Assembly: GCF_018326425.1 (NCBI RefSeq)
Contig: NZ_AP024601.1
Location: 2,530,001 to 2,594,000, forward strand
Source: Polycladomyces abyssicola
Lineage (GTDB): Bacteria; Bacillota; Bacilli; Thermoactinomycetales; JIR-001
Direction: 5' to 3'
DNA length: 64,000 nt
The position numbers and the translations under genes were made by a program. Positions 1-64,000 of the stretch are shown here, piece after piece; position 1 is the stretch's first letter, and the number at the start of each line of letters is the position of its first letter. The notes under the pieces were generated by a model. It ran no database searches. It had not been told where the DNA came from and saw only the letters and a list, made by a program, of their open reading frames with translations.

Positions 1-1115
1 TGCTCCCGCGGTATGTCAGGGATGATCACGTTTTGGGTGTTCACCGTACGCACGGACCCTGAGCCGTATTGATCGGCCAGATCGGCCAGTTGGAAAAACT
101 CTTCCGCGGAGGTCCGGCCAACGGGAATATTGAGCCCCACGTAGCACAGCCCTTCCTGTTTTTGCGGATGCACACCCGTGAAGTACCCGCCGTTCCACTC
201 TTTCAGCTGATCTTCCCCGCGCGACGGATAGGGACCGATCAGTTCGGTCAACACTTCCAAAAACTTCTCCGGTCCCCAATCGGCGACCAAGAACTTCAGA
301 CGGGCACGGTGCCGTTTTTCACGATAACCGTAATCCCGGAACACTTTGGTAATGCCGACCGCCACATCCACCACCTGTTCCGGGCGCACAAAGATATCCA
401 ACTGCTGAGCCAGATGCGGCCGGTTGGACAATCCGCCGCCCACCCACACGTGGAATCCGACTACCCGTTCTCCGTCGATCTCCTTGATCGCGGGAGTGAA
501 GGCGACATCATTGATTTGTGCGTGCCCCGCATTGTGAATGTTGGCGGAGACAGATATTTTGTATTTCCTCGGCAAATTGGAAAATTCTTTGTTCAGCAAG
601 AATGTCTTTTCCAGTTCTGCAACGATCGGACGCGTATCGATCAGCTCATACGGATCGATTCCCGCCAACGGATTGCCGACAATGTTGCGCGGACAGTCGC
701 CGCATGCTTCGTACGAGTACAAACCCACTTCGTTCAACCGGCGGAAAATATCCGGGATATTCTCGATACGCAGCCAGTGATACTGCACCGCCTGCCGTGT
801 GGTCACGTCGATGAGACCTCGCCCGTAATCACGAGCCACTTCGGCCAACACACGAACCTGCCGGGAATTCAATATCCCCGTCGGAATCCGCACCCGCATC
901 ATGAAATAACCATCAGATTTGGGGCGTTGCAGGTATAATCCCGCCCATTTGAAACGGGCAAATTCCTCCTCCGGGATTGACTCAAATCCGTTTTTGGCGT
1001 ATTTCTCGATGATATCGGAAATGACATCCAGACCGTCTTTCTCCAATTTCAACTTTTCCACTTCATTCAGACGGTCAACATCTTTCGCCCATTTCCACTG
1101 TTGTTGTTGCGCCAT
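1..1115 (-). CDS. Siroheme-dependent sulfite/nitrite reductase, N-terminal ~371 residues (runs off the left edge)
   Basis: Translated on the minus strand from an ATG at 1115, preceded by GGGGGAG, this reads as a ferredoxin-type sulfite/nitrite reductase. The ferrodoxin-like half-domain includes RPKSDGYFMMRVRIPTGIL and VTTRQAVQYHWLRIENIP, followed by EACGDCPRNIVGNPLAGI, the siroheme-contacting segment of the family. The Cys pairs that hold the 4Fe-4S cluster lie beyond the window edge. The enzyme reduces sulfite to sulfide, or nitrite to ammonia, by six electrons in the cytoplasm. A SAM riboswitch and attenuator directly upstream argue for assimilatory sulfite reduction feeding cysteine and methionine synthesis. 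Sequence alone cannot separate the two substrates; the riboswitch decides the preferred call. Confidence 0.9.
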   Translation of the reverse strand, partial: MAQQQQWKWAKDVDRLNEVEKLKLEKDGLDVISDIIEKYAKNGFESIPEEEFARFKWAGLYLQRPKSDGYFMMRVRIPTGILNSRQVRVLAEVARDYGRGLIDVTTRQAVQYHWLRIENIPDIFRRLNEVGLYSYEACGDCPRNIVGNPLAGIDPYELIDTRPIVAELEKTFLLNKEFSNLPRKYKISVSANIHNAGHAQINDVAFTPAIKEIDGERVVGFHVWVGGGLSNRPHLAQQLDIFVRPEQVVDVAVGITKVFRDYGYREKRHRARLKFLVADWGPEKFLEVLTELIGPYPSRGEDQLKEWNGGYFTGVHPQKQEGLCYVGLNIPVGRTSAEEFFQLADLADQYGSGSVRTVNTQNVIIPDIPRE

Positions 1116-1135
1116 GATCGCTCCCCCTTTGATGT

Positions 1136-1168
1136 AAAAAACCCCTTTTCCCGGCGGGAGAAAAGGGG
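1136..1168 (-). terminator. Attenuator terminator of the sulfite reductase leader
   Basis: On the minus strand CCCCTTTTC and GAAAAGGGG pair around TCCCGCCGG and are followed by TTTTTT. It sits between the SAM riboswitch and the start codon, so it is the expected expression platform: it forms when SAM is bound. Confidence 0.85.
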
Positions 1169-1194
1169 CGGTTTTTCTCGATAACGCCTTTTTC

Positions 1195-1320
1195 TCCCCA
1201 TCTTCGAGAACACGTGGTTCTCTCCGGAATTGGCACCGGGTTCCGCTATAAGGGCTTAAAGGCAGAACTGGTTGCCGAGGCTTCATAGGGCCGAGTCCCT
1301 CCACCTCTCTGGATGGGTAA
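1195..1320 (-). promoter_or_regulatory. SAM-I (S-box) riboswitch
   Basis: Read on the minus strand this has the S-box landmarks in order: CCATCCAGAGAGGTGGAGGG, then GAAGCCTCGGCAACC, then GGTGCCAATTCC, closing with GATGGGG, which pairs with the 5' CCCATC to make P1. The aptamer binds S-adenosylmethionine and turns off transcription when methionine/SAM is plentiful. It is followed by a strong terminator and the reductase start. Confidence 0.95.
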
Positions 1321-1594
1321 GCAGAAATATGATTAAAACCGAGTTAACCACTCTGATTAGTAAACTAAACTGATTTGTTGTCATGATACTCCGATTTGCC
1401 GTTATTGTCAACCGTTTTTCAAAAATATTTTTTTAATAGGAACAGGCTACCTGTGAGAAAACTCCGAGTGTACGGAAGACGGCCACTGCATGTTTGTCTC
1501 TTTTTGATACAATGGGAGAGAAGCTACTACAGTGGCGTCAAGGCAATACACACGATATGGATCAAGACACGACCTCAAAAGGAGGAGATGGAAA

Positions 1595-2035
1595 TTGGAA
1601 CTCTTGGTCTATCTCGCGGGGCAAATTCACGACGATTGGCGCGAACAGCTTCGAAAAAAAGCGGAAGAGCGCGGCCTGCCGATCATTTTTAAAGGGCCGC
1701 AAGAAGATCATGACCGCTCGGACGCGATCGGCGAACTGATCAAAGGGAAACAACCCAACGCAGTGTACCGGGATCATGCCGCATCCGAACTGAACAACCT
1801 GCGGACGCGGATCTGGATGCAGAAAGCGGATGTGGTCATCGCGCTGTTTGGTGAGAAATACCGGCAATGGAACACGGCGATGGACGCGGCCATGGCCATC
1901 CAGATGGGAAAACCGCTCATTTTGGTTCGCCCCGAAAGCCTGCATCATCCGTTGAAAGAGCTATCCCAGCGGGCACAAGTGACCGTGGAAACAGTGGACC
2001 AAGCACTGGACGCACTTGCTTACGTGTTGGAATGA
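1595..2035 (+). CDS. ytoQ: YtoQ family protein
   Basis: A 146-residue protein matching the Bacillus YtoQ family, recognised by LVYLAGQIHDDWR near the N-terminus, GPQEDHDRSDAIGE, KQPNAVYRDHAAS, VIALFGEKYRQWNTAMDA and the C-terminal RPESLHHPLKELS. I chose the TTG at 1595 because GGAGGAG (1581-1587) lies 7 nt upstream and the protein then begins LELLVYLAGQ as in the family. The longer reading from 1532 has no Shine-Dalgarno. The fold resembles nucleoside 2-deoxyribosyltransferase-like Rossmann proteins, but the biochemical role is not established. It stands alone, with its own terminator-like C+G-rich region after it. Confidence 0.9.
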   Translation: MELLVYLAGQIHDDWREQLRKKAEERGLPIIFKGPQEDHDRSDAIGELIKGKQPNAVYRDHAASELNNLRTRIWMQKADVVIALFGEKYRQWNTAMDAAMAIQMGKPLILVRPESLHHPLKELSQRAQVTVETVDQALDALAYVLE

Positions 2036-2127
2036 ACTGCAAAAAAAATCCGCTTCCCCTGGTAGTACCGGAAAAACGGACTCCGCTTGATCAAAGTCGG
2101 CCCACCTGATCGGGCCGCCTTTTTTTG

Positions 2128-2451
2128 CTATTCACCAGCCAAAGCGGCGGGTCGATCGTCAAACACCACAAAATCGATTTTGATGTTGAGCAACATGTGA
2201 TCTTTACCGGTTTGCCGATCACGGACCACGATGAAATCCCGGCCGACACCGCGCAGCGTGCCGGTGATTTTTTTTGCGGTCCACTGGGGATTATTTTCAA
2301 AAGTAAGATACACCGTCACTGTTTTCCCGATATTGCGGCTGAGCAGGTCTTCCGAATACACACGTTGTCTCTGCTGTGATACCGATACGTCATCCCATCC
2401 TTGAACCGACAGGGAACCGTTTCCGTATGGATTGTAATAAGGCCAATACAC
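2128..2451 (-). CDS. gerQ: Spore coat protein GerQ
   Basis: The C-terminal two thirds (NIGKTVTVYLTFENNPQW, then GRDFIVVRDRQTGKDHMLL and IDFVVFDDRP) match GerQ, a spore coat protein cross-linked by transglutaminase and needed for coat localisation of CwlJ. The GTG at 2451 is chosen because GGAGG lies 7 nt upstream (GAGGAGAGGAGG), giving a 107-residue protein beginning VYWPYYNPYG. The Tyr/Asn/Pro/Gly-rich head is typical of coat proteins. It sits directly downstream of cwlJ on the same strand, 18 bp away, the conserved cwlJ-gerQ operon expressed in the mother cell. Confidence 0.9.
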   Translation of the reverse strand: MYWPYYNPYGNGSLSVQGWDDVSVSQQRQRVYSEDLLSRNIGKTVTVYLTFENNPQWTAKKITGTLRGVGRDFIVVRDRQTGKDHMLLNIKIDFVVFDDRPAALAGE

Positions 2452-2468
2452 CGCTTTTCCTCCTCTCC

Positions 2469-2888
2469 TCAGTATACATCCGGACAAGACGCGGGTACGG
2501 GGATGTAAAAGCAATGGCTTTTGTACCTCCCGCTATGGGGCTGGTTGAACCATCGCGGGGGACATGGACCGACCGGTTTGAAAAACCACAGCGCATGGGA
2601 AGCCGGATCATAACGCTCGCCCCGGATGACCCTGCGGGCGAGACGAATGTCTCGATCTCTGGCCGCTTGATAAAAGTACGGCCGCTGTACGGCTTCAAAA
2701 CCTCCGGGCGATTGGAACACCATCGCCCTGATCGACCGGAGATCCTCAAAATCCAGACAATCACCCATCACCCGGTTGACGCCGACATTTCCTACCAACA
2801 ACATTCCCATCTCGCCGTCCTCTTCCGCTTCCGCCCGCATCAGACGCGCCAACAATTTCACTTCATCACTATTGGCTCGAACCGGCAT
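2469..2888 (-). CDS. cwlJ: Spore cortex-lytic cell wall hydrolase CwlJ
   Basis: A 139-residue protein of the SleB/CwlJ hydrolase family with no signal peptide, as expected for CwlJ, which is deposited in the coat from the mother cell. The presumed catalytic Glu is in MRAEAEEDGEMG (about residue 20), followed by NVGVNRVMGDCLDFEDLRS. The later SHALWFFKPVGPCPPRW is the aromatic/Pro-rich segment typical of the family. It hydrolyses spore cortex peptidoglycan during germination and is required for Ca-DPA-triggered germination in Bacillus. Transcribed ahead of gerQ. Confidence 0.93.
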   Translation of the reverse strand: MPVRANSDEVKLLARLMRAEAEEDGEMGMLLVGNVGVNRVMGDCLDFEDLRSIRAMVFQSPGGFEAVQRPYFYQAARDRDIRLARRVIRGERYDPASHALWFFKPVGPCPPRWFNQPHSGRYKSHCFYIPVPASCPDVY

Positions 2889-3009
2889 GCAATCACCTCG
2901 CGGTTATTCTATGTGAATGCAAAGACAAATAGAACGCTCGATGTAAGCAGAAAAATGTCTTGCTAGCTCCGTTTTTTGGGGACAAGGGAATAAGCAGAAC
3001 CCAAAGCAG

Positions 3010-4614
3010 TCACTCCGCCAGATATGCCACCTTTCCGTTTACCACGGTCATGACCACCCGTGCCTTCAGGATCTCATCCGGTTCCGTATCGGAAAGGGCC
3101 CGATCCAACACGGTAAAATCGGCCCATTTCCCCGGTCTGATCGACCCCCGTTCCATTTCCTTTCCCTCGGCAAATGCGCTTCCTTCCGTCCACAGACGCA
3201 ACGCGTCCTTGACGGAGAGTCTTTGTTCGGGTTCATACCCTGGGTGTGGGAACCCCTCCGGATGGCGACGGGTGACCGCGGCGTGGATGCCCAGTAACGG
3301 ATTCAAGGGTTCGATTGGTGCATCGCTCCCACCGGCGCATACAACACCCGCATCAAGCAACGACTTCCACGCATAGGCATACGAAAGGCGTGCCGTTCCC
3401 AAACGCTCCTGCACCCAGGGAAAATCGCTGGCCACAAACCGGGGTTGGATGTCAGCCACAATCGGCAATCCGCGCATGCGCGACAACAAGTCAGGCCGTA
3501 ACACTTGGGCGTGGATCAACCGATCCCGATATCGCGTTTCCTTTGGCGAGGGATGCCGCTCCCAAGTGTTGATCACCTGTTCAACAGCCCGGTCTCCAAT
3601 CGCATGGACGGCGACAGGAAAGCCGGCTTTGCGTGCCCGGCTCACCCATTCGGCCAACTCGTCTTCCGAGTGAACCGGTGCACCTGCAGTCTCTGGAGCA
3701 TCCGCATAAGGCTCCGACAACCAGGCAGTTCGTGCCCCAATCGCACCATCGGCAAAGATTTTGACCGCTCCCACATCAGTCCATTCATCCCCCGTCCCGG
3801 CTCGGAACCTCAACTCCACCGCTTCGTCCAAATGAGGATGATAAAGCAAATGATGTGTACGGAACCACACCCCTGCTTCAACCAGACCGCGATATTCCCG
3901 CAACAGTTCACACACACTGCCCATCACACGCAAATCTTCCGTGTGGGCAGCGGTCAACCCGAGGGCCAGCGCTTCTTTCACCGCCTCACGGATATAGGAA
4001 CGCTTTTGTTCGACTGTCGGTTCCGGTATGGCCGCGAAAAACGGACGTGATGCGTTCTCGTAGATCATCCCGTTTACCTTGCCGTCGGGGTACCGACCGT
4101 ATTTGCCTTCCTTCGGATCATCCGGCTCCAATCCCACACCTGCGACTTGGAATGCAATCGTATTGGACACATGTGCATGGTGACAGATTCGGGTCAAAAA
4201 AATGGGATGCCGCAAGGAAACGGCGTCCAACTCCTCCCGATGCGGTACTTCCTTTTCCTCCCATCTGTTCTCATCCCAATTGACCCCGACGATCCACTTC
4301 CCCACAGGTGTGCGCGAGGCGATTTCACGCAACAGACAAAGCATTTCCCTTTTGCTCGTCGTTCCGCTCAGATCCAATTGATGGCGCAGCATCCCGTACG
4401 CCGCCAGATGCACATGGCTGTCCACCCAACCGGGATAGACCGTCGCCCCCTGCCAATCGACGCGACGTACATCTGCTCTTCCCCAATGCAACAGCAAATC
4501 CTCACTGGTTCCCACATCCACGATCCGTCCGTTCTCGACGTAGACAGCTTCTGCCGATTCCCGCCCAGCATCCATGGTGATCACACGACCGTGTAAGAAC
4601 AGTGTTTTTTCCAC
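3010..4614 (-). CDS. Amidohydrolase family protein (YtcJ-like)
   Basis: About 534 residues. The N-terminal beta-sandwich strand ITMDAGRESAEAVYVENGRI is followed by VDSHVHLAAYG (the HxH metal motif), DGAIGARTAWLSEPY, HAIGDRAVEQVI, and a C-terminal GGSDAPIEPLNPLLGI with the metal-binding Asp. This is the YtcJ/AepA-type amidohydrolase_3 architecture. These are cytosolic metal-dependent hydrolases of amides or ureas, and the substrate cannot be read from sequence. Two starts are possible: TTG at 4647 with no clear ribosome site, or GTG at 4614, 8 nt after AAGGGAG. The GTG gives EKTLFLHGRVITMD, the usual family start, so I prefer it. No operon partners. Confidence 0.88.
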   Translation of the reverse strand: MEKTLFLHGRVITMDAGRESAEAVYVENGRIVDVGTSEDLLLHWGRADVRRVDWQGATVYPGWVDSHVHLAAYGMLRHQLDLSGTTSKREMLCLLREIASRTPVGKWIVGVNWDENRWEEKEVPHREELDAVSLRHPIFLTRICHHAHVSNTIAFQVAGVGLEPDDPKEGKYGRYPDGKVNGMIYENASRPFFAAIPEPTVEQKRSYIREAVKEALALGLTAAHTEDLRVMGSVCELLREYRGLVEAGVWFRTHHLLYHPHLDEAVELRFRAGTGDEWTDVGAVKIFADGAIGARTAWLSEPYADAPETAGAPVHSEDELAEWVSRARKAGFPVAVHAIGDRAVEQVINTWERHPSPKETRYRDRLIHAQVLRPDLLSRMRGLPIVADIQPRFVASDFPWVQERLGTARLSYAYAWKSLLDAGVVCAGGSDAPIEPLNPLLGIHAAVTRRHPEGFPHPGYEPEQRLSVKDALRLWTEGSAFAEGKEMERGSIRPGKWADFTVLDRALSDTEPDEILKARVVMTVVNGKVAYLAE

Positions 4615-4819
4615 TTCTCCCGCTCCCTTGCGCCATGATGAATCCAATCGGTTATATTCACGTTTTCAATATCATGTTAAAATGAGGAGTAGCGGGTATA
4701 TTCAGGAATGAATCCCGTCTTGGTTCATTGCATCCCGTACATAATCGATTCTGATTTCCCGTATCAATTGTAACATTTTGGTCTGATTGCATGTTACGTG
4801 AAAGAAAAGGAGAGACAAA

Positions 4820-6325
4820 ATGGAAGCACGTCTGCAAGAACTAAAAAAGAGGTTGACGGAAATCAACGATTTGCACGCGGCGGCTGCCTTATTGTCATGG
4901 GATCAATCGACCTACATGCCCGAAGGAGGAGCAGAAGCACGGGGACGGCAGATCGCCACGTTGCACCAATTGGCGCATGAAAAATTGACCGACGACCGTT
5001 TGGGCCGTTTGTTGGACGATTTGAAATCATATGAGCAAAGTTTGCCTCCGGATTCCGACGACGCCGCTCTGATCCGTGTCGCCCGTCGGGAATATGAACG
5101 TGCCGTCAAAGTTCCCGCTTCTTTCATCGCCAAATTCTCCAACCATACAGCCACCACGTACAATGTGTGGGTGAAGGCAAAAGCGGCTGACGACTTTTCT
5201 CTCGTCCGCCCGTATTTGGAACAAACGCTGGAGTACAGCCGAGAACTGGCCAGCTTCTTCCCCGGTTACGAGCACATCGCCGACCCGCTGATCGATTATG
5301 TGGACGAAGGGATGACGGCAAAGAAGCTTCAAGCGTTGTTCGGGGAACTCCGCAAACGGCTCGTCCCGCTCGTACAAGCGATCACGGAGCAAGAGCCCGT
5401 CAACGACACTTGCGTCCGCCAGCACTTTCCGGAGCGGGACCAACTGGCGTTCGGCGAACTCGTGATTCGTCAGTTGGGTTTTGATTTCCGCCGGGGGCGC
5501 CAAGACAAATCGCCCCATCCTTTCATGACCAAATTTTCATTGGGGGATGTACGAATCACCACGCGCGTCAAAGAAAACGATCTGACCGAAGCCCTGTTCA
5601 GCACGATTCACGAGGCCGGACATGCGATGTATGAATTGGGCATCTCAAAAAAATACGAAGGAACGCCGTTGGCCAACGGAACCTCCTCCGGCGTTCATGA
5701 AAGCCAGTCCCGCCTGTGGGAAAACATCGTCGGTCGGAGTCGCCCCTTCTGGCGTCATTTTTATCCGCGTCTGCAGAAGGTGTTCCCTTCCCAGCTGGGT
5801 GACGTGGACGAAGAAACATTTTACCGTGCCATCAACAAAGTGGAACGTTCGCTGATCCGGACGGATGCAGACGAAGTCACCTATAACCTGCATGTCATAC
5901 TGCGATTCGATTTGGAGCTTGCCATGCTGGAAGGACGGTTGGCTGTTCGGAATTTACCGGATGCGTGGCGCGAACGATATCGGAGCGATTTGGGGATCGT
6001 GCCCGCGACGGACAGCATGGGCGTCATGCAGGATGTTCATTGGTATGCGGATACGATCGGCGGTGCATTCCAATGTTACACGCTGGGCAACATTTTAAGC
6101 GGGCAGTTTTATGCAGCGGCCAAACGGGCGAACCCCCACATTGAAGAAGAGATCGCCCGAGGGGAATTCGGCACGTTGCATCAATGGTTGAAAGAAAACA
6201 TTTACCAACACGGCAAGAAATACACCGCGGACGAACTGGTACAACGGGTGACGGGCGAATCGCTGTCTATCGAGCCGTATATGGACTATTTAACAAAGAA
6301 GTACACAGAACTGTACGAGCTTTGA
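4820..6325 (+). CDS. ypwA: Metallocarboxypeptidase, M32 (Taq carboxypeptidase) family
   Basis: A 501-residue, all-helical M32 peptidase. The zinc motif HEAGH is at residues 264-268, and the third ligand lies in SSGVHESQSRLWEN shortly after. NEAR-terminal landmarks include AALLSWDQSTYMPEGGAEARG and the conserved substrate-channel block GDVRITTRVKEN; the C-terminal DSMGVMQDVHWYADTIGGAFQCYTLGN region contains the family's substrate-binding His and Tyr. It removes residues from peptide C-termini in the cytoplasm, with preference for non-acidic residues in characterised relatives. AAAGGAGAG lies 8 nt before the ATG. Probably co-transcribed with the small ASCH gene 14 bp downstream. Confidence 0.93.
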   Translation: MEARLQELKKRLTEINDLHAAAALLSWDQSTYMPEGGAEARGRQIATLHQLAHEKLTDDRLGRLLDDLKSYEQSLPPDSDDAALIRVARREYERAVKVPASFIAKFSNHTATTYNVWVKAKAADDFSLVRPYLEQTLEYSRELASFFPGYEHIADPLIDYVDEGMTAKKLQALFGELRKRLVPLVQAITEQEPVNDTCVRQHFPERDQLAFGELVIRQLGFDFRRGRQDKSPHPFMTKFSLGDVRITTRVKENDLTEALFSTIHEAGHAMYELGISKKYEGTPLANGTSSGVHESQSRLWENIVGRSRPFWRHFYPRLQKVFPSQLGDVDEETFYRAINKVERSLIRTDADEVTYNLHVILRFDLELAMLEGRLAVRNLPDAWRERYRSDLGIVPATDSMGVMQDVHWYADTIGGAFQCYTLGNILSGQFYAAAKRANPHIEEEIARGEFGTLHQWLKENIYQHGKKYTADELVQRVTGESLSIEPYMDYLTKKYTELYEL

Positions 6326-6339
6326 AAGGAGTGTCCGGG

Positions 6340-6672
6340 ATGACCCATCCCCTGCCGCCCAAAACCTGCTCCATTGATCGACTGGTCACACGCGAGGCGG
6401 ATATTGAAAAAGTACTGAGCGGTGAGAAGCGCGCGGCCAGGAGAAACGGCCGGTACGCCGATCTCGGGGAAATACTCGAATTGCGGGGGCGGCGATTTTC
6501 CATCACCGCCGTATATCGTCAGAAACTGGGGGAGATGACAGACACCGACGCCCGATCCGAAGGATTTTCGGATCTGGACGCCTACCGAGAGTACATCCTC
6601 TCGTTACACCCGGGCATGCGTTGGGTTCCTTCGATGGAGGTTTGGGTGCATGAGTGGAGTTCCGTCACCTGA
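6340..6672 (+). CDS. ASCH-domain protein
   Basis: A 110-residue protein. The ATG at 6340 follows GAAAGGAGTG. A longer frame back to 6184 overlaps the carboxypeptidase and is not credible. The central part (EKVLSGEKRAARRNGRYADLGEI, split by basic residues, then LELRGRRFSITAVYRQKLGEMTD and SEGFSDLDAYREYI) matches the ASCH/PUA-like fold, which binds RNA or modified nucleosides; some small members hydrolyse acetylated cytidines. The segment SEGF.DLDAYREYI LSLHPGM is a typical ASCH tail. Its precise role here is unknown. It overlaps nothing and ends 38 bp from the convergent rnz. Confidence 0.75.
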   Translation: MTHPLPPKTCSIDRLVTREADIEKVLSGEKRAARRNGRYADLGEILELRGRRFSITAVYRQKLGEMTDTDARSEGFSDLDAYREYILSLHPGMRWVPSMEVWVHEWSSVT

Positions 6673-6709
6673 TGCAAAGTCGTCTCCCGACTCTCTGTTT
6701 CCCCCTGTT

Positions 6710-7636
6710 TCAATCGCGTGAGATAACCGAGTAGCACCAACCGTCCCTGGCGACGTAGGTCTCCGGGAAGATGGCTCTGGCTTCGGCCAGCAACTCCGGT
6801 TCGTCCTCCACACCGTATCGTGGGCTGATATGGTTGAGAATCAGTGTGCGGACACCCGCACGTTCAGCCGTACGCGCAGCGTCCACTGTGGTGGCATGCC
6901 CGTGCTTTACTGCCAGGGCCGCTTCCCGTGCCCGATATGTAGCTTCATGTACCAGTACATCCGCCTGCGATGCCAGCCGTACCGCCGCTTCCGTCGGACG
7001 GGTGTCGCCCAGAATCGTCACGATCCTTCCCCTTTTGGGTGGTCCCAACACCTCTCGTGCCCGTATCATACGACCGTCGGGCAGCCGTACATCCTCTCCC
7101 GCTTTCAGCCTACGATACAACGGACCCGGCGGAACACCCAATGCCTGAAGCAAATCCGTCCGCAACGAACCCGGACGATCCTTTTCCTCGATGCGATAGC
7201 CGAAACAAGGGATGCCATGATCCAACTCCGCACAGATCACCCGCACGTCATCATCCTCATAAACAACGCCGGATGTCACCTCCCTCACTTCACATTCATA
7301 TCGTAAATGTGTCTGACTTACCGTCAGTACCGTATCCACAAATCGACGCAACCCTTCCGGACCGAACAGGGTAAGCGGTGTTTCCGCTTCCTGAAAAGAG
7401 CGGCTGCCCAGCACACCCGGCAGGCCGAAAAGATGGTCCCCGTGAAGATGGGTAATCCAGATGTGATCCACTTTCCCCAATTTCACCGGTGAATGAAGGA
7501 TTTGATGTTGTGTCGCTTCCCCGCAGTCAAACAGCCATGTTCTTCCTTTTCGTTCCGTCCATTTCAACGCTGTCGCCGACACATTGCGTTCCTTGGCCGG
7601 GACACCGGCTCCCGTACCCAGAAAAATCAATTCCAT
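6710..7636 (-). CDS. rnz: Ribonuclease Z
   Basis: A 308-residue beta-lactamase-fold tRNA 3'-endonuclease. It starts MELIFLGTGAGVPAKERN, a canonical RNase Z opening, and has the zinc motif HLHGDH at residues 63-68, then GLPGVLGSRSFQE, ELDHGIPCFGYRIEEKDRPG, the GDTRPTEAA segment with a metal-binding Asp, and the C-terminal LILNHISPRYG. It cleaves pre-tRNA 3' trailers that lack an encoded CCA. Length equals the usual short (ElaC) form. Divergent from mntH and convergent with the ASCH gene. Confidence 0.96.
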   Translation of the reverse strand: MELIFLGTGAGVPAKERNVSATALKWTERKGRTWLFDCGEATQHQILHSPVKLGKVDHIWITHLHGDHLFGLPGVLGSRSFQEAETPLTLFGPEGLRRFVDTVLTVSQTHLRYECEVREVTSGVVYEDDDVRVICAELDHGIPCFGYRIEEKDRPGSLRTDLLQALGVPPGPLYRRLKAGEDVRLPDGRMIRAREVLGPPKRGRIVTILGDTRPTEAAVRLASQADVLVHEATYRAREAALAVKHGHATTVDAARTAERAGVRTLILNHISPRYGVEDEPELLAEARAIFPETYVARDGWCYSVISRD

Positions 7637-7684
7637 CCATCTTCCCCTTCCCTATGGTCAAAGAATCATATATAATTTAGATCA

Positions 7685-7701
7685 GGGCAACTTTATTGCC
7701 C
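7685..7701. promoter_or_regulatory. Candidate metal-regulator operator upstream of mntH
   Basis: GGGCAA-CTTTA-TTGCCC is a 6-bp perfect inverted repeat, 9 bp downstream of TATAAT (about 7671-7676) and 120 bp upstream of the mntH ATG. TTGCC half-sites recall DtxR/MntR-type operators. Assignment to MntR is inference; the exact Bacillus box is not matched. Confidence 0.4.
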
Positions 7702-7820
7702 ATGACAAATATTATGGTGAAATGAGATTGGACCTATATTTTTTTCGACAAAAGTTGACCTAGTGCAAAAAAATCGCTTTCAACCATCTTTGTTAGTTAA
7801 GAGAAAGAGGTGATCGGATC

Positions 7821-9167
7821 ATGGCCATGACAGCACCACACACCACAGACGCCGAAGGATGGCGACGGGCACGACAACAGCCGACATTACCTGAAGTATA
7901 CCGCTCTTTGCCCATCCCGAAAAAGGGATCGTGGCTCCGAAAATTCCTTGCGTTTGCAGGTCCCGGTTATCTGGTGGCTGTCGGATATATGGACCCCGGA
8001 AACTGGGCTACCGATATCGCAGGGGGCTCATTGTTTAATTACACCCTGCTGGCTGTCATCCTGATGTCCAATGTGATGGCGATGATCCTGCAATCTTTGG
8101 CCGGGAAGCTGGGCATTGTGACCGGTCGCGACTTGGCCCAAGCGTGTCGGGACCACTACAGCAAACCAGTGGCCATCACCTTGTGGATCTTGTGCGAGTT
8201 GGCCATCGCCGCCTGTGACCTGGCGGAAGTGATCGGTTCGGCAATCGCGTTGAACCTGCTGTTCGGGATCCCACTCCTCTACGGAGTGATGATCACCGTA
8301 TTGGATGTGCTGTTGATCCTGCTTCTGCAAAGTAAAGGATTTCGTTATATCGAATCAATCGTCATCTCATTGTTGGTCGTCATCGGCATCTGCTTTGCCG
8401 TGGAACTGGTGATGGCCAAACCGGATTGGATGGGTGTGGCAAAAGGATTCGTTCCGAATCCGCAAATCATCCAAAACCCGGAAATGCTGTACATTGCCAT
8501 CGGCATTCTCGGCGCGACGGTGATGCCTCACAACTTGTATCTGCACTCGTCGGTCGTGCAGACACGTCAGTTTGACCAAACAACGAAAGGCAAGCGGGAA
8601 GCGATCAAGTACACAACGATCGACTCCACGGTAGCACTGTTTTTTGCACTTTTGATCAACGCATCGATTCTGATTTTGTCCGCGGCGACATTCCACCGTT
8701 CCGGCAACGTGGAAGTGGCCGGAATTGAGCAAGCATATCACCTGCTTACACCGCTGTTGGGCACTTCCATCGCCAGTGTGCTGTTCGGGGTGGCACTGCT
8801 GGCTTCGGGACAAAACTCCACACTGACCGGTACATTGGCCGGACAAATCGTCATGGAAGGATTTCTGAATATCCGTCTTGCCCCGTGGCTGCGCCGGCTG
8901 ATCACGCGTCTGATCGCCATTGTACCTGCCGTCATCGTCACCGCGCTGTATGGGGAAAACGGGACGATGAAAATGTTGATTCTGAGTCAGGTAATCCTGT
9001 CCCTGCAACTTTCTTTCGCCGTATTTCCGCTGGTCCAGTTTACGAGCGACAAGAAGAAGATGGGTGAATTCGCCAACCCGACATGGTTGAAATTCGTTGC
9101 GTGGACGATCGCATTCGTTATCGCGGGGTTGAACGCATACCTGCTGTATACGACACTGTTGGCATAG
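7821..9167 (+). CDS. mntH: Divalent metal transporter MntH (NRAMP family)
   Basis: A 448-residue membrane protein with about 11 helices. The TM1 metal-binding motif DPGNW (Asp58, Asn61) sits in [19 protein letters not shown], and the TM6 motif reads [14 protein letters not shown] with the conserved MPHN. It imports Mn(II), and Fe(II) in some species, with protons across the cytoplasmic membrane. GAGGTG precedes the ATG. The 50-residue soluble N-terminus, including [17 protein letters not shown], is common in Bacillales MntH. It is monocistronic and ends in a strong terminator; the inverted repeat upstream suggests metal-dependent repression. Confidence 0.96.
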
Positions 9168-9267
9168 CGGCCTGATGAGATGATCAAGCAGACAGGAACG
9201 TATCTCGGAAAACCATTGATCTCTCTTTGAACGTAGACAGAACGTATGGAGGAAGGTTCTTCTCTCA

Positions 9268-9313
9268 TCCCGCGGTTCAGCTATATCATTTGAGCTGAAC
9301 CGCGGGATTTTTT
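9268..9313 (+). terminator. Rho-independent terminator after mntH
   Basis: TCCCGCGGTTCAGCT pairs perfectly with AGCTGAACCGCGGGA across a 10-nt loop, followed by TTTTTT. Confidence 0.92.
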
Positions 9314-9400
9314 ATGCAGAAAGACAGATGGACAAGAAGTGCATGAAAAATTCCAAAATAAGTGATAAAATGAGATTATCCCCATCTCGGAGGTGCCTTC

Positions 9401-10972
9401 ATGCTCAAGAGCAAAATGGCGAAAGTGCTCGTTTCCACCATGGTCCTGCTGGGCTTGTTTGTTCCCTGGATACTGATGGCCACCGGATGCAGCAGCCACC
9501 AACCAAAAGTGAAACCCAAGGATGAAGCCCCAGTGATCGTACCCGACAAGCCGAATGGGAAGAAAGTGTTGTTTGACAACACACATGAACAAACAGCCGG
9601 ATCGGCTGACTGGGTCATCGACGGGGGTTTTTCTGACTTCGCCCAAGCATTGGCGGATGAAGGCTATGAAGTGAAGGAATTGCGCAAAAAAGACCCGCTC
9701 ACCTACGATGACTTGCGCCCATACGACGTATTCGTCATCGGAGAAGCCAATAATCCCTACAAACAATCGGAGCAGACCGCCCTGTGGCAATATGTCCAAA
9801 ATGGCGGCAGCATCCTGTTCATCTCCGACCATTACAATGCCGACAGAAACAAAAACCGTTGGGATCCGTCCGAAGCGTTCAACGGTTACCGACGCGGCGC
9901 CTGGAACAGCCCGACAAAGGGGATGAGTCCAGAAGAAGCCAAATCTCCCCCGATGCAGAATGTCATCAGTACTGACTGGTTGGCCCAGCATTTCGGTGTC
10001 CGTTTCCGCTACAACGCGATCGGCGATGTGACGGCCAATCAGATCGTGCCGCCGGATCAATCATTCGGGATCACGAAAGACGTTCAGACCTTTGCGATGC
10101 ATGCCGGATCAACCGTCGCCATTCTCGATCCGCAAAAAGCAAAGGGGATCGTTTATTTGCCCCGTACCAACGCCAAATGGCCACATGCTGTCGACCAAGG
10201 CGTCTATAACGGGGGTGGCATCCCCGAAGGTCCGATGGTGGCCGTAGCCAAAGCAGGGAAAGGAAAGGCCGCCTTTATCGGCGATTCGTCTCCCGTGGAA
10301 GACGATACGCCCAAATACCGCAACGAAGAGACAGGTGCACCCAAAAAAACGCATGACGGTTTCCACGAACAAGATGATGCCGTGTTGTTGGTCAATCTGG
10401 TGAATTGGTTGGCCAAAAAGGAAAACTACACCCGTCTTTCGGAAGTACCGGGATTGAAACTGGATCAACCGACCCGTTTGTATGAATGGGAACAACCGGC
10501 CAAGAGCACCGAACCGGAGAAAGAGCCATGGGAGCCGCCTGCAAATGGATACAAATGGTGGGATCCCTCCACCTTCAAACCGGGTTCCTACGGTGCAACT
10601 GATTCGGGTGAACCCTCTCCGCCCTCCGGGGATGTACGGTACATAGCAGAACATCCCAACCCCATTCCCGCCGGGAAAACGGTGACCATCCGCGTGATGG
10701 CTGACGGCTTGCAACCAGGCACTACCGCCAACGGATACCGACTCGGCCTCTATTTGGAAGGCGGGAAACAAGTAGCCAAGTTCCGTAATGCGGACGGTTC
10801 TTGGCCGAGTACTTACGGTTACAGCGCCCCGTTCCAACTGAAGTCGGACAGCAAAGGACATGCCGAAATCACCTTGACCGCACAAATCGACCCGGGGTCC
10901 AAGGGGACGGCGTACATCCGGTTAAAACAGGACCGAGATATCCGGTGGACGAATAAGCTGGAGATCCGTTGA
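9401..10972 (+). CDS. Putative lipoprotein with a GldG/DUF4350-like domain
   Basis: A 523-residue protein with a basic-hydrophobic signal peptide ending in MATGCSS, a plausible lipobox that would place Cys27 or so as the lipid anchor on the outer membrane face. The next ~330 residues contain KKVLFDNTHEQTAGSADW, YDVFVIGEANNPY and GGSILFISDHYNAD, the strand pattern of class I glutamine-amidotransferase-like domains found in GldG/DUF4350 proteins; ISDHYNADRNKNRWD recurs in Bacillales members annotated only as DNA-binding or endonuclease. A Pro-rich linker (residues ~365-415) leads to a C-terminal beta domain. Function is unknown. The gene is monocistronic, and GGAGGTG precedes the ATG. Confidence 0.7.
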   Translation: MLKSKMAKVLVSTMVLLGLFVPWILMATGCSSHQPKVKPKDEAPVIVPDKPNGKKVLFDNTHEQTAGSADWVIDGGFSDFAQALADEGYEVKELRKKDPLTYDDLRPYDVFVIGEANNPYKQSEQTALWQYVQNGGSILFISDHYNADRNKNRWDPSEAFNGYRRGAWNSPTKGMSPEEAKSPPMQNVISTDWLAQHFGVRFRYNAIGDVTANQIVPPDQSFGITKDVQTFAMHAGSTVAILDPQKAKGIVYLPRTNAKWPHAVDQGVYNGGGIPEGPMVAVAKAGKGKAAFIGDSSPVEDDTPKYRNEETGAPKKTHDGFHEQDDAVLLVNLVNWLAKKENYTRLSEVPGLKLDQPTRLYEWEQPAKSTEPEKEPWEPPANGYKWWDPSTFKPGSYGATDSGEPSPPSGDVRYIAEHPNPIPAGKTVTIRVMADGLQPGTTANGYRLGLYLEGGKQVAKFRNADGSWPSTYGYSAPFQLKSDSKGHAEITLTAQIDPGSKGTAYIRLKQDRDIRWTNKLEIR

Positions 10973-10992
10973 GAAAACGATAAAAAGTGGAC

Positions 10993-11032
10993 AAGCGGCC
11001 CGTATTGGGAAATCACATCCCTGCGGGCCGCT
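10993..11032. repeat. Hairpin downstream of the lipoprotein gene
   Basis: AAGCGGCCCG pairs with CGGGCCGCTT around a 20-nt loop. No U-tract follows on either strand, so it is a weak terminator at best, placed between two convergent genes. Confidence 0.5.
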
Positions 11033-11122
11033 TGCCTACCATTGCGAATACCTCCCGCAGTCGCTCGGACGGGCGACTGCGATCACTTTCACCATATCCG
11101 ATGATGAATGTTCCACTACAAA

Positions 11123-12514
11123 TCACTTTTCTTTGGTGCCAGACAGGGTACAAACCGTTTCCACGTGAGCGGTCTGGGGAAACATATCGACCGGGACCAA
11201 CAGTTTCAGTTCGTATCCCCCTTGCAGCAATTGTGCGCAATCTTTGGCCAGAGTGGACGGATTACAGGACACATACACCAACCGCGGCACGCGCACTTCC
11301 TTCAGCATGTCGATCAATGGCTGACCCAGACCGGTCCGCGGTGGGTCGACCACGACTACATCTGGCCGTAACCCCGCTTTCACCCAACGGGGCAACAAGT
11401 CTTCCGCCCTGCCGACATGATACTCGGCATGGTCGATCCCGTTCCGCTTCGCATTGCGCCGTGCATCCTCGACAGCCGACGAAATCGTGTCCATCCCGAT
11501 GATGCGGGCGGCACGATCCGCCAACCACAAGCCGATGGTCCCTACCCCGCAATAGGCGTCGATGACAGTTTCTCTCCCCGTCAGCTCGGCGGCTTCCTTC
11601 ACCAAGTCGTACAGTTTCACGGTCTGGATCGGGTTGAGCTGGAAAAATGCCGTCGCCGACAACGCGTACACTTTTTTATTCAGTTGCTCATCCACTGTTT
11701 CCTTGCCCCACAAGACGCGGGTTTTCTCACCAAACACAAGAGAGGTGCGCTTCGGGTTGACGTTGAGCACGATGCTTTTCACCTGAGGCAAGCGACGAAC
11801 CAGACGTTCCACCAGCTCTCGCTCTCGCGGTAATTCGTCGGTCCGGCACACCAGCACCAATTGGGCTTCTTCCGTCTGAAATCCAAAGCGGGCCACCAAA
11901 TGGCGCAACACACCCGTATGTTTATTTTCATCATAGATGGGGATGCCAAGCTCTTCGACCGTTTTGCGCGCTGTTTCCAGGATGCGGTTGGTCTCGGGAT
12001 GCTGTACCCCGCACTCCCTCATATCCACCAACCGGTGGGAACGGGCAGAATACATGCCCATCACCACCTTTTTCCCCCGTAACTGCACCGGCAGTTGGGC
12101 CTTGTTGCGATATCGCCACGGTTCGTCCATCCCCACCGTCTCTTCGATCGGCAATTCCCGCAAGGAAGTGTAGCGGGCAAACGTTTCTTCCACCAATTCC
12201 TTTTTCAACTTCAACTGCATCGGATAATCAATATGCTGCAGTTGGCAACCACCGCAATCGGCATAAACCGGACACGGCGGTTGAATCCGGTGAGGAGATC
12301 GTTTCCGAATCCGAAGCAGACGGGCTTTGGCAAACCGTCGTTCCACTTGTTCCACACGGGCCACCACTACTTCGCCCGGGATGGCCCCGTCGACGAACAC
12401 CACTTGTTTTTGATAAAATCCGACTCCCTCTCCGTTGATGCCCAAACGACGGATGGGGAGCTGGATGGTTTCCCCCTTTTTCAAGCGAATCATCGTTTCT
12501 GTCTTTTTCATCAT
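11123..12514 (-). CDS. rlmCD: 23S rRNA (uracil-C5)-methyltransferase RlmCD
   Basis: A 463-residue RumA-type methyltransferase. An N-terminal TRAM domain (residues ~8-65, GETIQLPIRRLGINGEGVGF) is followed by the iron-sulfur motif CPVYADCGGCQLQH with a fourth Cys in MRECGVQ. The SAM fold has VIDAYCGVGTIGLW, DPPRTGLGQP, and the catalytic Cys motif SCNPSTLAKD. In Bacillales one enzyme (RlmCD) makes both m5U747 and m5U1939 of 23S rRNA, which I take as the likely role. The start ATG lies 8 nt after AGGAAGG. Monocistronic, between a convergent lipoprotein gene and hom. Confidence 0.93.
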   Translation of the reverse strand: MMKKTETMIRLKKGETIQLPIRRLGINGEGVGFYQKQVVFVDGAIPGEVVVARVEQVERRFAKARLLRIRKRSPHRIQPPCPVYADCGGCQLQHIDYPMQLKLKKELVEETFARYTSLRELPIEETVGMDEPWRYRNKAQLPVQLRGKKVVMGMYSARSHRLVDMRECGVQHPETNRILETARKTVEELGIPIYDENKHTGVLRHLVARFGFQTEEAQLVLVCRTDELPRERELVERLVRRLPQVKSIVLNVNPKRTSLVFGEKTRVLWGKETVDEQLNKKVYALSATAFFQLNPIQTVKLYDLVKEAAELTGRETVIDAYCGVGTIGLWLADRAARIIGMDTISSAVEDARRNAKRNGIDHAEYHVGRAEDLLPRWVKAGLRPDVVVVDPPRTGLGQPLIDMLKEVRVPRLVYVSCNPSTLAKDCAQLLQGGYELKLLVPVDMFPQTAHVETVCTLSGTKEK

Positions 12515-12578
12515 TCATACCTTCCTACCCGAGTTCAAACGATATCCCTCTCATTGTACCCGAATTTCCCGGACACCA

Positions 12579-12615
12579 AAAACCGCCTTCCCGAAAACGC
12601 AGGAAGGCGGTCAGT
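12579..12615 (-). terminator. Terminator downstream of hom
   Basis: On the minus strand ACCGCCTTCC pairs with GGAAGGCGGT over a 10-nt loop and is followed by TTTTGG. It lies 70 bp past the hom stop and just upstream of rlmCD. Confidence 0.75.
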
Positions 12616-12684
12616 AAGTTGATATCATATTTCACAAACCCGCTTCCGAAATCGTGCCCTGATGCGAAGCATTATCCCCTCACA

Positions 12685-13998
12685 TCAGCTGACGGAACCC
12701 GCACTCACCACTTCTTTTTCTTCTTGCGCAACAGAAGCCGCCAACACCGGGCGTGTGATGATCCGTTTGATAGACACTTCCCATTCTACCGGCAGTACCG
12801 AAACCAGCCGCGGCTCCCAGTTGCGAACGAGGAAAGCGGCATGGCTACGGCCATGATCCGGATAGATGAGCGCATCCAGCACTTGAATGCCTGTATCGAG
12901 GAGATCCGCTTTCCACTTGTCCGCCACGTCGGCAGCCAACACTTCCTCCGTCTCGATCAGGAGGAACTGAATACCGCTTTCTTCACCCGCCGGCAAAATC
13001 ATCGGACGACGCAGGGAGGCGGCGCGCAAAGCAGGCAGACGATACACATTACACAAGTCTTCCACCACCGCACTGCCGGTGGGTTGTTCGCCCGCACCCT
13101 GACCCACCAACGTCACATCCTGCACGACATCCCCTTCCACATGGATGGCGTTGTATACACCGCGAACGCCGGAAAGCGGATGGGAAAGCGGCACCAGGGT
13201 GGGCGCTACTTGCAATGCTACCGGTCCTTCTTCACCGTATTGTTCCGCTTGGGCGAGCAATTTGATCGAATATCCCAATCGACGGGCGATCTCCAATTCG
13301 GCGACCGTGATGTCCGTGATCCCTTTCCGCGGAATGTCATCCACCGCCACATCCACCCCGAAAGCCAACCGACAGAGAATCGCCAGTTTGTGAGCCGAAT
13401 CGAAGCCTTCCACATCTGCGGTCGGATCGGCTTCAGCGTATCCTTTTTCCTGCGCCTCCGCAAGAACAGAGTCAAACGAACGCCCATATTCGGACATTTG
13501 CGTCAAAATATAATTACAGGTACCGTTGACAATACCGGAAACCTTATGAATGCGGTTGGCTTTCAGCAAATGCTGCAAGGTACCCAAAACGGGGATGCCA
13601 CCGCCCACACTGGCTTCATACAACAATTGAACGCCCTTTCCTCGCGCCAACTGCTCCAGCTCTACTCCGTGTTTGGCGATCAGCTCCTTATTGGCGGTCA
13701 CAACGTGACATCCCGCTTCAATCGCTTTCATCACATAGGTGCGCGTGGGTTCGATTCCGCCCATCGCTTCAATCACCACTTGTACCCCCGCGTCCAATAC
13801 ATCCTCGAAACGGGTGGTCAGGAGATGTTTCACGCCTTCCACCTTTCGTTTCTTGGTTAGATCCCGCACCAGAATGCGGCGCACTTCAAACAGCGTGCCC
13901 GTTTTGCGTGCAATCACGTCCTGATTGGACTGGAGCATTTTGTATGTTCCCGTTCCCACCGTTCCCAGTCCCAACAACGCAACATTGACACGCTTCAT
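12685..13998 (-). CDS. hom: Homoserine dehydrogenase
   Basis: A 437-residue enzyme with NAD(P)-binding ALLGLGTVGTGTYKML at the N-terminus, the catalytic block GIVNGTCNYILTQMSEYG and EADPTADVEGFDSAHKLAIL, and a C-terminal ACT domain (about 350-437) that usually mediates allosteric control by threonine. It reduces aspartate semialdehyde to homoserine, the branch point to methionine and threonine. A SAM riboswitch with its own attenuator precedes it, so expression is tied to methionine/SAM status. There is no thrC or thrB next to it, unlike the hom-thrC-thrB operon of B. subtilis. GGGGGGAG lies 7 nt before the ATG. Confidence 0.96.
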   Translation of the reverse strand: MKRVNVALLGLGTVGTGTYKMLQSNQDVIARKTGTLFEVRRILVRDLTKKRKVEGVKHLLTTRFEDVLDAGVQVVIEAMGGIEPTRTYVMKAIEAGCHVVTANKELIAKHGVELEQLARGKGVQLLYEASVGGGIPVLGTLQHLLKANRIHKVSGIVNGTCNYILTQMSEYGRSFDSVLAEAQEKGYAEADPTADVEGFDSAHKLAILCRLAFGVDVAVDDIPRKGITDITVAELEIARRLGYSIKLLAQAEQYGEEGPVALQVAPTLVPLSHPLSGVRGVYNAIHVEGDVVQDVTLVGQGAGEQPTGSAVVEDLCNVYRLPALRAASLRRPMILPAGEESGIQFLLIETEEVLAADVADKWKADLLDTGIQVLDALIYPDHGRSHAAFLVRNWEPRLVSVLPVEWEVSIKRIITRPVLAASVAQEEKEVVSAGSVS

Positions 13999-14020
13999 CG
14001 CCTGCTCCCCCCTTTAAAAA

Positions 14021-14053
14021 TTCAAAACCCTCTTCCAAAGATAAGAAGAGGGG
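14021..14053 (-). terminator. Attenuator terminator of the hom leader
   Basis: On the minus strand CCCTCTTC pairs with GAAGAGGG, then TTTTGAATTTTT. It lies between the S-box aptamer and the hom start. Confidence 0.8.
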
Positions 14054-14075
14054 ACATGTATCCACGCCACCCTGC

Positions 14076-14207
14076 TCCTTATCTCTCAGCACCCGAAGGT
14101 ACTGCAGGAATTGGCACCTTATGCCCGTACCCTGCCTACAACGCAGGGGCCGAACATGGTTGCCGGGCTTCATCGGGCCAGTCCCTCCGCCTCTCTCGAT
14201 AACGAGT
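14076..14207 (-). promoter_or_regulatory. SAM-I (S-box) riboswitch upstream of hom
   Basis: Minus-strand landmarks are GTTATCGAGAGAGGCGGAGG, GACTGGCCCGATGAAGCCCG, GCAACC, GGTGCCAATTCC and GAGATAAGG closing P1. An extended P3 region (CCCTGCGTTGTAGGCAGGG) lies between. It senses SAM and represses hom by transcription termination. Confidence 0.95.
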
Positions 14208-14365
14208 CAGTGGTTGATTCCTATTTAATTAGTCACTATTATCTAACAAAAAAAATACGTTTGTCAAACCCTTTTTTTTTGAACAATATCGGACATACGT
14301 CGTCATACAGGCGAAATTTGTCCGTTACCAGTAGAAAAATGTCCGGTTCCACGGGAAACCGGACA

Positions 14366-15385
14366 TCAATCACACCGCTCCACGATGCGGTTGCGAAGCA
14401 CGCCCAAACGCTCAACTTCCAGCTCTATCACATCACCCGGCTCCAACCAGCGATGAACCTCCGTACCCAGTTCCAAAATACACCCGGTTCCGACTGTGCC
14501 GGACCCGATTACATCTCCAGGATACAAAAAAACATCCTGGGAAGCCCGCTCGATCATCTCTGAAAAGGAAAAATGCAAATCCCGGAGATTGCCGTGGGAC
14601 AATTCAACCCCGTTGACCCGGGCAGTCATCGCCAAATCCCAATGATCACCGTTTCTTCGGTCTTCCAGCTCATCAAGGGTGACTAACCACGGTCCCAACG
14701 AAGTGGCAAAATCTTTCCCTTTGGCCGGTCCCAAACCGACTTTCATTTCCTCAAGCTGAACATCCCTTGCGCTCCAATCGTTGAGAATGCACAATCCCGC
14801 GATATACTCCCTCGCTGACTCCCGTGGGATGTTGCGTCCCTTTTTTCCGATGATGCACGCCACTTCCAACTCATAATCCAAACATTGTGTGCCGCTCGGG
14901 CGGGAAACAGGTTGCTCATGCGCCAATATGGTCTGATGATTGGAAAAATAAAAAACAGGAAAATGATACCATTCAGGGATCATGTCGAGGCCGCGTCGCG
15001 CCCGCGCCGTTTTGACATGTTGTTCAAATGCGTAGAAATCGCGAAAACTGGGCGGTCTGGGCACTGGCGGGAGCAAGCGGACTTCCGCAAGCGACAATGC
15101 CACCGGTTCCCCCTCCACTTTCACTTGATCAGGCTGTGTACCCCGGCAAGCATCGATCACTTGACGCAACCATACAAGCCCATTCGCCCCTGTTTCCAGG
15201 AACGCGACCATATCTGTCGGAAGCGCACGGGGGAACGGAATGCCTTTTTCCAATATGGCCCATTCCTGAGCAAAACCGATATCCCAAACGTACCCATCCT
15301 GCACCCAACCGATCCGGGCATCCCCATGCACTTCTGACCGGATGTTCAAGACGTCTTCTTTGATCACATACGTCACCAAACGCAT
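14366..15385 (-). CDS. Fumarylacetoacetate hydrolase family protein
   Basis: A 339-residue member of the FAH superfamily. The C-terminal catalytic domain has the metal ligands in CLDYELEVACIIGKKG (E-x-E) and ILNDWSARDVQLEEMK (the downstream Asp), followed by KDFATSLGPWLVT, RVNGVELSHGNLRDLHFSF, and the signature DVFLYPGDVIGSGTVGTG. The N-terminal domain resembles fumarylacetoacetases that use acylpyruvates or aromatic ring-cleavage products. The true substrate is not indicated by neighbours, since no homogentisate pathway genes are adjacent. GGAGAGGAG lies 8 nt before the ATG. Confidence 0.9.
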   Translation of the reverse strand: MRLVTYVIKEDVLNIRSEVHGDARIGWVQDGYVWDIGFAQEWAILEKGIPFPRALPTDMVAFLETGANGLVWLRQVIDACRGTQPDQVKVEGEPVALSLAEVRLLPPVPRPPSFRDFYAFEQHVKTARARRGLDMIPEWYHFPVFYFSNHQTILAHEQPVSRPSGTQCLDYELEVACIIGKKGRNIPRESAREYIAGLCILNDWSARDVQLEEMKVGLGPAKGKDFATSLGPWLVTLDELEDRRNGDHWDLAMTARVNGVELSHGNLRDLHFSFSEMIERASQDVFLYPGDVIGSGTVGTGCILELGTEVHRWLEPGDVIELEVERLGVLRNRIVERCD

Positions 15386-15452
15386 CCAACCACTCCTCTC
15401 CTCCCAGCATATGCATCAAAAACGGATGCTTGCAATCCATTTTGCGGGAAGA

Positions 15453-16574
15453 TCATCGCAACGCCCGGTGACGTGTTGGTTGCAAAACTTCATCAGCGAT
15501 CCGATCTGCTGCATTTCCGGATGCCAGTTTCGACATGACTTGGGCAGCATGTTCCCGACGGGCCGGTGACTCCAACCAACGCTTCATCTGTTGCGACAAA
15601 CGACCGAACTGAACTGTTTCCGCCACTCGATGGCGCAGCAGGTATCGTCGGTTGGCCTCTTCCTGCCCCGGCAATGCGTTTAACAGTAACATGGGTAAAC
15701 GTTTGACCATCGCTTCCGTTATGGTGAGTCCGCCCGGCTTGGTGATCAACAAGTCTGCCGCATCCATGAACAAGGGAACATCGGGTCGGAACCCCTCAAC
15801 ACGAATGTGGGGTGGCAGAGAATGACGGGTCAGCTCATACATCAGGGCCTCATTTTTTCCGGTCAGCACCACGACTTGGCAAATGGGGCCTGCGTTCTCC
15901 AATTCCCGCACGGTTTCGCGAACCGGTCCCATCCCTTCCCCGCCGCCCATCACCAACACTACCGGACAATCCGGGCTCAATCCCAACAAACGTCGTGCCT
16001 CTTGTTTCGGCGCGTTTTGGAGAAATTCCCGTCTCACGGGAATACCTGTCTCGATAATCCTGGTGGCAGATTGCCACAAACGCCGTTGCGCCTGTGGAGG
16101 AACCGAGATCCCGCTGGCCGTACACAACACATCAGGTGTACTCGACAGCCAAATGGGGTGAAGTTCATAATCGGTCACCACGCAGAATGAAGGGATGCGA
16201 CGCCAGTGGGAAGACAACCACATCAATGCGAACGGATGAGTCGCCACCACTTTTGTCGGACGGAATTGGGACAGTCGCCGTACCAGTTGGCGCCGGATCA
16301 TCCACCCCGCCCGCTTGATCGCTTCACCGGAAACATAACGAAACCAACGGGACTGATGTGTCCAATCATACAGATAGTGATACACTGCCGGGAACCGGTT
16401 CAACATACGGTGATACCCGGTTTGGAGGAGAGGATGTGCCTTCGTCGGTATCCAGTCCAACAAATCGACGTACATCACTCGCGCATTTCGCTCTTCCATC
16501 ACATGCAACAATGCTTGTGCCGCTGAGTTGTGCCCGGCACCAAATCCCATCGACAGTAGCAACACACGTTCCAT
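15453..16574 (-). CDS. MGDG synthase-type glycosyltransferase (GT28)
   Basis: A 373-residue protein opening VLLLSMGFGAGHNSAAQAL, the donor-loop signature of MGDG synthase/UgtP-type enzymes. It has ICQVVVLTGKNEALMYE and a C-terminal UDP-sugar site containing MDAADLLITKPGGLTITEAM and NALPGQEEANRRYL. Characterised relatives transfer glucose or galactose from UDP-sugar to diacylglycerol at the inner membrane face to make glycolipids. Here the acceptor is inferred only from the family. It could instead be a less-characterised paralogue such as YkoN. Not in an obvious operon. Confidence 0.85.
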   Translation of the reverse strand: MERVLLLSMGFGAGHNSAAQALLHVMEERNARVMYVDLLDWIPTKAHPLLQTGYHRMLNRFPAVYHYLYDWTHQSRWFRYVSGEAIKRAGWMIRRQLVRRLSQFRPTKVVATHPFALMWLSSHWRRIPSFCVVTDYELHPIWLSSTPDVLCTASGISVPPQAQRRLWQSATRIIETGIPVRREFLQNAPKQEARRLLGLSPDCPVVLVMGGGEGMGPVRETVRELENAGPICQVVVLTGKNEALMYELTRHSLPPHIRVEGFRPDVPLFMDAADLLITKPGGLTITEAMVKRLPMLLLNALPGQEEANRRYLLRHRVAETVQFGRLSQQMKRWLESPARREHAAQVMSKLASGNAADRIADEVLQPTRHRALR

Positions 16575-16693
16575 TTGGCGCCCTCCTCAATCCCACTCCT
16601 CTATCATTATGACAAAAACGGTCCGATCCGTCTCGTGTCTCATCAATATCTCGTGAAAAATTGATCGATCTTTAACAATCATGAAACAGATTG

Positions 16694-16713
16694 GACGGCC
16701 CATTTGGGCCGTC
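16694..16713 (-). terminator. Weak terminator after the SASP gene
   Basis: GACGGCCC-AAAT-GGGCCGTC hairpin directly overlapping the last codons and stop of the SASP gene. Only a short U-rich tail follows. Confidence 0.5.
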
Positions 16714-16715
16714 GC

Positions 16716-17003
16716 TCAGGGCTGGGATCGTTGGCGCGCCAGCTGCTCCTGCGCCAGTTTGACCATTTCCCGTACCATGAGGCCTCCGATGGTGCCGCCG
16801 ATTTTGCCGGCATCCGACGTTTTCAAATCCCCATTGTCACCGGGTTTGAGGGGCACACCGACTTGTTTGGCCACTTCCATTTTGACCTGGTCGGGCGACA
16901 GCGGTCCTACATCCAATTCTCTGCTCATCACTTGGGCTTTCAACCGCTCCAGGGCCGGTCGCGACTCGGGCACCAACAATCGCCTTCTCCGTTTTCGAGC
17001 CAT
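16716..17003 (-). CDS. Alpha/beta-type small acid-soluble spore protein
   Basis: A 95-residue SASP. The start at 17003 follows GGGGGTGG, and the N-terminus ARKRRRRLLVPESRPAL is unusually basic. The core shows the GPR protease site region VKMEVAKQVGVPL, then GDNGDLKTSDAGKIGGTIGG, then LMVREMVKLAQEQLA. This is the alpha/beta SASP pattern that binds and protects spore DNA. The motif around the GPR site is KMEVA instead of the more usual E-I/F-A. It is likely under forespore control (sigma-G), from family knowledge. The long basic head is longer than in most family members. Confidence 0.88.
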   Translation of the reverse strand: MARKRRRRLLVPESRPALERLKAQVMSRELDVGPLSPDQVKMEVAKQVGVPLKPGDNGDLKTSDAGKIGGTIGGLMVREMVKLAQEQLARQRSQP

Positions 17004-17065
17004 GTTTCCACCCCCTGTAAATAGTGTCCCATCAGGGGGAACAAATGATGTGGTGGACAATAAAA

Positions 17066-17091
17066 GGAAAAAACCGCCCGTTTGGGCGGTC
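17066..17091 (-). terminator. Terminator after azoR
   Basis: Minus strand GACCGCCC-AAAC-GGGCGGT followed by TTTTTTCC, 54 bp beyond the azoR stop. Confidence 0.85.
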
Positions 17092-17144
17092 GTCCAAATT
17101 GGGGGTTGAGAGGGGGGTGTGCAAATTTCCCTGTTCCATTGTAC

Positions 17145-17780
17145 TTAGAAGCGTTTGGCCAAATCGCGTGCTTGTTGGATGGCTTTTTGCTTGATTTCTT
17201 CCGCTTTGTCCGGGAATTGCGACATGCCTTCGGCGATGACGGATTCCACCGATTCCACACCCAGGAACGACATGACGGCGCGGATATAACGGTCACCGAA
17301 CTCGAAGTCCTTTGTCGGGCCTTCGGAGTAGATGCCACCACGCGCTTGGATGTGGACAGCTTTTTTACCTTTCAGCAGACCGACTGCACCGTTTTCGGTG
17401 TACTTAAATGTTTTGCCTGCGATACAGATGGAGTCAATATACGCTTTCATCCGTGGAGGAATACTGAAGTTCCACATCGGGGTGACGAAGATGTATTTGT
17501 CCGCTTCTGCAAATTGATCGACGATCTCATTGATCCGTCCCACTTTTTTCTGCTCTTCTGCAGACAATTCCTCAAACGCGGTTCCCTGTTGCAATTTGCC
17601 CCAACCACTGAAAACATCTTCGTCCAAGAAGGGGATGTCCAGTTTGTACACATCCAACTCGACGATTTTATCTTCGGGATGGGCCTCCCGGTAGGTATTC
17701 AAAAATGCCTGTCCCACCTGCAGGCTGAACGACTGATCTTCCGGTTTGGGATTGGCAGTGATGTACAAAACCGTCGCCAT
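17145..17780 (-). CDS. azoR: FMN-dependent NADH:quinone oxidoreductase / azoreductase
   Basis: A 211-residue flavodoxin-fold enzyme of the AzoR/AcpD family. It begins [20 protein letters not shown] (FMN phosphate loop), and has [20 protein letters not shown], the FMN isoalloxazine-contact motif, and [13 protein letters not shown]. It reduces quinones and azo compounds by two electrons in the cytoplasm, protecting from electrophile stress. The ATG at 17780 follows AAGGAAGG. A compact inverted repeat upstream may be a MarR/HxlR-type operator. Monocistronic with its own terminator. Confidence 0.93.
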
Positions 17781-17806
17781 GTGAGCCTTCCTTCCTTTCA
17801 TTAAAC

Positions 17807-17818
17807 TAACTTTAGTTA
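17807..17818. promoter_or_regulatory. Candidate MarR-type operator at azoR
   Basis: TAACT-TT-AGTTA, a 5-bp inverted repeat 27 bp upstream of the azoR start codon. In Bacillus, paralogous azoreductases are repressed by MarR- or HxlR-type thiol sensors binding short palindromes in this position; the match here is positional only. Confidence 0.3.
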
Positions 17819-17914
17819 CGTTGATATTATGCATTTATATACTTACTTTTGTCAAGCTAAAAATAAATAAACATCTCCTCTCAAAATATTTCCGGACACG
17901 CCGGTTTTTACTCA

Positions 17915-17951
17915 ATAAGAAAAGCCCGTCCCCCATGGGAACGGGCTTTTC
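17915..17951 (-). terminator. Terminator after sleB
   Basis: AAAAGCCCGTTCCC pairs with GGGGGACGGGCTTTT on the minus strand, 5 bp beyond the sleB stop. Confidence 0.85.
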
Positions 17952-17955
17952 CTCG

Positions 17956-18684
17956 TCACTTCGTGAAAATATGCTTTCCGATTTTTTTGATTTGCGGGCG
18001 AGACCAGATCCAATCAGAAGTTGCGGTGTCCGGGTTGAAATAGTACAGTGCACCGTTTGTCGGGTCCCATCCTCGGATCGCATCCATCGTAGCGCGATAG
18101 GCTGTACTGTTGGGGCTCAACCAGAACTGCCCGTCCTGTACCGCCGTAAACGCACCGTCTTGGAAAATCACACCGCTTACTGTTTTCGGAAACTCCGGTG
18201 AATCAATCCGGTTCAAAATTACAGCGGCTACAGCCACTTGCCCTTTGTAAGGTTCACCTCGTGCTTCACTGTATACAGCTCGTGCAATCAACGAAATGTC
18301 TTTTTTAGAAAAACGGGAATTTACAGAATGAAGAGGCTGCTTGTGTGCTTTTTTGGATACCGTCTGTTTGGACACTGTATGCCGCTTCAACGATCCCCAC
18401 GTTTGGGGGCCGGTAATGCCATCAATTCGCAATTTATGATGAATCTGATACTGGATAACCGCTTTTTCCGTTTTCAAACCGTAAATACCGTCCAGCTTGC
18501 CACGGTACAGCCCCAGCTGTTGCAAGCGATATTGCAAATCCCAGACATCTCCGTTATTGCTGCCGTATTGTATCATCGTCGGTGCAGCGGCTTCCGCCTT
18601 TCCGCTTCCAAACGGAACCGCTGCAACGATCACCGCAACTACTGCTCCAGTGAGCAACCACGCCCACTTTTTCCAAATAGACAT
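17956..18684 (-). CDS. sleB: Spore cortex-lytic enzyme SleB
   Basis: A 242-residue protein with signal peptide (residues 1-34, cleavage after KAEAAA), a peptidoglycan-binding_1 domain (about 37-100, NNGDVWDLQYRLQQLGLYRG), a basic Ser/Thr/Lys linker, and the hydrolase domain with the catalytic Glu140 in ARAVYSEARGEPYKGQVAVA. ALYYFNPDTATSDW is the family aromatic motif. It is a lytic transglycosylase acting on muramic-delta-lactam cortex during germination. AAGGAGG lies 7 nt before the ATG at 18684. The usual partner ypeB is not adjacent. Together with cwlJ-gerQ, the window contains both redundant cortex lysis systems. Confidence 0.95.
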   Translation of the reverse strand: MSIWKKWAWLLTGAVVAVIVAAVPFGSGKAEAAAPTMIQYGSNNGDVWDLQYRLQQLGLYRGKLDGIYGLKTEKAVIQYQIHHKLRIDGITGPQTWGSLKRHTVSKQTVSKKAHKQPLHSVNSRFSKKDISLIARAVYSEARGEPYKGQVAVAAVILNRIDSPEFPKTVSGVIFQDGAFTAVQDGQFWLSPNSTAYRATMDAIRGWDPTNGALYYFNPDTATSDWIWSRPQIKKIGKHIFTK

Positions 18685-18924
18685 GTTATGCCTCCTTTCA
18701 AAGCCTCCGAGGTTAGCTGACGGGTTCGGGAAAGGAGTTAATCCCGGCCGCCGAAATGGCGGCTTCACCCCAACAATGATTGCATCCCCCGTACCCCGCG
18801 CCGAACACCGACACGGAGATTCGGCCTGTCTGATACACGTTGACCATTATAAGTTGGATATGGAAACCTTTCAAGCGAAAATGATTAGAATGTAAGGTAT
18901 GTATTTCCTTGGAAATTACACAAC

Positions 18925-18962
18925 AAAAAAGCACGGTGGAATCTTCCCCACCGTGCTTTTTT
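18925..18962 (-). terminator. Bidirectional terminator after sodA
   Basis: AAAAAAGCACGGTGG pairs with CCACCGTGCTTTTTT. U-tracts on both strands, 10 bp past the sodA stop. Confidence 0.9.
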
Positions 18963-18971
18963 CCGTCCTTT

Positions 18972-19589
18972 TTATCCGCGCGCCGCTTGGTACCGTTTGG
19001 CGACTTCGTCCCAGTTTACCACGTTCCAGAACGCTTTGATGTATTCCGGACGCTTGTTTTGATATTTGAGATAGTAGGCGTGCTCCCACACGTCCAAGCC
19101 CAAAATCGGCGTGTCGCCATCCATCAGCGGGCTGTCTTGGTTCGGTGTGCTCGTCACGGCCAAGGAACCGTCTTTTTTCACGACCAGCCAAGCCCAACCG
19201 CTACCGAAACGGGTGGTTGCCGCTTTGGTGAATTCTTCTTTGAATCGGTCGAAGCTGCCGAAAGCTTGGTTGATCGCGTTAGCCAGCTCCCCGCTCGGTT
19301 CACCGCCACCATTCGGACTCATGATTTGCCAGAACAGGCTGTGGTTCGCATGACCGCCTCCGTTGTTGCGCACAGCGGTACGAATGCTTTCCGGTACTTG
19401 GTCAATGTTGCGCAACAAGTCTTCAATGGATTTTTCCGCCAAGGCGGTGTGACCTTCCAACGCCGCATTCAAGTTGTTGACATATGTGGCGTGATGCCGG
19501 CCATGGTGAATTTCCATCGTTTGCGCATCGATGTACGGCTCCAACGCGTCATGGGCATACGGCAATGCAGGCAGTTCGTGCTTGGCCAT
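18972..19589 (-). CDS. sodA: Superoxide dismutase (Mn/Fe family)
   Basis: A 205-residue cytosolic Fe/Mn SOD. Metal ligands are in [18 protein letters not shown] (His28), [10 protein letters not shown] (second His), and [20 protein letters not shown] (Asp and His). [20 protein letters not shown] and [10 protein letters not shown] are standard. The Gly in the SPNGGGEP segment and the close match to Bacillus SodA favour Mn. It dismutates superoxide. TTGGAGGGTG precedes the ATG. Monocistronic. Confidence 0.97.
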
Positions 19590-19887
19590 GATTCACCCTC
19601 CAATATGTAGGATTTGGTCCTTTTTCTTCTTCGAAAAAGGACGGGCAGTTTTTATCCTTCCCGATTCTATTATGCAAAAAACGTGGAATTATAGTCAACT
19701 TAAATGTATGAAAAGTGGACTTTTGTTGAGAATCCTGAACCGGAATCGCAGGAAGCGGGCATAGTACGCTTCACTCAACAGGATAATGCCCGCGATAGAG
19801 TCCTGCGCTTTTCCGATTCTTCACTTGGGAAAAAATGGCCACCTGAAGGGTGATCGGACAGGCTATCACTTTGTTGCAAACGTCGGT

Positions 19888-21036
19888 TTACCGTCCGGTT
19901 CCGCTGATAACGCGAGACAATTCTGTCACATCGCGCACAATATAATCGGCGCCCAACTCCTCAAACTTGGCTCGCGCGGCCTCTCCGGTCAATCCCGTCA
20001 ACGTGGCTGCAAACTTGCAACCCATTTTTCGGGCTGCCAACAAATCGGCAATCGAATCCCCCACGATCAACACTTCTTCGCCTTTGGACAAAGGCAAATC
20101 GACGGTGAGCACCTCTGCATCCGCTTTGCTCCGACCGAAATATCCTTTTAAATATGTGTACGGTTGCGGTTTACCGAGCGGGGCATGTTCCGGGTGCGCC
20201 TGTTCAGCCTGAATCACATCATCTGCGGTGACGATCCGTTCCGGGTCAAACGCATCATACAATCCGAGGGCGGTAAGCGGCACTTCCGTCTCAATCAGCG
20301 GACGGCCGGTTCCCAATCCCAACACGATACCCTCTCTCCGTAACCCGTCCAGCACTTGTCTAATCTTCCGGGGATCGGCCAGCGGAATCTCCTGGTGCAA
20401 AAATCCGTTTTTGCCCGGTGTGGCCGGTGCCTTGTCTTCCACCTGCCGGTATCGGTCGTCACCCAGATACCATTCCTGGAACACATGACGCCCCAGCTCC
20501 CACAACGCGCTTTTGGGCGAGAACGCCTCGGTTTCCATACCCAACCACGCTTTCGCCAACGTATTGAAATACGCGATCAATTCCTGTTTGGTGACATTGG
20601 ATTCGGCCAATGCCGGGATGAACGCGTCAAACTGCGGCTCATACATGATGCCCGCTTCACGCAACCGTCCGCCCAACTGGCGCAACACATCGGCTGTGAC
20701 GGGGCCGCTCATCGCTTCCGCCACCCACTCCGGCCGCTCGGCTTGAATTTGTTTCAGCAAGCGGAGCCACTGCAGGGAAAACGTCATCTGTACCATATCC
20801 CAGTTGGAGTTGATCCCCCGCGTTTTGATCCAATCCAGCACCCGGTCGCTGTCAAACACCAACTGGCGCAGTTGACGGATTTTTTCCTCGGATGGTTGTG
20901 TGGTAAACACATCTCCCCGCAATCCCAAATAACGGGGATTGTACAGCAGCTCCCACACGGAGAGTGCGGAAGCGTCAAAGCATCGGTCCTCGCTTAAAAA
21001 TACCCCATCCACGTCAAACAAGATCATCCGGTACAA
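19888..21036 (-). CDS. HAD-superfamily hydrolase
   Basis: A 382-residue protein whose N-terminus LFDVDGVFLSEDRCFD gives the HAD motif I DxDG. Motif II/III region has LGLGTGRPLIETEVPL, and motif IV is EEVLIVGDSIADLLAARKMG. A long helical insertion (residues ~60-200) between motif I and the rest is the cap. It should be a phosphatase or phosphotransferase with unknown substrate. The start is a TTG at 21036, 8 nt after AGGAGG. Adjacent on the plus side is an IS200/605-like scar. Confidence 0.8.
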   Translation of the reverse strand: MYRMILFDVDGVFLSEDRCFDASALSVWELLYNPRYLGLRGDVFTTQPSEEKIRQLRQLVFDSDRVLDWIKTRGINSNWDMVQMTFSLQWLRLLKQIQAERPEWVAEAMSGPVTADVLRQLGGRLREAGIMYEPQFDAFIPALAESNVTKQELIAYFNTLAKAWLGMETEAFSPKSALWELGRHVFQEWYLGDDRYRQVEDKAPATPGKNGFLHQEIPLADPRKIRQVLDGLRREGIVLGLGTGRPLIETEVPLTALGLYDAFDPERIVTADDVIQAEQAHPEHAPLGKPQPYTYLKGYFGRSKADAEVLTVDLPLSKGEEVLIVGDSIADLLAARKMGCKFAATLTGLTGEAARAKFEELGADYIVRDVTELSRVISGTGR

Positions 21037-21130
21037 CGACTCTTCCTCCTCTTTTTTACTTACTTCCTTTTACTTTACCAGAGGATCGCATCAAAGCCCA
21101 ACTGTTCATTGTATGAATTCAGTTAACAAA

Positions 21131-21173
21131 GAAAACCTTCCGCATCGGTTCATGATGAACCGAAACGGAAGGT
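21131..21173 (-). terminator. Long hairpin abutting an IS605-type right end
   Basis: ACCTTCCG-TT-TCGGTTCATCATGAACCGA-TG-CGGAAGGT read on the minus strand is nearly perfectly self-complementary and is followed by TTTTCTTTG. It resembles a terminator. The IS right-end motif GTGACTTGCC starts 3 bp away at 21176. Confidence 0.6.
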
Positions 21174-21175
21174 TG

Positions 21176-21285
21176 GTGACTTGCCTATACGGCTGAAGCA
21201 CCACAGGTACTCCCTTTGATCCCGTGGGCTTCTCGCTTCATCTGGTATGGAAATCCATATCCATCCACGGTGGCTTCATCTCATT
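21176..21285 (-). mobile_element. Solitary IS200/IS605-type right end with omegaRNA-like scaffold, no tnpB
   Basis: Plus-strand GTGACTTGCC..ACGGC (21176-21193) and CGTGGGCTTCTCGCTTCATC (about 21225) followed by TGG..TGG.AA.CCA.ATCCATCC match the segment just 3' of the intact tnpB at 60531-60615. Between the two blocks the remnant has a longer, different apical sequence. No tnpB C-terminus is present to its right. It is therefore a scar or a stand-alone omegaRNA-type unit. Confidence 0.7.
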
Positions 21286-21289
21286 CATA

Positions 21290-21655
21290 CCCCAAATACC
21301 ATTTCATCCTTTTCTCAATTGCTGTTGAAATGGAACCCGTTCCGCCAAATAGGTAAACAGTATTCAACGGACCGATCTGCGACCTCACTTCACACAGGTG
21401 AGCTTCCACATAGGAGTGCAACCTGTCGGATGGAGTGAGGAACAGCGGCGTACCGGACATTGCGGCCAGCGGGGCACCGGACGTGGAGTGTCAATCTAGC
21501 CACCAGTTACCTTGCAAGCCTTTACCAATATCCTGGTATGGTGGATGAGGATGGAGTTGCCGTTGCGGTTGGGTTCTCTATCTTTACTCTGATCTTGTCT
21601 ACGATCAGTTTTCTTTTCTACAGAAAGTCAAAACCTATATGGGGAAAATGATTTC
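21290..21655 (+). pseudogene. Unassigned stretch ending in a membrane-protein C-terminus remnant
   Basis: From about 21500 the plus-strand frame closing at 21651 reads LATSYLASLYQYPGMVDEDG, then a hydrophobic helix, then FYRKSKPIWGK and a stop. It looks like the last transmembrane helix and cytoplasmic tail of a permease whose body is missing. 21290-21500 shows short hairpins but no coding signal I recognise. Confidence 0.35.
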
Positions 21656-22186
21656 ATTCCTTGGTGCGGTTACCTTGTTGGGGTACCGCCAGCAATTTAC
21701 TGTACTGCGGGCATGGCACTGGTTTGATCGTGTCAAAGCCATTGCCGAAGCGAAGCGACTTCTCAAAGAAAGCGGCTGTTTGATTGTGATGGATTCGGGA
21801 TTTCACCCTAAAAAACCGCATCCCCTGTACTTGAAAACGCTGGAAATCGCACAAAAATACAGGAATGGAGCCGTCAAACCAGCAGGTTCCAAAGCGGAGG
21901 CGACCTCACGTTTGCTAGGTTTTCCTAGAAATTGGTTTGACGAATGGGAAGCGGCCGGTTTTGAATGGACCGCCGGTTGGCAATGGGAGTATGTTGTTCC
22001 GTTTTCCCACGAGTATTGGTGTGGGCGGATCCGGACATTTCATGGTACAGCCGGTTTTCGAATGAGATCAGGAATGTATTTGACAGGGAAATGCGATCGT
22101 TGTTGGAAGAAGCATTTCCAAATGAACCGGTTGAAGTGCCTCACTTATGTTCAGTTTTAATACTGAAAAACGAGCATGATGCATGA
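21656..22186 (+). pseudogene. Class I SAM-dependent methyltransferase remnant (N-truncated, frameshifted)
   Basis: From about 21700 the frame reads RAWHWFDRVKAIAEAKRLLK followed by ESGCLIVMDSGFHP, the post-motif region of a class I methyltransferase. It continues to EWTAGWQWEYVVPFSHEYW and then shifts frame near 22020-22035. The continuation in the next frame (SWYSRFSNEIRNVFDREMRS, then PVEVPHLCSVLILKNEH) runs to the stop at 22186. The SAM-binding N-terminal half is absent. Not functional. Confidence 0.7.
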
Positions 22187-22525
22187 AAAATGTCTGGGGG
22201 AAAGAGAATTAGACCCCTATGCTTGAAGGGATCGAAGTTTGAGTGCTCTCATGGTTAACCATAAAAACCTCCACGATATTGTGGAGGTGAAGTGTGGGAA
22301 GCTAGTTACTCAATACTATGATTAACCCCCAATCAAGGGGAATATTTATTCCTAATTTTGGTTTCGTTAGGGGTATTGTGTAATGACTAAGAAAGATAAG
22401 CGCCCAAAAGGGTTAGGCAACGATTCCTTCTTTTTTTTGGGCCACTCACTACAAACCCTGATTTACAAGGGTTATAAGAATTTTTTGTTGAAATTGATTT
22501 CAATCAATCTTTTGGAGGGAGAAAG
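22187..22525. other. Non-coding accessory spacer with hairpins
   Basis: No credible gene. Contains the hairpin ACCTCCAC-GATATT-GTGGAGGT at 22268-22289 and AACCCT-GATTTAC-AAGGGTT at 22454-22475. A+T-rich. Confidence 0.5.
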
Positions 22526-22978
22526 ATGGATTTATGGTCTTTGAGGAAATTATTAGTTAGAAAGCTAATCGTGGCATCATTACTGTTTGTGTTCTGTTTA
22601 ATTTATTTTTTATTTAATTCAGTAGTTGTTGGTATTGAAATGATGGAGAGCATCGCTTATATATTGATTTTTGGTGTACCCATTCTCTTTATTTATGCTC
22701 CAATTATCTCGGTCGTAGCAGAATTAATCAGTCAAAAATACTCGAAAAATAGAAAGTCCAGCAAACTACTTCTCTCTCTGGTCATTCATCTAATTGGTGG
22801 AGTTATTTTGCCTACTTTAGCTGTAGCTGTAACTAAGCCTTCTGATCTCCCTCTCATGTTTAATAGTGTCTTTTCGTTATTTATTTCACTATCTGCAATT
22901 GTACCTGCATTTTTATTTTGGTTGGTGGATCTACTATGGCTTGATTTCATTTCAAAAAAAACAAATCTCTCTAAGTAA
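22526..22978 (+). CDS. Small integral membrane protein, unknown family
   Basis: 150 residues with about four hydrophobic helices (roughly 13-33, 43-63, 81-101, 111-135) and basic connecting loops (KYSKNRKSSK). TTTTGGAGGGAG precedes the ATG with good spacing. Codon use is strongly A+T-biased relative to the core genes upstream, suggesting recent acquisition. I do not recognise the family. Confidence 0.6.
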   Translation: MDLWSLRKLLVRKLIVASLLFVFCLIYFLFNSVVVGIEMMESIAYILIFGVPILFIYAPIISVVAELISQKYSKNRKSSKLLLSLVIHLIGGVILPTLAVAVTKPSDLPLMFNSVFSLFISLSAIVPAFLFWLVDLLWLDFISKKTNLSK

Positions 22979-23042
22979 AATAGGTTATTTCCCCTATTTT
23001 GCGTGAACTCTGGACGGAGTTATTCGAGATGGAGGTGTGTTT

Positions 23043-23573
23043 ATGGCAATTAGAATCCGTGAGGGGACGCTCAATGACTGTTCTGCTATTGCAAAAGTTC
23101 ATGTCGATAGTTGGCGTACTACTTACAACTCCATTGTTCCAAATGAATATCTAATCAACATGTCTTATTCCGACAGTGAGAAAAGATGGATTAAGCGACT
23201 ACAACAAGCCGACAATCAACACAAATTGTATGTTGCGGAAAATGAGTCCGGGACAATTGTTGGATTCGCAGGTGGAGGACGTGAACGTTCTGGCGAACCC
23301 GGTTACGACGGTGAATTGTACGCTATATATCTGCTAAAGGAGTTTCAAAGACAAGGCATTGGTAAACTACTTTTTAAAGCAGTGGTTGATCACCTTGCGA
23401 CACAATTTCGCTCGATGCTTGTGTGGGTCTTGGCAGAAAATGATTCCCGTTACTTTTATGAGGCTCTTGGAGGTATCTATATCCGTGAGAGCACAATTAC
23501 GATTGCTGGAAAGGAACTTATAGAAGTCGCCTACGGATGGTCTGATATTCGAAAGTTAAAAGATAACCTGTAG
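23043..23573 (+). CDS. GNAT family N-acetyltransferase
   Basis: A 176-residue GCN5-related acetyltransferase. The N-terminus IRIREGTLNDCSAIAKVHVD is followed by WRTTYNSIVPNEYLI. GTIVGFAGGGRER gives beta4, and the acetyl-CoA loop is LYAIYLLKEFQRQGIGKLLF (Q/RxxGxG/A as RQGIG). The C-terminus has YFYEALGGIYIRE. Such enzymes acetylate small molecules or protein N-termini, and the substrate is unknown. I start at ATG 23043, 6 nt after GGAGGT, not at the GTG two codons upstream. Intact, in a zone of broken genes. Confidence 0.85.
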   Translation: MAIRIREGTLNDCSAIAKVHVDSWRTTYNSIVPNEYLINMSYSDSEKRWIKRLQQADNQHKLYVAENESGTIVGFAGGGRERSGEPGYDGELYAIYLLKEFQRQGIGKLLFKAVVDHLATQFRSMLVWVLAENDSRYFYEALGGIYIRESTITIAGKELIEVAYGWSDIRKLKDNL

Positions 23574-23706
23574 TGAAACACAACGCATTTTTTGTCGAAA
23601 TCAGAAGATGACACCAACGGTAATGGTCTCTACGGAGAGCCAGAGGGCTCGGCCCTAGGCTCCGGGGGCCATATGAGACTTTTGAATCGGGTAGTCTATT
23701 TTTTCA

Positions 23707-23822
23707 CAGCAATCAAGTGCAGTTCTGCAAAATCCTGTACGATGCCAGCTTCGGGATCGCTGTTGAATTCCGTTTCCAATCTCTCCACCCCTGCTTGATA
23801 GTCTTTTTCATCAATCAACGTC
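23707..23822 (-). pseudogene. C-terminal fragment of a class I SAM methyltransferase
   Basis: The minus strand reads LIDEKDYQAGVERLETEFNS then DPEAGIVQDFAELHLIAVKK and a stop, typical of the end of an AdoMet methyltransferase. The upstream body is missing: sequence to its right changes abruptly into a different, plus-strand coding remnant. Confidence 0.55.
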
Positions 23823-23828
23823 AATACG

Positions 23829-24273
23829 GAAATATCCCGATTTCGATGAAGAACCTGCATTCATTGAAACGTACCGACAGTATGGAGGAGATTTTGTCAA
23901 AGCGGCAAGAGAATATGGTATCAAACCTGAATCGCTCAAGGAAACATGGGTGAAAGAAAAAGATTTGAATGAAGATATGAAAGAAGCATTGAAATACACA
24001 GGGGTGAATGATTTTGTTCAGTTCCATGCCGGAGATCACGATGTGATTGTCTGGCTGAAAGAAAGAAAATGGACGAAAAAACCGTATGAAGCGGTCAAAG
24101 ATCAAGTGAAAACCGATTATATTATGGATGTCTCGAAATCGATGAAAGAAGAGTATATAAATGAATTGGCAACGAAATATGGTCTCGTGGTGAATACCAA
24201 ATATTTTTCTCAAACAATAAACTCATCCGTTCCTGACACAAAAACTCATACCGGCCACGAACATCATCATTGA
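23829..24273 (+). pseudogene. Truncated secreted/peptidyl-prolyl isomerase-like C-terminus
   Basis: A continuous plus-strand frame from about 23829 reads KYPDFDEEPAFIETYRQYGG, AAREYGIKPESLKETW, then KYTGVNDFVQFHAGDHDVIV, KKPYEAVKDQVKTDY and a His-rich end GHEHHH. The pattern (a peptidyl-prolyl isomerase insert followed by VKDQVKTDYIMD..MKEEYINELATKYGLVV) resembles the C-terminal helices of PrsA/SurA-type foldases. It lacks a signal peptide and start, and begins at the junction with the methyltransferase fragment. A shorter reading from GTG 23950 is possible but lacks a convincing ribosome site. Confidence 0.5.
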
Positions 24274-24296
24274 ACCTGACAGGGGGATGAACTAAA

Positions 24297-24761
24297 TTGA
24301 TTCGGTTTTTTAAACTGTTTATTCCACACTTCCTTTTTTCGCTGGTTTGCGGAGTTCTCCTTTTCGCTCGAATTTTTTTGTCTCTAATATCTGGATTTGA
24401 TCACAAAGCAGGATTTGTAACAAGTTTACTGGTGTGGTTATTGTTACTTGGGTTAATTATTTTTTTGGGTATTCGTTATCTCCGGTATTATTTTCATCGG
24501 GTCGTCGTCCCGCTTAGTCCGGATACGACCAAAAGATTTAATGTCGCACTTCAAGGCGGAATCCCGTTTTACGGAATGTTTCTCTTTTGTTTGGTAGTGT
24601 GGCAGGGCGGCAACATGGTCGATGTTAGCGGTGAACATTGGATTCACGGTTGGATCGTATTTGGGTTTCTAGGTACTGTGATTTTTGGACTCCTGTCTTT
24701 AATCTATACCATAGTGATGAGATCTTACTGTAAAAAGCTTAATGATCATGCAGCCATGTAA
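24297..24761 (+). CDS. Small integral membrane protein, unknown family
   Basis: 154 residues with four predicted membrane helices (about 8-30, 38-58, 88-108, 120-143) and a short basic tail. TTG start at 24297 follows GGGGGATG. It begins 23 bp after the foldase-like remnant, and the two may once have formed one unit. Not recognised as a known family. Confidence 0.6.
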   Translation: MIRFFKLFIPHFLFSLVCGVLLFARIFLSLISGFDHKAGFVTSLLVWLLLLGLIIFLGIRYLRYYFHRVVVPLSPDTTKRFNVALQGGIPFYGMFLFCLVVWQGGNMVDVSGEHWIHGWIVFGFLGTVIFGLLSLIYTIVMRSYCKKLNDHAAM

Positions 24762-24831
24762 AAGAAAACGGAAGAGAATAGTTTGTGATCTTTGTCCGAT
24801 TTTCTCTATTTTCTTCCAATCCCTATACAAA

Positions 24832-24858
24832 ACCCAGCAGTTTTTCCGCTGGGTTTGT
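24832..24858 (+). terminator. Terminator after the 24.3-kb membrane protein
   Basis: AACCCAGC pairs with GCTGGGTT over AGTTTTTCC; short U-tail. Confidence 0.65.
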
Positions 24859-24899
24859 CAATAGCCTCAGCCTCTTCAAGAGGCATTTTATTATCCTAT

Positions 24900-25955
24900 C
24901 TATGTTTGATCATAGTGGGTTGCTACAACCTCACAGGAGCTACATAAATAAACGTAAATAAGTCCTTCTTGGCCCTCTTCATAATGCTGTGCGATAAAAG
25001 GCATCTTTTCTTGGCAACGTGGACAATTAGGGAAATAAGCATCATTAATCCATACTGGATATCCACCAATCTTAGATTTCTCTTCAAAATAAAGTTCTTC
25101 CCATGCTTCTTGCTTAGGTCCTACATCAAAACAGGTCACCCCAAAATCTTCGTAGTTACCATCAGGTTGGTGATAACAATATTCTGGTTTCTCGTTATAA
25201 AAACTCCACCTTACATTCCCATCCCCATCTACTTCTGTGTAAATAGTGGAATAACATGTACATTGAATACAAGTAGCTATTCGAAGATATTTTCCTTGCA
25301 TACCTAGAAAATGCAACTTAGGATTAGAAAGGTCCAAATCAAATAGAACTGCTAGTTTCCAACCACAGCATTGACACCTTTCCTCTAACCAAATATTTTT
25401 TTGTGCTGCTAATGCAGCAGTATAGATATGTTCTTCATAGACTAAATCTTGTCTCTTTCCATTCTCATCTAATTTCCAATTTGCTTCATATGAATACTCT
25501 TCGGGAGGGATACATAGCTTATCAGCCCAAGATGGTGGGTTCTGCCTCCATAGAGAAAACTGCCGCTGAACTTCTTCATCACCTACCCAAGCAAGTGATA
25601 GTAATAAATGATTAACTGTCAAAGAATCAAGGGAAGAAGCCTCCTCCATTCGTTGAAGAAGAAGAGTACGAACCTCTGCATTTGCTTTTCGGTATAAAGT
25701 TCCAGGATAGAATTGCTCTTTATCAATCCATTCTTTTTGAAGTTCACTCAGTGAAGAAGGTCTGATTTTTACTAGCAGTGCTAGAATTTCCTGTATATGG
25801 GATTCATCTTCTAACTCCATTACCTGTCTAGCTAGGCTGATCAACTCTGATTGAGGTAATTGCATGATATATTGACACAGCTTTTTTTTCTCATCTTGAG
25901 TCATGTTGAATGATATAAGTAGTTTGATTTGTTCTAAGGAAACCCCTTGCTCCAT
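24900..25955 (-). CDS. HEAT-like / DUF1963-like protein with zinc-type Cys pairs
   Basis: 351 residues. The N-terminal ~170 residues are helical and repeat-like (LISFNMTQDEKKKLCQYIMQ, EEASSLDSLTVNHLLLSLAW). The C-terminal part has CQCCGWK, CIQCTCYS, and SKIGGYPVWINDAYFPNC followed by PRCQEKMPFIAQHYE and CSSC. The GG.P.W..........C..C...M.FI.Q pattern is that of the DUF1963 (YwqG-like) fold, here with extra Cys pairs likely to bind zinc. DUF1963 proteins occur among polymorphic-toxin immunity families, so an orphan immunity role is possible but unproven. AAGGAGAAG precedes the ATG. A+T-rich. Confidence 0.55.
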   Translation of the reverse strand: MEQGVSLEQIKLLISFNMTQDEKKKLCQYIMQLPQSELISLARQVMELEDESHIQEILALLVKIRPSSLSELQKEWIDKEQFYPGTLYRKANAEVRTLLLQRMEEASSLDSLTVNHLLLSLAWVGDEEVQRQFSLWRQNPPSWADKLCIPPEEYSYEANWKLDENGKRQDLVYEEHIYTAALAAQKNIWLEERCQCCGWKLAVLFDLDLSNPKLHFLGMQGKYLRIATCIQCTCYSTIYTEVDGDGNVRWSFYNEKPEYCYHQPDGNYEDFGVTCFDVGPKQEAWEELYFEEKSKIGGYPVWINDAYFPNCPRCQEKMPFIAQHYEEGQEGLIYVYLCSSCEVVATHYDQT

Positions 25956-26006
25956 ATTCTTCTCCTTTTTCTCACTTTTTTAGGTGGAACACAAACGTCT
26001 GTCTCA

Positions 26007-26486
26007 CTATTCATCCGGGGCCATGATCTCAATTTCGATTTTGACCAAGCCATATTCATCATAATACCCGTAAACCGGGAAATACCCGTCGCCCATGGTC
26101 GAAATTGCCAAAACGCCGTCCAATCCATCCACGGGACCACCCAAATTTTCGTTGTAAGCGGCATCACAAATCCGCCAATAAGCGCTGTCTTCCCGGATGT
26201 CTGTCATGATGAAAGTTTCCTTTTCCTGAGCAATCTGTTTGATGATTTCTTTCAACCGATCCGCTTCCGCTTTATCGGTCGTTTCGATCCGATAGGTTCC
26301 GTTTTTCACTGTGACTCTGTATCCTCGCCTTTGAAGTTCTTCTCTGACGATCTCTTCACCTTTACCCCAGAACTCAACACCTTGAACGTCGCCTCTGTTA
26401 GGAGGTTCGACACCATAATTGATGGGATCACAAATAACCAGCATCGCACAATCTACAGGGACATGACCGATCAGACGTTTTTCCAA
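26007..26486 (-). CDS. Hypothetical protein, possible DUF4241-type
   Basis: 159 residues. The TTG start follows AAAGGGG by 8 nt. The N-terminus GHVPVDCAMLVICDPINYG and the C-terminal IAYN..G half (GVLAISTMGDGYFPVYGYYD) show a repeated G-D-G-Y-P-V-Y pattern as in DUF4241 proteins, another family found next to contact-dependent toxins. The central segment (GEEIVREELQRRGYRVTVKN) is predicted alpha/beta. I do not assign a function. It is close to, and on the same strand as, the DUF1963-like gene. Confidence 0.5.
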   Translation of the reverse strand: MEKRLIGHVPVDCAMLVICDPINYGVEPPNRGDVQGVEFWGKGEEIVREELQRRGYRVTVKNGTYRIETTDKAEADRLKEIIKQIAQEKETFIMTDIREDSAYWRICDAAYNENLGGPVDGLDGVLAISTMGDGYFPVYGYYDEYGLVKIEIEIMAPDE

Positions 26487-26525
26487 TGTCCATTCCCCTT
26501 TTACTAGGCTCTTCCGGGCCTTTAT

Positions 26526-26627
26526 TTATTTGGACGGCTTTCTCTTTCCTAGATACCGATAAAGTGTTGCCTTGGACACCTGAAGCGTTTCACAAATTTC
26601 CTGGATGGAAAGATCGGAGTCCTTCAT
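26526..26627 (-). pseudogene. C-terminal helix-turn-helix of a serine resolvase/invertase (remnant)
   Basis: Minus strand reads KDSDLSIQEICETLQVSKAT then LYRYLGKRKPSK and stop: the DNA-binding tail of Tn3-type resolvases and Hin-type invertases. The catalytic domain is missing. It is a trace of a serine-recombinase mobile element. Confidence 0.65.
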
Positions 26628-26808
26628 CTACGGAATTCCTCCCCTTTATCATGCCTGAGAGCTGGGATCTGCATCCTTTTTGTGTTTTTTGTTGACGAAA
26701 GTTTTTGCCCGGACAAGCCCTAGACGGGTTTTTTCTTGGAAACCTCTCTTTGGAATCGGTATGAAAAACCAGCGACATAGTCGCTGAGTTGGGTTATTTT
26801 TTAAAGGT

Positions 26809-27072
26809 TTAAGATACACTTATTAACCAAAGACATAAAATGGAGAGTGCAGCCGAAAGAATTGCTTGGAAAAGTTTCCATTTCTTCTCTTTTTCTATTT
26901 TTGAAAGAATTGATTGGAAAATTTTACATTTCTTCACTTTTTCTGCTTTATTGTAATAATCCAACCAATAAAAGATTGCAAGTAAACCCCAACCAACTGA
27001 ACCGAACCACAAGCGTTTCGCGTCTGTAAAGATAAGAGAAGCTAGCAAAAATAGTAGAGCGAGAGTTTTCAT
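26809..27072 (-). CDS. Small membrane protein with internal duplication
   Basis: 87 residues from an ATG preceded by GGAGG at 9 nt. Three hydrophobic helices at roughly 3-20, 26-44 and 68-86. The stretch KKCKIFQSILSKIEKEKKWK then LFQAILSAALSI shows an internal near-repeat K.K.FQ.IL, mirrored in the DNA (TTGAAAGAATTGATTGGAAA against GAAAGAATTGCTTGGAAAAG). Unknown family. Confidence 0.45.
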   Translation of the reverse strand: MKTLALLFLLASLIFTDAKRLWFGSVGWGLLAIFYWLDYYNKAEKVKKCKIFQSILSKIEKEKKWKLFQAILSAALSILCLWLISVS

Positions 27073-27117
27073 TAAGATATTCCTCCACATTATAAAGCTC
27101 ACTTTCACTACTATCAT

Positions 27118-27523
27118 AGTTGGATAGAAAATAGTTTACAACAATAGTATTTTAAATAAAGTGTACTGCTTTTACTCTGTTGATAACCTTTATCATTCAT
27201 GCCGATGAACTTAGAAAAGGCGCCGGGAACTTACCCTACGATAAACCTCAGATCAACGAACAATGTTTTCCAACGTTTTAACTCCGGTGGTTAATACAAA
27301 GATCTATGTCCCATATGGGCTTGGTCTATTGGGATTTTCCTTACCATACCTGACCACACTTGGAGCCACATTGCAAAAGAGTAGTCTCTTGTTTCAAAAA
27401 CGAAAAGGATCGAGGGCGGGACCCCTTTGGCTGAAAATGAATATTTATGTTAAGATGGAGAAGAGATTGTGAAGAAATGTACTTGCAGGTTAATTCAATA
27501 AGAAATGATGGGAGGGCATTGTA
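27118..27523. other. Gene-free spacer
   Basis: No convincing gene. The only long frame (27263-27472) has no ribosome site and no recognisable sequence. TATGTTAAGATGG at about 27446 recurs at 30252 in a similar context upstream of a structured element. Confidence 0.4.
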
Positions 27524-28070
27524 ATGAGGATTAATCAAAAGGAATTTTATATTCATAATTTACGTTATATTATAAGGTCTGCAATAGAGAAAGATGCGAA
27601 AAACTTGTCTGAAGTAAGATTGCAAGTAGATGGCGAAACAGAAAATCTAGATAGAGAACAAGGCGAGGCGTACATAGATGAATCAGGTTTTAAACAGTTA
27701 ATTAAAGAGGATACAGAGAGTATTAGTAATCTTTTTTTAGTTGCTGAAGTTAATGAAAGAATTGTAGGTTTTTCAAGGTGTGTAGGGTACAAATTGAAAA
27801 GAATGTCTCATAAAGTAGAATTTGGAGTCTGTGTATTAAAAGAATATTGGGGATATGGTATAGGGAAAAAACCTTTTAAAAGAGTCTATTCATTGGGCTG
27901 ACTCAAATGGTATTAAGAAAATAACTTTGAATGTTCTTGAAACTGATGATAAAGCTATAAGGCTTTATGAAAAATATGGTTTTGAAGTTGAAGGGATTCT
28001 AAAAAATGACAAAATTCTATCTGACGGGGATTACTATAATACTATATTAATGGGAAGGTTTAATGGATAA
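27524..28070 (+). pseudogene. GNAT acetyltransferase broken by a one-base insertion in a poly-A run
   Basis: The N-terminal part (YIIRSAIEKDAKNLSEVRLQ, then LFLVAEVNERIVGFSRCVGY and KVEFGVCVLKEYWGYGIGK) and the C-terminal part (IHWADSNGIKKITLNVLETD, KAIRLYEKYGFEVEGILKND, YYNTILMGRF) make one complete GNAT domain in two frames. The shift maps to the A-run 27866-27871: with five A instead of six the frame would read GIGKNLLKESIHWAD, as expected for motif A. A sequencing artefact is possible. GGGAGGGC lies before the ATG. Confidence 0.85.
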
Positions 28071-28140
28071 GGATTAAAGAACAAATCGAATTTCAATTTT
28101 TTAAAACTAATGGGGTGTTAGTTGAAAAAGGGGAGACTAG

Positions 28141-28595
28141 CATGTTTCTTAGAAAAGTAACCTCTGCATCATTAACAACGACGTTTCTAACCATTTTTTG
28201 GTTCTTTTTATGATTTTACCCTATCACACATCATTTTTCCGGTCACCTTGTTATGTGTGTTTACTTTTGGCATTCTATTCTCTACATTGATCGAATTAAC
28301 TGTTAGGAGGTTCAATTTAAGACCACGTTGGATCATTACTTTTGTACTTTACTTTTTAAGTGGATATGCACTCTATGCAATCAATAATTTGGCCCCCAAT
28401 GTTAATTTGACACCCTCCTTTACAGTATATTTTTTCCTATTTCCTACCATATTTGGAGCGCTAGTATTTTTTGCATTCGATGAATTATTGAGGAAAACAT
28501 CCTTGTTAAATAGAAAACCATCGCTAATCTTATGTATAAGCTCCCCTGTTGTATTGGGTATTTTTATCTACGCGATAGCGATCCTTAATAAATAG
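28141..28595 (+). pseudogene. Small membrane protein broken by a frameshift
   Basis: An ATG at 28144 or so, after GGGGAG, opens FLRKVTSASLTTTFLTIFWF and stops at a TTTTTA-TGA near 28212. The next frame continues directly YDFTLSHIIFPVTLLCVFTF, GILFSTLIELTVRR and two more helices to the stop at 28595. Together they make a ~150-residue protein with four helices. The break is at a T-run. The 28248 TTG reading alone would start inside a helix. Confidence 0.6.
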
Positions 28596-28677
28596 GGTTG
28601 GTAAACTGAAGCAAACCACTGAATCCACCCTCATCGTCGGTACGCATTGAAGGATCAAGCCTTCATGACAACATCAA

Positions 28678-28718
28678 AAGCAACCCGGTTAGGTAGTTGC
28701 TACCTGTTGGGTTGCTTC
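28678..28718 (+). terminator. Terminator
   Basis: AAAGCAACCC pairs with GGGTTGCTT, with an inner stem GGTAG/CTACC, then CGTTTTATTTT. Confidence 0.7.
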
Positions 28719-28888
28719 GTTTTATTTTCGATATCGACGGGAGTTTGTCGAACGGAGTCTGGGCAGGATTCGCCGTTGACGCCACAAGAAGTAGCGTTTA
28801 TTTGGAATCCTGCCGAAAGAGTAACATCAAGAAAAAAGGTGCGGTGTCCGCATCAAACAACAACTATATAATATTTGGCAGTCGCTTT

Positions 28889-29037
28889 TCGTGATGTGTG
28901 ATCTTTTTAGGGAAACCGCGAAAGAGGTCGCACTGCATTTTGGCTTCTAATATCCATATGACGATGATCGGAGAGTCACCGATTACCTGAAACGCGTATG
29001 TGCTCTTCTACGAGATGCGGAATCTATATATTAATAG
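28889..29037 (+). pseudogene. ANT(6)-type aminoglycoside adenylyltransferase, C-terminal remnant with in-frame stop
   Basis: Plus strand reads MCDLFRETAKEVALHFGF, a stop (TAA, probably from CAA), then YPYDDDRRVTDYLKRVCALL and RDAESIY before the natural stop. This is the characteristic C-terminus of aminoglycoside 6-adenylyltransferases (MC.LFRE.A.EVA..FGF.YP...D..V..YL..VR.LP.DA..IY). The nucleotidyltransferase domain is absent. Confidence 0.7.
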
Positions 29038-29062
29038 GGAACCGCCATGCGAGAAATTAAAA

Positions 29063-29096
29063 AAGCCCTCAGTTGAGGGTTTTACTTTTTATGGAA
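29063..29096 (+). terminator. Terminator-like hairpin
   Basis: AAAAAAGCCCTCA-GT-TGAGGGTTTTACTTTTT; follows the ANT(6) remnant. Confidence 0.6.
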
Positions 29097-29132
29097 TCTG
29101 CTTTACCTCTGGTAACAGCTTCGCTGGTATTA

Positions 29133-29179
29133 CCCCTTATGAATGTCCGCTAATCATATTAGCGGACATTCATAAGGGG
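29133..29179. repeat. Perfect 22-bp-arm palindrome
   Basis: Left arm CCCCTTATGAATGTCCGC-TAAT, loop CAT, right arm ATTA-GCGGACATTCATAAGGGG, with no mismatch over 22 bp. No poly-U on either side, so it is not a standard terminator. It lies 22 bp from the Nif3 gene stop. Confidence 0.9.
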
Positions 29180-29200
29180 CCTCATTAATATAACCTTCAA

Positions 29201-30115
29201 TTATCGCCACCAATGGCTTTGCTCAAGCAAGGTTGTCGCCACTTGACACTCCCGTTCAAACCAACGTTGCATCTGTGTTTTCATTACCAGGAATTCAGAT
29301 GCGGCATGGGAGACACCGATCAACGACATCGAAGTAGCGGAGACGTAGTCCATCATTTCCCGAAAGCGCCTTCTGCCATAATCATTGTCCACCCGACAGT
29401 GTATTTCACCTGTTACATAAGCTTGGGCTCCTTTTTCTTCCGCCTCTTTCATGGCCGCAACGACATCCCCGCAGCCAGCGACAATTGCAATGCGCGTAAT
29501 ATTGCTCCGTTTTTTTCCCTCAAAATCCACATAAGGAATAGCAAAAATCTCCTGCAACCAAGCGATCAGTGCGTCCGTATCCACTTCCCCGATCTCTGCG
29601 ATCCGACCGTACGCTCCCATCTGATCTCGGAAAAATGTATCCGTCTCTCGCGCTTCCAAAGCTTCAACAATGGACGCATTGGTACCGATGGTCGGATGTA
29701 TGTCCATCGGAACGTGACAGGTGTAGACCGACAATCCCTTCTCCCTGATACGCGCCCACCATTCCCCATCCACCGGGACAAATCCCCTGCCCCATTCTCC
29801 ACGGGGATCGCCGCATTCCATCGTCAAAGGATGATGCATAAACAGGAGATCCCCTTCGTCACCCTCATCGAGAAACGCTTCCAACACATCCTCCGTCGGA
29901 AATACCGCGAGAAACACACGGCGGACCCGCCCGACGCCGCGAATCATAAAGCCGTTGAACAACTGGTTGAATTCTGGTTCGAACGCTGATTTCCAGTCGA
30001 ATCCGATCGGATCGTATACACCAGGAATAAACCGGCTGAACCCCGGGTCCGGTCCCAGATCCTTCACACGAAAAAAACTGTTCAATGCCCGTTCAACATC
30101 AGATAACAGCGCCAC
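29201..30115 (-). CDS. Nif3-like dinuclear metal-center protein (DUF34)
   Basis: A 304-residue protein with FMHHPLTMECG and TCHVPMDIHPTIGTNASIVE (metal His clusters), IAIVAGCGDVVAAMKEAEEK, AYVTGEIHCRVDND and a C-terminal ATSMSLIGVSHAASEFLVMK with the closing His-x3-E. That order is the Nif3/DUF34 fold, homologous to GTP cyclohydrolase I type 2-like proteins; function is unsettled. It is shorter than the ~370-residue form with a PII-like insertion. GTG start after AAAGGAGGGG. Its G+C-richer codon use contrasts with its A+T-rich neighbours, marking it as a core or separately acquired gene. Confidence 0.85.
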   Translation of the reverse strand: MALLSDVERALNSFFRVKDLGPDPGFSRFIPGVYDPIGFDWKSAFEPEFNQLFNGFMIRGVGRVRRVFLAVFPTEDVLEAFLDEGDEGDLLFMHHPLTMECGDPRGEWGRGFVPVDGEWWARIREKGLSVYTCHVPMDIHPTIGTNASIVEALEARETDTFFRDQMGAYGRIAEIGEVDTDALIAWLQEIFAIPYVDFEGKKRSNITRIAIVAGCGDVVAAMKEAEEKGAQAYVTGEIHCRVDNDYGRRRFREMMDYVSATSMSLIGVSHAASEFLVMKTQMQRWFERECQVATTLLEQSHWWR

Positions 30116-30746
30116 TTTGGCCCCTCCTTTTTTAGTGCCATCGGCAGCCGAAGTCTCTTATATTATTTTCTGATTATAATGTTAAATGGGAAAAATAATC
30201 CACTACAGCGAATCATTGCATATCACTGGTAGCAGGCCAAAGTCGTTAAATTCTATGTTAAGATGGTAGAAGGGATTGGACGCCACATTGTGGATTTTCA
30301 TTGCCCAGTGTATTGCTGGGTTCTTTTCTGTTCTCTATCACCCTTCTATCACCCTCTCAGCCCTCGAATTTTGACCTGTGTGGCGTCCAAATTTCCTTTA
30401 AAGTGATGAAGCGATAACATCCACGCACAAAAAAAGAGAGGGTTTCCCCTCTCCCCAACCCCCGTTAAATCATTATATGTAGCCGCCACCCGTTGTACGA
30501 ACAGTCGTTCAAAAATAGGGCTCCCGAAAAAATTTACACATCCTTCTGTGCCTCTTCCTGATTTTTGATGCTCATCATCTTTACAGAATCCGCATTCTGT
30601 CAACATCATTCCTCTGATGTATGGTTCGACTCGAGATTCCGAGACCTCTAGAGCCACACCTCACTCCAACCGTGTGTTTTTCGACCTTTCTTATCACTAA
30701 AGAAAGAATAGTTACGGTGACTCCCTTTTAGTGAAGAAAAAAGAGG
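30116..30746. other. 630-bp spacer; one doubtful ORF and a structured element
   Basis: A minus-strand frame at 30349-30657 (102 residues, Cys/Gly-rich) overlaps the structured 30276-30390 element, has no clear ribosome site, and contains stem-forming repeats. I do not accept it as a gene. Short direct repeats CTATCACCCTT/CTATCACCCTC sit at 30335-30357. Confidence 0.4.
30276..30390 (+). ncRNA. 115-bp structured element bounded by perfect 12-bp inverted repeats
   Basis: TTGGACGCCACA at 30276-30287 pairs with TGTGGCGTCCAA at 30379-30390. Inside are the stem CCCAG-TGTATTG-CTGGG followed by TTCTTTTCTG and two tandem TATCACCCT repeats. It may be a small RNA, a riboswitch-like leader or a MITE; nothing decides between them. 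Confidence 0.4.
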
Positions 30747-31379
30747 CTATTGAAATAATTTATCAATTGCCTCTTTGTCATATTCTAAAACCCAGTCATT
30801 GTATAACTCATACAAGGGTCTTATACTTTCTTTGTTCGAAGCAATAATGTCGCAACCTCTATCATCATAAATATGAAAAATCGTGTCTTTTGAGAGGTTT
30901 ATAAAGAATACATCGTGAAAAATTTTAGGTCTAATGTCCATTTCCCGATTACAAATCGCCTTTATTAAATGAATATACTTTACATCTTGAACCTTGCATT
31001 TAAGTAAATATCTATGTGTTTCAATATCGTAAATATCATATACATCTTCAAAAACGTATGGAATAATCTGGTGTTGTAACCTATACAAAATATCCTTTGA
31101 TTTTATATGATGATTGAATATCTTTACTTTTCGCCTTTTTAATATATTTCCTTCGCCAGCGTGATGAACGTTGGCTACAACAAAAATCTCATCCCTAATA
31201 GAATGAAGTGCATTGAAAAGTGTTATTGCACGAAAATAGACACGTTCCATATAACTTCCTATGTTTTCTTCATCGGGATTTCCTAATTCAAAGCGAATCC
31301 CAAAATCCCAATTGTAGAAAAGGGACGGTCTTAATTTCAGGTTAGGAAATTTGTTATTTAGATAATCATGTAATTGCAC
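30747..31379 (-). CDS. DUF3885 (YxiF-like) protein
   Basis: 210 residues. The C-terminal block (KIFHDVFFINLSKDTIFHIY, DDRGCDIIASNKESIRPLYE, YNDWVLEYDKEAIDKLF) is the DUF3885 signature. The B. subtilis relative yxiF is in the wapA immunity region, and members occur downstream of LXG/WapA polymorphic toxins. No toxin gene is adjacent, so this would be an orphan immunity protein. The GTG start has only a weak GGGGTGT ahead. A+T-rich, likely transferred. Confidence 0.75.
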   Translation of the reverse strand: MQLHDYLNNKFPNLKLRPSLFYNWDFGIRFELGNPDEENIGSYMERVYFRAITLFNALHSIRDEIFVVANVHHAGEGNILKRRKVKIFNHHIKSKDILYRLQHQIIPYVFEDVYDIYDIETHRYLLKCKVQDVKYIHLIKAICNREMDIRPKIFHDVFFINLSKDTIFHIYDDRGCDIIASNKESIRPLYELYNDWVLEYDKEAIDKLFQ

Positions 31380-31723
31380 ACTGACACCCCAAATCCTTGT
31401 TTTTACGATGCAGAAAAGCTCGACAACCTCAAAGAGGAAATTTTGGGTTCAACCAAGTTCTTATCCTAAATATCAAGGAAGGGTACGGCAACATCATCAT
31501 AAGTTAAGATTCTTTATATCCTATCACATCAAGTTAAGATCTCTTCATATCCCCAAAACGAAAAAAATAGGGTATTTTTTTGTTTTGGGGATACTTTTTT
31601 TCTTAGCTTCATGGGTATGGGCCATATCTTCATTAAATGGGGTTTGCAGCCCCATCAGAATTAACTATCCATTTATAATAGAAAATAGTTGCATGTAATT
31701 CGCCAGTTGCAGATTTCGCATAG
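31380..31723. other. Spacer with tandem 30-bp-period repeat
   Basis: AAGTTAAGAT-TCTTTATATCC at 31501-31521 recurs as AAGTTAAGAT-CTCTTCATATCC at 31531-31552. A plus-strand frame (31408-31698) is not supported by a ribosome site or composition. Confidence 0.5.
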
Positions 31724-34063
31724 TTAGGAATCCGTCCAGCTTGAATAAAACCTATTGAAGTATGTGGCCAACCCGAAGACTTGATCCGTGTACCCCGCTG
31801 TGTCCGTATAATGCTCTTCAATTTGAAGATCCGTCTCGTGATTCAGATAACCATCGATTACATACGGGGCTTCCCGGGCTGTTGAGTTGATCACCAGATC
31901 GTGAAAAGCCACCTGTTGATCACTGACGAACCGATAAAAGGTGGACCCTTTTCCGCGGCCATAATGCGGGTTTGTCTCCGCGTGAAGGGAAGAAACCCCG
32001 ACTTGGACCCGCATCCCGTCTGAGGAGGAAGTGGTCCCGTCGCCCCAGTATCGGGCTAAGGGGAGTTTTTGCTGAAATCGGACCAGGACTTTCTGAGCCT
32101 GTTTCATGGCGTCATCGTACATCCGCCACTGGACGGCGTTGGCCATCTGCCGGTAGGAGATGTCTGGGGTGGCCTCCGACATCTTGGTCAACCCAATATT
32201 AGTCCCCATTGCCATCAGCGCTGCCAGCACCACGGCCTTTTCGCCTCCCTTTGGTGGGTGGTCGGTGGAAGCATGGATGAACGCTTCGTCAAAACCCGTC
32301 CAGTGGGCTACTTCAGCCAGCAGTTCGGTGAGCTTCACCCGTGGTAGTATCGTATACAGGATGTCGCTTAGTTTCTCTGCCTCCGGGGGTGTTTCTTTTT
32401 CCAACCGGTCCACATGGAGACTTCCATCTTCCAGTCGGGCATCTTCCAATTGGTTCAGGTTTTCTGAAACGTATTCCAAGCGTTTCCGAAGCGCCTGTGT
32501 CCGTTCATCAAGACATTCCTCCACCAAAAGAGGAACCGCCAACCGAACGTTTCCGGTGGTACGGACTTGTTCCCATTCCTCTTTGGACACAAGATATTCC
32601 TCAAAATCCTTGTGTTGGCGACTTCCCACTACCGATACATCGCCGGAGCGAATCCGGTTGTGCAACTCGGTCATGGTTGCCATCTCGTAATACACTTTGT
32701 TGATCCGGCCTTGATCATCCATCACATAAGGCAACCATCGGTCTGGAATGAACTCAAGGGGTGCATCCTCGGGAACCTTCCGTTTTCCGGATCCATTCAG
32801 GTCTCTGATCACATCAACAGCTTCCAGCAGAGGGGCGGCGGCTTTGGTGGATTGGAATTGCATGGCGTCCAAGAAGGTATACTGCCGCAAGTAGTTGTAT
32901 CGGTTTTTTACCAAGTCCAGATAATCGTAATTGGCAGGACGGGTCAACTCCCGTGCCTCGTCTCGTTCCTGGGCTAATCGTTCCCACGTGATGGTGGAGG
33001 TGATGGCTTCATCCAAATCCTGTCCTTTCTTTTTGGCCTCCAGGAGAACAGTTGTCAAATCCACAAAACGCACAATCTTTTCATTCAGCGCCTTCCCGTT
33101 TTGCTTTTGAATCTCATCCTGTGCTTTTCTTCCGCTGGTGTGCAAATTGGCAATTTGCCGGCGGCTGATCTCGATGATCTGGTCAGTGATATCCTGGCAC
33201 AGTTCAAGAAGGTAAGCCACCAAAATTGCGTACCGTTTGGGTTCCGAAAATCGGCGAAGGGCTTGCGGATCATAATTCCGTCCGAGACGGGCCAATTGCC
33301 GGAGCCGTTGCGGATGTATTCCCTGTGTGTCCACTTCCAGCCCCAGCTTTAGAATCTGGTTCCGTTGTTCAATGGCCTTTTTGCACGCCCGGGGAGACGA
33401 TTGACCGGTGTCTTCCTTGATCCAGCCCAGGGGCGTTTTTCCGTTTTCCATTCGGGTCCTGATCAGTTCATCCAACTGCTTTTTTTGGTTGGACGTCAAG
33501 GCGGCGTTCAGAAGACGGTAGATCTTCTCTTCCGCCCGCCGCCGGGTCTCCCAGATCAGGCGTTCCACGGTGGTGATGGCTGGGAGGATGATTTTCCGTT
33601 CCCGTAGCCAATTAAGGGCCCAATGGATCAAGTGCATAGCATGGTCTTTTTCCATTGCCTGAGGAAGCAGAGCTTTGGCTAACTGCCGGTACTCCCTGAC
33701 CGTAAATGGACGGTATCCGTATTCTTCCCGGATTTCCCGCATATGTTCCCACCGGGTCGTATCACGAGCAGCGTAACGCTGGAATGTGTCCGGGTCCACA
33801 TCGATTTGGTTGGCGATGTAGTGGAGTACCCGGTCGGGAACCTCCTTGATTTCCGACAGCGGCCAACCGGTATGTCGGAGAACGCACAACTGAACGGCAA
33901 AGCCGATCCGGTTCTCATCCCGGCGGCGGCGGCGAATCAGAGCTCGATCCTGCTCCGTTAGTGTGTAATGAGCTCCCAGCTCCCACTCGTCCAAAGTAGG
34001 GGAAATTTTCGTAAACTGCTCCCGTTGTTCTTCCGTTAGAAGCTCTCGAGTGCGGCGATACAC
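31724..34063 (-). pseudogene. tnpA: Tn3-family transposase TnpA, C-terminus missing
   Basis: 779 residues of a protein normally ~970-1000. The N-terminal DUF4158 domain (LTEEQREQFTKISPTLDEWE) is complete, as is the long middle region, and the first catalytic Asp is in ARYWGDGTTSSSDGMR (about residue 671) and the second in EEHYTDTAGYTDQVFGL (about 753). After VFGL the sequence departs from the family (ATYFNRFYSSWTDS), and the last catalytic Glu region is absent. Inactive by truncation. It is immediately downstream of tnpI, 11 bp apart. Confidence 0.9.
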
Positions 34064-34074
34064 ACTTCACCCCC

Positions 34075-34983
34075 CTATTCCCAGGAAAGTTGATCAACGG
34101 CACGGCGCAGGTCCTGGTCCCCTGGTGTGGTATAGATGGCCGTTGTAGCGATGTTAGGGCGCCCGTCGGCAGTCATGTGCCCTGCCAACATGGCAATCAC
34201 GTCGAGGGATACTCCCTTGACCGCTAATTCATGGCAAAAAGTGTGTCGCAATACATGGGGAGTACAATGTTCCAGCCCCGACCGTTGGCCATATTTTCGC
34301 ACAACAAACTGAACGGCGCGAGGGGTTATCCGCTCAGACCTGGTGGAAACAAACAGCCAAGGACTTGAGGCAGGACGAACTTCCAACCACGATTCAAGCG
34401 CCATTCGGACGTCACGGTTCAGCGGTACCTCTCGCCATTTCCCACCCTTTCCTTGTCGAACGATCACTTTGCCTTTCCGTTCAGACATCTCCACGTCTTC
34501 CAGGCGCAGGAGGCACAATTCCTCAACTCGGAGTCCCGCATGCAGAAGTAAGTACACTATTGCGATGTCCCGCGGCTTTCGCCCTTGTTGAACGGCCCGG
34601 AGAAGAGCACGTTGCTCTTTACGATCTAGCCATCGGGGAGCCCTTCGACCCTGCTTGACAGGTCGGATGGCACCCCAGGGAGAATCCTTTAACATTTCTT
34701 GTTTCACAAGCCAATCGAAGTACCGTTTTAGTGCGATACGGGCCTTGTTAACTGTGGCTGGTTTGGATCGATTCAGGAGATACTGTTTATATTCTGTTGC
34801 GTCAATTGGGGTTACGTTCTCAGGGTCAAATCTTTCCTCTGTCGTCTCTTCAAACCACCGGATAAACTGATGAATCACTCCCTCGTATGTTTTCAGAGTT
34901 TTCCGTCTTCTTCCGTCCGATTTCAGGTCGAATAAAAAATTGGGAATCGTAGGATGCACAAACCGACCTCCTTTGAAAATCAT
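34075..34983 (-). CDS. tnpI: Tyrosine recombinase TnpI-type
   Basis: A 302-residue XerC/D-type recombinase with both N-terminal SAM-like (about 10-100) and catalytic domains. Active residues are Arg in LLHAGLRVEELCLLRLEDVE, His-x2-Arg in TPHVLRHTFCHELA, His in AMLAGHMTADGR and the Tyr in ATTAIYTTPGDQDLRRAV. All are present, so it should be active. It would act on the site upstream and/or other IRS copies in the genome. Overlapping transcription order tnpI-tnpA matches Tn4430. Start at ATG 34983 after AAAGGAGGTC. Confidence 0.9.
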   Translation of the reverse strand: MIFKGGRFVHPTIPNFLFDLKSDGRRRKTLKTYEGVIHQFIRWFEETTEERFDPENVTPIDATEYKQYLLNRSKPATVNKARIALKRYFDWLVKQEMLKDSPWGAIRPVKQGRRAPRWLDRKEQRALLRAVQQGRKPRDIAIVYLLLHAGLRVEELCLLRLEDVEMSERKGKVIVRQGKGGKWREVPLNRDVRMALESWLEVRPASSPWLFVSTRSERITPRAVQFVVRKYGQRSGLEHCTPHVLRHTFCHELAVKGVSLDVIAMLAGHMTADGRPNIATTAIYTTPGDQDLRRAVDQLSWE

Positions 34984-35079
34984 TCTGCGACAAAAATTCA
35001 GAGGGATAATCTGCCCTTTGATCGGCGTTCTCTGACGGAACCTCCCTCGATTATATCGCAGAATGGAGTTTCTGCGATA
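34981..35079. promoter_or_regulatory. TnpI internal recombination site (IRS)-like repeats
   Basis: TATCGCAGAA (35054-35063) and TTCTGCGATA (35070-35079) are perfect inverted repeats with a 6-bp spacer TGGAGT, resembling a tyrosine-recombinase core. A related direct copy, ATTCTGCGACA, lies at 34982-34992 near the tnpI start. Tn4430 IRS has the same plan: two inverted 16-bp sites plus accessory direct repeats. It likely also regulates tnpI. Confidence 0.75.
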
Positions 35080-35106
35080 CGACTAGATGAAAGTGGGGAA
35101 CTCGAA

Positions 35107-35484
35107 ATGAAATCATGGAAAGAATGGACAAAAAAACTTAAGCGGGAAGTTTTCACGTTGTACTACGCTTATCAAGACCCCAGAACTCCCATTTGGACCA
35201 AAATTGTCATCACCATCGTCGTGGCTTATGCCTTTAGCCCAGTGGATTTGATACCTGATTTCATTCCGATTCTGGGCTACTTGGATGATTTGATCCTGTT
35301 ACCCATAGGAATTGCATTCGCTATCAAGATCATTCCGATCCCTGTCCTCGAAGACAGCAGAAAAAAAGCGGATTCGATGCTACTCACGAAGAAACCTAAG
35401 AATTGGATCGCTGGGTCTATCATCGTTCTGGTGCGGTTAATTTTTATTGGCTGGTTGATCTATCTCATATATACATTTTTCTAA
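35107..35484 (+). CDS. YkvA family (DUF1232) membrane protein
   Basis: 125 residues with the DUF1232 core AYQDPRTPIWTKIVITIVVA then YAFSPVDLIPDFIPILGYLD, and a C-terminal helix from about residue 100. The motif SPVDLIPDFIPILGYLDD is diagnostic. Members are small inner-membrane proteins of unknown function. The ATG at 35107 follows GTGGGG; upstream in-frame codons belong to the transposon end. Confidence 0.85.
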   Translation: MKSWKEWTKKLKREVFTLYYAYQDPRTPIWTKIVITIVVAYAFSPVDLIPDFIPILGYLDDLILLPIGIAFAIKIIPIPVLEDSRKKADSMLLTKKPKNWIAGSIIVLVRLIFIGWLIYLIYTFF

Positions 35485-35579
35485 CAGAAGGAACCTTTTC
35501 GGGTTGATTCTTATCTTTAGGCATCCATAACTTCATCTATCCAATAAATACAATCAATCTGGTATTACCCCTCCGATTT

Positions 35580-36173
35580 TCAATTTCCACGTCTCTTATT
35601 GCTCGTCTTTAGTATGAAATAAACACCCACCGAAATAATAGTCACTATCAACGCCGGTAAAAGAAATTGGTGAATGACTTGGTGGTATCGATACCAAGCG
35701 ATGTCGAGGTATCGACCCAATACGATAAACACAACAGACCAGAGTGTCGCACTAATAAAATTGTAAATTGAAAATGCAACAAAAGACATCCTGTTGATGC
35801 CTGCCAAATAAGGAACCAACACACGTATACCCGCAATGAATTTGGAAAACAGTATGACTGGAATCCGATATTTTTTAAACTTAACCTCGGCTTTGTTCAA
35901 TCGTTCATCGGTAATGCCCAAAAGCCTACCGTATCGAAGGATCACGGGACGTCCCAAAAACCGACCGATTCCGTAGGCAATAGAGGATCCGATCACGTTT
36001 CCCGAAATAGCCACTCCCAACAGAGGCAGCAACGAAAAAGTACCAATGGTCCACTCAATACCCGATAGTGTTAATATAGTTTCTCCAGGAAATGGGATAC
36101 CGATCATTTCCAAAAGAAGAATGACGAAAATACCGCCGTAACCATAATGTTTAATCAGAGCATCTATCTGCAT
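35580..36173 (-). CDS. DedA family membrane protein
   Basis: A 197-residue DedA/SNARE-associated protein. Landmarks are GIPFPGETILTLSGI, GSSIAYGIGRFLGRP and FSKFIAGIRVLVPYLAGINR, including the reentrant-loop Arg and Pro residues. DedA proteins move undecaprenyl phosphate or phospholipids between leaflets and support envelope homeostasis. Start at ATG 36173 after GGAGGGATC. It lies between YkvA and the RND exporter and fits the envelope-oriented content of this block. Confidence 0.9.
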   Translation of the reverse strand: MQIDALIKHYGYGGIFVILLLEMIGIPFPGETILTLSGIEWTIGTFSLLPLLGVAISGNVIGSSIAYGIGRFLGRPVILRYGRLLGITDERLNKAEVKFKKYRIPVILFSKFIAGIRVLVPYLAGINRMSFVAFSIYNFISATLWSVVFIVLGRYLDIAWYRYHQVIHQFLLPALIVTIISVGVYFILKTSNKRRGN

Positions 36174-36583
36174 GTTTGATCCCTCCGTTTTACGGAGTGT
36201 CGACAGAAAATACATTGCAAATACCCTTGATCTACTCTTTATCTACTTCTTATCCGCTTTGTTAACTGTTTTCGAATCGGCTTGGCGTGCCCTTTAAAAG
36301 ACGTACTTTGATTTATTGAAATACCGAAATAAAGCCAGTTTGATTGATTTAACAAGACTGTCATTCACGCAATTTTCTCCATCTCGGCAAAAAATGAAGA
36401 AAGCGGCCCTAGCCGCTTGACAGAAAAAACTTGTATAAGGTGTCACCAATACTGAACAACACCACTGTAGGTTATTATTTTAATATTCTGTTTATTATCC
36501 ATCCGAACTTTTGATTTAGCTCCCCAGTCCTTTTTAAATGAAATCCCAACAGATCTGAAAATGATATGGGGAGGAGTTAACGC
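36174..36583. other. 410-bp spacer upstream of the RND exporter
   Basis: Holds the hairpin AAGCGGC-CCTA-GCCGCTT at about 36400-36419 and A+T-rich leader sequence. No gene and no regulator of the MerR or TetR kind that usually neighbours RND pumps. A promoter was not identified with confidence. Confidence 0.4.
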
Positions 36584-39500
36584 ATGAAACGATTAATAGA
36601 ATTGACCATGCAACGAGCGACGCTCATGGTGATTTGCATCGTACTCATTTTGGCATGGGGCGGAATTTCTGCTTATCAAATGCAACGAGATTATTTACCC
36701 AATATCAACAATACGACTTTGCTCATTTCGCTTAGAGCGCCTGGGATGCAAGCCGAGCAGATTAAGCAGGATCTTACTACACCGATTGTGGATGCTGTTC
36801 GCGCCTGTGACGGAATTCAAGATATTGAAACGAATTCTTATGATGGCGGTCTCTTGGTCAGTCTGTATTACCCGATGAATTTTGATATGGCCAAAGCGGA
36901 AAGCCAAGTGAAACAGGCATTGCAGTCCGCAGATTTGCCGGATGGTGTCAATCCGCCAGTTGTGACACGGGTGTCAACCAGTTCGTTTCCGATCTTAACT
37001 TATAGTTTGACGACCAACACCACCAAGATTGATGACTTGTCATTTCGCTCTACTATTGCGAATGATATAGCCAGAGAGTTAAAAACGGTGCCAGGAGTGG
37101 CCGATGTTCGCTTAACTGGAGCGGCCAACAATGGCTATGTAATCACGCTTCGGATGAAAGATTTGGCCAAAAACGGGGTCACAATCGATGATGTAACGAA
37201 ATCGTTGACAGCAGCCAATGTTTTGTGGAGTGCCGGTAAAATCTCGAATGTAAAAGTAACAATTCCTATAAATATAGAAGGTTTGTCTTTGTTGAACAAT
37301 ATCCCGATCAAAAACAAGGACGGTAAAAGCGTCCCGCTGTCAGCCGTTGCGGATATTTCCAAATCGTTGACGGATGTAAAAACCGTTTCGCGTACCAACG
37401 GCAAGACTAGCATTATTCTAGATGTAATAAAAACCCCGTCTGCCAACATTACTGACGTAGCAGATCGAGTCAAAGAGCGTTTGCAGCATGATCTTCTTAT
37501 CGCAAGCCACCAAATCCATGCCGATCTATTGTTGGATCGCGAACATGAATTAAATGCGGCATTGTGGGGTTTGGTTCGCGAAGGATTGCTCGGATGTTTA
37601 TTTTCCATGTTGTGTGTGTTGTTCTTCTTCCGTAATGTGCGTTCCACGTTTATTATTGCAGTATCGTTGCCCGTTTCGCTGTTGGCTACAACTGCCTTGC
37701 TCAAATCCATGGGGTATACCCTCAACATCTTGACCGTTTCCGGTTTGATTGTGGCGATGGGACGGATTGTGGATGATTCTATCGTGATTTTGGACAACAT
37801 TTACCGCCGGATGCAGGAAGCAAAAGGAGAATCGCGGTTGCACACCATAGCGCATGCCGTCTATGAGATGATTCCCGCGATTTTTGCTTCGACGGCGACG
37901 ACGATTGCCGTTTATGTGCCGATTGCGATGGTTGGCGGGATCGTAAGCGCCTCCTTTTCCGGTTTTGCCTGGTCTGTCGTGATCGCGCTGATCGTCTCGT
38001 TCTTTGTGGCGATGTTGATCATCCCCACCTTTAGTTACATGAACTGGAGAAAGGTTGTGACCGAGACGGTCACACTGGAAAATGCGATGAAGCCTTTGCT
38101 CAACTTTGCTTTTGCCCACAAAAAGCTGACCATTTTCATTTCGCTTGTTGTTTTTGCGGCTGCTGTTCTTTATTCGGCGTTTTTACCGGTGAATTTCCTG
38201 CCAAGTGGTAAAACGGGGGAAGTATCTATTAAGCTGGAATTACCAAAAGGCAGCACCTTGGCGCAAGTGGATGCGGAAGTGAAAAAAGTGGAAAATGTGC
38301 TGCGCGCCAACAAAGATGTTGCATCTTATTCCAGCAATTTTGGTTCCAATTTCACCCCGCAAAGCGATGATGTGTTTGATGAAGGCGGCGGTTATATCCA
38401 ACAGCCAAACGTGGCCAATCTGTCCGTTACATTGAAGAACAAGAATCATCTAGACACCTTTGTCAGCCAGTTGCAAAAAACAATGCCGTCGCTTTCCAAG
38501 CAAGTGAATTATACGGTAACCAGCCAGAACATCTCTGGAGACGATTCGCAACTGAAAGTGATTTTGACTGGTGCTGATCAAGCTACCTTGGATCAAGCGA
38601 CGCAAAAAGTACGGCAAAAACTGGCCACCGTTAAAGGATTAAGCGTTGACGGAAAAATTGACATGTCAGGCGGAACACCAAAATATACCGTAACCCTAAA
38701 CCCAACCAAGATCCAACAAGCTGGTGTAGATCTGGGGGAAGTGGAAAGTCTCCTTGCCAAATATACCTCGCAGGTGAAGGACTTTGATGTGATGCAGGGA
38801 GGCAAGACGATTCCGGTTGATATCTACCTCGATCAATTGAGTGACCAATCGCATCATGTTGACAGCACCAGTTTTGAAGTCCCTGCTGAAGTCATGTCGA
38901 TGCTGGCAAAAGAGACGCTCACCGGAAAAAACGGTCAATCTTATCGTTTTGATCAATTGGCAACAATTAGTCCTAACCATGCCCCATCCTCGATCCAAGA
39001 GCGGGATGGAGAGCCATTTGCTACCGTGACGGCGCAAATCACTGCAAATGACATCGGCAAGGTTTCGGATGAAGCGGAGCAAGTGATTCACAGCCTCTCA
39101 CTGCCAAAAGGGGTTACTTATTCTTTTGGCGGTATTACACAACAAGTAAAACAAATGATTGTGGATATGGCGATGGCATTGACCTTCTCTGTTCTGTTGG
39201 TATTGCTCATTATCAGCGCAGTCTTTAAGGGGTGGAAAGCGCCGTTGGCTGTTCTTTTAAGCATTCCACTAGCCTTAAGCGGTGTGGTTCTGTTCTTAAT
39301 TTTGTTTGGTGGGGAATGGAACTTAGCTGCGCTGATTGGGGTGCTGATGTTGACAGGGATCGTTGTGACCAATGGAATAGTGATGATCGATAAAATTGAA
39401 CGTAATCGCATGAATGGCATGGAGTTACGGGAAGCAATTATCGCCGGCAGTCTGTCGCGGGTACGTCCGATTTTGATGACGGCAGGAACAACCATTTTAA

Positions 39501-39679
39501 CGTTAATTCCTCTAGCTTTATCCCATGACACAGATACGGTGATTTCACAAACGTTAGGGGTAGTAGTCATCGGTGGGATGATTACTTCTACCCTCAACAG
39601 CTTTATGTTAATCCCCATCATTTACGAATCACTCCAAGGGAAAAAAGCAAAATACATGAACACAACGGAAGCTATTTAA
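36584..39679 (+). CDS. RND-family (AcrB/SwrC-like) efflux transporter
   Basis: A 1031-residue, 12-helix RND protein. TM1 begins LMVICIVLILAWGGISAYQM. The TM4 proton-relay pair is in VAMGRIVDDSIVILDNIYRR, and the C-terminal half has GILMLTGIVVTNGIVMID-type helices (LIGVLMLTGIVVTNGIVMI) and LSRVRPILMTAGTTILTLIP. Two large periplasm-equivalent loops follow TM1 and TM7. Gram-positive members such as SwrC (YerP) export lipopeptides and fatty acids. No outer-membrane or adaptor protein is expected or seen. GGGGAGGAG precedes the ATG. Own terminator downstream. Confidence 0.93.
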   Translation: MKRLIELTMQRATLMVICIVLILAWGGISAYQMQRDYLPNINNTTLLISLRAPGMQAEQIKQDLTTPIVDAVRACDGIQDIETNSYDGGLLVSLYYPMNFDMAKAESQVKQALQSADLPDGVNPPVVTRVSTSSFPILTYSLTTNTTKIDDLSFRSTIANDIARELKTVPGVADVRLTGAANNGYVITLRMKDLAKNGVTIDDVTKSLTAANVLWSAGKISNVKVTIPINIEGLSLLNNIPIKNKDGKSVPLSAVADISKSLTDVKTVSRTNGKTSIILDVIKTPSANITDVADRVKERLQHDLLIASHQIHADLLLDREHELNAALWGLVREGLLGCLFSMLCVLFFFRNVRSTFIIAVSLPVSLLATTALLKSMGYTLNILTVSGLIVAMGRIVDDSIVILDNIYRRMQEAKGESRLHTIAHAVYEMIPAIFASTATTIAVYVPIAMVGGIVSASFSGFAWSVVIALIVSFFVAMLIIPTFSYMNWRKVVTETVTLENAMKPLLNFAFAHKKLTIFISLVVFAAAVLYSAFLPVNFLPSGKTGEVSIKLELPKGSTLAQVDAEVKKVENVLRANKDVASYSSNFGSNFTPQSDDVFDEGGGYIQQPNVANLSVTLKNKNHLDTFVSQLQKTMPSLSKQVNYTVTSQNISGDDSQLKVILTGADQATLDQATQKVRQKLATVKGLSVDGKIDMSGGTPKYTVTLNPTKIQQAGVDLGEVESLLAKYTSQVKDFDVMQGGKTIPVDIYLDQLSDQSHHVDSTSFEVPAEVMSMLAKETLTGKNGQSYRFDQLATISPNHAPSSIQERDGEPFATVTAQITANDIGKVSDEAEQVIHSLSLPKGVTYSFGGITQQVKQMIVDMAMALTFSVLLVLLIISAVFKGWKAPLAVLLSIPLALSGVVLFLILFGGEWNLAALIGVLMLTGIVVTNGIVMIDKIERNRMNGMELREAIIAGSLSRVRPILMTAGTTILTLIPLALSHDTDTVISQTLGVVVIGGMITSTLNSFMLIPIIYESLQGKKAKYMNTTEAI

Positions 39680-39691
39680 GTTAATTGAACA

Positions 39692-39736
39692 AAACCCTAC
39701 ATTCATCTGCTTACGCAGAATGAATGTAGGGTTTTT
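39692..39736 (+). terminator. Terminator after the RND exporter
   Basis: ACCCTACATTCAT pairs with ATGAATGTAGGGT, then TTTTT. Confidence 0.92.
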
Positions 39737-39775
39737 TCCATTATGTGAAATATTTACAATAAATTTATTTTGGTT

Positions 39776-39801
39776 TGAAATGAACTTTGTTTTTCTACAT
39801 A
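39776..39801 (+). promoter_or_regulatory. Candidate ECF-type promoter for the PAP2 gene
   Basis: TGAAAT-16 nt-CATA, compared with the SigW-type consensus TGAAAC-16 nt-CGTA; two mismatches, exact spacing. Lies 57 bp before the chosen start, right after the upstream terminator. Confidence 0.45.
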
Positions 39802-39857
39802 AAGTCCTTTACTAACAAATGAAATATCATCTCGAATATGGCAAGGGGGGATTACCC

Positions 39858-40406
39858 TTGGATTATCAACTTTTCCAATGGATTAACCATTATGCAGGTC
39901 ACCATCCTTGGTGGGACCATATCTTTGAGGGTTTGACTACTTTTGGTCCCTATTTATATATGGCCATTCTCGTCATCTTCGCTTTACGTTCATCTACCAG
40001 ACTTGCTGCCATATATGGATTTGTAACGGCATCTTTGGCGATCGGAATGAATTTTTTAATCAGTTTGGTATATTATCGTCCGCGTCCGTTTATCTCTCAT
40101 CATGTGCATTTGTTATTACCACATCCGGCGGATTCTTCATTCCCTAGTGATCATACCACCGGAGCGGTAGCGATTGCTGTTGCTCTTTGGAATCACAATA
40201 GGAAGCTGGGGATCCCGCTTTTTATCCTTGCTTTACTAATAGGTCTCTCTCGTATTTATGTGGGACATCATTATCCAACAGATGTATTAGCAGGGATTCT
40301 TGTTGGAACCCTTTCTGCATTATTAGTCATGAAGCACGGGGAGAAGATATTGACAAAATTACCATATGTTCAAGTAAGAAAAGACCGTAAGATGGAGGAT
40401 TCTTGA
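39858..40406 (+). CDS. PAP2-family phosphatase, probable undecaprenyl-diphosphatase (BcrC-like)
   Basis: About 182 residues with six membrane helices. The three PAP2 motifs are YYRPRPF, PSDHTTG (in DSSFPSDHTTGAVAIAVALW) and SRIYVGHHYPTDVLAG, with the catalytic His pair. It should remove a phosphate from undecaprenyl pyrophosphate outside the membrane, recycling the cell-wall lipid carrier and giving bacitracin tolerance. I choose TTG at 39858 after AAGGGGGG, which gives DYQLFQWINHYAG as in BcrC; ATG 39819 lacks a ribosome site. In Bacillus bcrC is controlled by ECF sigmas, and a similar candidate promoter is present here. Confidence 0.85.
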   Translation: MDYQLFQWINHYAGHHPWWDHIFEGLTTFGPYLYMAILVIFALRSSTRLAAIYGFVTASLAIGMNFLISLVYYRPRPFISHHVHLLLPHPADSSFPSDHTTGAVAIAVALWNHNRKLGIPLFILALLIGLSRIYVGHHYPTDVLAGILVGTLSALLVMKHGEKILTKLPYVQVRKDRKMEDS

Positions 40407-40430
40407 GAATCCTCCTCAAGAATCCTTTCT
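40398..40430 (+). terminator. Terminator between the PAP2 gene and the sigma operon
   Basis: AGGATTCTTGAG pairs perfectly with CTCAAGAATCCT across 7 nt, then TTCTT. It overlaps the end of the PAP2 coding region and separates the two transcription units. Confidence 0.85.
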
Positions 40431-40472
40431 TATCAAAGACAACTCCATTCCAGGTATACAAAAGATTGAATA

Positions 40473-40498
40473 TGAAAAAAATGTAGGAGGAATTTGTA
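40473..40498 (+). promoter_or_regulatory. Candidate ECF-type (autoregulatory) promoter
   Basis: TGAAAA-16 nt-TGTA, against TGAAAC-16 nt-CGTA: two mismatches, exact spacing. It lies 70 bp before the sigma gene, downstream of the terminator, and shares element spacing with the candidate before the PAP2 gene. Confidence 0.5.
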
Positions 40499-40567
40499 TT
40501 TACCCGAATGATCTTCTTAACATACTGATGCACATCGTTTTGGGAGTGAGGCAGGAGTGGGTATAGT

Positions 40568-41128
40568 GTGGATCAAGAGCTATACGATCTGATTACAAGG
40601 GCAAAACAAGGGGATAAAAGAGCATTTGAATCCCTTGTTAATCGGTATAAAAGAAATGTATACTATCAAGCTTATGGTATGCTGAATGATGTGATGGAAG
40701 CTGAAGATGTTCTGCAAGAAGCATTTATCAAAGCATATTTCTCCTTGAAAGAACTGGACAGCATCTACGCTTTTACTTCATGGTTAAGCCGCATTGTGTA
40801 TCATTTATGTTATGACCGTTTGCAAAAACGAAAGAAAGTGAAAACCATTGTTATAGACTGGTTGGACAAAAGAAACAAACAACCCATTGATTCCGACAGT
40901 CTCATTGAACAAAAACAATTGCAGATTGATTTGCACCAGGCTATGCAATCTTTATCTTCAGAACACCGTGCTGTTCTTTTACTTAGAGAAATCCAAGGTT
41001 TGTCCTATAAAGAAATTGCGAAGATCATGAGGGTTCCTGAGGGGACAGTAAAATCAAGGATACATGCAGCCCGCTTAGCCTTACGGAATGCACTGAAAAA
41101 GAGAGGTGATCAGGATGGAGCATATTGA
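40568..41128 (+). CDS. ECF RNA polymerase sigma factor (SigW-like)
   Basis: A 186-residue group 4 sigma factor. Sigma2 (about 10-80) includes DVMEAEDVLQEAFIKAYFSL and FTSWLSRIVYHLCYDRLQKR. Sigma4 (about 125-178) includes LSSEHRAVLLLREIQGLSYK and AKIMRVPEGTVKSRIHAARL, the -35 recognition helix. GTG start after AGGAG. The 3' end overlaps the next gene by 14 bp, the usual coupling to an anti-sigma factor. It is probably held inactive by that protein and released by envelope stress. Confidence 0.95.
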   Translation: MDQELYDLITRAKQGDKRAFESLVNRYKRNVYYQAYGMLNDVMEAEDVLQEAFIKAYFSLKELDSIYAFTSWLSRIVYHLCYDRLQKRKKVKTIVIDWLDKRNKQPIDSDSLIEQKQLQIDLHQAMQSLSSEHRAVLLLREIQGLSYKEIAKIMRVPEGTVKSRIHAARLALRNALKKRGDQDGAY

Positions 41129-41633
41129 TCATTTGCTTTCCGCCTATATAGATAATGAATTATCCGAGCATAAAAGAACAGAAGTGGAGAGGCATTTACA
41201 AGCGTGTCCATACTGCATGAAGTTGTATGAAGATCTTGCTTCGATGAGCCATCAACTCGTTACTGCTTATGAGAATCTCTCCCTACCTGATCATCTGACC
41301 GACAAGGTGATGGATGCAATATACGAAAAGGAAGCTGAATATAAAGCAGAAACATTTCCACCACTTTTTTCTTATACCACATTGCGTTGGGGTGCATTAA
41401 GTAGCATTTTTCTTTTACTTTTCTTAAATGGTTTTCTCATCTTTGTAGTTGGTACCATTTTCTCCTTTACCCCAATTAGTATCTTATTACATCTGTTTCA
41501 CGGGCTTCTGACAGTTATCATGGCCATACCTTATCTTAGTACAGTCATGTGCGTTGTTTCCATCATTCTGATAGGAATTTCTCTTTGGTCGTTACGTCGT
41601 TTGTTGAACGGTAAAAGGGTGGAATTTGTATGA
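41115..41633 (+). CDS. Membrane anti-sigma factor, zinc-finger (ZAS) type
   Basis: A 172-residue RsiW-like protein. The cytosolic ZAS domain has the H-x3-C-x2-C motif in EVERHLQACPYCMKLYEDL, preceded by HLLSAYIDNELSEHKR. Two hydrophobic helices (about 98-122 and 127-160) anchor it. It should bind and inhibit the sigma encoded just upstream, with which it overlaps. RsiW has one helix, while this has two, so site-1 and site-2 cleavage may differ. The next gene starts within its stop region (overlap 4 bp). Confidence 0.88.
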   Translation: MEHIDHLLSAYIDNELSEHKRTEVERHLQACPYCMKLYEDLASMSHQLVTAYENLSLPDHLTDKVMDAIYEKEAEYKAETFPPLFSYTTLRWGALSSIFLLLFLNGFLIFVVGTIFSFTPISILLHLFHGLLTVIMAIPYLSTVMCVVSIILIGISLWSLRRLLNGKRVEFV

Positions 41634-42505
41634 TGAAACAAAGATTTCTATTCATATATAGCATAATGCTTATCTTTCTTTGTTTTGTTATGTTCAGCGC
41701 ACCGGTTTACGCTGCCGATCACAGCATCGTTTTCTCTTTATCAGATGATAAAACGATGTTTTCTCACCAAACTGTCGACATCCCCGAGCATAAAACGATT
41801 GATCATGTAGTCGAAATCGGAGGGGATGTTAATCTGGCAGGATCCGTACACGAGATTATTGTGATTGGTGGAGATCTCCATATTAAAAAAACAGCACATG
41901 TTCGAGACCTTGTATTTGTGATTGGCGGATCCGTTACACAAGAACCTGGAGCCAAAGTAACGGACGAAATAATAAGTTTTGCTTTCGACCATCAAATCGC
42001 TAACAGCATACTGATCGCTGGGACTTTCTTATTGGGCTTGTGGTTCTTTCAAATATCGATCACTTTATTGCTATTCGTGCTTCCAATAGGTACAGCGATT
42101 TTGGCTAAACATCGAATCGATCCGTTTATGACCCGTATTCGCTTTGAGTTAAAACGGATGATACTGATCGGCATCGTCACAAGTATAATGCTCATTGCGA
42201 TTGCCTTTTTGTTAACGATAAGTATCATCGGGATCCCATTGTTAATCGTCTTATACCTTCTGCTCCTTATATTTAGCATTATCAGTCTAACAGCCATCTC
42301 GTTAATCATTGGTGAGCAGATACCACTTTCAGTGGGGCAAGAAAGATGGTTAACCGCAGCCATTGGATCGGCAATCGTTACATCTCTCATTAACTTTCCA
42401 ATTTTAGGATGGTTTTTGTTATTAGGGCTTCACTGGTTATCTTTAGGTTTAATGATATGCTGGCTATGGGAAAAGCGTGTTATTCTTATCAAACCAAAGA
42501 AATAA
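41630..42505 (+). CDS. Bactofilin-like/polymer-forming N-domain fused to a multi-pass membrane domain
   Basis: 291 residues. A signal peptide or first helix (residues ~6-27, ending APVYAAD) is followed by a short right-handed beta-helix-like part with recurring short turns: VEIGGDVNLAGSVHEIIVIG, GDLHIKKTAHVRDLVFVIGG, SVTQEPGAKV. Then come four to five membrane helices (about 125-285). The design (secreted polymer-like repeat then helices) recurs as the third gene of ECF operons. It probably serves as an envelope stress effector or sensor. ATG at 41630 overlaps the anti-sigma stop. Confidence 0.7.
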   Translation: MMKQRFLFIYSIMLIFLCFVMFSAPVYAADHSIVFSLSDDKTMFSHQTVDIPEHKTIDHVVEIGGDVNLAGSVHEIIVIGGDLHIKKTAHVRDLVFVIGGSVTQEPGAKVTDEIISFAFDHQIANSILIAGTFLLGLWFFQISITLLLFVLPIGTAILAKHRIDPFMTRIRFELKRMILIGIVTSIMLIAIAFLLTISIIGIPLLIVLYLLLLIFSIISLTAISLIIGEQIPLSVGQERWLTAAIGSAIVTSLINFPILGWFLLLGLHWLSLGLMICWLWEKRVILIKPKK

Positions 42506-42527
42506 AATAAACATCTGGATAAGATGT

Positions 42528-42562
42528 TTCGAGACTGCTGACCCCTTCCTTTGTCAGCAGTC
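42528..42562. repeat. Inverted repeat after the sigma operon
   Basis: GAGACTGCTGAC pairs with GTCAGCAGTCTC around CCCCTTCCTTT. No U-tract follows; possibly part of the transcript end. Confidence 0.6.
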
Positions 42563-42581
42563 TCAAAGAACCGAAACGGCC

Positions 42582-42842
42582 ATGTTTCAAAATATGAATC
42601 ATTCGATGCAATTTTATTTTAATACGGAAAAAACGGGACCATACGTTAGGATACAAATTGTGGTGAAACGTTTCGAAAAGATTTTTCACCGCGAACTTTT
42701 CTTCCCTTTGGGAAGTCTTTTTTTATTGGTTCCAAAGATCCCCTGGTATTGGTTATATATCTTCTTTTCATTATTTTGGCTGGTATTCGTTTGGTACAAG
42801 GACTTCCCTTCATACAAGGATAATTCACACCCGCCGAGGTAG
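42582..42842 (+). CDS. Doubtful small membrane ORF
   Basis: Read from ATG 42582, 86 residues: basic first half then two hydrophobic helices (PLGSLFLLVPKIPWYWLYIF and FFSLFWLVFVWYK). The ribosome site is weak and the terminator at 42830-42856 overlaps its end. Possibly real; unrecognised. Confidence 0.3.
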   Translation: MFQNMNHSMQFYFNTEKTGPYVRIQIVVKRFEKIFHRELFFPLGSLFLLVPKIPWYWLYIFFSLFWLVFVWYKDFPSYKDNSHPPR

Positions 42843-42856
42843 ATCGGCGGGTTTTT
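42830..42856 (+). terminator. Terminator
   Basis: CCCGCCG-AGGTAGAT-CGGCGGG then TTTTT; convergent with the DUF819 gene 22 bp beyond. Confidence 0.85.
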
Positions 42857-42877
42857 CTGACCTTGTCAAAATCCGTC

Positions 42878-44068
42878 TTACAACAGCACCTGCAACAGGC
42901 GGGCCGTGGCAATCCCCACATAAGTCCCGATGGCGTAGCCCAACACGCCCAATAATACCCCCGGCGTCACCAATGACGTCCAGCGTTGGGAGACGGCCAG
43001 TGCCAGAGCGGTGGACGGACCACCCACGGTTGCCTGGCTGGCGATGGACAGCGTTTCAATCTCGATCCGCGCCCATTTCCCCAGACCGAAAACAATCAGC
43101 GCATGCACACCCACCAACACAGTCAAGAAGAGAAAGACGGCCGGTCCTTTGTTCACCAGCGTCGAAAGGATGGTCCCTGCCCCCATGGTGGCGAAGAAGA
43201 AATGAAGCATCAGGTTGCCCAGTTCTTCACCTCCACCCCAGCGGTTGATCGGCGTAAACCAGGACAACAACAGTGCGAACGTTGTATAATAAATGACCGT
43301 GGGAATCTCGAATCCGACCCATCGGGCCACGATCGGCGTGATCCACTGGGAAATGGCGACCAACGTCAGTGCCACTGCCGTCAAATACGTCATCTCATGG
43401 ATAGAAACGGTCGTCGGTCCGCCGCTCATGAAGCCGTTCCCCGCCGGTGCCGTATCAGTTTCCCGCCGGTTGCGGATGGACGGATAAAAACGGGCCAGCA
43501 AAGTGGGGATCACCGCCGTGGCCACCATCCACAAGTTGGTCATGATGTTGTCCGCAGCGGCACCCGCAGCGTACAATGAGCCGGATGTATGCACCGCCTG
43601 CCCCACGGCAGCGTAGTTCACCCCGCCGCCGATGTAGCTTGCCGCGAATTGCCCGCCCAGCTTCCACATTTCCGGCCCGATCGCATCAGCCAACAACCAC
43701 GCTCCGATCACCGTTCCCGCCAACGTGCCGACTGAGGCCAATACAAAGGCGATCAAGGCAGGCTTCCCCACTCCCCGTAAAGCACGCAGATCGGTGGACA
43801 GCAGGATGTATACGATGGCCAATGGCACCCCGTAATCATACGCAAACGTATAAAACGGATTGACAGGACCAGAACCCGTCTCGATCGACGGAGGAATCAC
43901 GCCGATATTGGCCAACACAGCCCCACCGGTGATGACGAGAATCGCCGTTCCCAACCAGGAAAACCACCGGTAACGCCGGTCCAACCAAAACGAACCGGCA
44001 ATCAACAATGTGACGACAGCTCCTACTCCCAACGGGCTGGTCACTAAAGCGGTCTCATGTGGATGCAT
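42878..44068 (-). CDS. DUF819 family membrane protein (YjcL-like)
   Basis: A 396-residue protein with about 11 helices. It opens VTSPLGVGAVVTLLIAGSFW, and contains FAASYIGGGVNYAAVGQAVH, GAAADNIMTNLWMVATAVIP, and a C-terminal SIASQATVGGPSTALALAVS. These are the repeated Gly-rich segments of the DUF819/YjcL family, an inverted-repeat carboxylate-type transporter fold of unknown substrate. GGGAGGGAA precedes the ATG. Monocistronic. Confidence 0.88.
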   Translation of the reverse strand: MHPHETALVTSPLGVGAVVTLLIAGSFWLDRRYRWFSWLGTAILVITGGAVLANIGVIPPSIETGSGPVNPFYTFAYDYGVPLAIVYILLSTDLRALRGVGKPALIAFVLASVGTLAGTVIGAWLLADAIGPEMWKLGGQFAASYIGGGVNYAAVGQAVHTSGSLYAAGAAADNIMTNLWMVATAVIPTLLARFYPSIRNRRETDTAPAGNGFMSGGPTTVSIHEMTYLTAVALTLVAISQWITPIVARWVGFEIPTVIYYTTFALLLSWFTPINRWGGGEELGNLMLHFFFATMGAGTILSTLVNKGPAVFLFLTVLVGVHALIVFGLGKWARIEIETLSIASQATVGGPSTALALAVSQRWTSLVTPGVLLGVLGYAIGTYVGIATARLLQVLL

Positions 44069-44265
44069 CGGGTTTCCCTCCCTTTGTTGGTTGACTTTTC
44101 ATTTTATTTTATACAATAACATGTGATGGTTGGATATCCCCGCCGTAGGCGAAGGCGGGTTCAGAGAATCGCACTGTCTCCTCTCGACTGTTTTGGAGGA
44201 TATTGACAGATGGATCAGGCTTTGTTCCGAAGATCCCTACGAGGTTATCCCAGTTAGCTTGAAAT

Positions 44266-44562
44266 CTACTTGAGCCGACTTTCAACCGATTGTTTCAACC
44301 GTAGAATGGCCTCTTCGATCCATTCGCTTCTCCGCCCCTTTTGAACGGAAAACCAAATCCGATTCTTCATTGGCCAAATTGTCACTTCCAATGTTCCACG
44401 ATCTCTCCCTTTCTTAAAATGCCAATGAGTAGAACCTGGATATGACGATAGGCTGCCGATGAAAGTGATCTGAAGCCCTTCCTCCTGGCAACATTGCTCG
44501 ATTACGTTCTTCGCATGGTCAAAATTACAGTTTGTCGGAACTTCTAATTCCGTGTTCTGCAA
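44266..44562 (-). CDS. Small hypothetical protein
   Basis: 98 residues from a TTG with GGGGGG 7 nt upstream. Alternating alpha/beta pattern; LSSYPGSTHWHFKKGRDRGT and WPMKNRIWFSVQKGRRSEWI indicate a small basic protein with Cys22-Cys23. I do not recognise it. Confidence 0.5.
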   Translation of the reverse strand: MQNTELEVPTNCNFDHAKNVIEQCCQEEGLQITFIGSLSSYPGSTHWHFKKGRDRGTLEVTIWPMKNRIWFSVQKGRRSEWIEEAILRLKQSVESRLK

Positions 44563-44696
44563 GGAGATCCCCCCCTAACTTCATCACTATTGAACAAAAT
44601 AAATTGCATTTGATATGTTTGGTAACCATCAATTGATTTCCTCTCGCCAATAAAAAAATCCCCCGAACACCAGTGCAAAACAACTTACTCAATAAT

Positions 44697-44728
44697 AAAA
44701 ACCCCTACCATCAACGGCAGGGGTCTAC
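44697..44728 (-). terminator. Terminator after the PTS operon
   Basis: Minus strand ACCCCTGCC pairs with GGTAGGGGT, then TTTTTATT. Confidence 0.9.
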
Positions 44729-44733
44729 TGGTT

Positions 44734-45993
44734 TTAGAACAATCTCATGATAAAGCCGAGGATTAAGCCGACCACTCCAAAGTCTGAATCACCAAAGGTC
44801 GTCTTTTCAAAGCCAAGGGTACCCAAGAGCGGCAGCAACAGAGCTGGAAGAAAACTGATCAGCAGGCCGTTGGCAAACGCACCAAGTATCGCTCCACGCC
44901 TTCCGCCGGTCGCATTCCCAAATACGCCCGCTGTCGCTCCGGTAAAGAAATGCGGTACCAATCCGGGAACGATTACGGCAAGCCCGAGCGCAGGCAGCAA
45001 AAACATGCTGATCAATCCGGCGAGAAAACTCATGATGAATCCGATGATCACCGCGTTGGGTGCAAAAGGAAAAACCGTCGGGCAATCTAGTGCCGGTTTG
45101 GCATTGGGCACAATTTGATCTGCAATCCCTTTAAACGCCGGGACAATCTCCGCAATCAGAATCCGAACACCGGCCAGAACGATATACACACCTGCAGCGA
45201 AAGTAATGGCTTGAATCAGCGAGTAGACGATAAAGTTGGTTCCACCCGAAAGCTTGCTCTCAATAAACGACTGGCCGGCAAAAAGCGCCACGATGACGAA
45301 GAGGATGGTCATGGTCAGAGATACGGCGACCGAAGTATCCCGTAAAAAGCTGAGTTGCTTCGGAACCTTGATGTTCTCGGTCGAACTTTCCTTATTACCA
45401 AAATATTTCCCGATCGTTCCTGCGACAAAGTAACCCAATGATCCAAAATGCCCTACCGCAAAGTCGTCGCTATTGGTGATTTGTCTGACATAGGGTTGTA
45501 ACAAAGCCGGAAACAGCACCATACACAACCCCAATAAAACAGAACCGAAGATGACAAGATCGGCTCCTTTTAAACCTCCCGTCGACAGGATCACCCCGAT
45601 CAGGCAGGCCATAAACATCGTGTGATGACCGGTGAGAAAGATATACTTAAATCGTGTAAAACGGGCAAGCAAGATGTTGACGACCATCCCAAAAACCATG
45701 ATGAGGGCGGTTTCCATGCCAAATGTGTTCTGGGCCACCGCAACGATAGCCTCGTTATTGGGGATCACCCCGGAAAGGTGAAACGCTTTGTTAAACATTT
45801 TCCCGAAAATGTCCAGAGAACTGATAATCACGTTCGCCCCTGCGCCGATGATGACAAATCCCATGATGGTCTTCAGCGTACCGGCGATGATGTCGGCCAC
45901 TCCTTTTTTCTGCAAAAGGAGGCCGATGAGTGCAAATAAACCAACGAGGATGGCCGGTGTTCCCAAAATGTCTTTCATAATCATGTCAAACAT
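44734..45993 (-). CDS. ulaA: PTS ascorbate/galactitol-type EIIC (UlaA/SgaT family)
   Basis: A 419-residue EIIC with about 11 helices. ILGTPAILVGLFALIGLLLQ, GKMFNKAFHLSGVIPNNEAI, ILLARFTRFKYIFLTGHHTM and VIVPGLVPHFFTGATAGVFG are UlaA-type signatures, including the substrate-binding TGHH and HFFTGATAG loops. It transports ascorbate or a related sugar acid with phosphorylation at the inner face. Start at ATG 45993, 9 nt after GGAGAAGGGAG. It is the last gene of a regulator-EIIB-EIIC operon. No ulaDEF catabolic genes follow, so the substrate is uncertain. Confidence 0.88.
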   Translation of the reverse strand: MFDMIMKDILGTPAILVGLFALIGLLLQKKGVADIIAGTLKTIMGFVIIGAGANVIISSLDIFGKMFNKAFHLSGVIPNNEAIVAVAQNTFGMETALIMVFGMVVNILLARFTRFKYIFLTGHHTMFMACLIGVILSTGGLKGADLVIFGSVLLGLCMVLFPALLQPYVRQITNSDDFAVGHFGSLGYFVAGTIGKYFGNKESSTENIKVPKQLSFLRDTSVAVSLTMTILFVIVALFAGQSFIESKLSGGTNFIVYSLIQAITFAAGVYIVLAGVRILIAEIVPAFKGIADQIVPNAKPALDCPTVFPFAPNAVIIGFIMSFLAGLISMFLLPALGLAVIVPGLVPHFFTGATAGVFGNATGGRRGAILGAFANGLLISFLPALLLPLLGTLGFEKTTFGDSDFGVVGLILGFIMRLF

Positions 45994-46034
45994 AAGGGCA
46001 TACTCCCTTCTCCTCTGCTTCAAGCGTATTTACT

Positions 46035-46298
46035 TTATAAATATGGAGTGAGTTTCTCTTTAATCTCTCCTACATTCATGACGTTGTCCAGAGCGATGAT
46101 TTTCCTTGTTCCATCGTCCAAGCTGTGAATGATGTCATTCGCCCCGATAAAGAGATCCGCCTTTTCCGTGCGCGCCGTCGCCAGATCCGTATGTTCGACT
46201 ACAGCTTCTTTCCCGAGTTCAGCAAGCGCCTTTTTCACGTTCAGCTCCATGATGAAACTGCTGCCCAGACCATTTCCGCATACAACCAAAATTCTCAT
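46035..46298 (-). CDS. ulaB: PTS EIIB, ascorbate type
   Basis: An 87-residue EIIB with the phosphocysteine loop VVCGNGLGSSFIMELNVKKA near the N-terminus and a Rossmann-like rest (KADLFIGANDIIHSL). Cys8 is phosphorylated by EIIA and passes it to the EIIC-bound sugar. Encoded between the regulator (4 bp gap) and the EIIC gene. Confidence 0.92.
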   Translation of the reverse strand: MRILVVCGNGLGSSFIMELNVKKALAELGKEAVVEHTDLATARTEKADLFIGANDIIHSLDDGTRKIIALDNVMNVGEIKEKLTPYL

Positions 46299-46302
46299 TT
46301 GA

Positions 46303-48375
46303 TCATTCTCCTTTCGAATAATGATGGATCAATTTCATGACATCCGATATTTCTTCAGACTGGATCAGTTGATCAATGTTTTCTTCCTGTGACAACAGTT
46401 CCGTCAATTGTGCGAGTGCTCTCAGATGAGATTCATCATCGGTAGCAGCCAGTACGATAACAAGGTGAACGGGCTTATTTTCGCCAAACAGCACGCTTTT
46501 TTTCAAACGAAGAAGGCTCATGGACAACATATTGACCCCTTCTTCCGGGCGAGCGTGCGGGATGGCGACTTTGGGTGTGATGACCACGTAAGGCCCTGTC
46601 TCTTGAATGGAACGGATCATTGCGTCAACATACAACGGCTCAATCGAGCCATTTTGAAGAAGAGGTTTGGAAGCGATCCGAATCGCATCTTGCCAGTTCT
46701 CTACCTCGTCAACCAGCTGAACCGTTTCTTCGGTGATAAGTTGGTCCAACACAGGTTTGTCTTTCTCCTTCCTCACCAATCTTTTTTTGTAACTGCTTTT
46801 GAAATATCTGTGTAGCGCTTTCGCCAACCCTTCATCATCACGAATGTCGGCATACTGGCCGATCAATTCGATCAAAGCCGGAACATTGAGTTCCGCCTGC
46901 GTAATACCGTATAGAACTCGCGTAACTTCTTTACAAACCCTTTGTTTCTCATCAACGTCGATAATTGGATTTACAATAAATAGCGGTGCCTCAGTTCTTA
47001 CAAACACCGTGGAAAAAACGATGTCATAAGAAAATGAAGAACGGTAAAATTCCCGTACTGATAAGCTGTCCAGAAAGAGAATGTCTGGAAACATCTCTCT
47101 CAGTTCTTTTAAGAGCATTTTGGAGATGGCAATCCCTTTGGGACAAACAACAACGGCTTTCGGCCGGAATGAAAGCTCCGTTCCCTGCCTTCTCAACCAA
47201 CTGCCAAAATGCATCGTCACATACGCACTTTCATCATCGGACACCGGACGCCCTACCAATTGGTAAAATGGCTTCATCGCCTTTTTCACCAGGTGATGAA
47301 GTTCCCCATGTTCCTTCAGAATGAGATCCCGCAGAGGATTCTCCAATTCCAAACCAAATTTCACGCGAAAATAGGCAGGACGTAGATGTTGGAAAATTTG
47401 TCGAGCCAGTTTTTCTTTTTCCTGCAACACCACGCAGGCATGCTTCTCGAACTCTTCAATCATCTGAATGGATTGGCTCATCAGCCTCTTACTGTGAGAA
47501 TCCAGCTCATTACCTGTATCTACTATATTGGTAGTAAGCAGTTGAAGGGCAAAATAAGCCAGTTCTGTGGAATCTCCTTCGTCTTCCAACTGCAACGTTT
47601 GAGCAAGTTTCTTGATCGCCTCATACTCAGGAGTAGAAACCACTTCATGCCAATCACTCTCCGGCCAAACCAGCCTGTGTCCCATCCGGATGCGGATCAT
47701 GATGTAGACTATCTCATAAGACAGCTCTGCCAAACGTTCGTCTGTATAACGAACTCGCAACTGATGTTCAATTTGTTCCAGTTCTTGACGAACAATGGCT
47801 ACCCATTTGAAATCCGTACCCAACGCTTGACCCAGCAGCCATGCTCCATTCTCGTGTGCCAGGCTGGTTCGGACCAATGACCCAAGCAAGCGTCTTTTGT
47901 TCCATTCTAATCCATTGAGTGTATAACCCTCTTTTCGGGTATAAAGAAGGTCGATCCCGTATTCTCCGGCGAGGGTTTTGGCTTTTTTGATATCGTTTAG
48001 AGCCGTGTTGCGGCTCACTTGGAGTGCACTGCTAAAATGAAGAAGCGACAAGTCTTCCTTTTTCGCGAGCAAGAGGAGCAATACGAATCTGACACGCTCT
48101 TCATCGGATAAAATATACTTCTCCTTTGATTGGAAAGAGTCCAATTCCGCCACTGTCTGCATAAGGGATTGGTCAATCCGAAAACCGTGATGCCGGTCGT
48201 AATGGATTAGCGGTAGATTTTTTTGGCTCAACCAATCGTTGATCTTTTCCAGATCATATTGAATCTGTCTGCGGGAAAGGGTAAGTTTCCGCTCTAGATC
48301 CCCATATTTTACGTTTGGTGAAGAAATGATCTCTTGCAGCAACCGCAAACTCCGTTGATCTAATTGCATAGACAA
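46303..48375 (-). CDS. BglG-type PRD transcriptional regulator with fused EIIB and EIIA domains
   Basis: A 690-residue protein: two N-terminal helix-turn-helix parts (about 5-60, LTLSRRQIQYDLEKINDWLS, and 90-150, LHFSSALQVSRNTALNDIKK), two PRDs (about 190-400, with the second His pair in KEHGELHHLVKKAMKPFYQ), a GatB-like EIIB (about 405-490, AVVVCPKGIAISKMLLKEL), and a C-terminal EIIA_2 (about 545-690, VVITPKVAIPHARPEEGV with phospho-His). This layout is the UlaR/ManR/MtlR activator type: phosphorylation by HPr and EIIA/EIIB reports substrate and glucose status. The EIIA domain may also serve the transporter, since there is no separate EIIA gene. Confidence 0.9.
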   Translation of the reverse strand: MSMQLDQRSLRLLQEIISSPNVKYGDLERKLTLSRRQIQYDLEKINDWLSQKNLPLIHYDRHHGFRIDQSLMQTVAELDSFQSKEKYILSDEERVRFVLLLLLAKKEDLSLLHFSSALQVSRNTALNDIKKAKTLAGEYGIDLLYTRKEGYTLNGLEWNKRRLLGSLVRTSLAHENGAWLLGQALGTDFKWVAIVRQELEQIEHQLRVRYTDERLAELSYEIVYIMIRIRMGHRLVWPESDWHEVVSTPEYEAIKKLAQTLQLEDEGDSTELAYFALQLLTTNIVDTGNELDSHSKRLMSQSIQMIEEFEKHACVVLQEKEKLARQIFQHLRPAYFRVKFGLELENPLRDLILKEHGELHHLVKKAMKPFYQLVGRPVSDDESAYVTMHFGSWLRRQGTELSFRPKAVVVCPKGIAISKMLLKELREMFPDILFLDSLSVREFYRSSFSYDIVFSTVFVRTEAPLFIVNPIIDVDEKQRVCKEVTRVLYGITQAELNVPALIELIGQYADIRDDEGLAKALHRYFKSSYKKRLVRKEKDKPVLDQLITEETVQLVDEVENWQDAIRIASKPLLQNGSIEPLYVDAMIRSIQETGPYVVITPKVAIPHARPEEGVNMLSMSLLRLKKSVLFGENKPVHLVIVLAATDDESHLRALAQLTELLSQEENIDQLIQSEEISDVMKLIHHYSKGE

Positions 48376-48418
48376 ACCCCTTCCTCACAAACTATTGTAT
48401 AAAAGGTTATCGAAACTT

Positions 48419-48433
48419 AGAAAGCGTTTTCAT
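48419..48433 (-). promoter_or_regulatory. Candidate CcpA cre site
   Basis: Minus strand ATGAAAACGCTTTCT matches the cre consensus WTGNAARCGNWWWCA at all but the last base, 45 bp upstream of the regulator start. Predicts carbon catabolite repression of the operon. Confidence 0.65.
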
Positions 48434-48511
48434 CACAAATTGTACACATTCGTTTGCACAAGATTGGTTTTTGGTTCTGCTTCAGCCACTCTTCCCGCAC
48501 TTGGATGCCGA

Positions 48512-48541
48512 AAAAAATCCCTCTCCCTGTTGGAAGAGGGT
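48512..48541 (-). terminator. Terminator after the amino acid permease
   Basis: Minus strand CCCTCTTCC pairs with GGGAGAGGG, then TTTTTTT. Confidence 0.9.
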
Positions 48542-48561
48542 GAAAGTAGCGGGGTTTCCAC

Positions 48562-49968
48562 TCACTGAGCAGAGGCTTTCGTATTCGCAGTCTGAGCCGA
48601 TTTGCCCTTTTGCGTCAATACGTAGCCGATGCCCAACAGAATAAACCACACCGGGGCGACGTACAGGGCCACGCGGGTATCCTTGTCAAAGGCGAGCAGA
48701 ACGACCACCAGCACCAGGAACAACAGGCACAACACATTGGTCCAAGGAGCTCCCGGCATCCGGAACGAAACAGAGGGGACGCGTCCTTCCTGTACTGCCT
48801 TGCGATACCGCATGTGGGCTACCAGAATTACACCCCACGTCCAAATCGCCCCCACCGTTGCCACGCTGGTCACATAAGCGAAAACCTGCTCCGGCACCAC
48901 ATAGTTGAGCAGTACGCCGACGAGCAATACCAGAGCGGATACGGTCAATCCGTTTGCCGGTACCTGCTGTTTGCTCACGCGGCCGAAGATGGCAGGCGCT
49001 TGCCCTTTTTGTGCCAGAGCATACAACATGCGGCCTGTTGAGAAAACGCCACTGTTGCAGGAAGAAAGGGCGGCCGTCAACACGACGAAATTGATGATGC
49101 CCGCAGCGGCAGGAATGCCGATTTTTTCAAACGTCATGACAAACGGGCTGTGTTTTCCGTCCAACTGATTCCAGGGATACAGTGACATGATCACCAGCAG
49201 CGCACCGACGTAAAAGATCAGAATCCGCCACAACACTTTGTTGATCGCCGCCGGCAACGTTTTTTCCGGGTTTTCCGCTTCACCCGCAGTCACACCGATC
49301 AATTCCACACCGAGGTAAGCGAACATCACCATCTGCAATGCAAGCAATACGCCTGTTAAACCATGCGGGAAAAAGCCCTGATGGCTCCACAGGTTGGCGA
49401 ACCCGACCGATTCCCCCGCTTTGCCGAACCCTGTGAAAATCATCAACAAACCGGTGCCGATGAGGGCCAAAATAGTGACCACCTTGATCATGGCGAACCA
49501 AAATTCAAACTCACCGTACAAACGGACCGCGATCAAATTGGCCACATACACGCCGGCCAATGCCAACAATGCGGGTACCCACTGGGGTACGGACGGAAGC
49601 CAGAACTGCACGTACAGCCCTACTGCCGTAATTTCGGCCATGCCTGTGACCACCCACATGAACCAATACGTCCATCCGGTGAAGAAACCGGCCCATGGAC
49701 CGATGAACTCCTCAGCATATGTACTGAAAGAGCCGGAAACAGGCTGATACATCGCCAATTCACCCAGTGCCCGCATAATGTAGAAAATGACGATGCCGCC
49801 GATCACATAAGCGAGCATCAAGGCTGGACCCGCTGTCTGAATCGCTTTTGCTGATCCGAGAAACAGCCCTACTCCGATCGTACCACCCAATGCGATCAGT
49901 TGAATGTGGCGTTCCTTCAACCCACGCCGCAAGTTTTCTTGAGGTGTTTTCGTTGCATTTGCCATCAT
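48562..49968 (-). CDS. Amino acid permease, APC superfamily
   Basis: A 468-residue, 12-helix transporter with LIALGGTIGVGLFLGSAKAI at TM1 and MRALGELAMYQPVSGSFSTY, AEEFIGPWAGFFTGWTYWFM, then YLGVELIGVTAGEAENPEKT, the AAT (amino acid transporter) family blocks seen in GabP, ProY, AapA and PheP. It imports one or more amino acids with protons. The substrate cannot be chosen from sequence. AGAGGTG precedes the two adjacent ATGs. Monocistronic. Confidence 0.92.
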   Translation of the reverse strand: MMANATKTPQENLRRGLKERHIQLIALGGTIGVGLFLGSAKAIQTAGPALMLAYVIGGIVIFYIMRALGELAMYQPVSGSFSTYAEEFIGPWAGFFTGWTYWFMWVVTGMAEITAVGLYVQFWLPSVPQWVPALLALAGVYVANLIAVRLYGEFEFWFAMIKVVTILALIGTGLLMIFTGFGKAGESVGFANLWSHQGFFPHGLTGVLLALQMVMFAYLGVELIGVTAGEAENPEKTLPAAINKVLWRILIFYVGALLVIMSLYPWNQLDGKHSPFVMTFEKIGIPAAAGIINFVVLTAALSSCNSGVFSTGRMLYALAQKGQAPAIFGRVSKQQVPANGLTVSALVLLVGVLLNYVVPEQVFAYVTSVATVGAIWTWGVILVAHMRYRKAVQEGRVPSVSFRMPGAPWTNVLCLLFLVLVVVLLAFDKDTRVALYVAPVWFILLGIGYVLTQKGKSAQTANTKASAQ

Positions 49969-50057
49969 TTCACCTCTTTTCGGATAATTAAAAATAATTA
50001 AAACTAGTGAAATAATACGGACCCAAAATCAATGCTACTCTGAATTCCGCGAGCGGG

Positions 50058-50423
50058 TCAAGCTTTTTCCGATTGGAAAATGGGGACAATCACCCGGTCT
50101 CCCTGTGCAAACGGTTGGGAGATCACGAGAAATTCCAATGATTGCGTGGAACGGTTTTGCATCTGATGCGGCACTCCCGGCGGCACTTCGATCCCCTCCA
50201 GTGGATGCAATTCCACCGTCTGCCCCGCGATCTCCATCGTCGCGACCCCGGACAACACAAAGAAAAACTGGCGTGCCCGCTCGTGGTAATGTCTTGTTTC
50301 CTCCGTTCCCGGTGGCATCCGTTCATGTATCACGCTCATCTCCGGGTGCTTAACCAAGTGCCACCCGTCACACGCCTTCCCCCACTGATAGTGCTCCGCG
50401 TTTGCTCGGCTTCGTTTTCTCAT
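50058..50423 (-). CDS. Cupin-domain protein
   Basis: About 121 residues forming a single cupin. Motif 1 is PGTEETRHYHERARQFFFVLSG (metal His pair and Glu); motif 2 is HPLEGIEVPPGVPHQMQNR. A small-molecule-binding or metal enzyme of unknown substrate. ATG 50423 follows AAAGGGG by 7 nt. Confidence 0.85.
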   Translation of the reverse strand: MRKRSRANAEHYQWGKACDGWHLVKHPEMSVIHERMPPGTEETRHYHERARQFFFVLSGVATMEIAGQTVELHPLEGIEVPPGVPHQMQNRSTQSLEFLVISQPFAQGDRVIVPIFQSEKA

Positions 50424-50574
50424 ATACATTCCCCTTTGCTCCAGCGCTTTGTTCCGATGGTGTCATCGTTCAACAAAAATTTCCACTCAATAGAAGGAAA
50501 AAATCGACATTTCCGCCGAATTACAAACACATCAACAGTTGATCCGCCAACTTCTTTTCAGGAGGGAATGGTTC

Positions 50575-51480
50575 TTGCGACGTGTTGCCATTCTGATCTG
50601 CTTTTTGTTAATAGTGGGATGGGCAGTACCGAGCGCTGGTGCCTCCGGTGGATACCGCATCGTGGTCGACAAATCGACCAACACATTGACATTATACCAA
50701 AATGGAACAGAGTTGCGCTCCTATCCCGTCGCCACCGGACGGTCACCCCGACTGACGCCGGAAGGGACGTTTCCCATCGTCATAAAAGTAGTAAATCCCA
50801 GCTGGAAAAACGTTCCCGGAGGCGTACCGCAAAATCCGCTCGGGAAACGATGGCTGGGTTTGAGCGTTCGTGGTGACGATGGTACCACCTATGGCATTCA
50901 CGGCACCAATCGCCCCGACTCCATCGGCACTTATGCCTCCCACGGATGTATCCGGATGCGCAATGCGGACGTAGCTGAATTGTTCCGGATCATTCCAGTG
51001 GGCACCCCGGTAACCATTGTGAACAAAAGCAGCAAACACGCTCTCGCCCGCTCAAATGATGTCCGACTTCCGGTCCGTTCAGCCGACGGAACGCTTTGGA
51101 TAACGCCGGCTGCGGCCAATATTCGTTTAGGCCCTTCGTTCCACACTGACATTTTGACCCGTTTGCCCCGCGGAACCCAACTAAGTGTCACCGGAAAATC
51201 AGGAAGCTGGTACCGTGTGATATGGCAGGGCGGCTGCGGGTTCGTACATCAATCCGTGGTAAGATCAAATCCGCCTGCGCGACATGGACTCCCGGACACG
51301 GTCACCATCGCACCCCAAGCGGCCAAGGTTCGTACGGCACCTTCCTTTCACGCACCGGTGTTGCGTTGGATGAAGCAGGGAACGCCGTTGCCCGTTTTCG
51401 GCATGTATGGGGATTGGTATGAAATCCGTACCGGAGATGAGACCGGTTACGTTCACCGGAGCGTCGTCCGCGAATGGTGA
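50575..51480 (+). CDS. L,D-transpeptidase with two C-terminal SH3-like repeats (paralogue 1)
   Basis: About 301 residues from a TTG 8 nt after AGGAGGG. Signal peptide LRRVAILICFLLIVGWAVPS ends near SAGA. The YkuD domain (about 25-150) has EGTFPIVIKVVNPSW, the catalytic His in TYGIHGTNRPDSIG and the Cys in YASHGCIRMRNADV. Two SH3b-like repeats follow (about 165-225 and 235-300), each with the pattern ...AANIRLGPSFHTDILTRL and KVRTAPSFHAPVLRWM. It forms 3-3 peptidoglycan cross-links or attaches proteins outside the membrane, and the SH3 parts should bind wall peptides. A close paralogue follows. Confidence 0.9.
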   Translation: MRRVAILICFLLIVGWAVPSAGASGGYRIVVDKSTNTLTLYQNGTELRSYPVATGRSPRLTPEGTFPIVIKVVNPSWKNVPGGVPQNPLGKRWLGLSVRGDDGTTYGIHGTNRPDSIGTYASHGCIRMRNADVAELFRIIPVGTPVTIVNKSSKHALARSNDVRLPVRSADGTLWITPAAANIRLGPSFHTDILTRLPRGTQLSVTGKSGSWYRVIWQGGCGFVHQSVVRSNPPARHGLPDTVTIAPQAAKVRTAPSFHAPVLRWMKQGTPLPVFGMYGDWYEIRTGDETGYVHRSVVREW

Positions 51481-51562
51481 AGCGAGATTTCGCAAAATCT
51501 CCTCTTCCTTCCTCTTCACGGGAATCCGGAATCTCTGTATGCTAGTAATAGAAACAAGCCAT

Positions 51563-51585
51563 CCGCCGATAAGGCGGTTTCTTTC
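51563..51585 (+). terminator. Terminator-like hairpin between the two L,D-transpeptidase genes
   Basis: CCGCC-GATAA-GGCGG then TTTCTTTC. Confidence 0.7.
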
Positions 51586-51628
51586 ATGAGACGGGACGGG
51601 GAGACAGAGAGAAGAGGAGGGAACGACA

Positions 51629-52573
51629 ACGATTCGCCATTGGAAATGGTGGTTCGTTCCACTGGTCGCGCTGGTGTTGATCTTCACGTTCACACTGACG
51701 AACGTAGGCGCAGCACCAACTGTCCATTACCAAATTGAAGTGGACAAGCAGACCAACAAACTGTATTTGTACAAAAACGGTGATCTTTACAAAGTTTATC
51801 CTGTCGCAACTGGACGAACCCAATCCCTGACGACGGAAGGCACCTTCACCCTCGTTGTCAAGATTGTAAAACCGGGATGGAAAAACATTCCTGGCGGCGA
51901 TCCAAACAACCCGCTCGGTCCACGCTGGCTGGGCATCAGCGTCAACGGTGACAAAGGGCGCTCCTACGGCATTCACGGTACCAATCAACCGAAATCCATC
52001 GGTACCCATGCATCGAGCGGATGTGTGCGGATGCGTAACGAGGACGTGATTCAGCTATACGACATCGTTCCGGAAGGCACAGCTGTTTGGATTCATAACG
52101 GCCAACACACCGGTCGCTGGGAGGGCGACCCCTCCTACGGCGTCCAACCGGCTTCCGGTCAGCTGAAAATTACGGTGGACAAAACCAATATCCGTACCGG
52201 ACCGTCCACTGGCGCCTTTGTCATCACCCAGTTGGCCAAAGACACCGTTATTGAGAAAACCGGTGTGGTGCGGGACTGGTATCGGGTGAACCTGAACAAC
52301 GGCAAAACGGGATACGTCTACAGTGCCAACGTGATCATCGTGGGCAATGATACAGGGACGGACACGATCCGGCCCGCATCCGGACGTGTACAAATCACGG
52401 CAAGCCGGGCCAACGTCAGATCGGCACCGTCACTATCCGCCCCCATCATCCAAAAAGCGGCGAACGGTACGGTGTTCTCCCTGACCGGGCAAGGCCGTGA
52501 ATGGTTCGAAATTCAACTGTCCAACGGATATAAGGCTTATCTTCATCATTCAGTCGCCAAAATAGTGAACTGA
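51629..52573 (+). CDS. L,D-transpeptidase with two C-terminal SH3-like repeats (paralogue 2); start codon unusual
   Basis: The same architecture as the preceding gene: YkuD domain with KSIGTHASSGCVRMRNEDVI (here the His before Gly-Cys is Ser), catalytic His in YGIHGTNQPKS, then two SH3b repeats (TNIRTGPSTGAFVITQL and RANVRSAPSLSAPIIQ). In frame upstream of the first ordinary start (GTG 51671 or TTG 51674) lies IRHWKWWFVPLVALVLIFTF, a perfect signal peptide, starting right after AGAGGAGGGA. No ATG, GTG or TTG exists between a stop at 51587 and 51671. The ACG at 51629 (8 nt from AGGAGG) or ATT at 51632 is the likely initiator. Confidence 0.8.
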   Translation, partial: TIRHWKWWFVPLVALVLIFTFTLTNVGAAPTVHYQIEVDKQTNKLYLYKNGDLYKVYPVATGRTQSLTTEGTFTLVVKIVKPGWKNIPGGDPNNPLGPRWLGISVNGDKGRSYGIHGTNQPKSIGTHASSGCVRMRNEDVIQLYDIVPEGTAVWIHNGQHTGRWEGDPSYGVQPASGQLKITVDKTNIRTGPSTGAFVITQLAKDTVIEKTGVVRDWYRVNLNNGKTGYVYSANVIIVGNDTGTDTIRPASGRVQITASRANVRSAPSLSAPIIQKAANGTVFSLTGQGREWFEIQLSNGYKAYLHHSVAKIVN

Positions 52574-52613
52574 TCATTTTTCCTGTTCATCTCCCTGATA
52601 CCCGTCAAAAAAA

Positions 52614-52655
52614 TCGAGTCCGGGAATCGCTCATCGACTCGGTTCCCGGATTCAT
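52614..52655 (+). terminator. Terminator-like hairpin
   Basis: AGTCCGGGAA pairs with TTCCCGGATT around a GC-containing loop, then TTTC. Confidence 0.55.
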
Positions 52656-52702
52656 CTTTCGATCATATCCTGTCTAATTTTTAAAAGGAGTTTTCAGAAT
52701 CG

Positions 52703-53464
52703 GTGACCATTTTCGACGCCCATTTTCATATCATCGACCCACGTTTTCCCCTGACGAAAAATCAAGGCTTTTTACCTGATCCTTTTACTTGTGAGGATTA
52801 CATTCAAAGAACCCGTCACCTTGGTGTAATCGGAGGTGCAGTCGTTTCCGGTTCCTTTCAATCATTTGATCAAAGCTATCTGGCAGAAGCGCTGAAAACC
52901 TTGGGTCCCAACTTTGTCGGAGTCACTCAACTGCCTGTCGATTATCCCGATGAAGAAATCTTGCACCTTCACCAAATCGGGGTCAGGGGTGTCCGATTCA
53001 ACATACATCGCGGGAGATCAGTGCCATTGTCCCGGTTGGAGCCATTCGCCCGACGTGTATATGAATTGGCAGGCTGGCATGTGGAACTGTACATCAATTC
53101 CCAGATGTTGACCGACCTTGCCCCATTGTTGACCCAATTGCCTGCTGTCTCCATCGATCATCTGGGGTTAACCCGTGATAGTTTTCCCACTTTGCTTTCT
53201 CTTGTGGAAAAAGGGGTGCGGGTCAAAGCAACAGGATTCGGCAGAGTGGATTTGGACGTAAGAGAGGCGATTCGATCCATCACTGCAGTCAATCCCCATG
53301 CATTGATGTTCGGCACGGATCTCCCCTCCACCAGAGCCAAAAGACCATTTCAGGATGCGGATATTGATCTCATCCGTGAGACCATTGGGGAAGCGCTTGC
53401 GGAAAAGGTGCTTTACCGCAATGCTGTGGAATGGTATCGGCCCGTTATAACGGAGAGTAAATGA
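52703..53464 (+). CDS. Amidohydrolase_2 (TIM-barrel) metal-dependent hydrolase
   Basis: 253 residues. It opens IFDAHFHIIDPRFPL (HxH metal motif), has VRGVRFNIHRGRSV, LPAVSIDHLGLTRD and a C-terminal HALMFGTDLPSTRAKRPFQ with the metal Asp. The fold is amidohydrolase family 2, which includes lactonases, decarboxylases and dicarboxylic-acid hydrolases; the substrate is unknown. The GTG start is set 12 nt after AAAGGAG. Alone in its transcription unit. Confidence 0.85.
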   Translation: MTIFDAHFHIIDPRFPLTKNQGFLPDPFTCEDYIQRTRHLGVIGGAVVSGSFQSFDQSYLAEALKTLGPNFVGVTQLPVDYPDEEILHLHQIGVRGVRFNIHRGRSVPLSRLEPFARRVYELAGWHVELYINSQMLTDLAPLLTQLPAVSIDHLGLTRDSFPTLLSLVEKGVRVKATGFGRVDLDVREAIRSITAVNPHALMFGTDLPSTRAKRPFQDADIDLIRETIGEALAEKVLYRNAVEWYRPVITESK

Positions 53465-53960
53465 GGAGCTTTAGTGCCAATTCGAACAAAAAACACGAGT
53501 ACGCAACGGTCTACCTTACACCATCATGAATCGCTTCATATCCAGCCATGATCTTTCGACCATGACCAAACATTTCACAACCCATGATGATGGTTCGTTC
53601 GATCGCGCAGGATCTCTTCATAACCCCATACAACCAAACGGCTGTATGGAATCATTTCGGAACCCTGCACGATCTTCGCTCGACGCCGTACGATCGGTTG
53701 GGACCCCGCTGCAATCAGGTTGATACCCGACTGCAACGGAGCCTTTCCCAACCGTACGGCATCTTCCCTCCGACTGCATACAAGCCAATGGCATGACCTG
53801 TATGCAATCTTTGGTCGATCCATCTGTACCCCCATTCATGAGAGCACAGATGGATCTGAGCTCAACCGTTGCGTACCCGCATCTTTATCATGACTCCGTG
53901 ATGAACCTGTGATCGCAGGAAATTACAGGGGATTTTTGGGACACATACCGAACTTTTTTC
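53465..53960. other. Gene-free spacer with low-quality frames
   Basis: Three short frames in both directions are present, none with a ribosome site. One minus-strand frame (53575-53835) reads PLQSGINLIAAGSQPIVRRR and MIPYSRLVVWGYEEILRD, which looks protein-like but broken; possibly a decayed enzyme fragment. Confidence 0.35.
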
Positions 53961-54026
53961 GTGACTTGCCCCACACGGCGACCAAAGGGAGTTTCTCTGG
54001 TGCTTAGGCCGTGTGGAGAAAGTCAC
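53961..54026. repeat. Inverted repeat made of an IS605-type right-end motif and the symporter 3' end
   Basis: GTGACTTGCCCCACACGGC at 53961-53979 matches the right end of the tnpB element (GTGACTTGCTCCACACGGC at 60531) in 18 of 19 bases. It is also an inverted repeat (17 of 19) of GCCGTGTGGAGAAAGTCAC at 54008-54026, inside the symporter's last codons and stop. Confidence 0.8.
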
Positions 54027-55689
54027 CTTTCAGTTGCTTCGGGGGACAGATACGTCGGGTCAGATGAGAAACAACGAAAATGGCGACAAACCCTGCTATT
54101 GCGGCAAAAGTGCGGAAGGGGAACAGTACTGTACCGTTTTCAATCATCGGATAAGGAATGAGCGGCGGCAAACCGAGAAGAGGTTCTCCTCCTCCGATAC
54201 GCAGCACCATTGCCACAATGAACCCAGCAAGAGACCCGTAACGGTTTGCTCCCTTATAAAACAGCGCGCAGGTTAACTGAGGAAATAAAATCACATATAC
54301 CAAATCGCTGCATAAGTACCAGAGAGCATAGACACTCTTGGCATTTAACGCGATCAGTGTAGCAGTCGTTCCAATAATGATAATGCAACGTTTAATGATT
54401 TGTTGTAGTTGGTGGGGATTTGCTTTCGGCTTTACCAAGGGTCGATATAGATTCCAAGCGGCCATGCCGGAGGCTGACAACATCGATGCGGCGACGGCGG
54501 CCAAAACTGCTGCAGCTAATCCGCCAAGCGCAATCGCACCGACCAAGTCGGGGGTCATATATTTGAATACATAAGTAAGTATCATGGAGGAGTTTTCAGG
54601 GGCTGTTGTTCCTAATGCTTTCCAGTCCGCATTGTAACCGGCAATCCCGATGAGCGTCGGAGGAATTGCGGCTACTGCACATAACAATCCAGCAGTAATG
54701 GATAACCACATAGCTACATTCTCATTTTTTGCAGAGAGTATACGCTGAAAATAGCTCTGCCAGGGGATCCCGCCAAAAATCAGGAGCAAAGAGTAATCCC
54801 ACCAGTTCCAGTAGTAATTCCCCCAGTCAGGATCTTTCCAGCCTGTGAGAGGGGGGAAAATACTCAAAGAATCTTTCATACCTGCCTGATAATGTTCAAA
54901 AGCGGCCGTAAATCCTCCCACATGGGAAAAAGCAAAAGGTAAGACAAGAAATAATCCGACAAACATAATCGTTAACTGCAAAACATCTGTATGAGCAACA
55001 GCCCACAGTCCGCCAACAACCGTATAAGCAACAGCAACAACGGCAGAAAAAATAATCGACACAGTAAAACTAAATCCGAGAATCACTCCGAATGTTGTTC
55101 CCAGAGCGGTTAAGATCGCCGCGCTCCAAAACAGCTCCCCCATCAACGCGGGAATATAGAGGAGACCGGCCATCTTTTTACCGAAACGGGCTTCCAGTGG
55201 ATCAAGCATGGTCATAAACTTTAGTTTGCGCATTTTTCGAGCATAAAAGATTCCGCCGATAATCAGGCTGATTGAATAACACCAAGGGGCCTGAGTCCAC
55301 ACAATCCCTGATTTGTATACGCTTTCCGCCGTACCGGTAATGTATCCGCCGCCGACCCAGGTGGCTGTCATGGTAAACATAGAGATCCATAGGGGCATCG
55401 CTCTTCCAGCTACAAGCATGTCATCCGTTTTCCCTTTTCTCTTGGTAATCGCTTTCGCCCCGATATAATAAAAAACACAGTATAGCAAGAGCATGATCAT
55501 CAATCCGGGCCAGTATATCTCGCTTTTTGAAAAATACGAATAAGCCAGTGTGATCGCAGTAAATACAAAAAAACCGATGACAGCCGTTTTTAATGGTGTC
55601 CAAAAGGTCCCGGAACTTTTCTGTACGCTCAAATCTTGCACAGCCATATCTGAGGATGGATTCGATTGGCTTGTTTTCAACGTTTCCAT
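54004..55689 (-). CDS. Sodium:solute symporter (SSS family), candidate choline transporter
   Basis: A 561-residue SSS protein with about 13 helices: MPLWISMFTMTATWVGGGYI, GFSFTVSIIFSAVVAVAYTV, GGLWAVAHTDVLQLTIMFVG and DWGNYYWNWWDYSLLLIFGG followed by IPWQSYFQRILSAKNENVAM. WVGGGYITG and DVLQ are typical of the sodium-coupled fold. The pattern GIPWQSYFQRILSA resembles high-affinity choline transporters. It is divergent from gbsAB with an 834-bp gap, so choline or a related betaine precursor is the likely substrate by context. ATG 55689 is chosen over GTG 55701, which sits within the ribosome-site region. Confidence 0.85.
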   Translation of the reverse strand: METLKTSQSNPSSDMAVQDLSVQKSSGTFWTPLKTAVIGFFVFTAITLAYSYFSKSEIYWPGLMIMLLLYCVFYYIGAKAITKRKGKTDDMLVAGRAMPLWISMFTMTATWVGGGYITGTAESVYKSGIVWTQAPWCYSISLIIGGIFYARKMRKLKFMTMLDPLEARFGKKMAGLLYIPALMGELFWSAAILTALGTTFGVILGFSFTVSIIFSAVVAVAYTVVGGLWAVAHTDVLQLTIMFVGLFLVLPFAFSHVGGFTAAFEHYQAGMKDSLSIFPPLTGWKDPDWGNYYWNWWDYSLLLIFGGIPWQSYFQRILSAKNENVAMWLSITAGLLCAVAAIPPTLIGIAGYNADWKALGTTAPENSSMILTYVFKYMTPDLVGAIALGGLAAAVLAAVAASMLSASGMAAWNLYRPLVKPKANPHQLQQIIKRCIIIIGTTATLIALNAKSVYALWYLCSDLVYVILFPQLTCALFYKGANRYGSLAGFIVAMVLRIGGGEPLLGLPPLIPYPMIENGTVLFPFRTFAAIAGFVAIFVVSHLTRRICPPKQLKGDFLHTA

Positions 55690-56523
55690 TTTCCGACTCA
55701 CTTCCTTCTAAAAAATTACTTTTATCATTATTTGACGAATAAAGACTTAAATAAGTTGCGATTATTTTCTTGATTTATCTTTTCCCTAGGGATTGTTCGG
55801 TCAAACTAGAAATGTTAGAATATTTATCAAGCGGTGCTCATCCTACAGTAGAAATTGTTGATTTAGTAGAAAATGCCTTATGCTGGTAAGGGGTGAAAAC
55901 GTAGTAAAGTAACAGTTACGTCACTGATTTGGGTACATACAAACTGAACTTGGGCGTTGTCCAAGGAAACAGTCTGCGGATGCTGACCATTCTCACGTCA
56001 TCTCAAGCACTACATCTGACATCACTGCTACACTACTCCTTAAAAATAATGAAAAAATGCACGCACTAATTCACCATGATAAAATTGCACGCACTAATCC
56101 ACCGTAATGATGGAATACCATCAGAACGCCCCCACAAAACCACGCTTTTTAACCAAGAAAAAAACTCACTTCAGCTCTCCTCTACTCACTGCTGCCCATC
56201 CTGATGACAACACTTCCCGGTGTCACACTGATGACGATGATGAACCTCGCACCTGGACACCGCCTTTTACCAACCTTTCGTCCCATGGAATTTACGGTGA
56301 GTTACGACTGTAACCAATTGCATCACTCAGACATCGTTGATGAAAAAATCAACTTCGCAGTGCGGATCAGTCCCATTCCGCGATCGCGTTGCTGCTCTTC
56401 TTCCCGCGTGTAGAGGCTGTTACCGACTGTTCAGTACCGATTCAAGCAACGTCGCCACTCCGTATCCTGTGAATTTTTGAGATATGAAAGAAGGCTCTGT
56501 TTATTTTTTAAAGGGGTGGAAAG
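55690..56523. other. Divergent 834-bp intergenic region with IS traces
   Basis: No intact gene. A short plus-strand frame near 55803-55889 reads MLEYLSSGAHPTVEIVDLV, a fragment of an unknown protein. A 23-bp direct repeat occurs at 56058 and 56086. I see no GbsR-type regulator gene here and no confident promoter for gbsA. Confidence 0.45.
56058..56108. repeat. Tandem direct repeat, IS21-end-like
   Basis: TGCACGCACTAAT-TCACCATGAT (56058-56080) and TGCACGCACTAAT-CCACCGTAAT (56086-56108) agree in 20 of 23 bases with a 28-bp period. Multiple terminal repeats containing CACTAATTCACC are known from IS21-type elements; this is likely a residual end. Confidence 0.55.
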
Positions 56524-58020
56524 ATGAACAAGATGTACATCAATGGCAAGTGGGTGGATTCTCGTTCAGGGCAGACCAAGCAGATTATTAACCCCTTCAA
56601 TCAGGAAGTGATCGCCACTGTACCACGTGGAGACCGTTCAGACGCGATGGATGCCATTCAAGCGGCAAGAAAAGCGTTTGATCACGGAGAGTGGAGAAAT
56701 CTAACCGCTATTGAAAGAGGAGAAATTCTCTTTCAAATAGCCCTTAAGATTAAAGAATACAGACAGGAGCTAGCCGAATTAGAAACATTGAATACGGGCA
56801 AAACGCTGATTGAAAGCTTGGCTGATATGGATGGAATCGCTGATGTATTCCAGTATTACGCAGGGCTTGCCGACAAGGACGGCGGCTATATGATTCAGTC
56901 CCCCCATCCCCATTCTGTCAGCAGAGTGGTTCGTGAACCGGTGGGAGTTTGTGGCTTGATTACACCTTGGAACTATCCATTGTTACAAGCTTCATGGAAA
57001 TTGGCTCCGGCACTCGCAGCAGGGAATACAGTTGTACTGAAACCTGCGGAAATTACTCCGCTTACCTCAATAAAAATGTTCGAGATATTTGACGAGGTGG
57101 GGTTACCCCCTGGCGTCGCAAACCTGGTATTGGGACCTGGTTCGACTGTTGGCGCTGAATTGGCGGAAAACCACAACGTGGATTTAATCTCTTTTACCGG
57201 CGGTGGAGAAGCGGGTAGACAGATTATGAAAGCAGCAGCCGGTAATTTCAAGAAAATTTCCATGGAACTTGGAGGAAAGAACCCGAACATTGTTTTTGCC
57301 GACGCCGATTTCGAGACAGCAGTAGATTACGCTCTGAACGCTGTGTTTTTCCATGCCGGACAAGTATGTTCCGCCGGGGCACGGCTGCTTGTGGAAGCAT
57401 CCATTCACGACCGGTTTGTAGAAGCAGTCGTCGAAAAGGCGAAACACATCCGACTGGGTAACGGTTTTGACGAAGATACACAGATGGGCCCGTTGATTTC
57501 CGCCGAGCATCTAGCGACAATCGAAAAATATATTCAAATGGGCTTGGAAGAGGGAGCCACTCTTGTGCTTGGAGGCAAACGACCCCAAAATCCGGAACTG
57601 CAAAGAGGATTCTTCATCGAGCCGACTATTTTCACCAATTGCCATACGAGTATGCGCATTGTTCAAGAGGAATCTTTCGGTCCGGTGCTTACTGTTGAGA
57701 CTTTCCATACGGAAGAAGAAGCGATTCGTCTGGCAAACGACAGCGTGTACGGATTGGCAGGTGCTGTTTGGACTAGCGATCTGAACCGGGCAGAACGGGT
57801 TGTCCGACAATTGCGCATGGGCACTACATGGATCAACGATTATCATCCGTATTTCCCACAAGCTCCTTGGGGCGGGTATAAACAATCGGGAATCGGACGT
57901 GAGCTAAGCCTGATTGGTTTGGAAGAATACACGGAAATAAAACATATCTACTTAAACACAAACCCGCAACCGATGAATTGGTTCAAAGAGGTCAAGCCGA
58001 AAGCAAAAGAAGTTTTCTAG
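56524..58020 (+). CDS. gbsA: Betaine-aldehyde dehydrogenase
   Basis: A 498-residue aldehyde dehydrogenase with the NAD-contact block VCGLITPWNYPLLQASWKLA, Glu248 in KISMELGGKNPNIVFADAD, and the nucleophile Cys282 in FHAGQVCSAGARLLVEASIH. The C-terminus has YHPYFPQAPWGGYKQSGIGR. It oxidises betaine aldehyde to glycine betaine, the final osmoprotectant step. The gbsA-gbsB gene pair 42 bp apart in the same order as in Bacillus strengthens the call over a general ALDH. AAAGGGG lies 9 nt before the ATG. Confidence 0.92.
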   Translation: MNKMYINGKWVDSRSGQTKQIINPFNQEVIATVPRGDRSDAMDAIQAARKAFDHGEWRNLTAIERGEILFQIALKIKEYRQELAELETLNTGKTLIESLADMDGIADVFQYYAGLADKDGGYMIQSPHPHSVSRVVREPVGVCGLITPWNYPLLQASWKLAPALAAGNTVVLKPAEITPLTSIKMFEIFDEVGLPPGVANLVLGPGSTVGAELAENHNVDLISFTGGGEAGRQIMKAAAGNFKKISMELGGKNPNIVFADADFETAVDYALNAVFFHAGQVCSAGARLLVEASIHDRFVEAVVEKAKHIRLGNGFDEDTQMGPLISAEHLATIEKYIQMGLEEGATLVLGGKRPQNPELQRGFFIEPTIFTNCHTSMRIVQEESFGPVLTVETFHTEEEAIRLANDSVYGLAGAVWTSDLNRAERVVRQLRMGTTWINDYHPYFPQAPWGGYKQSGIGRELSLIGLEEYTEIKHIYLNTNPQPMNWFKEVKPKAKEVF

Positions 58021-58062
58021 CAGTTTTTTCATTTACATTTACATAAAGGGAGTAGATCACAC

Positions 58063-59295
58063 ATGTTCATGCGTTTTGAAAGAATGAGCAGATTGAAAAG
58101 CTTTGAGATGCCAACGATCGTAAAACACGGCGTTGGTGTGATCAAGCACACCGGAGAAGAAGTGAAAAAACTCGGTGTCAACAAAGTGCTGCTTGTCACG
58201 GACCCGGGTGTAAAAAAAGCAGGTTTGATTGATCCCGTTGTTGCAAGTTTAAAAGAAGCCCAGATTGAAGTCGTGATTTTTGACAGAGTGGAACCAAACC
58301 CGTCTATTTATATTGTGGCTGATGGGACAAACGTATATCTCGATGAAAACTGTGACGGCCTTGTGGCAGTTGGCGGCGGCAGCTCGATGGATACGGCCAA
58401 AGCCATAGGGGTGGAGGTAGTCCACGGAGAACCCGTTTTGGAGTATGAAGCGGCTGAGGGGAAAAAACCGCTCTCCAAACGGATTCCGCCGCTAACCACG
58501 ATTCCTACTACAGCCGGGACGGGTAGTGAAGTTACGCAATGGGCAGTGATTACCGACCCGAATCGCCAATTTAAATTTAATGTAGGAGGTCCGTTGATTG
58601 CTGCTCATTTAACGATCATCGATCCGGAACTTCACGTCTCCATGCCTCCGCATATTACGGCAGCAACGGGAATTGATGCCTTGTCTCACGCCATTGAATG
58701 CTATACTTGTCATTATGCTCAACCGATGACGGATGCCGTTGCGCTGCTCGCCATCGAGTATGTTGCGAAGTACTTGCGCCGAGCAGTAGCCAATGGCAAA
58801 GATATTGAAGCGCGCTATGCCATGTCGCATGCAGCCATGCTTGCCGGACTTTCCTATGGGAGCGAATCAGCGGGGGCCGCACACGCAATGGCTCAAACAC
58901 TCGGTGGAATCATCCCTGTGGCTCACGGTCAATGCGTGGCGGCGCTGTTAGGGCCTGTCATGGAATATAACTGGATGGGAGAACCCGAAAAATATGCACG
59001 TATTGCACAGGCAATGGGTGTGAACATCCACGGCATGAGCGTCGAGGAAGCCGCAAAAGCAGCAGTAAAAGCAGTTTATCAATTAGTCAGGGATGTAGAA
59101 ATCCCAACCCTGGAAGAACAAGGCGTACCTGCCGATATGATTCCACGCTTGGCACAGGAAGCATACAATGATCCGCAAACGATTGGCAATCCGCGCGACA
59201 TCGACGTACAAGGCTATGAATGGATTTATCGCCGCTGCTTCAATTTGGAGCCGTCGACGATCGAAGAGAACAGCAAGTCGATGGTCAGTGTTTAA
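58063..59295 (+). CDS. gbsB: Choline dehydrogenase, iron-containing (type III) alcohol dehydrogenase
   Basis: A 410-residue type III ADH. NAD-site CDGLVAVGGGSSMDTAKAIG and TTIPTTAGTGSEVTQWAVIT are followed by the metal motif GIDALSHAIECYTCHYA (Asp and His), then AMAQTLGGIIPVAHGQCVAA with two more His ligands. This is the GbsB family, oxidising choline to betaine aldehyde. Follows gbsA directly, and ends in a strong terminator. GGGAG precedes the ATG. Confidence 0.93.
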   Translation: MFMRFERMSRLKSFEMPTIVKHGVGVIKHTGEEVKKLGVNKVLLVTDPGVKKAGLIDPVVASLKEAQIEVVIFDRVEPNPSIYIVADGTNVYLDENCDGLVAVGGGSSMDTAKAIGVEVVHGEPVLEYEAAEGKKPLSKRIPPLTTIPTTAGTGSEVTQWAVITDPNRQFKFNVGGPLIAAHLTIIDPELHVSMPPHITAATGIDALSHAIECYTCHYAQPMTDAVALLAIEYVAKYLRRAVANGKDIEARYAMSHAAMLAGLSYGSESAGAAHAMAQTLGGIIPVAHGQCVAALLGPVMEYNWMGEPEKYARIAQAMGVNIHGMSVEEAAKAAVKAVYQLVRDVEIPTLEEQGVPADMIPRLAQEAYNDPQTIGNPRDIDVQGYEWIYRRCFNLEPSTIEENSKSMVSV

Positions 59296-59321
59296 AATGT
59301 TGTGAACGATGGTGACGTTTT

Positions 59322-59385
59322 TGACTGGGTGGCCTTTTCTCTCGCTCTTGTGAAAAATGTCCTCGCTGGAGAAAAGGCCACCCTT
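59322..59385 (+). terminator. Long-stem terminator after gbsB
   Basis: GGGTGGCCTTTTCTC pairs with GAGAAAAGGCCACCC across a 29-nt loop, then TTCTCTTG. Confidence 0.75.
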
Positions 59386-59480
59386 CTCTTGTCACGCCTG
59401 CAATCATCTCACCTACTACTTTGGGCTAGCCCCTTTGAATTGGTTAAATTGAGTCGAGCTGTATCCATATCGACACGTCA

Positions 59481-59963
59481 TTAATGATTGGCTCGCGCAG
59501 CATACAATTTACGAATATAGAGAATTTGTCCGATGTGGTATGCGTCGTGCATTGCCAACTCTGCAAGCACGAGCTTATGTGACGAAGCAGAGTTATCATA
59601 AGGTGTATCAAACCTGTTCTCGTCCCAGTCGGACAATGTTAATTGTATATTCGTACAGACTTCTTTCATCCTCTCAACAGTAGCCTGCCATGCAGTCTCG
59701 TCTGTAGGATCTCCAGGGTCTCCAAACGTTGCACTGTTATCTATATTCACCGGTGTCGTGTTGCCCTGCAAATTTTTTAATATGTTTTCATTCCAAAACA
59801 CAATGTGGTTTACGATTTGCCAGATCGAATGACTATTGGCATGTGGCTGCCATGCAGCCTCGTCTGCCCGTACTCCTTCAAGAGCAGATACCAGTGGAAC
59901 GAAACCAGCCTTATTATCAAATCTGAAATCCAGTAGGGACAACACCAAGCTTTTTGTACTCAT
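59481..59963 (-). CDS. DinB-family protein
   Basis: 160 residues, four-helix DinB/YfiT fold with the metal His triad in WQIVNHIVFWNEN (first His) and AELAMHDAYHIGQILYIRKL (second and third). Such proteins act as metal-dependent thiol transferases or are damage-inducible without known activity. Convergent with gbsB. GGGGGG precedes the ATG. Confidence 0.85.
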   Translation of the reverse strand: MSTKSLVLSLLDFRFDNKAGFVPLVSALEGVRADEAAWQPHANSHSIWQIVNHIVFWNENILKNLQGNTTPVNIDNSATFGDPGDPTDETAWQATVERMKEVCTNIQLTLSDWDENRFDTPYDNSASSHKLVLAELAMHDAYHIGQILYIRKLYAARANH

Positions 59964-60022
59964 AATATCCCCCCATGGATTTTCCTTATAAATGAAAAGT
60001 TAAGAAGAAGACTCAAACACTC

Positions 60023-60530
60023 TTACATACTGATATTTGAGTCAGAAGGATGGAATCTGTTCTCATTGATTTCTTCGAGGGATCGTCCCGTGGTTCGCGG
60101 CCTGAGCAAACCGATATCAAGCATAATAAGTCCCATCGCAATGGCAACGACCGTAAACATGACCGTGGAACCGTATTGTTTTAAAATCGGAAGCAACAGG
60201 AATGGCATCAACCCTCTCATGAAGCGGCTGAAACTGTAGGCGATCCCGGTAGCTGTTGCGCGGACAGAGGTTGGAAAAATCTCGGCCTGATAAATATGAA
60301 AGGCGTTGGAAAAGACATTACTGACCAGTGTGTACAAAACTACCAAACAAAATGATGAGCGTTGGATTCTCCGTCACCCCAAATGAAATGCCAAACACAG
60401 CCATCAGAAAAGCGGAAATAACAATCAGCCATTTGCGGTCAATCCGTTCCACCAACGGCAGTGATAACAATGAACCAATCGGATACCCCAAAAATGTGAA
60501 AGCCGTGTATTCCAGTGAATGAAGCACGGA
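60023..60530 (-). pseudogene. MFS transporter C-terminal half, frameshifted and interrupted by an IS
   Basis: Two minus-strand frames make one MFS half: SVLHSLEYTAFTFLGYPIGS and LVERIDRKWLIVISAFLMAV in the first, then, after a frameshift near 60335-60345, LVSNVFSNAFHIYQAEIFPT and RATATGIAYSFSRFMRGLMP in the second. ERIDRKW and the AEIFPTSVRATATG motif are standard in MFS sugar or aromatic-acid permeases. The N-terminal half is missing: the reading is cut at 60531 by the tnpB element and only traces (61864-61905, VKGIY in frame) appear beyond it. Confidence 0.8.
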
Positions 60531-60539
60531 GTGACTTGC

Positions 60540-60618
60540 TCCACACGGCTTAATCCGTGGGCTTCTCGCTTCATCTGGCGTGGCAACCCACATCCATCCA
60601 CGAAGGCTTCGTCCAAGC
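60540..60618 (-). ncRNA. OmegaRNA-like 3' region of tnpB
   Basis: Immediately 3' of the tnpB stop; contains GAAGCGAGAAGCCCACGG, a hairpin ending CCGTGTGG and then the right-end border GCAAGTCAC. By homology with IS200/IS605 TnpB systems the transcript would carry an approximately 16-20-nt guide copied from the flanking DNA just beyond 60531. Boundary positions are approximate. Confidence 0.6.
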
Positions 60619-61737
60619 CTAGAAAAAGTTAAGTTCTAATTTCCCGTATCTTGGTTCAGGATCGTATCCCATCGCTCGATACAGGATATTCCTTGCAGCA
60701 TTGACATCTCTGTCTGCTACATATCCGCATGAGCAACGATGGGTACGATCTTTTAAGGTCTTCTTTACGATCCGACCGCACTCCGAGCAAACTTGCGACG
60801 TGCTGCGAGGATCCACTTCCATCACTTGCTTACCGGCCCACTCTGCCTTGTAAGCCGTAAATTGAACCAGCATCCTCCAACCTGCGTCTGCAATGCTCTT
60901 GGCAAAATGGTGATTTTTCACCATCCCCCGAATGTTTAAGTCTTCAAAGGCAATCCCATCGTAGTTGTCCACCAAATATCGGCTGATTTTGTGAGCTGCG
61001 TCTTTCCTCTGATTGGCTATGTATTCATGGCATTTGGCCAACATCGTAACTGCTTTTCTCCAACGATGAGAGCCCTTCTTTCTGCGGGAAACCATCCGTT
61101 GGAGCCATTTCAACTTTCTTTCCGACTGACGAAGATACTTAGGGTGGTCGAAATATTCCCCATCAGAGGTCACAGCAAGATGTTTGATCCCCAAATCCAC
61201 TCCTACTTGCTTACCGGTACTTATAGGTGTTGCTTCCACCTCACACGAGAAGCAAGCGTAGTACTTGCCGTTTTTCCGCTTGATGGAGCAAGTCTTGATC
61301 TTTCCTTCGATCCGGCGGTGTAGCTTGATTCTCACATCGCCGATTTTGGAGAGCTTCAGATACCTTCCATCCAGTTTGTAGCCAGCTTGAGGATAGGTGA
61401 AGCTATCGTATCGGTTCTTACCCTGAAAGCGAGGGTATCCCGGCTTTTCCCCACGCTCAATACGACGGAAAAACGCTTGAAATGCTTTGTCCAACCGCTT
61501 GGCTACGTCTTGAAGAACCTGGGAATGGATCTCTTTGAACTCCGGGATCTCCTTCTTGAGTGCCGGGAGTTCTACTGCTTGCTTGTGATAGTTCAACGTG
61601 ATTCCGCGTCTTTTGTAGGCGAACTTTCGTTGTTCAAGCATGGAGTTGTAGAGCCGGCGGCACATGCCCAGTGTCCATTCCATTTTCTCGATTTGCTCTT
61701 TCGTTGGTTTCAGCCTGAATTTATAGGTTCTTATCAA
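60619..61737 (-). CDS. tnpB: TnpB RNA-guided nuclease
   Basis: A 372-residue TnpB. The N-terminal helix-turn-helix-like segment starts IRTYKFRLKPTKEQIEKMEW. The RuvC-like site is complete: Asp in KQVGVDLGIKHLAVTSDGEY, Glu in GIAFEDLNIRGMVKN and Asp in YVADRDVNAARNILYRAMG, with zinc Cys in STSQVCSECGRIVKK and RCSCGY. Length and catalytic residues are intact, so it should be functional. Start: TTG at 61737, 8 nt after AGGAGG; the in-frame GTG at 61746 lies in that ribosome site. Confidence 0.93.
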   Translation of the reverse strand: MIRTYKFRLKPTKEQIEKMEWTLGMCRRLYNSMLEQRKFAYKRRGITLNYHKQAVELPALKKEIPEFKEIHSQVLQDVAKRLDKAFQAFFRRIERGEKPGYPRFQGKNRYDSFTYPQAGYKLDGRYLKLSKIGDVRIKLHRRIEGKIKTCSIKRKNGKYYACFSCEVEATPISTGKQVGVDLGIKHLAVTSDGEYFDHPKYLRQSERKLKWLQRMVSRRKKGSHRWRKAVTMLAKCHEYIANQRKDAAHKISRYLVDNYDGIAFEDLNIRGMVKNHHFAKSIADAGWRMLVQFTAYKAEWAGKQVMEVDPRSTSQVCSECGRIVKKTLKDRTHRCSCGYVADRDVNAARNILYRAMGYDPEPRYGKLELNFF

Positions 61738-61863
61738 CGTGATCACCTCCTCTTTTTACGGTTCCGCTTCATTAACTGATTCTTCTGTAAAAAAACCCGT
61801 CTCATGCCGTAAAAATTCTGTTAAAGATTGTTCTCTTATTTGTATCATATTTCTAATATTTTT

Positions 61864-61930
61864 GTAAATACCTTTTACCGGGCTCCTGAAGGTCGCCCAT
61901 CCGGGAAAACATCGCCCCCTGCATATTCAT
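61864..61930 (-). pseudogene. Short remnant of the interrupted MFS gene upstream of the IS
   Basis: The minus-strand frame continuous with the MFS reading across the insertion ends in SPVKGIY before SVLHSLEY; upstream codons are degenerate. Consistent with the target site being TTAC inside an already decayed gene. Confidence 0.35.
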
Positions 61931-61937
61931 TCATTAG

Positions 61938-61986
61938 TACAAAAGCCTGCTACCTCAACAGTAGCAGGCTTTTGTACTTTTTTTAA
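61938..61986. terminator. Strong terminator between asnB and the IS
   Basis: GTACAAAAGCCTGCTAC pairs perfectly with GTAGCAGGCTTTTGTAC over CTCAACA. The long T-run is on the plus strand; a bidirectional use for asnB is likely. Confidence 0.85.
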
Positions 61987-62001
61987 CCAACAACGATAAG
62001 G

Positions 62002-63822
62002 TTAACGAATAACAATCCCGTATTCTTTCAACCACGTGTTCACTTGGATGAGGTATTCCAGCAATTTGGTGATTCTACCGTCATTAAGATCTGTTTTTCC
62101 ATCTATAATCGCTTCCACTTTCTTTTTGTCGATCAGCGGTAACACCGGGGAATTGGCATCGCTCAAAATGTCTTTCATCCAGCGCTTGACCGCTTGGAAA
62201 TAGTTCGGATTTTGTGCGGTCGGATATGCGCTTTTTCGGCGGTAAAGTACATCGTCCGGCAAATAACCCTTCAGTGCGCGCCGCAAAATCCCTTTTTCGA
62301 TGTTATCAACCGTTTTCATTTTATATGGGACATTAAACAGGTATTCCACCAAGCGATAATCACAGAACGGAACACGCACTTCAAACCCGACATAACTGCT
62401 GGTGCGGTCTTTGCGGTCGAGCATGAACGGCAAGAAACGGGTGATAAAGAGATAAGACATTTCCCGCTGACGCGCTTCCAATACCGTTTCACCGGGCAGT
62501 GCCGGCACTTCGGCAATCGCTTCTTCGTATCTCGCCGCTACATATTCATCCGGACGGGCTTTTTCCAACGCTTCCGGGGACATGACCCTGCTGATGAAAC
62601 CGGTGCTCACCAGCCACGGGAACGTGCGGGCATTCAGAAACTCTTCTTGGTGGAACCAGGGATAACCGCTGAACACCTCGTCCGCCGATTCACCGGACAA
62701 GGCCACCGTCGCATCTTTTTTCATCTCTCTGAACAACAAATACAGCGATGTTTCCATTTCCCCGATACCCGGCAAATCGCGGGCTCGAAGCGGCACCAGC
62801 ATGTGCTCCAGCAGTTCATCCGTATCCAGGACAATGGTGTGATGCTCGGTTTTCACATGTTCGGACACCCGTTTGACCCAGGGTTGGTCCAAATCGCGGT
62901 GGAGCAAGTCTTCCTGGAAGTCCCGGTCACTGCCGACAAAATCGAGTGAATACGTATGGAGCGTTTTCCCTTCCCGGCCGAGTTCTTTCCCGGCAATCGC
63001 CGTCAACCCGCTGGAGTCCAAACCACCGGAGAGCATCGCCACGAGCGGCATATCGGAAATCAGTTGGCGCCGCACGGTATCTTCCAAGATTTCGCGAATG
63101 CGCTCAGCAGTCGTCTCCACATCATCCGTGTGCGGTTTGCTTTTCAGCTCCCAATAACGGGTAATGCGTTTTCCTTCTCGCGTGAACACAACGGTATGGC
63201 CGGCACGCACTTCTTTCACATCTTTGTACACCCCGACGCCAGGAGTGCGCATCGGCCCCATGCCGAAAATCTCAGCCAACCCGTCCTGATCCAATTCCGG
63301 TTTGACAGCCGTATGCGCGAGCAAAGCTTTGATTTCGGAAGCAAACAAGACGGCGCTACCGCGTTCGGCATAGAAAAGCGGCTTGACCCCCAAGTGGTCG
63401 CGACCCAAAAACAGTTTCTGATCCGCTTCATCCCAAATGGCAAAAGCGAAAATCCCGTTCAGATGACGAACGCAATCTTCGCCCCATTCCAAATAGGTGT
63501 GCAACAGCACTTCTGTATCGGAATTGGTCTTGAATACATGGCCGCGCTCCTGTAACAGACGGCGCAACTCAAGATAGTTATAAATCTCTCCGTTGTATGT
63601 CAATGTATAAACACGATCCCCTTGGCGATACACCATTGGCTGAAGACCGCCTTCCGGATCGATCACAATCAGGCGGCGGTGCGCCAAAGCGGCCCTTTCC
63701 GACAGCCAAAATCCGTCCGCATCCGGTCCGCGATGGCGAATCGCCTGGGCCATTTTTTCCAGGACCGGCCGCTCACCCGAAAGATCTTTTTCCCAATCGA
63801 TCCAACCGGCGATACCACACAT
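62002..63822 (-). CDS. asnB: Asparagine synthase (glutamine-hydrolysing)
   Basis: A 606-residue class II amidotransferase. After Met comes the nucleophile Cys2 in CGIAGWIDWEKDLSGE; the GATase_2 domain continues with RRLIVIDPEGGLQPM and LTYNGEIYNYLELRRLL. The synthetase domain has AMLSGGLDSSGLTAIAGKEL (PP-loop, about residue 257) and VALSGESADEVFSGYPWFHQ. It makes asparagine from aspartate, ATP and glutamine. The start ATG 63822 follows GGAGATGG and yields the required N-terminal Cys. The longer 63831 reading would block the active site. Confidence 0.95.
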   Translation of the reverse strand: MCGIAGWIDWEKDLSGERPVLEKMAQAIRHRGPDADGFWLSERAALAHRRLIVIDPEGGLQPMVYRQGDRVYTLTYNGEIYNYLELRRLLQERGHVFKTNSDTEVLLHTYLEWGEDCVRHLNGIFAFAIWDEADQKLFLGRDHLGVKPLFYAERGSAVLFASEIKALLAHTAVKPELDQDGLAEIFGMGPMRTPGVGVYKDVKEVRAGHTVVFTREGKRITRYWELKSKPHTDDVETTAERIREILEDTVRRQLISDMPLVAMLSGGLDSSGLTAIAGKELGREGKTLHTYSLDFVGSDRDFQEDLLHRDLDQPWVKRVSEHVKTEHHTIVLDTDELLEHMLVPLRARDLPGIGEMETSLYLLFREMKKDATVALSGESADEVFSGYPWFHQEEFLNARTFPWLVSTGFISRVMSPEALEKARPDEYVAARYEEAIAEVPALPGETVLEARQREMSYLFITRFLPFMLDRKDRTSSYVGFEVRVPFCDYRLVEYLFNVPYKMKTVDNIEKGILRRALKGYLPDDVLYRRKSAYPTAQNPNYFQAVKRWMKDILSDANSPVLPLIDKKKVEAIIDGKTDLNDGRITKLLEYLIQVNTWLKEYGIVIR

Positions 63823-64000
63823 GTGTACCATCTCCTATCCATAACTGTAATGGAAAGCGGCTCCGACACAATCATACAATTCCATTTTTTAAACAAACCG
63901 TTTTTTAAACGACACATTGTCAATTATAATACTGTTAACGGTGATTACAATGATCAATTCCGGGCGATTTGTCGATTATGCAACAAATCGAATAGATTTG
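63823..64000. other. Leader upstream of asnB
   Basis: No gene. Two copies of TTTTTTAAACAAACC/TTTTTTAAACGACAC occur at 63883-63909, which may be regulatory; no clear match to a known operator. Confidence 0.4.

Follow-up and report, generated by a model that had tools for sequence, protein, structure and literature searches.

Does a transposon right end that has no nuclease gene beside it specify a guide RNA for a TnpB protein encoded elsewhere in the genome, or is it only a scar? The question is raised by a block that a sequence-only reading had placed at 21,176 to 21,285 of the window and described as the right end of an IS605-type element without tnpB, abutting a strong hairpin and perhaps transcribed as a stand-alone ωRNA. 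The window is the whole stretch analysed here, 64,000 nucleotides from Polycladomyces abyssicola. Its genome (G000; one contig, 3.2 Mb) was compared with those of two congeners (G001 and G002); RE and LE stand for the right and left ends of an element. The 21.18-kb unit is most probably an RE scar, one of dozens, and its better-preserved relatives are palindrome-associated transposable elements (PATEs) with complete ωRNA-like scaffolds. The features of the locus are these:

21134 to 21174, minus strand: strong hairpin followed by a T-rich tail; a host feature, present in both congeners (own script).
21160 to 21175, minus strand: would-be guide of 16 nt, placed by its position after the RE end; 5' arm of the host hairpin.
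21176 to 21268, minus strand: RE remnant, the 3' ~93 nt of the ωRNA/RE block (BLAST, alignment, scaffold count).
21269 to 21277, minus strand: junction zone GAAGCCACC, readable as element (many copies have GAAGCCATC) or as host (G001 has GAAAGCCACCC).
21278 to 21482, minus strand: what is left of the 3' end of a host gene, which stops at 21281-21283 (congener comparison); a CWB2 (PF04122) gene in the congeners.

A BLAST search of the window's own genome with positions 21,100 to 21,640 found 23 places at E<=0.001, including the 21.18-kb unit itself, with a best match at 6.5e-28 and the RE at 60.5 kb at 4.8e-13. The blocks GTGACTTGC, CCGTGGGCTTCTCGCTTCATCTGG, ATCCATCCACG and GGCTTC align between the 21.18-kb and 60.5-kb loci, as had been proposed, and the unit is homologous to the IS200/IS605-type right end that follows an OrfB/TnpB gene. 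A tblastn search with the window TnpB (E<=1e-3) detected no tnpB sequence beside the unit, and its description as an RE of the tnpB element's family without a nuclease gene holds. The absence of tnpB is not peculiar to this unit. By the same test tnpB sequence adjoins only four of the 23 units (L015, which is the 60.5-kb copy, L003, L009 and L014), the match at L010 being due only to the overlap of its stretch with L014. The other 19 have none; L020, counted among them, has a PF07282 fragment ~0.7 kb away, and L006 retains a few tens of bases resembling the tnpB 3' end. The proposed extent of the unit holds from 21,176 to 21,268, or to 21,277 if the ambiguous junction zone is taken as element sequence, but not for 21,278-21,285, which reads as the end of the neighbouring host gene.

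The scaffold was read against the ωRNA of ISDra2, in which, according to the available text of PMC10097598, the loop of stem 1 pairs with positions -5 to -3, stem 2 has 4 bp, stem 3 is long and a stem 4 is present. The RE block at 60.6 kb, which begins at the tnpB stop codon, fits this plan (architecture assigned by hand), and the two features of that locus are:

60531 to 60619, minus strand: RE downstream of tnpB whose ωRNA-like scaffold is complete, from stem 1 and the pseudoknot to stems 2-4, with a single bad pair (stem 4).
60619 to 61746, minus strand: tnpB, 375 aa, with the RuvC motifs GVDLGIK, FEDL and DRDVNAA.

In this block stem 1 is GGCUU/AAGCC, its loop GAC pairs with GUC at -5 to -3, and stem 2 is UCGU/GCGA. 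Within the family, stem 4 carries a UUUA loop in many copies of a short class, and a long class has an extra inner hairpin. The remnant at 21.18 kb, which ends in GCAAGTCAC, holds most of stem 2, stems 3 and 4, and the long-class inner hairpin. Measured by the ISDra2 plan, its stem 1 has three of five pairs broken, stem 2 one of four, stem 3 none of eight and stem 4 three of eight. One pair of stem 3 is changed on both sides (TGTGG/CCACG to TATGG/CCATA), all pairs of the inner hairpin are intact, and the three pseudoknot pairs are still possible (GAT with GTC), GAT lying in a host-like part of the unit. The ISDra2-type combination of stem 1 and a pseudoknot to -5 to -3 is thus lost, and the unit does not pass even a loose scaffold rule, which tolerates no more than one bad pair per stem (stems 1-4) and demands a complete pseudoknot. 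The letters before GAAGCC, GAATGAGAT, stand in place of the 5' arm of stem 1 and the pseudoknot strand; because they match the unit-free host gene end of G002 (GAATAAGAT; a short match, 8 of 9 letters, at a place where G001 differs), both places are most likely host DNA.

The unit folds better than shuffled sequence (z -2.7, 0 of 200 shuffles), which reflects the hairpins still present and not TnpB binding. It also scores 115.8 bits, among the better units, with R1, a covariance model built from 22 units of which it is one. Upstream of the block, only ~33 nt are shared with other units, all inside the block, and no LE motif occurs within 330 nt, even at three errors, so that the unit does not have the two ends of a complete PATE. 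The scan of 20,950-21,650 found no promoter-like site. The search against known ωRNA families that the sequence-only reading had recommended gave no ωRNA match over the Rfam gathering score. The only Rfam matches in the window are two SAM riboswitches and one c-di-AMP riboswitch, at 1195-1319, 14076-14205 and 18687-18836 (-).

The congeners show what the site looks like when it is free of the unit. In G002 and G001 the end of the CWB2 gene (PF04122) is followed by ~80-90 nt of other sequence, the hairpin and a HAD-family gene, and R1 finds no unit at that place, even at E<=10. Compared with the 21.18-kb locus, the gene side is 95% identical in G002 (98 nt) and 90% in G001 (88 nt), the hairpin side 95% (38 nt) and 79% (42 nt), respectively; the unit occupies the place of the ~80-90-nt intervening sequence. 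Within that sequence a terminator is called in G002 and none in G001; by eye, the G001 sequence shows a 7-bp stem, GCCACCC/GGGTGGC, together with a longer loop and a T-run. The hairpin that the unit was said to abut is indeed there, but it belongs to the host and lies outside the element. Our script, which allows G-T pairs and one mismatch, gives it 18 pairs; a stricter terminator scan of 20,950-21,650 does not list it. Since the hairpin is present in both congeners, the would-be guide lies in a host hairpin, as its 5' arm. The 16 nt of this guide have no other exact match in the G000 genome; a candidate second target with two mismatches (window 19204-19219) was discarded, a reversed control pattern giving five matches against this one. 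The region 21282-21640 is degraded. After the CWB2 gene remnant comes a short frame (21639-22160) that matches nothing in Pfam or NCBIfam, and sequences that are neighbours here are separated by ~7.7 kb in G001 and by ~2.9 kb in G002.

The 21.18-kb unit is therefore very probably a right end truncated at its 5' side, left by an IS200/IS605-family (IS1341-like) element or by a short non-coding derivative of one, and the evidence favours the "only a scar" option of the earlier reading. The observations behind this are the homology, the lack of an adjoining tnpB and of a detectable LE, the host-like 5' letters, the absence from the congeners and the broken stems; what we infer from them is the course of events and that the unit has no function. 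A complete element would have inserted between the gene end and the host hairpin, and a later deletion would have taken away the LE, the 5' part of the scaffold and the gene's terminator region, so that the 3' end of the gene now joins the RE. The unit would now have no guide role, and at most be carried by transcripts that read through to the host hairpin. Several facts count against this reading: stem 3 is perfect and includes a two-sided change, the inner hairpin is sound, the pseudoknot pairs are possible, the fold and the R1 score are good (the latter for a training-set member), and the host match of the 5' letters is short and confined to one congener.

An unlikely alternative is that the unit consists of the fused ends of a terminal-only PATE of ~110 bp, itself mobile, that inserted after a TAT-like site. 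Such elements are described for Haloquadratum in the accessible part of PMC3119063, L023 in G000 resembles by eye an LE-RE fusion of this kind (TTATAAAGAGCGAAAACGTGG), and the 21.18-kb copy is preceded by ...GGGGTAT. Nevertheless, its 5' letters GAATGAGAT are closer to the G002 gene end than to the LE consensus AAAGAGCGAGC, and ~80-90 nt of host sequence are gone here, whereas L008, described below, inserted cleanly. A working ωRNA, made by read-through and bound by the TnpB from 60.6 kb, which would cut the unit-free allele and so keep the unit from being lost, is less likely still, and we judge it very improbable. The genome does hold an intact TnpB gene with RuvC motifs, and the RE end GCAAGTCAC, stem 3 with its two-sided change, the inner hairpin and the possible pseudoknot pairs would all suit such an RNA. 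Stems 1 and 4 are broken, however, the pseudoknot strand is host-like, the guide would be one arm of a strong hairpin, and a promoter-like site is missing from the scanned region, so the proposal of a working stand-alone ωRNA is not supported for this copy. Filed as an ωRNA the copy fails on stem 1, and filed as a PATE it fails on the left end. It is hardly credible that the host has taken over the RE hairpins, in place of its own terminator, as a terminator or leader for the downstream HAD-family gene: the structure is stable and sits where G002 has its terminator, but a second host hairpin with a T-rich tail persists, the upstream gene is a remnant, and no T-run directly follows the unit.

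At E<=0.01, R1 finds 39 matches in G000, 38 in G002 and 118 in G001, which has about three times as many RE-like units as either of the others; across the order, a search with stricter filters gives matches at E<=1e-6 in 12 of 42 genomes. Of these matches 30 of 39 (G000), 33 of 38 (G002) and 40 of 118 (G001) were fetched and studied, and the counts given below for LE motifs, terminators, shared places and scaffolds refer to these 103 units. Alignment A3 leaves out L021. In one unit set the source loci L010, L013 and L021 were omitted; unit L021 is not counted there, and units L010 and L013 still are, through the overlapping loci L014 and L012.

Many copies are non-coding elements of ~250-300 nt, composed of LE, linker and RE and located after TTAT or TTTAT, which we classify from their sequence as PATE-type derivatives of an IS605-family element. 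Eight tnpB-less units have a further ~180-227 nt upstream in common, starting with AAAGAGCGAGCGGGAAAACCC. The LE motif TAAAGAGCGAGCG, with at most one error, lies within 330 nt upstream of 30 of the 103 units and in none of 206 control stretches; 21 of the 30 read TTAT and 13 read TTTAT before AAAGAGCG, where the final T belongs to the motif searched for. This insertion-site motif is seen for the family only, the LE and insertion point of the 21.18-kb unit being gone. Near-complete elements of 247-297 nt number 25 of 103 (7 in G000, 6 in G002, 12 in G001). The 1395-nt tnpB element of G002 shares its LE (first ~90 nt) and RE (last 92 nt) with short elements, L008 among them, whose linker differs from its interior, and the tnpB locus of G001 likewise has the LE of the short elements; the length of the G001 element is left out of the comparison, its RE end having been misplaced in the automatic assignment. 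At the empty site of L008 in G001 only a few bases separate the flanks, and there is no target duplication. The window holds a further, decayed member:

53945 to 54026, plus strand: degenerate RE-like unit with two RE tips facing (GTGACTTGCCCCACACGGC ... GCCGTGTGGAGAAAGTCAC), a near-palindrome.

Seven places carry units shared between species, in 11 pairs that are 73-92% identical, with 400-nt 3' flanks that are 91-97% identical in what is a rough comparison, the flanks including coding DNA; four further pairs, with a local 3' match and no match of the upstream host flank, were left out of this count. Two units are found at the same place in all three species (L004/L111/L174 and L007/L121/L173) and therefore probably predate the species split. 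In 18 of 103 units, for example L021, L023, L139 and L142, the RE end is followed within 90 nt by a terminator-like hairpin. No preference is claimed from this, since the control (22 of 718 stretches) includes coding DNA.

The loose scaffold rule was passed by 34 of 102 aligned units (12/29 in G000, 8/33 in G002, 14/40 in G001). Nine of the twelve in G000 have no tnpB of their own (L002, L004, L008, L010, L011, L012, L016, L018 and L019; the L010 scaffold was read within L014). All pseudoknot pairs are kept in 72 of 102 units, and stem 1 has at most one bad pair in 72 of 102. The scaffold is also the most conserved segment of the near-complete PATEs: mean pairwise identity among all 25 is 0.86 for stems 1-3, 0.86 for stem 4 with the pseudoknot, 0.76 for the body and 0.82 for the LE, and among the seven of G000 it is 0.97, 0.95, 0.86 and 0.90, respectively. 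This pattern would agree with selection during spread, and recombination with tnpB copies would give the same. Under the ISDra2 plan, 87.1% of cells are paired in the 102 units; shuffles give 86.5%, and 1 of 500 reaches the observed value. Pairs changed on both sides number 19, versus 14.0 in shuffles (14 of 500). This small excess would at most be a weak sign of selection on pairing after insertion and is not claimed as such. The R1 structure does better in the same test (10 pairs versus 4.4; 0 of 500) on an alignment that was fitted to R1, and it contains a helix competing with stems 2 and 4 of the ISDra2 plan. An RNAalifold structure from 22 units (14 pairs) lacked stems 1 and 4 and was set aside for counting in favour of the ISDra2 plan. 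A promoter-like site, in the best copies TTGCAA-17-TGGTACAAT within the linker, occurs in nine of the 25 near-complete elements (6 of 7 in G000), once with only 7 of 12 matches; the other 16 have none, so the site is not family-wide as scanned. L010 has TTGCAA-17-TACAAT preceded by TG, one such site found versus 0.3 expected in shuffles.

Each of the three genomes encodes one unbroken TnpB of the family, that of G000 being 83% identical to the others. The window protein has the domains PF01385, PF07282 and PF12323, scores above the NCBIfam guided_TnpB cut-off, and matches the solved chains 8h1j and 8bf8, presumably ISDra2 TnpB, at E 4e-63; the RuvC motifs are found in the G001 and G002 copies too. 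The dN/dS ratio is ~0.10-0.12 for G000 against G001 or G002, and 0.17 between G001 and G002. The window TnpB shares 41% and 34% identity with the remaining full-length frames of G000, and related proteins occur in Marinithermofilum abyssi (up to 86%) and in Thermoflavimicrobium, Hazenella, Polycladospora and Paenibacillus species. For the Y1 transposase, G000 has one 40-position fragment, G001 three partial matches, and G002 19 matches, four of them near full length without a stop. The 60.5-kb locus had been called an intact tnpB element. The gene is intact, but the element has no recognisable left end: homology to the G002 tnpB element begins only at ~61762, and no good LE motif occurs in the 1500 nt upstream of tnpB. 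A partial transporter frame (60023-60346; PF00083) adjoins the element (60531-61762, minus strand), which suggests a deletion.

The stand-alone guide idea fits other G000 copies better than it fits the 21.18-kb unit. A possible, if doubtful, extension is that the ~250-300-nt PATEs of this genus are mobile guide cassettes, each with an LE, a linker bearing a promoter-like site and a full ωRNA, served in trans by the one TnpB of each genome; within G000 this may apply to the nine better-preserved copies without tnpB. The PATEs would then have stayed functional while spreading, and TnpB acting in trans would cut unit-free alleles at many sites. The G000 tnpB copy would have been fixed in place by the loss of its left end, and the 21.18-kb copy would be a dead member of this network. 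Alone, that copy is of little importance. Its family makes it testable whether non-coding PATEs, described in 2011 (PMC3119063, in the part available), act as trans guide-RNA genes for TnpB, and three congeneric genomes with one unbroken TnpB each and 39, 38 and 118 RE-like units form a natural test set. The family also gives a caution, that an ωRNA-like block need not be a guide RNA: no more than 34 of 102 aligned units pass even the loose scaffold test.

PATEs are known from Haloquadratum walsbyi and Halanaerobium (PMC3119063, PMC7290912, both in their accessible text). Like the family described here, they are short and non-coding, with IS605-type ends, near-terminal palindromes, no target duplication and much decay, and in Haloquadratum they too are present in many copies. 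In a PATE-like sequence of Halanaerobium, an LE hairpin is joined to the last 58 nt of tnpB and a whole RE, in 271 nt (same sources); the present family differs from the described PATEs in its common linker, which is absent from the G002 tnpB element, and the 21.18-kb copy, without an LE, is only a fragment of such an element. The available parts of both accounts do not treat the ends as guide-RNA genes, and within a mostly non-subscription literature, partly in extract, no treatment of PATEs as TnpB guide genes was found in print. The ISDra2 ωRNA, as far as PMC10097598 is accessible, resembles the family scaffold in stem 1 with its pseudoknot, in stems 2-4, in the UUUA loop of many short-class copies and in the guide that follows the RE. 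It differs in length (116 nt, versus 89 or ~112 nt here) and in that the RE here ends in GTCAC. The 21.18-kb copy departs further from it, having no sound stem 1. Finally, Altae-Tran et al. are said to have reported, in 2021, stand-alone ωRNA loci that go with IscB. IscB is of another nuclease family than the TnpB considered here; the likeness lies in guide-RNA-like loci that have no adjoining nuclease gene, with the nuclease encoded elsewhere in the same genome.
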